A stretch of DNA of 37,113 bases from Betaproteobacteria bacterium. Lineage in GTDB: Bacteria > Pseudomonadota > Gammaproteobacteria > Burkholderiales > Rhodocyclaceae. The notes beneath the pieces are model-generated. The model saw nothing but the letters and a program-made list of their open reading frames with translations, did not search any database and was not told the origin of the DNA. This document shows positions 1 through 37,113 of this stretch, one piece after another (the stretch's first letter is position 1; every line of letters starts with the position of its first letter). A program made the translations under genes and the position numbers. The stretch spans positions 1 to 37,113 of the forward strand of contig WREK01000006.1 of assembly GCA_009779355.1 (NCBI GenBank). The letters run 5' to 3'.

Positions 1-27
1 CTGAACAATTCCTGAGCGTTCTGGCAT

Positions 28-123
28 CGCAGGTGCGGGTTTCAAACCCGCCCAAAACATAGCCTGACACATGGCCTGCAAGCCGACGAACGGACATGGA
101 CGTGTTTGAAACCCGCACCTGCG
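28..123. repeat. Perfect 20-bp inverted repeat (28-47 / 104-123) enclosing ~56 bp
   Basis: CGCAGGTGCGGGTTTCAAAC at 28-47 and its exact reverse complement GTTTGAAACCCGCACCTGCG at 104-123; left arm also contains GCGGGTTT-C-AAACCCGC (35-51). Confidence 0.85.
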
Positions 124-215
124 CTGCACGGATGGAATAAATCAACGTTTCCTTATGCAAATTTTGGTAACATTTTATTTTTTGTTTATTCACAAATAAT
201 AACAAGGAGGCATCA

Positions 216-851
216 GTGGGTATTTTTCGGCAACTCGGGCGCATAGCGAAGCATTCCGTAACAACTTTGCCTTTGTGGGTGACCGGATTCAGACACTACA
301 AGCATAACGGCCGCTATGTAGGCATGATATGGCGCTCTGTCCGCAACCCGGTTTGCCCGGACTGCGGCGGCGACATACTGAAACGCAGCGACGGCAAGAC
401 CGACCCGGAAGGCAGCCCCGACATCATTGACCAGCACAAGGACGGCAAAAACGAGATATTGTTTGCCTGGGCCTGCGACAAGTGCGGTTTCCAACTACTA
501 GGGGAATCCCGCCCCGAAAAAATCATGTCGCGCGTGATCCGCTACCGCAACGAACATATCAAGGAACAGCGTTCCAAAATACCCGACCCCGAAGCGACAC
601 GGCTCATAGCCCGTCACCGCCTCGCTTCCCGTTTCTACTTCCTGCTTGGCGTCTGTGTCTTTGCCGGTTCCATCCACAAGTTTACGATGGGTGCAGGCAT
701 GGTCATCTCGCTGGCGTGGATGGGGGTCTCTGCCATATTCTGGCTCTTCGGCATGAAAAAGTCGTACCACGCCTGGCTGGTCACGACCTCCAACCTGTTT
801 TCCTCGGGTGTTTTCAAATTTTGGCTGTTGAACGAAAAATGGCTGATCTGA
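216..851 (+). CDS. Hypothetical membrane protein with zinc-ribbon-like CxxC pairs
   Basis: 211 aa ORF; CPDCGG and CDKCG motifs; two hydrophobic C-terminal segments; AAGGAGG upstream; overlaps the next gene. Confidence 0.7.
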   Translation: MGIFRQLGRIAKHSVTTLPLWVTGFRHYKHNGRYVGMIWRSVRNPVCPDCGGDILKRSDGKTDPEGSPDIIDQHKDGKNEILFAWACDKCGFQLLGESRPEKIMSRVIRYRNEHIKEQRSKIPDPEATRLIARHRLASRFYFLLGVCVFAGSIHKFTMGAGMVISLAWMGVSAIFWLFGMKKSYHAWLVTTSNLFSSGVFKFWLLNEKWLI

Positions 852-1426
852 GGCATGCCCTTTTTACCATCGTTGCCGGGGCTGCGCTTGCAGCCACCGT
901 GCCGGCGCACACTCAGGAACACGCGCATAATCGTGCCAATGTTTCGGAGGCGGCCGCGCCACAAGAAGACTTCTACGACATCCGTCCGGCAACGGTCGAT
1001 TGCGTAATCAAGGCCGCACAGCGGCAGGGTGTGCCGGCCAATGTGCTGCTCGCGATTGCCAGCGTGGAGGGTGGCAAAAACGGACAGGTCGTCGAAAACA
1101 AGAACGGCACATATGACCTTGGGCACCTCCAGATCAACAGCATTCATTTCACGCCCAACGGGCGTTTTGGGAAACTTCCAATCACAAAAGAAGACGTGAC
1201 TTGGCGAGGCTGCTACAACGCGGAACTGGCCGCATGGATGCTGCGCCAGCACCTTGAGGAACCCGATTCCAGGCAGGATTTCTGGACACGGGCGGCAAAT
1301 TACCATTCGCACACCCCGGAACTGAATGCCAGGTACCGGCAAAAACTCATCCCCCTGTCCGTAGCATGGGGAGATTGGCTACAACAACGGTACGCCAAGC
1401 AAGACGCGCCCATTGCAAATAAATGA
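839..1426 (+). CDS. Lytic transglycosylase-like protein (TrbN/VirB1-type)
   Basis: Start set at internal ATG 839 (MADLRHALFTIVAGAALAATVPAHT signal peptide); SLT-like core VLLAIASVEGGKNG...YDLGHLQINSIHF. Confidence 0.7.
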   Translation: MADLRHALFTIVAGAALAATVPAHTQEHAHNRANVSEAAAPQEDFYDIRPATVDCVIKAAQRQGVPANVLLAIASVEGGKNGQVVENKNGTYDLGHLQINSIHFTPNGRFGKLPITKEDVTWRGCYNAELAAWMLRQHLEEPDSRQDFWTRAANYHSHTPELNARYRQKLIPLSVAWGDWLQQRYAKQDAPIANK

Positions 1427-1495
1427 GAAACCGCATCAAGCGGCGGCCAAAGGCTGTCGTCAGCGTGAAATTTACGGGGCGTTGGATTGGTCGTT

Positions 1496-1523
1496 GTAGG
1501 GGCGAATAATTATTCGCCCCTAC
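1496..1523. repeat. 28-bp perfect palindrome GTAGGGGCGAATAATTATTCGCCCCTAC
   Basis: Read directly; self-complementary without mismatch. Confidence 0.9.
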
Positions 1524-1556
1524 GGGTGGCTATTTCGGGATACAACTTGTCCGAAG

Positions 1557-1607
1557 CCCATCGGGTGATACGTCCGTCGGAGGGCGCCGCTTCGCGGCTT
1601 GTTCTGC
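1557..1607. repeat. Partial REP-like element related to the repeats flanking the RAYT gene at 35-36 kb
   Basis: CATCGGGTGATACGTCCGTCGGAGGGCGCCGCTTCGCGGCTTGT resembles GCATCGGGCGGTACAACCGTCGGACGGCACCGCTTCGCGGTTTGTCC near 36055-36100. Confidence 0.65.
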
Positions 1608-1673
1608 ACCTGGACGAGCTTCGTGCTTTTGTATAGAATCAAGCTAGATATTTTAATCAGGAGCCTAGCTATT

Positions 1674-1916
1674 ATGAACGTTCCGCTTGCTGAAGCCAAG
1701 AATCGTTTGTCAGAACTCCTCCTTCGCGCCGAAGGCGGCGAAGACGTAACCATTACCAAGCGCGGCAAACCGATGGTGCGGTTGGTTCCTGTGGCAGAAC
1801 CCGCCCTGGATCGGCGAGTTGAGGTTGCTGAAATTTTCCAGCGTTTGCGTTTGCTGTCGCACGGGATGCGTCTGGAAGGCGATCTGAAAGCCATTGCACG
1901 CGAAGGGCTGGATTGA
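1674..1916 (+). CDS. Phd/YefM-type (VapB-like) antitoxin
   Basis: MNVPLAEAKNRLSELLLRAEGGEDVTITKRGKPMVRLVP; immediately upstream of a PIN-domain ORF with 1-nt stop/start overlap. Confidence 0.85.
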   Translation: MNVPLAEAKNRLSELLLRAEGGEDVTITKRGKPMVRLVPVAEPALDRRVEVAEIFQRLRLLSHGMRLEGDLKAIAREGLD

Positions 1917-2326
1917 TGGCTTTCGTACTCGACAACTCCGTGGTTTGCGGCTGGATTCTGGAGAATCAGTCCTCGGACTACAGCGCCGCCATTGCCAGGC
2001 GACTGGAACAGGAAAGTGCGGCCGCGCCGCCATTGCTGCGGCTGGAGACCGTCAACGTATTGCGTACGGCCTGTAAGCGCCAGGTCATGATTGCCAGCCA
2101 GGCACAGGAATTGTTGGCGCAATTGTCCCGGCTCCCCATCGAAGTCAATTCCAATTCCCCCGAACCCGGCCTGCTGCTGGCGCTGGCACTGCGCTACGAT
2201 CTGACAGCTTACGACGCGACCTATCTCGAATTGGCATTGCGCATGCAATTGCCCATTGCCACGCAGGATGTGGCGCTTGCCGAGGCGGCGCGCATTGCGG
2301 GCGTAGGCGTAGTGGCGCACGAATAG
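1916..2326 (+). CDS. PIN-domain (VapC-like) toxin
   Basis: MAFVLDNSVVCGWILENQ with the PIN N-terminal Asp, and LTAYDATYLELALRMQLPIATQD...LAEAARIAGV. Confidence 0.88.
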   Translation: MAFVLDNSVVCGWILENQSSDYSAAIARRLEQESAAAPPLLRLETVNVLRTACKRQVMIASQAQELLAQLSRLPIEVNSNSPEPGLLLALALRYDLTAYDATYLELALRMQLPIATQDVALAEAARIAGVGVVAHE

Positions 2327-2443
2327 CTGCAAGGAAATCGGTTAGAATTCTAGAATTTGCAACGGCTTTCAGTTCAAGAGGGGTTCTTCGGATCCCATCA
2401 AGCGTTGCCCCATGGAGTGCTGCATTGCGTTTCCCGACCCGTC

Positions 2444-3205
2444 ATGGCTTCGTTACCTGAGTTTTCATTTCGCCGCTGGAGTGCTTGGGCGCCCGCCATG
2501 GCCGATGCCGACAGGTGGCTGGCTTGGGCATGCGAGGAAACGTCACTTGCCGATCATGAAGAAACTGCCGCAGTGCGAATGATGCCGCCACTGTTACGGC
2601 GTCGGGCGCATCCGCTAGGCCGCGCCGCGCTGGAAGCATTGTATGCGCCGACGTTGGACTACTCCGATCAACCCATCGTCTTTTGCAGCCGCCACGGCGA
2701 GGTCGGCCGTTCATTGGCAATTCTGCAGGCGCTGGCGGCAGGAGGGCAGGTCTCGCCGCAAGAGTTCAGCGTGTCGGTGCACAATGCCATTCCCGGCCTC
2801 TTCCTGATTGCGAAGCAAAGCAGGGCGCCGGTTGTTGCGCTGGCTTCAGAAAACCGGCTGGCGCTATCCGGCATCCTGGAAGCGCTGGCTCAAATTGCCG
2901 ATGGTGCGTCTTCCGTGATCCTGGTGTTTTGCGATGCGCCGTTGCCGACGTTGTTTGGCCCTTTCATTGACAACGAACCAACCTGCTTCGCCTTCGCGCT
3001 CGAAATGACAGCGGGCACGCAATACCGGCTTGCCTACGATGATGAAGTGGCTCTCGCGCACGGAAAAACCGCTTCCGCACTGATCCCCGGCTCCGCGTTG
3101 CCGTTACTGCGCTTCGTCCTCGATGAAACGCGCAATGCCTTGCCGCTGACTGAAATGGCAGGCTGGCAATTGCTGCGCCTTGCGCCGGAGCCGGGCCATG
3201 CCTGA
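2444..3205 (+). CDS. Beta-ketoacyl synthase-like chain-length factor (APE-type)
   Basis: FSFRRWSAWAPAM...SVHNAIPGLFLIAKQSRAPVVALASENRLALSGILEAL; no catalytic Cys; first gene of the APE-like operon. Confidence 0.8.
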   Translation: MASLPEFSFRRWSAWAPAMADADRWLAWACEETSLADHEETAAVRMMPPLLRRRAHPLGRAALEALYAPTLDYSDQPIVFCSRHGEVGRSLAILQALAAGGQVSPQEFSVSVHNAIPGLFLIAKQSRAPVVALASENRLALSGILEALAQIADGASSVILVFCDAPLPTLFGPFIDNEPTCFAFALEMTAGTQYRLAYDDEVALAHGKTASALIPGSALPLLRFVLDETRNALPLTEMAGWQLLRLAPEPGHA

Positions 3206-4034
3206 GCGCCTGCTGTCAATGGAACCTGCACATATTGATGACGTGCGGCGGTTTTCGCTGGAACGGTGCTGGCGCATTGTTGCAACCGCTTTCTGTTTCG
3301 CGGTGTTCGGTTTTGGCGGGCTGGTCGTGCTGTGCCTGGTGTTTCCGTTGCTGCGGTTGCTGGTATGGCGGCGGCCACTCCGTCAGGCGCTGGCACGTGA
3401 CATCGTGAGCCTGAGCTTCTGGTTTTTCTGCAAACTGATGACGACCGTCGGTGTCATCAGCTATGAAGTGCGCGGCCTCGAAAAGTTGCAGCGCCGTGGC
3501 CTGCTGGTCGTCGCTAACCATCCATCGCTGATTGACGTGGTGATGCTGATTTCACTGTTACGGCAACCGGACTGCGTGGTCAAGGCTGCTGCCTGGCGCA
3601 ATCCGTTCATGCTCGGCCCTGTATCGTTATGCGGGTTCATCCGCAATCAAAATGGCCCGCAACTGATCGAGGACTGCATCGAGTCGATCCGCCGCGGCAG
3701 CAATCTGATTATTTTTCCGGAAGGCACCCGTACCAGGCTGGATGCGCTGCTTCAACGGCAGGTCAATCCCTTGCAGCGCGGTGCGGCCAATATTGCGGTT
3801 CGTGGGCGACTGCTGTTCACGCCGGTTATCATTACCGTCACCGAGCCGATGCTGTCCAAGCAGCAGCCTTGGTACCAGGCACCGCGGCGGCGTCCGCACT
3901 TCGTGCTGAATGTGCTTGACGATATAGACCCTGCACGCCTCGTTTTTGTTGACGCTGCACCGGTGCGGGCGGCGCGCGTCGTGACGGAGCACCTTTCCGA
4001 TCTTTTTAACAGTGAGTTGAAAAAAGATGCCTGA
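3198..4034 (+). CDS. PlsC-like 1-acylglycerol-3-phosphate acyltransferase
   Basis: VANHPSLIDVVML (NHxxxxD-like) and FPEGTRTR motifs. Confidence 0.88.
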   Translation: MPERLLSMEPAHIDDVRRFSLERCWRIVATAFCFAVFGFGGLVVLCLVFPLLRLLVWRRPLRQALARDIVSLSFWFFCKLMTTVGVISYEVRGLEKLQRRGLLVVANHPSLIDVVMLISLLRQPDCVVKAAAWRNPFMLGPVSLCGFIRNQNGPQLIEDCIESIRRGSNLIIFPEGTRTRLDALLQRQVNPLQRGAANIAVRGRLLFTPVIITVTEPMLSKQQPWYQAPRRRPHFVLNVLDDIDPARLVFVDAAPVRAARVVTEHLSDLFNSELKKDA

Positions 4035-4287
4035 CCTGATTGATGAAATTAAAACCCTGATCATCGAAACGCTGAATCTGGAAGATATTTCCGTTGCCGA
4101 TATCGACACCGACGCACCATTGTTTGCCGAAGGTCTTGGCCTCGATTCAATTGATGCGCTGGAACTCGGCGTTGCCCTACACAAACGCTACGGCCTGACG
4201 CTATCGGCGGAATCGGAAGAAACACGAAAATACTTCGCCTCGGTTCGTCATCTCGCTGATTATGTCGCGGCTCACTGCAATCGCTGA
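4027..4287 (+). CDS. Acyl carrier protein 1
   Basis: LFAEGLGLDSIDALELGVAL phosphopantetheine-site motif; 86 aa. Confidence 0.93.
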   Translation: MPDLIDEIKTLIIETLNLEDISVADIDTDAPLFAEGLGLDSIDALELGVALHKRYGLTLSAESEETRKYFASVRHLADYVAAHCNR

Positions 4288-4565
4288 TGCCTTGGGAAAA
4301 TGCAATGTCCACAACAATGTCAAAAGAAGAGATTTTCGACTGGGTACGCAATGTCCTGCATAAGCATTTCGAAACTCCTGTTGAGCGTGTGACTATGGAC
4401 GCCAACCTGTATCAGGATCTCGATATCGACAGCATCGATGCCGTCGATCTTCTGATCCATCTAAAACAGTTGACAGGGCAATCGATTTCGCCGGATGTTT
4501 TCAAGCAGGTGCGCACCGTCAGTGACGTGGTAGATGCTGTCCATGCCCATCTGCAAAACGCCTGA
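4287..4565 (+). CDS. Acyl carrier protein 2
   Basis: NLYQDLDIDSIDAVDLLIHL motif; start may be the internal ATG at 4305. Confidence 0.93.
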   Translation: MPWENAMSTTMSKEEIFDWVRNVLHKHFETPVERVTMDANLYQDLDIDSIDAVDLLIHLKQLTGQSISPDVFKQVRTVSDVVDAVHAHLQNA

Positions 4566-5131
4566 TGGCCGTCATGCGCTTAAAACCGGTGTTTGCCGTC
4601 CCGCTGCTTGGCATCATTCTGCCGCTGCTTTTCTGGTTGTGCTATTGGCAAGGATGGCCCCTGTGGCTGTGCGGTGTCTTGTTGCTGCCCCTGGCGTGGC
4701 GCCGGGATGGCTTTGGCGGCCTGCTCGGCTGGCTTGGCCCGTGCGTGACGCTGCTTGGGGCGATGGCGTTGCTGCTGCGCTCTTCGTCGTCGGTTCTCTA
4801 CTATCCGGTGCTGGTCAATGCGGTGTTCCTGCTGGCATTCGGGGGCAGCCTCTTTCAGTCGCAAACGCTCATTGAGCGACTGGCCCGCCGCTTCAACCCC
4901 GATCTGCCGCCGCAGGGCGTCCGCTACACCCGCAAGGTCACGCTCGCCTGGTGCGCGTTCTTTGTCGTCAACGGGGGCATCGCCTGGTGGACGACGACCC
5001 AGCCCATGTCTGTCTGGGCGCTTTATAACGGCCTGATCGCATACGTGGCAATGGGTGTGATGTTCAGTGGCGAATGGTTGATCCGTCGGCGTGTAACGCG
5101 CCGTTACGCTTCGATAGTCTCCCATGAATGA
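4565..5131 (+). CDS. COG4648-like integral membrane protein
   Basis: Hydrophobic, multi-TM; overlaps neighbours; position typical of APE clusters. Confidence 0.75.
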   Translation: MAVMRLKPVFAVPLLGIILPLLFWLCYWQGWPLWLCGVLLLPLAWRRDGFGGLLGWLGPCVTLLGAMALLLRSSSSVLYYPVLVNAVFLLAFGGSLFQSQTLIERLARRFNPDLPPQGVRYTRKVTLAWCAFFVVNGGIAWWTTTQPMSVWALYNGLIAYVAMGVMFSGEWLIRRRVTRRYASIVSHE

Positions 5132-6818
5132 CCTGCCGTTGCTGCCGTTGCCGCTGTTGTCGGCATCAAAGGACGCTGTTGCCTTTTACCGGAATACGGA
5201 GCCGGTGTCCTATGCGGCGTTGCGTGCAGATCTCGCTGCCGCCCGTCAGGCGCTGGCGCGGCTCGAAGTGCCGGAAGTCGTTCTGCACGATGCCGATACC
5301 GATGCCTATGCGTTTCTTGTCTGGCTGATTGCCTGCTGGCAGAACGGCCAGACTGCCCTGTTGACGGCTGACGATTTGCCGGCGACGCGCGCAATCTTTC
5401 CGCTTCCCTGGGTTGGCCGCTGCGAGGGCAGCACGTTGCCCGATTGGTCGGACGGTGCGGCCGATGCGGCTATGTTCCCCGGCCCAGGGCCACAGTTCGG
5501 TTGCCCCGGCATAGTGGTTTTTACGTCCGGTTCCGGCGGCACGCCAAACCGCATCTTCAAAGCCCCGTGGCAGGTGTACCGCGAAGCGGCGATACTGCAA
5601 CAAATGTTTGGCGACGCCCTGCCGTTGGGTACCCGTTTTGTCGGCACTGTGCCGCACCATCACATGTTTGGTGTGCAATATCGGTTGATATGGCCGTTTT
5701 GTGCCGGTTATCCGATCATCAGCGAACTCTTCCACCACCCTGAGGAACTGGGGCGGTTGGGGGGCGGCCCGCATGTACTGATCAGCAGCCCGGCCACGCT
5801 GAAACGGCTTGCGCAACTGGAAACATTTTCGTCAGCGGCCACCTTTCTCTTAACGCTTTCTGCGGGCAGCCCGCTGCACGACAGTATTGCCGCTGCCTGC
5901 GCATCGCGGCTGGCAACGCGGATGGTCGAAAGCTATGGCAGTTCCGAAACCGCCAGCATCATGTACCGCAACGCGCCAGGCGGTGCTTGGTATGAATTGT
6001 TGGGCCTTACGCTGGCGCTCGACGGGCGCGGCTGCCTGAAACTGCGTTCTCCGCTCCTGAATGACGACGATTGGTTCCAGACCCAGTATACTGCTGTACT
6101 CACTGCCGACGGTTTGCAGTTGACAGGCCGTGCCGACCGCGTCGTCAAGATCGAAGGGCGCCGCGTGGCGCTCGATGCGCTTGAACAAGCCCTGATGGCA
6201 TTGCCCGAAGTGGCTGAGGCGCGCACCGCGCCGCTATACCGGGAGCGCGACGAGATCGTTGCTGCCGTGGTGTTGAGCGGCATTGGCCACGCCCAGTTGC
6301 AGGCGCTCGGCAAGACCCGTTTCGATCACTGGATGCGGCAATGCCTCGCGGTATCGCTCGACCGCATCGCCTTGCCGCGCCGCTGGCGTTATTTATCGGC
6401 GCTGCCTTACAACACAATGGGTAAAGTCACTGCTGCCGATATCGTGCAGTTGTTTGATCGGCAGGCGTTGCCGCCGCTCGCCGTCGCTACCCGGGCAGCG
6501 CATGAGATGGTGCTGTCGATAGCGCTACGCGATTGCATGCAGGCGTTCGATGGGCATTTCCCGCAACTGGCAGTCCTGCCGGGTGTCGTCCAGATCGACT
6601 GGGCATTGCGGTTGGCGCAACGATACTTTCGCATCGAAGGGCGTTTCTCCGATATCCGTCAGCTCAAGTTCCTACGCATCCTGCGCCCTGACGATGACGT
6701 GTCGCTGACGCTTCGCTTTTTCCCCGAGAAAAAAGAAGTGCGTTTTTCTTACGCTTCGGCGCATGGCGAGCATTCGCAGGGGCGGGTCTTGTTTGCCCAT
6801 CCGATTGGCGCGCCATGA
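5124..6818 (+). CDS. AMP-dependent acyl ligase fused to C-terminal hotdog (ApeI-like) dehydratase
   Basis: VVFTSGSGGTPN and ESYGSSETASIMYR, TGRADRVVKIEGRRV ligase motifs; C-terminal AFDGHFPQLAVLPGVVQIDWAL...FLRILRPDDDVSLTL hotdog signature. Confidence 0.85.
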   Translation: MNDLPLLPLPLLSASKDAVAFYRNTEPVSYAALRADLAAARQALARLEVPEVVLHDADTDAYAFLVWLIACWQNGQTALLTADDLPATRAIFPLPWVGRCEGSTLPDWSDGAADAAMFPGPGPQFGCPGIVVFTSGSGGTPNRIFKAPWQVYREAAILQQMFGDALPLGTRFVGTVPHHHMFGVQYRLIWPFCAGYPIISELFHHPEELGRLGGGPHVLISSPATLKRLAQLETFSSAATFLLTLSAGSPLHDSIAAACASRLATRMVESYGSSETASIMYRNAPGGAWYELLGLTLALDGRGCLKLRSPLLNDDDWFQTQYTAVLTADGLQLTGRADRVVKIEGRRVALDALEQALMALPEVAEARTAPLYRERDEIVAAVVLSGIGHAQLQALGKTRFDHWMRQCLAVSLDRIALPRRWRYLSALPYNTMGKVTAADIVQLFDRQALPPLAVATRAAHEMVLSIALRDCMQAFDGHFPQLAVLPGVVQIDWALRLAQRYFRIEGRFSDIRQLKFLRILRPDDDVSLTLRFFPEKKEVRFSYASAHGEHSQGRVLFAHPIGAP

Positions 6819-7546
6819 AACCTGTCGCGCTCGTGCCGGTGTATAACCACGCCGCCACGGTCGGTGCTGTGGTGGAGGCGCTGCACGGCCTGGCGTTGCC
6901 AGTCATCCTGGTCGATGATGGTTCCGATGCCGAATGCGCGGCCGTGCTCGACGCGCTGGCAACGGCCCCGGAAACGTCATTGGTGCGCCTGCCGCGCAAC
7001 GTCGGCAAAGGCGGCGCGGTAATGAAAGGTTTGCGCGAAGCGCACGCGAAAGGGTATAGCCATGCATTGCAACTGGACGCCGACGGCCAGCATGACGCCA
7101 CGTCGCTGCCCGCATTTCTCGACGCGATGCGTGATACGCCGCAGGCGGTGATTGTCGGGTTCCCGCGCTACGATGCCAGCGTTCCAGCCAGCCGCTTGAT
7201 TGGCCGCTACGCGACGCACGTCTGGGTTTGGATCAACACCTTGTCGCGCCGCATACGCGATTCGATGTGCGGGTTGCGGGTTTATCCGCTTGCCGCTACG
7301 TTACGGGTTCTCGATTCGATGCCACGGCAGAGCCGGATGGAGTTCGATACCGAGATCCTGGTGCGGCTGGACTGGGCGGGCGTGCCGGTTCGCAATTTGC
7401 CGATTCTCGTGTGCTATCCGCCGGGTGGCGTGTCGCACTTTCGGCTTATGCGCGACAACGTGCGCATAAGCTGGATGCACACCCGCCTGTTCTTCGGTAT
7501 GTTGCGGCGCCTGCCAGGGCTGCTTGGCCGACATTTTTCGGGGTAG
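6815..7546 (+). CDS. Family 2 glycosyltransferase
   Basis: ALVPVYNHAATVGAVVEAL...VILVDDGSDAECAAVL...NVGKGGAVMKGL...LQLDADGQHD. Confidence 0.92.
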   Translation: MKPVALVPVYNHAATVGAVVEALHGLALPVILVDDGSDAECAAVLDALATAPETSLVRLPRNVGKGGAVMKGLREAHAKGYSHALQLDADGQHDATSLPAFLDAMRDTPQAVIVGFPRYDASVPASRLIGRYATHVWVWINTLSRRIRDSMCGLRVYPLAATLRVLDSMPRQSRMEFDTEILVRLDWAGVPVRNLPILVCYPPGGVSHFRLMRDNVRISWMHTRLFFGMLRRLPGLLGRHFSG

Positions 7547-7551
7547 CGCTA

Positions 7552-8493
7552 ATGCATTGGGCGCAAATGCAGGAAGCGGGAGGTCTGGCAGGCATGCGTT
7601 TCCTGCTGCGCATCTATCGCCTTTGCGGGCGCTGGCCGTTCCGCTTCTTTCTGTTTTTTGTCCTGTTGTGGTTTTACGTGCGCCGGCGCGCTGCCCGTGA
7701 AGCGTCGCGCGAATACCTGCAACGGCTGCATGCCTTTAGCGGGGGGGCTACGCCGATGCCTTCACCACGCAACGTCTTCCGGCATTTTCTGGCATTTTCT
7801 GAAATCCTGCTCGGTAAGCTGCTGGCCATGGGCGCTTCCGATTTACAGGCCGATTACCGTGTCGATGGCACTGAGTGCATCGATCCGCTGTTCGAACAAA
7901 AACGCGGCGCCCTTTTCGTCACAGCCCACTTCGGCAACATCGAACTGTGCCGCAAGCTGGCGGAACGTTATGCCGGCGTGCGCCTGACAGCTTTCGGGTA
8001 CACAAAAAATGCTGCCCGTTTCACCCGGTTGATGAAAGAACTCGACCCCGGCTACGACGTCGACCTGATCCAGGTAGCCAGCGTCGGTGTCGATACCGCC
8101 ATCGCGCTGGCGCAGAGGGTATCTGCCGGGGGTCTCGTCGTCATTACCGGTGACCGCGTTCCAGTGGATACCGCCACGGCCACTGTGCGGGTTCCGTTTT
8201 TGGGGCATGAAGCCAGTTTCCCGGTTAGCCCCTACGTACTCGCTGCGGCGTTGCAATGCCCGTTGTTCGCTGTTTTCGGCGCCTGTCATGGCGATGGCTT
8301 TGTCATTACAGTGCGGCAACTCGCCGAATCGATCTGCCTGCCGCGCCGTGCCCGGGAAACGGCCGCCGTACCCTACGCCGCCGCTTTTGCCGGGCTGTTG
8401 GAAGCGGAGTGCCTGAAAACCCCTTTCCAGTGGTCCAACTTTTATCCGTTTTGGGCGCTGCCGGAACCCACCAAAACCGAGGAGGCTTGCTGA
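7552..8493 (+). CDS. LpxL/HtrB-like lysophospholipid acyltransferase
   Basis: MHWAQMQEAGGLAGMRFLLRIYRLCGRWPFRFF; FVTAHFGNIELCRKLAERY; VITGDRVPV; start chosen at ATG 7552 after the GT2 stop. Confidence 0.85.
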   Translation: MHWAQMQEAGGLAGMRFLLRIYRLCGRWPFRFFLFFVLLWFYVRRRAAREASREYLQRLHAFSGGATPMPSPRNVFRHFLAFSEILLGKLLAMGASDLQADYRVDGTECIDPLFEQKRGALFVTAHFGNIELCRKLAERYAGVRLTAFGYTKNAARFTRLMKELDPGYDVDLIQVASVGVDTAIALAQRVSAGGLVVITGDRVPVDTATATVRVPFLGHEASFPVSPYVLAAALQCPLFAVFGACHGDGFVITVRQLAESICLPRRARETAAVPYAAAFAGLLEAECLKTPFQWSNFYPFWALPEPTKTEEAC

Positions 8494-8903
8494 TGCCGCT
8501 AACCGCCCGCGTCGACTGGGTCGTGCCCTTTCACGATCTCGACCCGATGGAAATATGCTGGCACGGGCACTATGTCCGTTATTTCGAACTGGTGCGAACC
8601 GCGCTGTTGCAGCGCATCCACTACGATTACCCGCAGATGCGCGCTTCCGGTTACGCCTGGCCGGTAATTGAGTTGTTCATCCGTTATGCGCATCCGCTGA
8701 TGTACCAGCAACGCCTCCATCTCGACGCCCGTCTCGTCGAATGGGAAAACCGGTTGAAAGTTTCCTACGAGATCCTTGATGCGGCAACCCAAAAACGGCT
8801 GACGTATGGCCATACCGTGCAGGTTGCCGTCGACATCCAAACCCGCGAAATGTGTTTTGTCACCCCCGACATATTGCATGAACAATTAAAGGGCTATCTA
8901 TGA
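8493..8903 (+). CDS. Acyl-CoA thioesterase-like hotdog protein (4HBT type)
   Basis: VPFHDLDPMEICWHGHYVRYFELVRTALL motif. Confidence 0.88.
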   Translation: MPLTARVDWVVPFHDLDPMEICWHGHYVRYFELVRTALLQRIHYDYPQMRASGYAWPVIELFIRYAHPLMYQQRLHLDARLVEWENRLKVSYEILDAATQKRLTYGHTVQVAVDIQTREMCFVTPDILHEQLKGYL

Positions 8904-9541
8904 AAAATACGATGTGGCAGACGCTTGCGCTGCTGATGTGCTTCATTTCGTTAGGGCTCGCCCCTACCAGTCCGGCGCAGGCCGCCGACGATCCGGCCCT
9001 GCTGCGTGCGATTCAATCTCAATTGGGCGTCGATACAGTGATTCGCGGCGACTTTATCCAGACCCGGCAGTTGGCTGGCATCAAAAAGCCGCTGGTAGCG
9101 AACGGCGTGTTCGTCGTCGAAAAAACGCGGGGCGTACTGTGGCGCACCCTCACGCCTTTTCCGCAGACGATGAGGGTCACCCAGGGGGAAATCCTGCAAA
9201 AGGACGGCGAGCGCGTGCTGATGGTCTTGCGCGCCGACCAGGAACCGGCGGTCAATGCCATCAGCCGCGTCCTGTTTTCGCTATTCGCTGGCGATATATC
9301 GGCATTGGCTGAATTTTTCGATTACACAGGCCGAACCGGCAGCGGTGGCTGGCAACTGTCTTTCACGGCCCGCAACGACGGGTTGCGGGCGGTCATCGGT
9401 TCGCTGTCGCTGGAGGGCGACAGCGTCGTCCGTCAGGTGATGCTGACCAGTGCTGCTGGCGACATCACACGCATCGCCTTTTCCAACGTCGCCACCGCTG
9501 CCGCGCTGACCGCCGATGAACGCGCCCAGTTCGACGAGTAA
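8900..9541 (+). CDS. LolA-like outer-membrane lipoprotein carrier
   Basis: Signal peptide; RGDFIQTRQLAGIKKPLVANGVFVVEKTRGVLWRTLTPF. Confidence 0.85.
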   Translation: MKNTMWQTLALLMCFISLGLAPTSPAQAADDPALLRAIQSQLGVDTVIRGDFIQTRQLAGIKKPLVANGVFVVEKTRGVLWRTLTPFPQTMRVTQGEILQKDGERVLMVLRADQEPAVNAISRVLFSLFAGDISALAEFFDYTGRTGSGGWQLSFTARNDGLRAVIGSLSLEGDSVVRQVMLTSAAGDITRIAFSNVATAAALTADERAQFDE

Positions 9542-11849
9542 AGCGCTTGCCGACGATTCCCGCTATGCCCGCCGCCACCGCACGCTGGCCTGGGGTTGGC
9601 TGTGCATCCTGGCATTGCTGGCTGGCGTGCTTCTTACGCACATACTGCCCTGGCGCGGCCAGATCGATACTGACCTGCTGGCGCTGCTTCCCGTCGACGA
9701 ACGCAACCCGCACGCCGAAGCCGCGCTGAAAACCCTGACGCAGCATGGCGAGCGGGAACTGGTGCTGCTGCTGGCGGCAAAGGATGCCGCCACGGCGCAG
9801 CGCGCCGCCCGCCACGTGCGTGAAAGCCTGCGGGAGGCGCCACTGACGCCGCAAGCGCCCCAGGCGCAAATCGAGGCCATGCGCGACCTCTATTTCCCCT
9901 ATCGCGCTGGCTTCATCACCGACCAGGATCTGCGCTGGATTGGACGCGCCGACCATTCGGCACAGGTGCAGCGCGCCCTGGCGCTTGCCTATCAGCCGTT
10001 CGCGGGCGGCACCCTCAATTGGCGCGATGACCCCTTCGGTTTCTTCGGCAACTGGATGATGCAACTGGGCGCTGCCAGCCCGGCACGCCCCTACGGCGAC
10101 ACGCTGATGGTGCAAACGGCGGAGCGCCACTATGCGGTGTTGCTCTATCAACTGACGCAAAGCGCGTTTTCGTCCAACCTTCAGAAGCGCCTTGCTGCTG
10201 ACCTGTCGGCTGTCCGAAATGAACTGGCGCAGCAGTTCCCCGACGTGCAATTGCTGCGGGCAGGCGTCGTCCTGCACGCCACAGCGGCGGCGCAACAGGC
10301 GCAGTTTGAAATGTCGCTGATCGGCAGCGGTTCGCTACTGTGCTGCGTATTGCTCACGTGGTTTGTTTTCCGAAATTTCAAGGCATTGCGGCTGATCCTG
10401 CTCTCGCTTGCCGCCGGCGCGCTGGCGGCATTGTCGCTGACGTGGCTGATGTTCGACCGCCTCCACGCGCTGACGCTGGTGTTCGGCGCCAGCCTGATCG
10501 GGGTTGCCGTTGATTACGGTGTCCTGGTGATGGCGCAGCATCTGAATGACCCCGAACCAGGCTGGCCGCGTTTCCGCCGGCTGCTGCCGACGTTGTCCCT
10601 GGTGCTGGTCGCACCGGCGCTGGCCTACCTCGGCCTGCTTCTGATGCCGTTCCCGGGCATGCGGCAAATGGCCTGCTTCGCCGTCTGCGGCATCATTAGC
10701 GCTTGGCTGACGATCATGCTCTGGTATCCCTATTTGTTGCCTCCGTCACTGCCGGTCACACCGCTTGCCGGATGGTTGATGAAAATGCTGCAGCACTGGC
10801 CGCGTTGGCGCGCAACCCCCGCGCAATGGGCCATCGCCGCACTGGCCGCCATCGCCATCGGCGTGGGCATGTCGCAACTGAAAACGGACGACGACATCCG
10901 CAACTTGGTCAATAGCGACCCGGAATTGCTGCGCGAACATCTCGATGTTGCCAGGGCGCTCGAACTGCCCAGCCCGGCACAGCTTTTTCTGATTACCGGC
11001 ACGGATCCCGAAGAAGTACTGCAACATGAAGAAGCATTGCTGGAAAAACTGACCCCGCTGCTTGCAACCGGCAAACTCACCGGCTTTGATGCAATCAGCC
11101 GCTGGCTGCCGTCGCGCGAGCGGCAACAGGTTGCGTGGGAGGCGCAGCAAACGCTGACCGGTGCCCGTGCCGCGCTGGCGGAAGAACTGGAGCTCCTCGG
11201 CGACTGGGCCACTGCCACGCGCCAGGCATCGCTGACGGCAGACGAATGGCTGGCGCAACCGGCAACAAAGCCACTGCGTTACCTATGGCAGGGCCGTAGT
11301 GCGGACGGCCGCTATTCGAGCATCGTCCTCCTGAAAGGGCTGCACGATGCCGACACCGCGCGTCAACTGGCGGCACTCAGCGACGCCCATACCCAATGGG
11401 TCGACAAAACTGCCGAAGTTTCGTCATTGATGGGGCGTTACCGGACGCTGCTGTCATCCGTGCTGGCCGCCGCCTATATATTGGCCCCGTTGGCGCTGCT
11501 GGCGTTCTTCCGTCGCCAGACGTGGCGTGTCGTCATGCCGTCGCTGCTAGCCACATTGGGCACACTGGCGGTTATGGGCTACGCTGGCGTGCCGCTGCAG
11601 CTGCTCAACGTACTGACGCTCCTGCTAGTGTTTGGTATGGGTATCGACTACGGCCTGTTCCTGGTCGCGCAGCGCAGCGATGCCCGCGCTTTTCTCGCCA
11701 TCTGCGTTGCCGCCTCGCTGACGCTGGCAGCGTTCGGCCTGCTGGCCGTGAGCAGTACGCCGGCATTGCAGACGATAGGGGTGACGACCGTGCTTGGGAT
11801 TGGGCTGGCGTGGTTGTTTACGCCGCTGTTCAGGGAGCATACGGGGTGA
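9516..11849 (+). CDS. MMPL/RND-type exporter
   Basis: 777 aa, about 12 TM segments; GVAVDYGVLVMAQH and FGMGIDYGLFLVAQRSD motifs. Confidence 0.9.
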   Translation: MNAPSSTSKALADDSRYARRHRTLAWGWLCILALLAGVLLTHILPWRGQIDTDLLALLPVDERNPHAEAALKTLTQHGERELVLLLAAKDAATAQRAARHVRESLREAPLTPQAPQAQIEAMRDLYFPYRAGFITDQDLRWIGRADHSAQVQRALALAYQPFAGGTLNWRDDPFGFFGNWMMQLGAASPARPYGDTLMVQTAERHYAVLLYQLTQSAFSSNLQKRLAADLSAVRNELAQQFPDVQLLRAGVVLHATAAAQQAQFEMSLIGSGSLLCCVLLTWFVFRNFKALRLILLSLAAGALAALSLTWLMFDRLHALTLVFGASLIGVAVDYGVLVMAQHLNDPEPGWPRFRRLLPTLSLVLVAPALAYLGLLLMPFPGMRQMACFAVCGIISAWLTIMLWYPYLLPPSLPVTPLAGWLMKMLQHWPRWRATPAQWAIAALAAIAIGVGMSQLKTDDDIRNLVNSDPELLREHLDVARALELPSPAQLFLITGTDPEEVLQHEEALLEKLTPLLATGKLTGFDAISRWLPSRERQQVAWEAQQTLTGARAALAEELELLGDWATATRQASLTADEWLAQPATKPLRYLWQGRSADGRYSSIVLLKGLHDADTARQLAALSDAHTQWVDKTAEVSSLMGRYRTLLSSVLAAAYILAPLALLAFFRRQTWRVVMPSLLATLGTLAVMGYAGVPLQLLNVLTLLLVFGMGIDYGLFLVAQRSDARAFLAICVAASLTLAAFGLLAVSSTPALQTIGVTTVLGIGLAWLFTPLFREHTG

Positions 11850-11876
11850 GTCCCCGATTGACTCGCCCTTGTTTTC

Positions 11877-11894
11877 TGTACCAAATTTGGTACA
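11877..11894. promoter_or_regulatory. 18-bp perfect palindrome TGTACCAAATTTGGTACA, probable TA autoregulatory operator
   Basis: Exactly self-complementary; ends 8 nt before the toxin ATG at 11903. Confidence 0.7.
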
Positions 11895-11902
11895 ATCATC
11901 AC

Positions 11903-12248
11903 ATGAATCCCATAATCCTTGATGTTCGCTTCTTTCAGACGGAATCTGGCGCGGAGCCGGTGCGTGATTGGCTGAAAGCGTTGCCGCCGCCGACACGCCG
12001 AGCCATCGGCGAAGACCTGAAGACCGTGCAATTCGGCTGGCCTCTTGGAATGCCACTAGTGCGGAAAATGGAAAAGGATTTGTGGGAAGTGCGTGTTCAC
12101 TTGGAGAGGCAGGTCGCGCGGGTGATAGTTCACCGTGGCGGGCAGCGTGATGGTGTTGCTGCACGGGTTCATCAAAAAATCCGCCGCAACGCCGAAAGAC
12201 GATCTGGCACTGGCCAAGAGCCGACTCAAACAGTTAAGGAGTCAATGA
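11903..12248 (+). pseudogene. HigB/RelE-like (Gp49-type) toxin, frameshifted
   Basis: MNPIILDVRFFQTESGAEPVRDWLKALPPPTRRAIGEDLKTVQFGWPLGMPLVRKMEKDLWEVRVHLERQVARVI; removing one base near 12128 restores FTVAGSVMVLLHGFIKKSAATPKDDLALAKSRLKQLRSQ and a stop at 12246-12248. Confidence 0.85.
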
Positions 12249-12532
12249 TGAAGAACAAGTATATCGGCAGTAGCCTCGACACCTTTTTTAAAGAGGAAGC
12301 CATGCTGGAAGAGGTCACTGCTGTGGCGGTGAAGCGGGCGCTTGCCTGGCAGATCGAGAACGAGATGGAGGCACAGAAACTGACCAAGACAGCCTTGGCA
12401 AAAAGGATGCATACCAGTCGTTCGGCGCTGAATCGTCTGCTCGATGAGAGCGACACCAGCCTGACACTGACCACACTAGCCAGCGCCGCTGCCGCACTCG
12501 GTAAAACTGTGAAGATAGAGTTGGTGGCTTAG
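12245..12532 (+). CDS. HigA-type XRE-family antitoxin
   Basis: MKNKYIGSSLDTFFKEE...ENEMEAQKLTKTALAKRMHTSRSALNRLLDESDTSLTLTTLASAAAALGKTVKIELVA HTH; ATGs at 12245 and 12248. Confidence 0.88.
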   Translation: MMKNKYIGSSLDTFFKEEAMLEEVTAVAVKRALAWQIENEMEAQKLTKTALAKRMHTSRSALNRLLDESDTSLTLTTLASAAAALGKTVKIELVA

Positions 12533-12579
12533 TTCCCGATAGTTGCCACTGCTACAATACACAATCTGTGCAAGTGTAA

Positions 12580-12608
12580 ATTTCAATCCACGCCCGTACC
12601 CGGGCGAC
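12580..12608 (-). repeat. Single CRISPR type I-C-like repeat (solo, no array)
   Basis: Minus strand GTCGCCCGGGTACGGGCGTGGATTGAAAT matches the type I-C consensus architecture (GTCGC..stem-loop..GCGTGGATTGAAAC) with CGCCCG/CGGGCG stem; no second copy in the window. Confidence 0.6.
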
Positions 12609-12664
12609 AAAAGCGCTTGAAAGAGGTTACGCCTCTCCCAAGCGAGATTATCCCCCTAAAGGGG

Positions 12665-12707
12665 GAGGTTTCTAACCGCGGTTTGTTTTTGATGAAACCT
12701 CCGACAT
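12665..12707. repeat. Inverted repeat GGAGGTTTC / GAAACCTCC, adjacent to CCCCCT-AA-AGGGGG hairpin
   Basis: Read directly in the leader of the DUF3261-like gene. Confidence 0.6.
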
Positions 12708-12748
12708 CACCGTTTTCGACGCCTCCCAATGGTTGCTGCCACGCGTCT

Positions 12749-13300
12749 ATGGGCTGGCGCGGTGCCCGTTTCGTTTTGCTGGCAGCGCTGGGGCTGGCTG
12801 GCTGTGCTTCTTTCTGGCTTTCCGGGGGTTTGCCGCTGCTGAAAATTTCTCCGGCGACATTCGGGTCGCGGATCATTGAGCAGCGGTCGGCCATCGTCTG
12901 GCCTGGCGAACAAAGAGTGCTGGAGATGGTGCTCGATATCCATGGCGGCACAATGACCGTGATCGGCCTGACGTTTGGTGCGCGCTTGTTCAGCTTTGAT
13001 TACGATGGCGAGAAAATCGTCGAAACGCAGCCGTTGCCCAGCGGTTTGTCTGCCAGGCGCATCGTAAACGACCTGTTGCTGATATACGCGCCGCTTGACG
13101 CCCTGCGTGTCGCGCTGCCAGCCGACTGGACAGTCCATGAAGAACAAGGGGGGCGGCAAGTATTTTTTGACGGAGCGCTCAACATTTCCATTCACTATGA
13201 CGAAGGCGCAAAGTGGCAGGGGCGTACCGTGCTTGACAACCATGCGTTGCACTATCAACTGACGCTCGATAGCCGTGAGGCGGAAGACGATGCGCCCTAG
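12749..13300 (+). CDS. DUF3261-like lipoprotein
   Basis: MGWRGARFVLLAALGLAGCASF lipobox; start ambiguous (12617, 12692 or 12749); APE-cluster position after MMPL. Confidence 0.75.
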   Translation: MGWRGARFVLLAALGLAGCASFWLSGGLPLLKISPATFGSRIIEQRSAIVWPGEQRVLEMVLDIHGGTMTVIGLTFGARLFSFDYDGEKIVETQPLPSGLSARRIVNDLLLIYAPLDALRVALPADWTVHEEQGGRQVFFDGALNISIHYDEGAKWQGRTVLDNHALHYQLTLDSREAEDDAP

Positions 13301-14477
13301 CCCGATCATACTGCTGCCGCCTGCGGTTGCCTGCGCGTTGGGCGACGGGTTGGAAAATGTCCGCGAAGCATTGTTCTCCGGGCGCAGCCCAGGTATGCGC
13401 CGTAGCAACGCCTACAGCCCGGGGCGGGTTCTGACGCTTGGGCATGCCGATACGCCGTTGCCCTCACTCGATGCTTTTCCGGTTCCCCAAAGGTCGCGCA
13501 ACAATGCCTTGCTGCTGGCGGCTTTCGCGCAGGTTGAACCCTCATTCCGGGAACTGGCGCGCGACATCCCGGCGCACCGTATCGCCGTGGTTCTTGGCAC
13601 CAGCACGTCTGGCATTGGCGAGAGCGAAACCGCCATCCAGCACTATTGCCGCGATTTTCCCGAAGGCTATCACTACAGCCAGCAGGAATTCGGTTCCCCG
13701 GCCCGGATGCTTGCCGGATATCTTGGTTGCACCGGCCCTACCTACAGTGTTTCAACCGCCTGCACATCGAGCGCCAAGGCGCTGATCAGCGGTGCACGGC
13801 TGTTGCGCGCCGGTCTGGCCGATCTGGTGGTTGCAGGGGGAGCCGACACGCTCACCCGTTTCACCATCGCCGGGTTCTCTTCGCTCGAAGCGGTTAGTGA
13901 AACGCCCTGCCTACCGTTTTCGGCTAACCGTTGCGGCATCAATATTGGTGAGGCAGCGGCGCTGTTTCTGATGCGGCGGCAAGCCGCCGGGGACGAACAC
14001 GCGGTCACATTGGCGGGCTGGGGCGAAGCGTCCGACGGCCATCACATTTCGGCGCCCGATCCCAACGGCGCCGGCGCGTCGAGCGCCATTCTCGAAGCGC
14101 TGGCCCGTGCCGATTGCCCGGCAGCCGATATCGGTTACATCAACCTGCACGGCACGGCCACGCGCCATAACGACGCGATGGAAAGCCGTGTCGTCTCAAG
14201 GCTCTTCCCCCATTGCCCGGCCAGCAGCACCAAGCCGCTGACTGGGCATACGCTTGGCGCCGCAGGGGCACTGGAAGCGGTGCTGACCTGGCTGACGCTG
14301 ACCGATAGCGCACATCGCCTGCCGCCGCACCTGTGGGACGGTATCCAGGATCCGGACGATCCGGCATTGCCGCTGGTCGCGCTGCATGCGCACGCCTGCT
14401 CGCCGGTACGGGCGGCGCTATCTACCTCATTTGCCTTCGGCGGCAGCAACACCGCACTGATACTCAAAACAACTTGA
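13290..14477 (+). CDS. Beta-ketoacyl-ACP synthase
   Basis: YSVSTACTSSAKAL, NLHGTATRHND, KPLTGHTLGAAGA (intact Cys-His-His). Confidence 0.93.
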   Translation: MRPSPIILLPPAVACALGDGLENVREALFSGRSPGMRRSNAYSPGRVLTLGHADTPLPSLDAFPVPQRSRNNALLLAAFAQVEPSFRELARDIPAHRIAVVLGTSTSGIGESETAIQHYCRDFPEGYHYSQQEFGSPARMLAGYLGCTGPTYSVSTACTSSAKALISGARLLRAGLADLVVAGGADTLTRFTIAGFSSLEAVSETPCLPFSANRCGINIGEAAALFLMRRQAAGDEHAVTLAGWGEASDGHHISAPDPNGAGASSAILEALARADCPAADIGYINLHGTATRHNDAMESRVVSRLFPHCPASSTKPLTGHTLGAAGALEAVLTWLTLTDSAHRLPPHLWDGIQDPDDPALPLVALHAHACSPVRAALSTSFAFGGSNTALILKTT

Positions 14478-14489
14478 CGTCTCCTTACC

Positions 14490-14972
14490 ATGAGCTATCG
14501 CCCAATTGTTGATTATTTGCCGCACCGGCCACCGATGGTGCTGCTTGACCGTGTCGTTGAAATCACCGGGACATGTGCCGTTTGTGAAGTCACTATTCGG
14601 GTCGACAGCCCGTTTTGTGACGGTTGCGCCGTCCCCGGTTGGGTCGGCATCGAATACATGGCGCAAACCGTCGGCGTCCTGGCCGGTTGGCAGGCGCAGG
14701 CGAAACAGTTGCCGGTCAAGGTCGGGTTCCTGGCCGGGACGCGCCATTATCAAAGTCATGTGTCACAGTTCCGTGTCGGCGACGTATTGCGCATCACCGC
14801 CGATGAGGAAATGATGTCCGCTGACAGCTTGTCCGCCATGCGCTGCATGCTGCACGACGCTGCCAGTACGCTGCTTGCCGAAGCTTCCTTGCTGGTGTTT
14901 CAGCCCGATAACCTGGAAGCTTCCCTGCAACAGGCTTCAACCCTCCCCGAGAATGCTTCGGCGCTACAATAA
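14490..14972 (+). CDS. Hotdog-fold 3-hydroxyacyl-ACP dehydratase-like
   Basis: YLPHRPPMVLLDRVVE...GWVGIEYMAQTVGVLAGW. Confidence 0.85.
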   Translation: MSYRPIVDYLPHRPPMVLLDRVVEITGTCAVCEVTIRVDSPFCDGCAVPGWVGIEYMAQTVGVLAGWQAQAKQLPVKVGFLAGTRHYQSHVSQFRVGDVLRITADEEMMSADSLSAMRCMLHDAASTLLAEASLLVFQPDNLEASLQQASTLPENASALQ

Positions 14973-15736
14973 TGCACTTCCCCGATCAGAAAACCGGCAT
15001 GCCCCCATCTTCCCCCAGAACCGTACTGGTCACTGGCGCCAGCCGTGGCATTGGCCGTGCCGTTGCCCTGCGTCTGGCGCAGGACGGGTTCGATATCGTT
15101 GTCCATTGCCGCAACCAGCGCGCCCAGGCCGAAGCCGTTATCGAAGCCATCATTGCCCAGGGGCAGCAAGCCCGGCTGCTAATGTTCAACATCGCCGACC
15201 GCGAAGCGGCCCGTCAGGCGCTGGAAACTGATATCGCTACGCACGGTGTCTATTACGGGGTGGTGTGCAACGCCGGCGTAACTGCTGACAATGCCTTTCC
15301 GGCCATGCCCGCCGACGACTGGGATCGGGTGCTCGAAACCGATCTCGACAGCTTTTACAACATCCTTCACCCCTTAACCATGCCAATGGTACAGACGCGC
15401 CGTCCTGGCCGCATCGTCACGTTGTCGTCGGTTTCTGGCATCTCCGGCAACCGCGGGCAGGTCAATTACAGTGCCGCCAAGGCTGGCATCATCGGTGCTA
15501 CCAAAGCCCTGGCGCTGGAATTGGCAAAACGGCAAATCACCGTTAATTGCGTTGCGCCCGGCCTGATCGACACTGGGATGGTGTCGCCGGAAGTAGTCGA
15601 ACATGCTATGCCTGCTATCCCTTTGCGGCGCATCGGCCAGCCTGAGGAAGTTGCGGCTGTCGTCGCCTTTTTGATGCGTGATGACGCTGCCTACATCACC
15701 CGGCAGGTTATTTCCGTCGATGGAGGCATGCTATGA
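14972..15736 (+). CDS. 3-oxoacyl-ACP reductase (FabG-like SDR)
   Basis: VTGASRGIGRAVALRLA; NAGVTAD; YSAAKAGIIGATKALALELA; VNCVAPGLIDTGM. ATG 15002 is an alternative start. Confidence 0.93.
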   Translation: MHFPDQKTGMPPSSPRTVLVTGASRGIGRAVALRLAQDGFDIVVHCRNQRAQAEAVIEAIIAQGQQARLLMFNIADREAARQALETDIATHGVYYGVVCNAGVTADNAFPAMPADDWDRVLETDLDSFYNILHPLTMPMVQTRRPGRIVTLSSVSGISGNRGQVNYSAAKAGIIGATKALALELAKRQITVNCVAPGLIDTGMVSPEVVEHAMPAIPLRRIGQPEEVAAVVAFLMRDDAAYITRQVISVDGGML

Positions 15737-16965
15737 ACCGCGCCCGAGTCGTCGTCACCGGCATGGCCGGCATCAGCCCGGTCGGTAACAACTGGGTGGA
15801 TGTCGAACGCGCCCTGCGCGCCCGCAAGAACGCTGTCCGTCATATGGACGAGTGGGACGATATCGCCGGGCTCAATACCCGTCTCGGTGCGCCCGCCGCA
15901 CCGTTTGAACTGCCGGGGCACTATTCCCGCAAGCGCACCCGCAGCATGGGCCGTGTTGCCCTGGTAGCGTGCCTTGCCAGCGAGTGGGCGCTTGCCGATG
16001 CAGGCTTGCTCAACCATCCGGTGCTGACGTCGGGACGAACCGGCGTATCCTACGGCTCCTCGATCGGTGAGCCTGCCGCAGTCACTGATTTCGCACAACT
16101 TATCAAAAACCGCTCGCTCGACGGCCTCAACGCCAACAGTTACCTGCGGATGATGGCGCACACCGCACCGGTCAATATCGCCGTCTTTTTCGGGCTGACC
16201 GGCCGGGTCATCACCACATCGAGCGCCTGTACTTCTGGCAGCCAGGGCATCGGCTACGCCTATGAGGCCATCCGTTACGGCCACGCCGACGTGATGATCG
16301 CCGGTGGCTCTGAAGAACTGTGCCCGTCGGAAGCGGCGGTTTTTGACGCCCTGTTTGCCACCAGCACCCGCAACGACGCGCCCGCTTCGTCGCCGCGCCC
16401 ATACGACCGCGACCGCGACGGGCTGGTGATCGGCGAAGGCGCCGGCACGCTGATCCTCGAAGAGCTTGAGCATGCCCGCGCCCGCGGCGCCCGGATATAC
16501 GCCGAAATCGTCGGTTACGGAACCAACTGCGACGGCGCGCACGTTACCCAGCCGCGCGCCGAGACCATGACCATCGCTATCCGATTGGCACTCGCTGACG
16601 CCGACCTTCCGGCTGAGGCCATCGGTTACGTCAACGGCCACGGCACGGCCACCGAATTGGGCGACATCGCGGAAAGCATCGCTACGCATACTGTTTTCGG
16701 CGAGAAGATGCCCATTTCGTCGTTGAAGAGCTACATAGGGCATACTCTGGGCGCTGCTGGCGCTCTCGAAGCATGGATGACGGTCGAGATGATGCGATCC
16801 GGCTGGTTTGCGCCAACGCTGAACCTGAATCAGGTCGACCCGCGTTGCGCGCCGCTCGATTATGTGCGTGACGATGGATGCACACGCGATTGCGAATACA
16901 CGATGAGCAATAATTTTGCGTTTGGCGGCATCAACACATCATTGATCTTCAAACGATGGGATTGA
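15733..16965 (+). CDS. Beta-ketoacyl-ACP synthase (FabF-like)
   Basis: VITTSSACTSGSQGIGYAYEAIRYG, VNGHGTATELGD, KSYIGHTLGAAGALEA. Confidence 0.93.
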   Translation: MNRARVVVTGMAGISPVGNNWVDVERALRARKNAVRHMDEWDDIAGLNTRLGAPAAPFELPGHYSRKRTRSMGRVALVACLASEWALADAGLLNHPVLTSGRTGVSYGSSIGEPAAVTDFAQLIKNRSLDGLNANSYLRMMAHTAPVNIAVFFGLTGRVITTSSACTSGSQGIGYAYEAIRYGHADVMIAGGSEELCPSEAAVFDALFATSTRNDAPASSPRPYDRDRDGLVIGEGAGTLILEELEHARARGARIYAEIVGYGTNCDGAHVTQPRAETMTIAIRLALADADLPAEAIGYVNGHGTATELGDIAESIATHTVFGEKMPISSLKSYIGHTLGAAGALEAWMTVEMMRSGWFAPTLNLNQVDPRCAPLDYVRDDGCTRDCEYTMSNNFAFGGINTSLIFKRWD

Positions 16966-16994
16966 TTTTGCCATCTCGTTTTTTCCCTACTGCT

Positions 16995-17471
16995 ATGAAG
17001 GTGAGTTTTATGAAAGTACCTGTAAAAACGGCTGGTTTTGCCGCCCTGTTTATTTCTTTGTCATTGTTTTGCACTGCTGCCGCCCAGGCGCGTAATGAGG
17101 CGGTCTTTTTTTCGATCCAGGATGCCATCAAATCGGATGAAACCAATTCGAAGATCCGTGATGACGTCAGGTTTTACTTTGGCAACCAACCGTATTCCGC
17201 CGTCGAGGCAGTGCTGTCTCAACGTTACGTTGCCTACAAGAAAGGCTCCATATTGGACAGTACCGAATTGGAAGCGTGCAACAAAACCTTTCTGGCGGCA
17301 TTGGCTCAATTTCAGGAACATGCCCGCAGGTTAGGCGGAAACGCCGTCACCAACATCGAAAGTTTTTATAAGAAAATAAGTTTTAAGAGTAACGATAAGT
17401 ACGAATGTCATGCCGGGCGTTCCCGAACCGGGGTCGTGCTGAGAGGCGATATCGTCAGACTGAATAAATAG
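16995..17471 (+). CDS. Secreted hypothetical protein downstream of the APE-like operon
   Basis: Signal peptide MKVPVKTAGFAALFISLSLFCTAAAQA; GGNAVTNIESFYKK; start ambiguous (16995 or 17010). Confidence 0.65.
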   Translation: MKVSFMKVPVKTAGFAALFISLSLFCTAAAQARNEAVFFSIQDAIKSDETNSKIRDDVRFYFGNQPYSAVEAVLSQRYVAYKKGSILDSTELEACNKTFLAALAQFQEHARRLGGNAVTNIESFYKKISFKSNDKYECHAGRSRTGVVLRGDIVRLNK

Positions 17472-17489
17472 TTCAAAGTTTTGGATGAA

Positions 17490-17526
17490 AGGCAGGCATG
17501 GCCGAGTGCCATGCCTGTCTCTTTAT
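17490..17526 (+). terminator. Rho-independent-like terminator after the APE-like operon
   Basis: AGGCAGGCATGGC-CGAGT-GCCATGCCTGTCT stem (one mismatch) followed by CTTTAT. Confidence 0.6.
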
Positions 17527-17602
17527 CGTATGGATCTGGCGCTGAACACGCGTCGCGCGCAATCCCCGAAATGAGTGACGGGGTAAGCGAGGCAATGGTT
17601 TA

Positions 17603-17657
17603 TGGAGCCGAAGGCTCCCCTGAACCGCATCGAGGAATCCTCGGCCTTCAGGCCGAG
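17603..17657. repeat. Two adjacent short hairpins
   Basis: GGAGCCGAAGGCTCC then CCTCGGCCTTCAGGCCGAGG, read directly. Confidence 0.6.
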
Positions 17658-17858
17658 GTGACTCAAAAATGACAAACACCTAATTGAGAGTCTTGTCGGG
17701 AAAAGTGCCCGTGCTTGCGCTGTTTACAGCTCTGGCATGTTATAATTCCCTATTGTGAGATGTGAAATACTCTGAATGAAGGCGGGGTTTCTGCTTCGAG
17801 CAGGTAAAGGAAGCGAGACAAAAAAGCCACTCGTTATGCTCCGCCAGGTTTCACTCAT

Positions 17859-18725
17859 TTGAGAGCTTTCAGCTTTTATTTTGGACAGGAGGGTATCTTG
17901 AAAGAATTATTATCACTTCCGGGAATGTTTGCCGCGCTTTTGCTGGTAGGGGGTTGTGCCAGCATGGATATGGGTTCGGAGGCGGCAAAGACGACAGCAA
18001 CCGGTTCTGCCGCCGGAGCCAACGCACAGGGAGAAAATCCCGTACTCGAAAAATGCGACAAAACATTTGGCACCGCAGAGGTCATTGAGGATCCCGATTC
18101 CGATTGGTACTGGGTACTCGACAGGTACAAACTGAAATCGACCGCGCCGGTGCTCAAATTGCTAGCGCAGCAATCCAACTGCTTCGTGATCGTCGAACGT
18201 GGCAACAAAGGCATGAGAAGCATGATGCGGGAACGCTCATTGGATCAATCCGGCGAACTGCGGAAAAGTTCCAACTTCGGCAAAGGGCAAATGGTGTCCG
18301 CCGATTTCGCGATAAATCCTTCAATCATCTTTAGCGACAAAAATGCGGGTAGCATAGGAGGGAACATTGCTGGCCTGCTTGGGAGCGGTACAGGCCGTAC
18401 GCTCGCCGGTCTGGCAGGCAACGCCAGTTTCAAGGAAGCCAGTACCATGTTGACGTTGGTTGACAACCGCTCCAGCGTACAGCTTGCTGCCGCTGAAGGT
18501 AGCGCCCGCAATACCGACTTTGGCGCGTTAAGCGTTATCTTCGGCAGGGATGCCGGTGGAAGCCTCGGCGGCTACTCGAAAACTGCTGAAGGCAAAGTGA
18601 TCGCTGCCGCGCTTACCGACTCCTTCAACAACCTCGTCAAAGCGTTGCGCAACTACAAGATGCAAAACGTCAAAGGTGGCCTGGGAACCGGGAACAGTGG
18701 CAGTTTGCAAGTGCAGCCGGATTAA
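17859..18725 (+). CDS. CsgG-like / putative outer-membrane lipoprotein
   Basis: Lipobox LLLVGGCAS; LKLLAQQSNCFVIVERGNKGMRSMMRERSLDQSGELR resembles CsgG-type lipoproteins. Confidence 0.6.
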   Translation: MRAFSFYFGQEGILKELLSLPGMFAALLLVGGCASMDMGSEAAKTTATGSAAGANAQGENPVLEKCDKTFGTAEVIEDPDSDWYWVLDRYKLKSTAPVLKLLAQQSNCFVIVERGNKGMRSMMRERSLDQSGELRKSSNFGKGQMVSADFAINPSIIFSDKNAGSIGGNIAGLLGSGTGRTLAGLAGNASFKEASTMLTLVDNRSSVQLAAAEGSARNTDFGALSVIFGRDAGGSLGGYSKTAEGKVIAAALTDSFNNLVKALRNYKMQNVKGGLGTGNSGSLQVQPD

Positions 18726-18775
18726 GGCAGTTTTCGCATAATCGCGTATTCGCATATTCGTGTAATCACACACAT

Positions 18776-18826
18776 AATCAGGGACAGACCCAAATTACCA
18801 AGGGTAATTTGGGTCTGTCCCTGATT
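18776..18826. repeat. Perfect 24-bp inverted repeat, 3-nt loop
   Basis: AATCAGGGACAGACCCAAATTACC-AAG-GGTAATTTGGGTCTGTCCCTGATT. Confidence 0.9.
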
Positions 18827-18932
18827 GCAATTTCCAGTTATACAACCATGTTTAATGCCGATTACACTTTGACGAATCTGGATGAAATATGATGAAATCC
18901 GTACCTATTTGCCTTGGCAGAGCGAAGCAACA

Positions 18933-21059
18933 ATGAACCGCGATTTGATAGCGCACACCCCTTTGGGGGAAGCTTGGTGGGCGGTGAGCATGACTGGCCA
19001 CGAGGCGTTGGGGGAACTCTACGAATTCCGTGTAGGGCTGAAATCGGACGACCCGGACATTGACACCCAGTCACTGCTGGGGGAAGTGGCGGCGGTCGAA
19101 CTCATCGCGCAAGGGGGGCTTTCGCGTTACTTTTCCGGGCAGATCGTCAAGGTTTCGGCCCTTGGCCTGAGTGGCCGCCACTGGGCGTACGAAGTGACGC
19201 TGGCCCCGAAACTGTGGCTCGCGACCCGGCGCTCGGACTATCGGATCTGGCAGCAGCAGAGCGTGCGCGAGATTGCCAATGCGGTATTGCAAGCGAACGC
19301 GCTACGTTGCGAATGGCAGCTTAAGAACACCTACAAGACATGGGAATACCTGGTTCAGTATGGGGAGACCGACTTTGCCTTCCTGTCGCGCCTGTTCGAG
19401 CGCGAAGGCATCTATTACTGGTTCGAGCACGGGCTGGACGGGGAAAAGATGGTTCTCGGGGATCACTTCTCCATCCACGAAGCGTTTGGCGGATACAAGC
19501 AAATTCCCTTCTACATGCCGGGTTCCGAGGGGGTGTCTGATGAAGACCACTACGATGGCTGGGCCGCCTCGCGCGAACCGGAACCGGGCCGCTTCAAGCA
19601 CACGGACTACGATTTCCAGCATCCATCGCTGGACTTGACCACTGAATACAGCGACCCGCGCGGGCATCTGTTCGACCAATGCGAAATCTACGCCTACCCA
19701 GGCGGCTACACCGAGACATCCGACGGCAAGGCGTACGCCACGACAAGGCGCGAAGCCCTGCAAAAGGAGCAGGACGTCACCGAGCTAGAAGGCTCCGTGC
19801 GGGGGGCAATGCCCGGTTACAGCTTTACGCTCTACAACCATCCGCGCGCGGATCAGAACCGTGACTACCTGATCACGCGTGCGCGCTACGAAGTGCGCAT
19901 CCACGACTACGAAACCACGCCGGATGCCAACGAGCAGACCTGCCGGATGCGCATTGGGGCCATCCCGGCGGATCGGCAGTTCCGTCCCGGCGCCTGGACG
20001 CCGAAGCCGTGCGTGCGCGGCCCGGAAACGGCGGTGGTGGTAGGCCCCGAGGGCAGCGAGATCCACACTGACCAATACGGGCGGGTAAAAGTGCACTTTC
20101 CCTGGGATCGCTACGGGGCGCGTGACGGTTCCGACACGTGCTGGATACGGGTTTCCACGACTTGGGCGGGCAGGGGTTTTGGGGCGATCTCGATCCCGCG
20201 CGTCGGGCACGAAGTCATCATCGACTACGAGCATGGCAACCCGGATCGGCCCATCATCATCGGGCAGGTCTATAACGCCGAGGAGATGCCGCCCTGGGAA
20301 CTGCCTGCGAACAAAACCCAGTCGGGCGTCCTGAGCCGCTCCAGCATACTGGGTTCGCCTGACAACGCCAATGCGCTACGGTTCGATGACGCCAAGGGCA
20401 ATGAACAGGTCTGGCTGCATGCCGAACGCAACCAGGACATTGAAGTCGAAGCCGATGAGACGCACTGGGTCGGCAAAGACCGTACAAAGACCATCGACGG
20501 AAACGAAACGACTACCGTTCACAAGAACCGTACTGAGACCGTCGACGGCAACGAAACGATCACCATCCACCAGGATCGCACGAAAACGGTTGATGGCACC
20601 GAGACCAGCAAGATCAAGAAGAACAAGGCTGAAACCATCATGCTTGCCTCGGTACAAAGTGTCGGCGCTGCGCGGATGGACAACGTCGGCCTCGCCTACA
20701 ACCTGAACGTCGGCGCGGCGCAGGTCAACATCATCGGTGGCCTTTACAGCCTGGACGTCGGGCGGAAAATGATAACCATTGTTGGTAATGCTCAGGAAAC
20801 TATCGTCCAGAAAGGGGATCAGGAGGTTACCGTCCAGCAAGGGAACCAAAAGATTACCGTCGTGAGCGGAAAACAGACGACCTATGCCGCCAGGAAGATC
20901 CGGTTTGAGGCAGGCGATGAGGATATTACGCTGGTCTGTGGTGACGCCAATATCGTAGTCGCTCCGGATTCGATTGTCCTGAAAGCAGGGGGGGCTGAGG
21001 TGATGATCAACAAAGCGGGCGTTACAGTGAACGGCACCAAGATCCTTTTGAGTGGCTGA
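18933..21059 (+). CDS. vgrG: T6SS spike VgrG (copy 1)
   Basis: MNRDLIAHTPLGEAWWAVSMTGHEALGELYEF; WIRVSTTWAGRGFGAISIPRVGHEVIIDYEHGNPDRPIIIGQVYN; C-terminal 16-aa NETxTxxxNRTxTVDG repeats. Confidence 0.95.
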   Translation: MNRDLIAHTPLGEAWWAVSMTGHEALGELYEFRVGLKSDDPDIDTQSLLGEVAAVELIAQGGLSRYFSGQIVKVSALGLSGRHWAYEVTLAPKLWLATRRSDYRIWQQQSVREIANAVLQANALRCEWQLKNTYKTWEYLVQYGETDFAFLSRLFEREGIYYWFEHGLDGEKMVLGDHFSIHEAFGGYKQIPFYMPGSEGVSDEDHYDGWAASREPEPGRFKHTDYDFQHPSLDLTTEYSDPRGHLFDQCEIYAYPGGYTETSDGKAYATTRREALQKEQDVTELEGSVRGAMPGYSFTLYNHPRADQNRDYLITRARYEVRIHDYETTPDANEQTCRMRIGAIPADRQFRPGAWTPKPCVRGPETAVVVGPEGSEIHTDQYGRVKVHFPWDRYGARDGSDTCWIRVSTTWAGRGFGAISIPRVGHEVIIDYEHGNPDRPIIIGQVYNAEEMPPWELPANKTQSGVLSRSSILGSPDNANALRFDDAKGNEQVWLHAERNQDIEVEADETHWVGKDRTKTIDGNETTTVHKNRTETVDGNETITIHQDRTKTVDGTETSKIKKNKAETIMLASVQSVGAARMDNVGLAYNLNVGAAQVNIIGGLYSLDVGRKMITIVGNAQETIVQKGDQEVTVQQGNQKITVVSGKQTTYAARKIRFEAGDEDITLVCGDANIVVAPDSIVLKAGGAEVMINKAGVTVNGTKILLSG

Positions 21060-21147
21060 ACGGTACCGTATGCCGATGGCTCCAGCCTAGCCCGCTGTCG
21101 CGAAGACCCGGAACCCGGTAGAAAAACGGATTGTCGTGCGCCTGGTT

Positions 21148-22428
21148 TTACCGTCGCGCCGGCGACCGGACGTCGATGATCTCCGCGCCTTTTTTGTGGC
21201 GCTCCAGATGCGCTGCTGCGAGCCAGCGTAAATCATGTGGCGATTCGCGCAACAGCGCCCGCAAATCGAGCTCGTTTACCGGGTGCCCCAGCAACACCTG
21301 TTTTCCAACGGGAAGCGGTGGCTCCGCTCCCACAACAGCCTTGGCGTTGGGCATGGGCAAGCCGAGGTCGATGTCATCGGTTTTCCATTCATTTTCATCC
21401 AGCACTTCATCATCATCGTCTCTGTCTTCGTCGAACAGTTCCAGCGGGCTGTTTTCGATGTTTATGCCGGTCAGCGATGACCATACCCATCCTGCATAAC
21501 GCGCGCAGCTTGGGACGTTCAGGTATTGGCGTACCCTGGGCAGCCATGCCGGATCGCCATGATGGAGGATAAGCAGCAGAACTTGACGGGAGGGCAAAAA
21601 ATCCAGCAGATCCTCGATTTCCTCACTACCTGGAGGTGACGCAATGCCCAGATAACGAATCCAGCGTTCTATCCGGCTTGGGGCCTGGGTGAGTGGGTCG
21701 ACGCGCAAGCCTTCGCTGGAACCGAACTCGCTCACAGCCTTGTGCAGCAATGGCAAACCTTTGAGATCGCCAGTACGCAGGAGCGCGATAGCGGCTTCTG
21801 CTGCAACCGTTGTTTCACTGTCTTTCAGAAGGTCTGTGACCCGTTCCGTTTGGCGAAGGCGGAAACTGGCGCGACAAGCTGCCGCACGGACGAACGCACT
21901 CGGATGTTCGAGCGCTAACGTCAATTGGGATGAAAGTGATTTGTCGGAGTCCTCGAAGAAGCCATCGCCGCGGGCAAGCACCCGCCATGCTGCGACCTGA
22001 CAAAGCTCATCATCAGAATGCCCCCACTTTTTGACGAGTTCGAGCTTGCGTTCCTGTGTTTGCCATAATGCTGCACCGATCAATGCGCGCAAATAGGTTG
22101 CGGGTTTGTCCTGCAACATCGACCATACCGGATCCAGTTGTTTTTCATACCCACGTTCAAGACCCAGCGTGGCGCAAACGAAAAGTTCTCCGTCTCTTTT
22201 CCAGTCGTCGAGCACTTCAATCGCCAACTCCCAACCCGCTTTCCCCGCCACGCGTACGCCTTCCAGATGGGCTTCGAGTGCGTTGTCGAAAAGAAGCTGC
22301 GCTTGCCAGTTGAGTATCGGCGAATGAGCGAACAAGTCGCGACGTTTCCAGTAAAACGCCGCATCGGTAATATGCTGTTCGACCAAGGGAGAAATGATTG
22401 CTCGCGAGAATTCGTCTATGACATTCAT
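21148..22428 (-). CDS. TIGR02270-like HEAT-repeat protein, T6SS-associated
   Basis: HEAT-like helices (SAFVRAAACRASFRLRQTERVTDLLKDSETTVAAEAAIALLRTGD); VGKQVLLGHPVNELDLRALLRESPHDLRWLAAAHL; lies between two vgrG genes. Confidence 0.75.
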   Translation of the reverse strand: MNVIDEFSRAIISPLVEQHITDAAFYWKRRDLFAHSPILNWQAQLLFDNALEAHLEGVRVAGKAGWELAIEVLDDWKRDGELFVCATLGLERGYEKQLDPVWSMLQDKPATYLRALIGAALWQTQERKLELVKKWGHSDDELCQVAAWRVLARGDGFFEDSDKSLSSQLTLALEHPSAFVRAAACRASFRLRQTERVTDLLKDSETTVAAEAAIALLRTGDLKGLPLLHKAVSEFGSSEGLRVDPLTQAPSRIERWIRYLGIASPPGSEEIEDLLDFLPSRQVLLLILHHGDPAWLPRVRQYLNVPSCARYAGWVWSSLTGINIENSPLELFDEDRDDDDEVLDENEWKTDDIDLGLPMPNAKAVVGAEPPLPVGKQVLLGHPVNELDLRALLRESPHDLRWLAAAHLERHKKGAEIIDVRSPARR

Positions 22429-22484
22429 ATTGGAATGGTACGGCGTAATGAATTAGAGCCTGTCCCCGATTATACCGGATTATT

Positions 22485-22517
22485 CTTTGACGAATCTGGA
22501 TGAAATATGATGAAATT
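22485..22517 (+). repeat. Orphan copy of the vgrG1 5' leader
   Basis: CTTTGACGAATCTGGATGAAATATGATGAAAT identical to 18867-18898; no vgrG start follows; a diverged copy at 22609-22637 precedes vgrG2. Confidence 0.8.
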
Positions 22518-22674
22518 CATTTCCATTTGTCTATTGCACAAAAACAATCGTGCTCAGATCGCAATCGCAGAATCGGGGGCTGTCCCCGGTCATGGATATG
22601 CCAAAAGATATTGACAAATTTGTATGAAATATGATGGAATCCGTCTCTGTTTGCCTTGACAAAGCGAAGCGACC

Positions 22675-24858
22675 ATGAACCGCGAATTGATAGCGCACAC
22701 CCCTTTGGGGGAAGCTTGGTGGGCGGTGAGCATAACCGGCCACGAGGCGCTGGGGGAACTCTACGAATTCCGTGTAGGGCTGGTATCGGACGACCCGGAC
22801 ATTGACACCCAGTCTCTGCTGGGGGAAGTGGCGGCGGTCGAACTCATCGCGCAAGGGGGGCGTTCGCGCTACTTTTCCGGGCATATCGTCAAGGTTTCGG
22901 CCCTTGGCCTAAGTGGCCGCCACTGGGCGTACGAAGTGACGCTGGCCCCAAAGCTGTGGCACGCGACCCGGCGCTCGGACTATCGGATCTGGCAGCAGCA
23001 GAGCGTACGCGAGATTGCCAATCAGGTATTGCAAGCGAACGCGCTGCGTTGCGAATGGCGGCTTAAGAACGCCTGCAAGACATGGGAATATCTGGTTCAG
23101 TACGGGGAAACCGACTTTGCTTTTCTGTCGCGGCTGTTCGAGCACGAAGGCATCTATTATTGGTTCGAGCACAGGCTGGACGGGGAAAAGATGATCCTCG
23201 TGGATCACTTCTCCATCCACGAAGCGTTTGATGGATACGAGCAGATCCCCTTCTACACGCCGAATTCCGGGTGGGTGTCTGATGAAGAGCATTACGATGA
23301 CTGGTGCGCCTCGCGCGAGCCGGAGCCGGGCCGCTTCAAACACACGGACTACGATTTCCAGCACCCGTCGCAGGATCTGACCACCGAATACAGCGACCCG
23401 CGCGGGCATCTGTTCGACCAATACGAAATCTACGCCTACCCAGGCGGGTACACCGAGACGTCCGACGGCAGGGCGTACGCCGCAACAAGGCTCGAAGCCC
23501 TGCAAAAGGAGCAGGACGTCACCGAACTCGGCGGTCCCGTGCGGGGAGCAATGCCCGGTTACCGGTTTACGCTCTACAACCATCCGCGCGCGGATCAGAA
23601 CCGCGACTACCTGATCACGCGTGCGCGCTACGAAGTGCGCATCAACGACTACGAAACCACGCCGGATGCCGACGAGCAGACCTGCCGGATGCGCATCGGG
23701 GCCATCCCGGCGGATCGGCAGTTCCGCCCCGGCACCTGGACGCCGAAGCCGTGCGTGCGCGGCCCGGAAACGGCGGTGGTGGTGGGCCCCGGGGGCAGCG
23801 AGATCCACACCGACAAATACGGGCGTGTGAAGGTGCACTTCCCCTGGGACCGCTACGGTGCGCGCGACGGTTCCGACACATGCTGGATACGGGTTTCCAC
23901 GACCTGGGCGGGCAAGGGCTTCGGGGCGGTCTCGATCCCGCGCGTCGGTCACGAGGTCATCATCGACTACGAGCATGGGGACCCGGACCGGCCCATCATC
24001 ATCGGGCAGGTCTACAACGCCGAGACAATGCCGCCCTGGGAACTGCCTTCGGGCAAGGTGCACTCGGGCCTGATGTCGCGCTCGACGCCGGGCGGCTCGG
24101 AAGGCAACACGCTGCGCTTCGACGACACGTCCGGGGCCGAGCAGTTCATGATGCACGCGCAGTACAACATGGACACCAACGTCAACAATGACGAAAGCCA
24201 CACGGTGGGGGCGAACCGCACGACGAGCATCACGGACGACGAAACCTGCGCAGTGGAGGGCAAACGCGACACAACGGTGACGGGCGACGAGACGCTGACT
24301 TGCTCGGCCAACCGGGATAAGACGGTTGTGGGTGATGAGACTTGTTCGACTACCAAAACACGCACCACCAACGTAACCGGCAATGAAACCCTGATTTGTG
24401 CAGCGGACCGGCAAAAAACGATCGATGGCGACGAGAGCAATAATTTTGTGGGAAACCGGGAGAAAAAAGTTGGTGGCTCCGAGGGCGTTGAAATTGGTGA
24501 AGATTCTTCGATTTTTTCCGGGCCGCTTACATATAAGGTGCTCGGTGGCCTGCGGCAAGAGGACGTGGGGGGAGGGCATCAGGTTGGAGTCGACGAAAAC
24601 ATGACTACGAAAGCGGCAAACTATACTGTTACAGCTACCTCGCATTCTGTTACGGCTAAGACCGCAGTTACGGTCAACGCTTCGGTCATTACGCTCAAGG
24701 CTGGTCCCGCGTTGATTCGGATGGATAACTCTGGCATCACGATTGTCGGTTTGATGGAAGATGGCGAGGCAATGGGTGCAAGAAACTTCCTTTCCAGTCT
24801 GGAAAGCGCCATAAGCAAATCGAACGATGTGCAGTCATCCGTGAACAGCGTCAACTAA
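22675..24858 (+). CDS. vgrG: T6SS spike VgrG (copy 2)
   Basis: Near-identical to copies 1 and 3 over about the first 500 aa; different C-terminal tail. Confidence 0.95.
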   Translation: MNRELIAHTPLGEAWWAVSITGHEALGELYEFRVGLVSDDPDIDTQSLLGEVAAVELIAQGGRSRYFSGHIVKVSALGLSGRHWAYEVTLAPKLWHATRRSDYRIWQQQSVREIANQVLQANALRCEWRLKNACKTWEYLVQYGETDFAFLSRLFEHEGIYYWFEHRLDGEKMILVDHFSIHEAFDGYEQIPFYTPNSGWVSDEEHYDDWCASREPEPGRFKHTDYDFQHPSQDLTTEYSDPRGHLFDQYEIYAYPGGYTETSDGRAYAATRLEALQKEQDVTELGGPVRGAMPGYRFTLYNHPRADQNRDYLITRARYEVRINDYETTPDADEQTCRMRIGAIPADRQFRPGTWTPKPCVRGPETAVVVGPGGSEIHTDKYGRVKVHFPWDRYGARDGSDTCWIRVSTTWAGKGFGAVSIPRVGHEVIIDYEHGDPDRPIIIGQVYNAETMPPWELPSGKVHSGLMSRSTPGGSEGNTLRFDDTSGAEQFMMHAQYNMDTNVNNDESHTVGANRTTSITDDETCAVEGKRDTTVTGDETLTCSANRDKTVVGDETCSTTKTRTTNVTGNETLICAADRQKTIDGDESNNFVGNREKKVGGSEGVEIGEDSSIFSGPLTYKVLGGLRQEDVGGGHQVGVDENMTTKAANYTVTATSHSVTAKTAVTVNASVITLKAGPALIRMDNSGITIVGLMEDGEAMGARNFLSSLESAISKSNDVQSSVNSVN

Positions 24859-24901
24859 ACGTTTTTTTATCGATGCCTTTATTTTCGAGGAACAGCAAAC
24901 C

Positions 24902-27082
24902 ATGAACCGCGAATTGATAGCGCACACCCCATTGGGGAAAGCCTGGTGGGCGATAAGCGTCACCGGCCACGAGGCGCTTGGTGAGCTGTACGAATTCCGC
25001 GTAGGGCTGCTGTCGGACAGCCCGGACATCGACACCCAGTCGCTGCTTGGGGAAGTGGCGGCGGTCGAGCTCCTCGCGCAAGGGGGCCTGCCGCGCTGGT
25101 TTTCCGGCCAGGTCGTCAAGGTGTCGGCCCTGGGGCTGCGCGGCCTCCACTGGGAGTACGAAGTGGTGCTGGCCCCGAAGCTGTGGCACGCGACCCGCCG
25201 CTCGGACTACCGGATCTGGCAGCAGCAGAGCGTGCGCGAGATCGCCAACCAAGTATTGCAGGCGAACGCGCTGCGCTGCGAATGGCGGCTGAAGGACACC
25301 TACAGGACCTGGGAATACCTGGTCCAGTACGGGGAGACCGACTTTGCCTTCCTGTCGCGGCTGTTCGAGCGCGAAGGCATCTATTACTGGTTCGAGCACG
25401 GCCTGGACGGGGAAAAGATGGTCCTCGGGGACCACTTCTCCATCCACGAAGCGTTTGGCGGGTACGAGCAGGTTCCCTTCCGCACGCCGGGTTCCGGGTG
25501 GGTGCCCGATGAAGACCATTACGATGGCTGGGCCGCCTCGCGCGAGCCGGAGCCGGGCCGGTTCAAACACACGGACTACGATTTCCAGCACCCGTCGCAG
25601 GACCTGACCACCGAATACAGCGACCCGCGCGGGCACCTGTTCGACCAATACGAAATCTACGCCTACCCTGGCGGGTACACCGAGGTGCCCGACGGCAAGG
25701 CATACGCGACGGCAAGGCTCGAGGCCCTGCAAAAGGAGCAGGACGTCACCGAACTCGAAGGCCCCGTGCGGGGCGCGATGCCCGGGTACCGGTTTACGCT
25801 CTACAACCACCCGCGCGCGGACCAGAACCGCGACTACCTGATCACGCGAGCGCGCTACGAAGTGCGCATCAACGACTATGAAACCACGCCGGATGCCGAC
25901 GAGCAGACCTGCCGGATGCGCATTGGGGCCATCCCTGCGGAGCGGCAGTACCGCCCCGGCACCTGGACGCCGAAGCCGTGCGTGCGCGGCCCGGAAACGG
26001 CGGTGGTGGTGGGTCCCGAGGGCAGCGAGATCCACACCGACAAATACGGGCGCGTGAAGGTGCACTTCCCCTGGGACCGCTACGGTGCGCGCGACGGTTC
26101 CGACACGTGCTGGATACGGGTTTCCACGACCTGGGCGGGTAGGGGCTTCGGGGCGGTCTCGATCCCGCGCGTCGGTCACGAAGTCATCATCGACTACGAG
26201 CATGGGGACCCGGACCGGCCCATCATCATCGGGCAGGTCTACAACGCCGAGACGATGCCGCCCTGGGAACTGCCTTCGGGCAAGGTGCAGTCGGGCCTGA
26301 TGTCGCGCTCGACGCCGGGCGGCTCGGAAGGCAACGCGCTGCGCTTCGACGACACGACCGGGGCCGAGCAGTTCATGATGCACGCGCAGTACAACATGGA
26401 CACCGACGTCAACAACGACGAAAGCCACACGGTGGGGGCGAACCGCACGACAAACATTGGGGCTGACGATACCTGCGCAGTGGAGGGCAAACGCGACACA
26501 ACGGTGACGGGCGACGAGATGCTGACCTGTTCATCCAACCGGACGAAGACGATCGAGGGCGACGAGTCTTGTTCGACTGGTGGGACACGCACCACTACCG
26601 TAACCGGCGATGAAACCCTGATTTGCGAAGCGGATAGGGAAAAAACTGTTACGGGAAATGAAACGAGCAATATCACTGGCGACCGGGTAAAGATCGTTGG
26701 CGGGTCGGAAGAATCTACTATTACAGGCACTTCGGATGTCACGATCAAAGGTGCGAGCATACACAGTGTAGACGGTGACCGTAGCGATGAGGTATCCGGC
26801 TGTTATAACCTGACAATCACTGGCGACATGAGCACTTCAGCAGTGGATCACAGCGTGGAAGCCACCAACCACACCGTCAATGCCAAGACAGCTACGCTTG
26901 ACGGCAGTTCTTCGGTCACACTGAACGCGGGCATCTCAAGTATTTCGATCAGCCCTGTGGGTATTACTTTGTCGTGCCCGGTGCTTACGGTATTGGCCGC
27001 TACGGTGAATTACTCTGGCGCTGCGGCGAGCAGTTCATCCCTGATGAACATTATTAAGTCGGGAAGGGTCAGTTACAAGTGA
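24902..27082 (+). CDS. vgrG: T6SS spike VgrG (copy 3)
   Basis: Same core as copies 1 and 2; tail diverges from copy 2 after the 16-aa repeats; overlaps the downstream gene. Confidence 0.95.
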   Translation: MNRELIAHTPLGKAWWAISVTGHEALGELYEFRVGLLSDSPDIDTQSLLGEVAAVELLAQGGLPRWFSGQVVKVSALGLRGLHWEYEVVLAPKLWHATRRSDYRIWQQQSVREIANQVLQANALRCEWRLKDTYRTWEYLVQYGETDFAFLSRLFEREGIYYWFEHGLDGEKMVLGDHFSIHEAFGGYEQVPFRTPGSGWVPDEDHYDGWAASREPEPGRFKHTDYDFQHPSQDLTTEYSDPRGHLFDQYEIYAYPGGYTEVPDGKAYATARLEALQKEQDVTELEGPVRGAMPGYRFTLYNHPRADQNRDYLITRARYEVRINDYETTPDADEQTCRMRIGAIPAERQYRPGTWTPKPCVRGPETAVVVGPEGSEIHTDKYGRVKVHFPWDRYGARDGSDTCWIRVSTTWAGRGFGAVSIPRVGHEVIIDYEHGDPDRPIIIGQVYNAETMPPWELPSGKVQSGLMSRSTPGGSEGNALRFDDTTGAEQFMMHAQYNMDTDVNNDESHTVGANRTTNIGADDTCAVEGKRDTTVTGDEMLTCSSNRTKTIEGDESCSTGGTRTTTVTGDETLICEADREKTVTGNETSNITGDRVKIVGGSEESTITGTSDVTIKGASIHSVDGDRSDEVSGCYNLTITGDMSTSAVDHSVEATNHTVNAKTATLDGSSSVTLNAGISSISISPVGITLSCPVLTVLAATVNYSGAAASSSSLMNIIKSGRVSYK

Positions 27083-27603
27083 TTAAAATGGATCCCAAAC
27101 CAGAACGATCATCCTCTGTTGCAACTGACGAAACGCCGTTGGAAACCCTGTTGCAACGCCCTGCCGCTTTGCCGGAGCGGGTCGATGGCATTCTCGTTGG
27201 CCACGTAGACAAAATTACTCCGGACGGTTCTCCCTGTGTGGCCATCGAGGCGTTCGGACTTGCCGGAGTCCTTGCCGCCAGCCTGACACCCATCGCCGAA
27301 GAACACATCGGAAAAAAAGTTGCGCTCGGTTTCGAGGCAGGCAATCCGCGCCGCCCGATCATCCTCGGCCTGATGTTCGAACCCGCGCAGTGGGAAGCGG
27401 CCTCAAGTGATCCCGCGTCTTTGAACGTCACGCACGAGGATGGCCGCTGCGTTGTTTCGGCCGAGGACGAACTCGAACTGCGCTGCGGTGAAGCGCTCAT
27501 CCGGCTCCGCGCGGACGGGCGCATCTATCTGCGCGGCCAATACATTACCAGCCATGCCGACGTCGGTCAGCGCATACGCGGTGGCTCGGTGCAGATCAAC
27601 TAA
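27079..27603 (+). CDS. DUF6484-like T6SS accessory protein
   Basis: VDGILVGHVDKITPDGSPCVAI...GKKVALGFEAGNPRRPIILGLM; GTG start overlaps vgrG3 stop. Confidence 0.75.
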   Translation: MIKMDPKPERSSSVATDETPLETLLQRPAALPERVDGILVGHVDKITPDGSPCVAIEAFGLAGVLAASLTPIAEEHIGKKVALGFEAGNPRRPIILGLMFEPAQWEAASSDPASLNVTHEDGRCVVSAEDELELRCGEALIRLRADGRIYLRGQYITSHADVGQRIRGGSVQIN

Positions 27604-27614
27604 AGGGTACGTGC

Positions 27615-28655
27615 ATGGAGTGGACGATTCCTGCCAGGTTTCTTTTTGATGCTTTCACCGCGTATGACGTGAGTGGGTACGAGCATTTGGTGACCATCGT
27701 CAAAGCTACCTGGCAGATTCCCACTGGCGACCACCCACCTTACCCGATCATCCCGCCGCCGCCGTTCTGCATAGCCGACGAATTCCATGGAGAGGCGGGG
27801 CTGTCGCCCATGCGCTATGGCTCTGATTACTTCCGTTTTAAATCTCGTTGCGATGTGCTGTTCGACTCAGTCGCGCATGCCCCTGACGGAAAACCTGTAC
27901 CCAGGCTCGATGTATCCGTCCAAGTTGGCAACTGGCGCAAGAAGCTTCGTGTGCACGGCGACCGTAAATGGCAGCATGGGTTAGTGGGCCTGACACCTGG
28001 CGAGGCAGAGCCGTTCGTTTCCATACCCCTGCATTTTGGGCGCGCTTTCGGCGGTAGCCGCGAATACGGGAATGACAAACGGTGCGAGTCCCTGCTGTCC
28101 AATCCTTCCGGCATCGGCTGGGGGGGGCCGCACACTTGGCACAAACTGAAAGGAGAACCTGTCCCAAACCTGGAATACCCGAATGATCCGATACTCGATC
28201 CCCAGGGCGGGCATCGTCCCGCCGCGCTCAGTGCCGTGCCCGGTCATTGGGATCCACGCCGACGTTATACCGGAACCTATGACGATGCTTGGCGGCGTGA
28301 TAGAAGCCCGCTTCTACCTGATGATTTTGACGAACGCTTTTACCAGAGCGCGCCGGAAGATCAGCAACTCTCCTACCCCCATGGCGGTGAGCAGGTCGTT
28401 TTACGCAACTTGCTTGCCCGTGCGGAAGAAGTCAGTTTCAAGCTGCCGCCGCTGGCGGGAATCAAACTGCATGTGACGCGCAACGACGATAGCGTCCAGA
28501 CGCTCGATGCGTATCCCGACACGCTATTCTTTGAGACCGAATCGAACCGTTTTTCCGTGATCTGGCGCGCAAGCGCGCTGCTACGGAGAAACTTGATCGA
28601 GGTGGACGAAATTGAACTCGACGCGCCGGACGAGTTGTTGGAGGTGGCGGCATGA
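27615..28655 (+). CDS. DUF2169-like T6SS adaptor/chaperone
   Basis: LVTIVKATWQIP...DEFHGEAGLSPMRYGSDY...KPVPRLDVSVQVGNWRKKLRVHGDRKW...EPFVSIPLHFGRAFGGS. Confidence 0.85.
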   Translation: MEWTIPARFLFDAFTAYDVSGYEHLVTIVKATWQIPTGDHPPYPIIPPPPFCIADEFHGEAGLSPMRYGSDYFRFKSRCDVLFDSVAHAPDGKPVPRLDVSVQVGNWRKKLRVHGDRKWQHGLVGLTPGEAEPFVSIPLHFGRAFGGSREYGNDKRCESLLSNPSGIGWGGPHTWHKLKGEPVPNLEYPNDPILDPQGGHRPAALSAVPGHWDPRRRYTGTYDDAWRRDRSPLLPDDFDERFYQSAPEDQQLSYPHGGEQVVLRNLLARAEEVSFKLPPLAGIKLHVTRNDDSVQTLDAYPDTLFFETESNRFSVIWRASALLRRNLIEVDEIELDAPDELLEVAA

Positions 28656-29713
28656 GCGGACGCCAGACATTCCGGTCATCCCAACCCTTGCGCGTCGTAG
28701 CGCGAGGCGCCTGCTGCTCCCTGGGCTTTTCCGCACCATCCGTTGTTGCAGCGATGCGTGCCTGCCTCTGCCGCTATGCCCCCACAGATTTCCTGGACGA
28801 TGAGAAAGGGCGTATTCCCGGTGCCATGTTGTTTCAAGTCCCGATAACCGGAAGAGAACGGCTGTTGTACATGTACCGTTCGGCGGTGGGCGAATGCCTG
28901 TCGGCGCTGCCGCATGAGCCGGATCAACCCCTGCCGCCGTTCATCGTGCTGGGCGGCGAAGGCGATGGTGAACACGGCCGATGGCAGGCGGAACAGATGG
29001 ACTGGCTGCTGGATGCGTACCGCCCTGAAGATGGGCATGACCCGCGCACGCGGCACGTTTGCGCGGGCAAGGCGGGCATTGCCGAGGGGCTGCTTGCGGC
29101 GCGCGAGATTCTTACCGCGCCAGACGCGCCGGAATACGTGATTGTTGCGGGCGTAGACAGTTTTCTGGAGCCTGAAACGTTCATTCGTTTTATGAATGCG
29201 CGCCGGATATTCAGTTTCACGAATTCGGACGGTTTTGTTCCGGGCGAAGCAGGTACGGCCATTGCGCTGTCCGCCCGTTCCGATGGCACGCCCGGGTTAT
29301 GGATCGAAGGGGTAGGGCAAGGCCATGAACCGGCATCGCCCGAATCCAACGAAGTCCCTCTGTTCGCGCGTGGTTTGACCGACGCTTTGCGTGCCGCCGC
29401 TGATGATGCCGGCCTGCAACCGTGGGATTATGCTTTTCATGCCAGTGCAGTGACGGGTGAGCAGTGGTACTACAAGGAAACCTCACTCGCTGTCAGCCGG
29501 TTCTTTGCACAAAACGTGCCGGAACCTGCGCCGGAAATCGGCACAGGGCTGATTTGCCGGACGACGGGCGAAATCGGTGCGGCAAGCGGTCCGTTGGGGC
29601 TTGCCTGGGCGGAGCGCGAAATGGCGCATGGCACGCTGGGCACACGGGGGCTGCTGCATTTTTCCAACCATAACGGCCAGCGTGCGGCGCTGGCGGTGAA
29701 TTACCGGGTTTGA
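28652..29713 (+). CDS. Thiolase-fold / beta-ketoacyl synthase-like protein in the T6SS cassette
   Basis: EYVIVAGVDSFLEPETFIRFMNARRIFS...DGFVPGEAGTAIALS; VCAGKAGIAEG; GEIGAASGPLGLAWA; overlaps the DUF2169-like gene. Confidence 0.8.
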   Translation: MSGRQTFRSSQPLRVVARGACCSLGFSAPSVVAAMRACLCRYAPTDFLDDEKGRIPGAMLFQVPITGRERLLYMYRSAVGECLSALPHEPDQPLPPFIVLGGEGDGEHGRWQAEQMDWLLDAYRPEDGHDPRTRHVCAGKAGIAEGLLAAREILTAPDAPEYVIVAGVDSFLEPETFIRFMNARRIFSFTNSDGFVPGEAGTAIALSARSDGTPGLWIEGVGQGHEPASPESNEVPLFARGLTDALRAAADDAGLQPWDYAFHASAVTGEQWYYKETSLAVSRFFAQNVPEPAPEIGTGLICRTTGEIGAASGPLGLAWAEREMAHGTLGTRGLLHFSNHNGQRAALAVNYRV

Positions 29714-29728
29714 ATCGGAGAAACGAAC

Positions 29729-30187
29729 ATGGGAGCCAAAGTAACGATCAATGACCGGGACCTTGCCAGCAAGAGGACGAACGGTAGCGCGGTGGGATTC
29801 CCGAATCCCTGTTGGACGGTTCCACCCCCGCCGAAACCGATTACATACCCCAGCGCCAGGAATAACGCCACTATCAAGAGTGGCACCTGTACCGTCCTCC
29901 ACAGGGGGAAGACGATTGCCGTCTTTCCGCGAGCCTGCTGCGGCAAAAGCGTCGGGGACTTGGCTGCGCTGCCGATATCCGGCCCGAAGTGGGGGGTTGT
30001 GACAAGCGCCAACCAGGACAGCGGCTATTTTGGTGCCGGGTCGAACAACACGTTCATGGAATGCGGGTGTACCTGCCGGATGGGCGACATTTCGACGGGC
30101 AACCAAAAATGCATGGTGCTGACGAACGCGCCGCCAACGCCCTGGATAGCGGGCGGCGGCTGCCCGGATGGCAACTGTAAAGCCTGA
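29729..30187 (+). CDS. PAAR-like (DUF4150-type) Cys-rich spike-tip protein
   Basis: GFPNPCWTVPPPPKPITYPSARNNATIKSGTCTVLHRGKTIAV...KSVGDLA; position between DUF2169-like and rhs. Confidence 0.75.
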   Translation: MGAKVTINDRDLASKRTNGSAVGFPNPCWTVPPPPKPITYPSARNNATIKSGTCTVLHRGKTIAVFPRACCGKSVGDLAALPISGPKWGVVTSANQDSGYFGAGSNNTFMECGCTCRMGDISTGNQKCMVLTNAPPTPWIAGGGCPDGNCKA

Positions 30188-30208
30188 GAGCCCAAGGATA
30201 TTGAGACA

Positions 30209-33200
30209 TTGGACCACAATGTAGACGTTCTCAGCGGCGTGTACCGCCTCGATGGCGAGGACGAGCTCGACTTCACGCTGGATGCGCCGCTGCCGCTGGC
30301 GTGGCAGCGCACGTATACATCGAGCAACGCCAACACAGGCTGGTTCGGTCAGGGCTGGAGCGTGCCAGTAGCGGATCGGCTGGACATCACCAACGGCAAG
30401 GTTGACTACATTGACAAGAAGGGCAGCCGCACCCCATTCGAGGATCTGAAAGTTGGCGGCGAAACCTACTCGCAATACCGGCACATCACGCTGAAACGCA
30501 CCGCGCGGAATGAATACGAGATCCTCATCGAGGATGGCGGGCTGCGGCTCCTCTTCGGTTTACTGCCGCGCGACGAGAAGCGGCTGCGGGACACCGGCGA
30601 ACTTGAAACGGGCCTTGAGCCGGCCTCACGGCAAGCCCCTGCGCAAGCCGGGACGCTGGCGCTGGTGGCGCAGGTTGACCGCAACGGCAATTCGCTCAAG
30701 ATACGCTACGACGAACACAACATCCCTACGCGGATCGATGCCAGCACGGGCCGCTCGCTCGCGCTTGCCTTCGAGCGCCAGCCGCGCAGGAAGCCCCGCC
30801 TGACAAGCGTGCGCGAACTCCCCCGCGGCGATGGCGCGGGCCGCCTGCTCGTGCAGTACCGCTACAACCCGGAAGGCGACCTCGCCGAAGTGCTCGACGG
30901 CGAAGGCAGGCTGTGCCGCCGTTACCGTTGGGACAGACACATGCTCGTCGGGCATGGCAGCCCCGGCGGCGTCAGCTCGCGCATCGAATACACCCGGCTT
31001 GACCCGAACGGTTTTGTCGCCTCCGAGGCTGTCAGCACCGGGCAGAGCTGGCGCTTCGCGTACGACCTTGAAGACCGCTACATGCGGGTAATCGATAGCG
31101 AAGGGCGTGTTTTTGATACCTGGGCAGATAATGACCGCCGCCGCCCCCTGGTGGTCAAGGACCCGCTGGGCCACACCTGGCGTACCGAATACGACCAGTG
31201 GGGCGGCAATCCCACGCAGGAAATCGACCCGCTGGGCCGGATAACCGAACGCAAGTTCGACAAACGATCCCGCCCTGCCCTGATCGCCCTGCCCGATGGG
31301 TCTTGCTGGGCCATCCAGTGGCACGAGACAAGCGAACTACCGCTCTGCGTCACCGACCCGCTGGGCAACGTGACTCGCTACGAATACGACGAACGGGGCA
31401 ACCTCATCTGTGAGATCGACGCCAACCGCAACGAGACCCTCTATGAACTCGACGCGCGTGGCCTGGTTACCCGGATCACCGATGCCCGTGGCGGCATCCA
31501 ACATCTCGAATACGACCCGGACGGCCGCGTCGTCTCGCACACCGACTGCTCGGACGTGACCACCCGTTACCGCTACGATCAAGGCGGCAATCTCGCCTCG
31601 GTCACGGATGGGGAGGACAACGTCACCAGCTATGCTTGGGAATGGGTCAACCGGCAAGCGCGCCTGAGCGCCGTCCATCACCCCGACGGCAGCACCGAAA
31701 GGTTTGCCTACGATCCCCTGGGGCGCCTCATCGCCTACCACGACCCCCTTGGGCATGCCACCTGCTGGCGGGTCAACGAAGAAGGCGACCCCATTGAGCG
31801 CACCGACGCCCTCGAACATTCGCTCAAATACGCCTACGACCGCCACGGACGGCTGACCACACTCATCAACGAAAACGGCGCGCACTACCATTTCCAGTGG
31901 GACAAAGCCGACCGGCTCACCCGTGAACAAAGCTTCGACGGGCGCGAACAGCACTACACCTACAACGGCGCCGCCGAAGTCATCCTGAGCCGCGACGGAG
32001 CCGAAGACTCAGGCATCCTGACCCGCTACAGGCGCGACCCCCTGGGGCGGCTGCTCTTGAAGACGGCCATCCGGCAAAAGACAGAGATCGACAGCCACCA
32101 GGTTCGGCGCACACGATTCAGCTGGGACAAAGCAGGGCAACTCACCCTTGCGCGCAACCGGCACGCCACAGTCAGTTTCGGCTACACCCCCACTGGCGAA
32201 ATCGAAACGGAAACCACCATTCCCCAGGGCGGCAAACGTAGCGAACTCACCCACCGATACAGCCCGCTTGGGCACCGTATTGCCACCACGCTGCCCGATG
32301 GCAGGACAATCAACCATCTCACCTACGGCAACGGGCACGTCCACCAGATCAACATTGACGGGGAGATCGTCAGCGACATCGAGCGCGACGAGTTGCACCG
32401 GGAGGTCAAACGCACCCAGGGCAAGCTGGAGAGCATTTACACGCTGGACGCGATGGGCAGGCTGCTTGCCTCGCGGGCCAGCAGGCGGGACGGCACGGAG
32501 AGCAACACCACCACGGGGCAGAAGATCGCGCGGCGCTACACGTATGACCAGGGCGGGCGGCTCACACAGATAGAAGATGCCATCGGCGGCATCACCCGGT
32601 ACGGGTACGACGCGCTGGGCAGGCTGCTCGAAGCCGTCACGCCCAACAACACCGAACGTTTCAAGTTTGACCCGGCGCACAACCTGATCGACCCGGCAAG
32701 CGGGCACGGCGAGAAAGCAGGCAAAGAATGGACGGACGAAGAATGGGCCGAGTATGTGCGCGCCCACCTGGACGACCCAGGCTTCAGCCCGCTGAAGAAG
32801 CCAAAGACCCTGCCCTCGCTGTCGAACCGGCTCACGGTTTATGGGGAGCATCGGTACCAGTACGACGCATGGGGCAACTGCACCCAGAAGAAATCCGGCA
32901 AACACGTCACCAGGGACTTCAAGTGGGATGTGGATCATCGGCTGACGGATGCCACGATCACCAATACCACAGCCGGTACCACCGAGCACTGGCAATACAT
33001 CTATGACCCGCTTGGGCGGAGGATTGGCAAACGGAAGGTTGACGGGCAGGGGAACGTACAGGACGCGACGCGGTTTTACTGGGACGGGAACCGGCTGCTG
33101 GCCGAGGACAGGAACAACCGCAGGCAGCTTTACCTGTATGAGCCGGAGAGCTTCGTGCCGCTGGCGCTCGTGCGGTCGGAAGCAACGGACACCGCGCCGG

Positions 33201-34081
33201 AGCGCAAGCCTACGGCACTGCCTGCGAACCTGCCGGAAAACGTCGTTGCCGACCTGGCGCGCATCCGGGAGAGGATGCGCGTTGCCAAGGGGGAGAAAGA
33301 GCCGGAGCCGCTGAAAGGGGAAACCTTTTATATCCATACCGACCAGATTGGGACGCCGAAGGAAGTGACCAACACAGACGGGTGCCTGGTGTGGCGGGCG
33401 GAGTACCTGGCTTGGGGCGGGGTGAGGGAGATCGAGCGGCCTGACGTGCCGGTGACGGTGGCGGATGGCAACACTGCCAGAGTGGTCTGGGAGGGGCAGG
33501 CGGATCCGGTTGAGTGTAACATTCGGTTTCAGGGGCAGTATTGCGACGATGAAACGGGGCTGCATTACAATAGGTTTAGATATTATGATTCGGATGTAGG
33601 GAGGTTTGTTAGTCAGGATCCGATTGGGTTATTGGGGGGAGAGTGTCTTTATCAATATGCAGACAATCCCATATCTTGGATTGATCCGCTAGGTCTGACT
33701 ACTGGTTCACTATCAGGAATACCAAAAATTGGAGAAGTGTTTGGGGCAAGCGTAAATGCAGGCGGGGGGGGGTCTGTGCATCCTCTCATTAGAGATTTAT
33801 ACGGGGATATTGATTTTGAAGATCGTAGTAGATGGCATAAAAGACATTCTGCGAAAACAGACGGAAAGAGTTCATCTTGTGCTGAAGCAAGCGCCCTTAG
33901 TGATCTTGCATATAAGATTGAGCAAGAAAAAGGAATACCAGAAGGTATGCTTACGGAAGACATTCTTAAGAAATACACCGAAGGGGCAACGTGGAGATCT
34001 TATGATTTTTTTGGCGAAGTTATGCCTCCCTGTCCAGGATCGTGTTCAACGGTATTGAACAGATTAGGCATTATTTTCTAG
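30209..34081 (+). CDS. Rhs-repeat protein with C-terminal polymorphic toxin domain
   Basis: Many YD repeats (YEYDERGNLICEIDANRNETLYELDARG etc.); core boundary YQYADNPISWIDPLGL; TTG start assumed at 30209. Confidence 0.93.
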   Translation: MDHNVDVLSGVYRLDGEDELDFTLDAPLPLAWQRTYTSSNANTGWFGQGWSVPVADRLDITNGKVDYIDKKGSRTPFEDLKVGGETYSQYRHITLKRTARNEYEILIEDGGLRLLFGLLPRDEKRLRDTGELETGLEPASRQAPAQAGTLALVAQVDRNGNSLKIRYDEHNIPTRIDASTGRSLALAFERQPRRKPRLTSVRELPRGDGAGRLLVQYRYNPEGDLAEVLDGEGRLCRRYRWDRHMLVGHGSPGGVSSRIEYTRLDPNGFVASEAVSTGQSWRFAYDLEDRYMRVIDSEGRVFDTWADNDRRRPLVVKDPLGHTWRTEYDQWGGNPTQEIDPLGRITERKFDKRSRPALIALPDGSCWAIQWHETSELPLCVTDPLGNVTRYEYDERGNLICEIDANRNETLYELDARGLVTRITDARGGIQHLEYDPDGRVVSHTDCSDVTTRYRYDQGGNLASVTDGEDNVTSYAWEWVNRQARLSAVHHPDGSTERFAYDPLGRLIAYHDPLGHATCWRVNEEGDPIERTDALEHSLKYAYDRHGRLTTLINENGAHYHFQWDKADRLTREQSFDGREQHYTYNGAAEVILSRDGAEDSGILTRYRRDPLGRLLLKTAIRQKTEIDSHQVRRTRFSWDKAGQLTLARNRHATVSFGYTPTGEIETETTIPQGGKRSELTHRYSPLGHRIATTLPDGRTINHLTYGNGHVHQINIDGEIVSDIERDELHREVKRTQGKLESIYTLDAMGRLLASRASRRDGTESNTTTGQKIARRYTYDQGGRLTQIEDAIGGITRYGYDALGRLLEAVTPNNTERFKFDPAHNLIDPASGHGEKAGKEWTDEEWAEYVRAHLDDPGFSPLKKPKTLPSLSNRLTVYGEHRYQYDAWGNCTQKKSGKHVTRDFKWDVDHRLTDATITNTTAGTTEHWQYIYDPLGRRIGKRKVDGQGNVQDATRFYWDGNRLLAEDRNNRRQLYLYEPESFVPLALVRSEATDTAPERKPTALPANLPENVVADLARIRERMRVAKGEKEPEPLKGETFYIHTDQIGTPKEVTNTDGCLVWRAEYLAWGGVREIERPDVPVTVADGNTARVVWEGQADPVECNIRFQGQYCDDETGLHYNRFRYYDSDVGRFVSQDPIGLLGGECLYQYADNPISWIDPLGLTTGSLSGIPKIGEVFGASVNAGGGGSVHPLIRDLYGDIDFEDRSRWHKRHSAKTDGKSSSCAEASALSDLAYKIEQEKGIPEGMLTEDILKKYTEGATWRSYDFFGEVMPPCPGSCSTVLNRLGIIF
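33698..34081 (+). other. Putative nucleic-acid/nucleotide deaminase toxin domain (YwqJ/XOO_2897-like)
   Basis: 127 aa after DPLGL; SSCAEASALSDLAY (C-A-E) and MPPCPGSCSTVLNRLGI (PCx3C). Confidence 0.6.
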
Positions 34082-34098
34082 TTATTTGGAGGTTAATA

Positions 34099-35097
34099 AT
34101 GTCAAGAAAGGAACATCCAAACAATTCAAACAACGAAGAGCAAATATATCAAGACGCTATGAATCATTTATCAGAACTGAAAAAATGTGTTTTTGTCTAT
34201 ACCATTCCATACAAAGATGTGGAGAACTTGTTTATTAGTTATTGCGAAAAAGTGCTATTATCCGATAATGCTTTGCATTTTCTTGGAATAAATCCAACAA
34301 TACATAGAGTTTGCAAATTTTTAGTACAACAAGCTAAAAATTATATGCAAAATGAAATTTCTGGGATAGAGCTCAAGAGGATGAGAAAGTTATGTTGTGA
34401 TTTGATGGATTCTGTAGAAAAAGGATGCAAAGAATGGGCTTTGCTGGATGTAGTGGATAATTTTTTATATGAAGATCTTGATTGCTATTGGGATCCTGAA
34501 ATGGGATTTATAACTTTCTATGACGCTCTCATTGGCTTGGATCAAAATCAGCAGTTCTGTAAACGGTTGACTGATTATATAATTACTGAGTATTATAATA
34601 ATACAAAGTTTTACCCGTTATTAAAAGAATCTAATTATGAAAATATTAATGCGTTTTTGAAAAAATATGGATTTGATAGTGCTGATGAAGATGGGCGAAC
34701 ATTTTTAATGTTTGCAATTATTACAGGGAAGGATCATGTCGTCAATTATCTTGTTAATGAAGGCTGTGATGTAAATATTAAAGATAGATATGGATTAACT
34801 GCATTACATTATGCAGCTTTTTATGATAACTATAATATTGTGAAATTTCTTGTAATTCGAGGAGCTGAAATCGATGCAGTAAATAATATAGGTTCTACCC
34901 CTTTATGGATGGCAGTGAAGGCGGTGATGAACGATGGTAACCCAACATTAACTATAAAATATTTATTAGAGAATGGGGCTGATCCTGATAAAAAAAATAA
35001 TCATGGAGTAACTCCAAATGATTTACTTAGGAAGAGACTTGAAAAAATGGGCGAAAAGGCAGAAACACAGCCCGATGGTAAAGCCAAGAAGCAGTGA
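34099..35097 (+). CDS. Ankyrin-repeat protein, candidate cognate immunity protein
   Basis: GGAGG RBS at 34088; DEDGRTFLMFAIITGKDHVVNYLVNEGCDVNIKDRYGLTALHYAAFYDNYNIVKFLVIRGAEIDAVNNIGSTPLWMAV; begins 17 nt after the rhs stop. Confidence 0.85.
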   Translation: MSRKEHPNNSNNEEQIYQDAMNHLSELKKCVFVYTIPYKDVENLFISYCEKVLLSDNALHFLGINPTIHRVCKFLVQQAKNYMQNEISGIELKRMRKLCCDLMDSVEKGCKEWALLDVVDNFLYEDLDCYWDPEMGFITFYDALIGLDQNQQFCKRLTDYIITEYYNNTKFYPLLKESNYENINAFLKKYGFDSADEDGRTFLMFAIITGKDHVVNYLVNEGCDVNIKDRYGLTALHYAAFYDNYNIVKFLVIRGAEIDAVNNIGSTPLWMAVKAVMNDGNPTLTIKYLLENGADPDKKNNHGVTPNDLLRKRLEKMGEKAETQPDGKAKKQ

Positions 35098-35122
35098 AAG
35101 CGGCAAGTCACCTACATCTGAC

Positions 35123-35140
35123 GCAGCAAAGCTTTGCTGC
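35123..35140. repeat. 18-bp perfect palindrome GCAGCAAAGCTTTGCTGC
   Basis: Self-complementary; no clear T-tract follows. Confidence 0.7.
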
Positions 35141-35175
35141 TTGAGATAGGCATCATTGAATTCATTCCTAAGTTC

Positions 35176-35310
35176 TTACGCTGCGAATCGTTCCTGAAAT
35201 TCTTTGCGTTTACTCCACTCAATTGGCGTGATGTTATAGCTGCGTAAAGCATCCGGTACAGCGTTGGCTATCTGCCGTTCACGGTCGTTCAGAATAGCAA
35301 GCGTAGCCCG
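35176..35310 (-). pseudogene. C-terminal fragment of an unidentified gene truncated by a REP-type repeat
   Basis: ...ATLAILNDRERQIANAVPDALRSYNITPIEWSKRKEFQERFAA looks protein-like; upstream part of the ORF is repeat sequence. Confidence 0.35.
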
Positions 35311-35450
35311 GAGTAGGGCGTGATAAGGCCGAAGGCCGCCATCCGCCGATCCAAACCCTCTGGCGCGAAGCGCCACCATTATCATATTGCGATGCTGCGC
35401 ATCGGTCGATACAATTGTCGGATGGCGCCGCTTCGCGGCTTATCCAACCT
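35302..35450. repeat. REP/BIME-like repeat, copy A (upstream of RAYT)
   Basis: GTAGGGCGTGATAAGGCCGAAGGCCGCCATCCGCC...TGGCGCGAAGCGCCACCATT...CATATTGCGATGCTGCGCATCGG...CCGCTTCGCGGC. Confidence 0.85.
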
Positions 35451-35466
35451 ACTTTTGTGTCTGTTT

Positions 35467-35967
35467 ATGCCGAATTTTCGACGTAACCGCGTTCCGGGCG
35501 GGACTTACTTTTTTACGGTCAATTTGCGTGACCGTAAAAGTAAATTGCTCGTGCAAAAAATTGAACTGTTGCGGGAAGTAGTCAAGAAAGTTCGCCAAAA
35601 ACAACCATTCCATATCGACGCTTGGGTGGTGTTACCTAATCATTTACACTGTGTTTGGACGCTCCCGCTGGATGATGCGGATTACCCGTCACGCTGGCAA
35701 AATATCAAAAAAACATTTTCCAGACAAATTCCCGCAACCGAAATTTTGTCCGAAACTCAAACTCGTCAAAATGAACGAGGTATCTGGCAACGCCGCTATT
35801 GGGAACACACCATTCGGGACGACCGGGATTACGAGAAACATGTGGATTATTGCCACATCAATCCACTCAAACACGGACTTGTCACAGCGGTTAATGATTG
35901 GCCATTCTCAACTTTTCACCGCTATGTGCAAACAGGAATTTATCCGCCGGATTGGGCAATTTCGTAG
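35467..35967 (+). CDS. REP-associated tyrosine transposase (RAYT, Y1_Tnp family)
   Basis: RRNRVPGGTYFFTVNLRDRKS; VVLPNHLHCVWTLP (HxH); RYWEHTIRDDRDYEKHVDYCHINPLKHGLV. Confidence 0.93.
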   Translation: MPNFRRNRVPGGTYFFTVNLRDRKSKLLVQKIELLREVVKKVRQKQPFHIDAWVVLPNHLHCVWTLPLDDADYPSRWQNIKKTFSRQIPATEILSETQTRQNERGIWQRRYWEHTIRDDRDYEKHVDYCHINPLKHGLVTAVNDWPFSTFHRYVQTGIYPPDWAIS

Positions 35968-36110
35968 GGCGGATAAGGCCAAAGGCCGCCATCCGCCGGT
36001 TCTAACCCTTTGGCGCGGAGCGCCACCATTTTTTATTTCATATTGCGATGCTGCGCATCGGGCGGTACAACCGTCGGACGGCACCGCTTCGCGGTTTGTC
36101 CAACCGACGG
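35963..36110. repeat. REP/BIME-like repeat, copy B (downstream of RAYT, same orientation)
   Basis: GTAGGGCGGATAAGGCCAAAGGCCGCCATCCGCC...TGGCGCGGAGCGCCACCATT...CATATTGCGATGCTGCGCATCGGG...CCGCTTCGCGG. Confidence 0.88.
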
Positions 36111-36247
36111 TGTTAATTTTTTTGAACTTTATATTTATCTTGTAAGCGTAGATACTGCCATTGCGGGGATCGTATTTATCGCACGAAACTCCCTGGGTAG
36201 CCTGCGTAGGATGGTACGAAATCCTTGGGTAGCTCCCAAGTTACTTG

Positions 36248-36507
36248 CTAATCATCATAATGTCCTTTACAGGACAAAATTTCAAGGATGCCATCCTTGA
36301 TCCGATACACCAAACGGTTGACTTCATCAATTCGCCTGCTCCAAAACCCGCTGAATTCACCTTCAGGGGTTCAGGCTTTCCGATGCCGATGTAGCCGTTT
36401 CGCTTAATGTCTTTGATAAGATTATTGATTCTTTTAATGGTTTTTTTATCCTGTACCTGCCAATAGATATAATCTTGCCAAGCCTCATCAAACCAGGATA
36501 TTTTCAC
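36248..36507 (-). pseudogene. YoeB/Txe-like toxin, frameshifted
   Basis: GTG start; MKISWFDEAWQDYIYWQVQDKKTIKRINNLIKDIKRNGYIGIGKPEPLK then frameshift; the other frame reads GEFSGFWSRRIDEVNRLVYRIKDGILEILSCKGHYDD and stops at 36248-36250. Confidence 0.9.
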
Positions 36508-36776
36508 TCGGATACCTCGATGAGGTCGTGTTCAACCCCTCTTCCGCTGTTGAGGGCGGCAGCGCCGCGACGAAGATGAGAAAGGTTGCTTTCGCTGTAA
36601 AACGGATCGGGTTCTGTTGTGACATCGAAAGGCAAACGCTTTTCGCGCAAAACGGCGCGCGCAAACATATTAAAAGCAACGGTTGTGTTCATGCCGACTT
36701 TTGCGCAGAAATCATCAAACTGTTTTTTTATTTCGGAATCCATCCGGACACTGAATGTTGTTTGAGCCATAAACAA
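36504..36776 (-). CDS. RelB/DinJ-family antitoxin
   Basis: MAQTTFSVRMDSEIKKQFDDFCAKVGMNTTVAFNMFARAVLREKRLPF; 4-nt overlap with toxin; start may be the internal ATG at 36770. Confidence 0.88.
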   Translation of the reverse strand: MFMAQTTFSVRMDSEIKKQFDDFCAKVGMNTTVAFNMFARAVLREKRLPFDVTTEPDPFYSESNLSHLRRGAAALNSGRGVEHDLIEVSE

Positions 36777-36867
36777 AACCCCATATTTACCAGGTGCAAT
36801 TTTCTTATAATTATAACCTAGTAGGTGCGTTTTGTCAACAATAATAACACAATTGATGTGAACCAGC

Positions 36868-36915
36868 GTAGTCCAGAGTAGGGCGACTCAAGCCGAAGGT
36901 TGCCATCCGCTGGTC
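36868..36915. repeat. Partial REP-like element (5' half)
   Basis: GCGTAGTCCAGAGTAGGGCGACTCAAGCCGAAGGTTGCCATCCGCTGG resembles GCGTAGCCCGGAGTAGGGCGTGATAAGGCCGAAGGCCGCCATCCGCCG at 35301. Confidence 0.7.
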
Positions 36916-37113
36916 ATGACCCATCTTTTCAAACAAGCGCCTTCAGCGCAGTAGGATGGGTAGAGCGTAAGCGAATGAAATGAACGCCTCCCCCCCGCAA
37001 GGGTTGGCATTTTCGTTGGCCGTACCAGAGGAACTACAGGGGTCATGTACCCGCTTTACCCACCCCCCCGTCTTGCTGCGCAAGCCGCCCTGTTGATAAC
37101 CCGCCTCTCGCAA

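Follow-up and report, generated by a model that had tools for sequence, protein, structure and literature searches.

The window, by which we mean the whole analysed stretch of 37,113 nucleotides, carries a T6SS cassette on the forward strand with the gene order vgrG - DUF6484 (TvpC) - DUF2169 (TvpA) - TvpD - DUF4150/PAAR-like - Rhs. The vgrG spike gene (24902-27082, +) matches TIGR03361 with an E value of 6e-170. It is followed by tvpC (27079-27603, +), which encodes a short VgrG mimic with a DUF6484 domain (PF20093, E 2.5e-13), and by tvpA (27615-28655, +), whose DUF2169 product is the putative chaperone of the DUF4150/PIPY PAAR-like tip (PF09937, E 4.7e-83). The next gene, tvpD (28652-29713, +), is the subject of this study; its product is PRK06147-like and appears to be a catalytically dead KAS-fold protein. 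The open reading frame, which had been proposed in an earlier note on this DNA, is real and encodes 353 amino acids; its ATG start overlaps the stop codon of the upstream DUF2169 gene as ATGA. Downstream lie the genes for a stand-alone PAAR-like protein (29729-30187, +; PF13665, formerly DUF4150; Tox-PAAR-like, E 1e-9) and for an Rhs protein (30209-34081, +), the probable effector of the cassette.

The surroundings of the cassette contain several additional features. The vgrG gene of the cassette adjoins a second one at 22675-24858; the two products share 81% identity over 690 residues and diverge in the C-terminal prism. A third vgrG is located at 18882-21059, and a CsgG-like open reading frame (17859-18725) lies in the interval that separates the aryl-polyene cluster from the vgrG genes. 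The Rhs gene is immediately followed by an ankyrin-repeat open reading frame (34042-35097), a candidate for the immunity protein. The fragment of an IS200-like transposase (35320-35967), which scores barely above the Pfam cut-off, adjoins the cassette. The PAAR-like protein has the motif PITYP, while PIPYP or PVPYP occurs in 94 of 125 homologues; the three PITYP rows in the homologue set are apparently copies of the window's own locus. The second Pro of the motif touches DUF2169 in a published model, so the DUF2169 interface may differ here. The genome from which the window comes contains a TssC gene and a single DUF2169 gene, and a search of this fragmented assembly did not find the TssM C-terminal domain.

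The product of tvpD matches the family model NF004798 (PRK06147) with an E value of 1.1e-58 over 341 of the 349 model positions. Its score of 199 bits is below the equivalog cut-off of 342 bits; this cut-off is strict, since only 7 of the 398 genomes in the phylum sample contain a match that exceeds it. Among the Pfam ketoacyl-synt models we obtained only a weak match to PF00109, with 12.9 bits versus a gathering score of 20.8. In the phylogenetic tree the TvpD proteins form one clade, which is separate from the KAS proteins with a support of 100. The window protein groups with L002, which belongs to the same genus, and with L068 from a MAG named Azoarcus sp.; Chitiniphilus-type proteins are the next neighbours. 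Two entries in this tree, L045 and L070, appear to be one locus. Its placement in the clade is clear, and the window protein is best read as a TvpD of the PRK06147/NF004798 kind, encoded in a class II Tvp cassette.

The TvpD family, its gene context and its proposed role have already been described, and the window protein is a new member. The class II Tvp system was reported by Monlezun et al. (2026, EMBO J, PMC13373197), who named the PRK06147 protein TvpD. The type of gene cluster is synteny type A of Sachar et al. 2025, which includes a thiolase-like gene (PMC11883445). Both a DUF6484-type TvpC and TvpD, the features of class II, are present in the window; a scan of the cassette proteins gave no pentapeptide-repeat match that would indicate TvpB. 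The window protein shares its family and fold with TvpD of P. aeruginosa (PA0098) and P. mirabilis (PMI0754), and the order vgrG-DUF6484-DUF2169-tvpD-PAAR-like is the same as in these class II systems. It is 34-35% identical to the protein from P. aeruginosa PA7 (L094). A difference concerns the PAAR-like protein, which in the window is encoded apart from the Rhs effector; Tse7, by contrast, is a fusion protein.

For a comparison across the family we collected 126 distinct homologous sequences, partly by searching whole genomes and partly by scanning a set of named genomes. Because NF004798 also matches ordinary KAS proteins, acceptance was limited to full-length high-scoring matches and to profile matches with E 1e-15 or better. 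A contig scan with the single window protein as query gave no match; with an alignment as query it succeeded. In this collection scan of contigs the window gene order recurred in most of 80 loci. A DUF2169 gene was located upstream of tvpD in all 80 loci, and a PAAR-like gene downstream in 76; the remaining four (L071, L100, L117 and L120) run into or near a contig end. The same neighbours are present in annotated plasmid records of T6SS clusters from Caballeronia and Rhizobium. Four loci from the whole-genome search (L155, L158, L162 and L171) show another cassette order, in which the PAAR-like gene lies about 1.2 kb upstream of tvpD and not downstream. The tvpD gene of Thauera butanivorans (L069, 5877-7025) is broken across two reading frames by a frameshift or a sequencing error.

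An alignment of 107 homologues served as input for an AlphaFold2 model of the window TvpD, which had a mean pLDDT of 94.5 and a pTM of 0.93. A Foldseek search of the PDB with this model resulted in matches to FabF/KAS II and to the actinorhodin KS/CLF with TM scores of 0.72-0.77 and 12-16% identity. The family profile found KAS II (1j3n, E 9e-14) and KSbeta (1tqy_B, E 6e-11) among the PDB sequences; a single-sequence phmmer search of the PDB with the window TvpD gave no significant match. The E values of the KAS II match and of the NF004798 match rule out a chance similarity. The model furthermore contains a strand at 134-137 followed by a helix at 139-154, which is the layout of the KAS nucleophile elbow, and the PGE/GE motif (Glu199) is common to TvpD and FabF/KAS II. 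According to the model, the window TvpD has a FabF/KAS II-like (KAS/thiolase-like) fold. The earlier note had recognized a ketosynthase-like protein in a T6SS cassette, and this is supported here. While fold and elbow are alike, TvpD differs from FabF/KAS II in that all four catalytic positions are replaced, the gate-loop Phe is lost and loops amounting to about 50 residues are deleted.

The replacements at the four catalytic positions could be followed through the homologues. The position of the nucleophilic Cys is occupied by Lys140 (codon AAG, 29069-29071), both in a MAFFT alignment with KAS proteins and in the alignment of the HMM profile with PDB 1j3n. This column contains R 79, H 23, K 10, Q 7, T 3, S 2, G 1 and A 1 in the 126 homologues; it is basic in 112 and Cys in none. 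The earlier note had taken Cys137 (TGC, 29060-29062) for the nucleophile. The codon is present, but the assignment fails: Cys137 lies three residues upstream, Lys140 takes the nucleophile position in the two alignments and in the elbow of the model, and among the 126 homologues the window protein alone carries a Cys three residues or fewer away from the column. The first catalytic His corresponds to Ala266 (GCA, 29447-29449) in one alignment or to Thr268, because the register is uncertain by two residues. In one register the 126 homologues have D 101, S 16, G 5, A 2, E 1 and N 1 in this column, and the other register likewise contains no His. We also considered His263 as a substitute for a catalytic His; this was rejected, since 77 of 126 homologues carry Arg at the position and only 6 carry His. 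The KAS Lys (FabF K335) is replaced by Cys302 in the window TvpD and by Ala in 106 of 126 homologues, and none of the 126 retains it. At the position of the second His we find Glu307 (GAA, 29570-29572). The 125 homologues with a letter in this column have E 75, D 28, N 17, H 2 and one each of R, Y and Q, which means that E, D or N is present in 120. The reading of the earlier note that GEIGAASG with this Glu stands in the place of KAS GHTLGAAG is borne out by the alignment.

In the same columns 22 of 22 checked KAS proteins have Cys, His, Lys and His, and Cys-His-Lys-His is also intact in both ketosynthases of the aryl-polyene cluster in the window, whose GHTLGAAG motif the earlier note had pointed out. 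The PA7 orthologue has likewise lost the catalytic residues, with Arg, Asp and Glu at the Cys, first His and second His positions. As aligned, the window TvpD is changed at all four KAS catalytic positions, and this is a trait of the whole family. The broken triad suspected before is therefore a real loss, but its extent was undercounted, with four positions changed and not one. Nor is the change from His to Glu special to the window protein: Glu is the most common replacement of the second His, but Asp, Asn and occasionally His also occur. A search for a different conserved His in the active site, and for homologues with an intact triad in the same gene context, found neither. We found no report of a family-wide replacement of the TvpD catalytic residues in the openly accessible literature searched; the words "catalytic", "active site", "histidine" and "KAS" are absent from the EMBO J paper (PMC13373197).

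These data bear on the question of what TvpD does. The annotation as "3-oxoacyl-ACP synthase" and the KAS-like fold would suit an enzyme that is active in acyl transfer or condensation and modifies an effector or immunity protein by acylation, and acylation of effectors was suggested in 2013 for the P. mirabilis homologue PMI0754 (PMC3764213). The absence of Cys, first His and Lys from all 126 homologues, together with a gap at the FabF gate-loop Phe position in 125 of 126, makes such an activity extremely improbable; this residue pattern argues against the acylation idea for PMI0754. The loss of the Lys and of both His also makes the decarboxylase-like activity considered in the earlier note unlikely. 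The KAS fold and the N-terminal core are kept, and this would be compatible with a non-catalytic protein that binds acyl-ACP or lipid and couples spike loading to the lipid state. KSbeta/CLF (1tqy_B), a relative with the KAS fold that lacks the nucleophilic Cys and serves as a partner protein, is a precedent for this among the structure and profile matches. However, CLF works in a pair with an active KS, where it shapes the polyketide channel, while the TvpD cassette has no partner KS. Since charged residues take the expected place of the acyl thioester, several KAS loops are deleted and no link to an ACP is known, we regard acyl or lipid binding as very unlikely.

Several polar residues of the former active site are strongly conserved: position 140 is basic in 112 of 126 homologues, Glu270 is present in 122 and Arg283 in 121, and position 307 is E, D or N in 120 of 125. 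The replacement of Cys by a basic and of His by an acidic or amide residue would set opposite charges side by side, and the Lys140-Glu307 pair may form a structural salt bridge. Covariation of positions 140 and 307 is suggestive only; a plain table gives a Fisher p of 8.5e-6, while the tree provides only 3-4 informative pairs among 6 independent ones (sign test p 0.125-0.25). A buried site in a pure scaffold could drift, and the conservation could indicate that the basic residue at 140, Asp at 266 in most homologues, Glu270, Arg283 and the acidic residue at 307 rebuild the pocket into a new functional site for ligand binding or other catalysis. We consider this unlikely, since the residues vary in identity (R/H/K; E/D/N; D/S/G/A), as suits structural salt bridges more than a chemical function, neither a substrate nor a biochemical link is known, and chaperoning is the published role. 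It is similarly doubtful that the conserved charged pocket (140 basic, 307 acidic or amide, Glu270 and Arg283) recognizes a particular partner or ligand and serves as a switch for the loading of the spike.

The window protein is most likely a KAS-fold pseudoenzyme, TvpD, that acts together with TvpA as a co-chaperone of the PAAR-like tip, and our confidence in this is good. This agrees with the scaffold or loading role, rather than that of a condensing enzyme, which the earlier note had favoured. TvpD and the DUF2169 protein TvpA would cup the hydrophobic PAAR-like tip protein, with TvpD covering part of it. Meanwhile the tip would be mounted on TvpC, the short VgrG mimic, and afterwards on the VgrG encoded alongside; tip and Rhs effector would thereby be ready for loading and firing. 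A role of DUF2169 as PAAR-like chaperone has been shown experimentally in Vibrio. For P. aeruginosa, a model gives TvpD (PA0098) a co-chaperone role towards the PAAR domain: PA0097 and PA0098 make a groove over this domain in an AlphaFold complex of PA0096/PA0097/PA0098/Tse7-PAAR, which is a prediction with an ipTM of 0.753 (PMC13373197). Disruption of the TvpD homologue PMI0754 in P. mirabilis abolishes the T6SS boundary with the immunity mutant, with loss of killing or recognition; complementation required the downstream genes also, so the genetics are clouded by polar effects (PMC3764213). We found no direct biochemical test of any TvpD in the literature. The same co-chaperone role in the window organism is inferred by analogy with these systems.

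For the window alone the result is ordinary. Its meaning lies in the family: an entire family of T6SS proteins that carries the annotation "3-oxoacyl-ACP synthase" appears to be without any ketosynthase catalytic residue, save a rare second His (2 of 125). This family-wide loss removes the enzymatic interpretation put forward in 2013 and lends support to the chaperone model of 2026, and the conserved basic/acidic replacement points to specific residues for testing.
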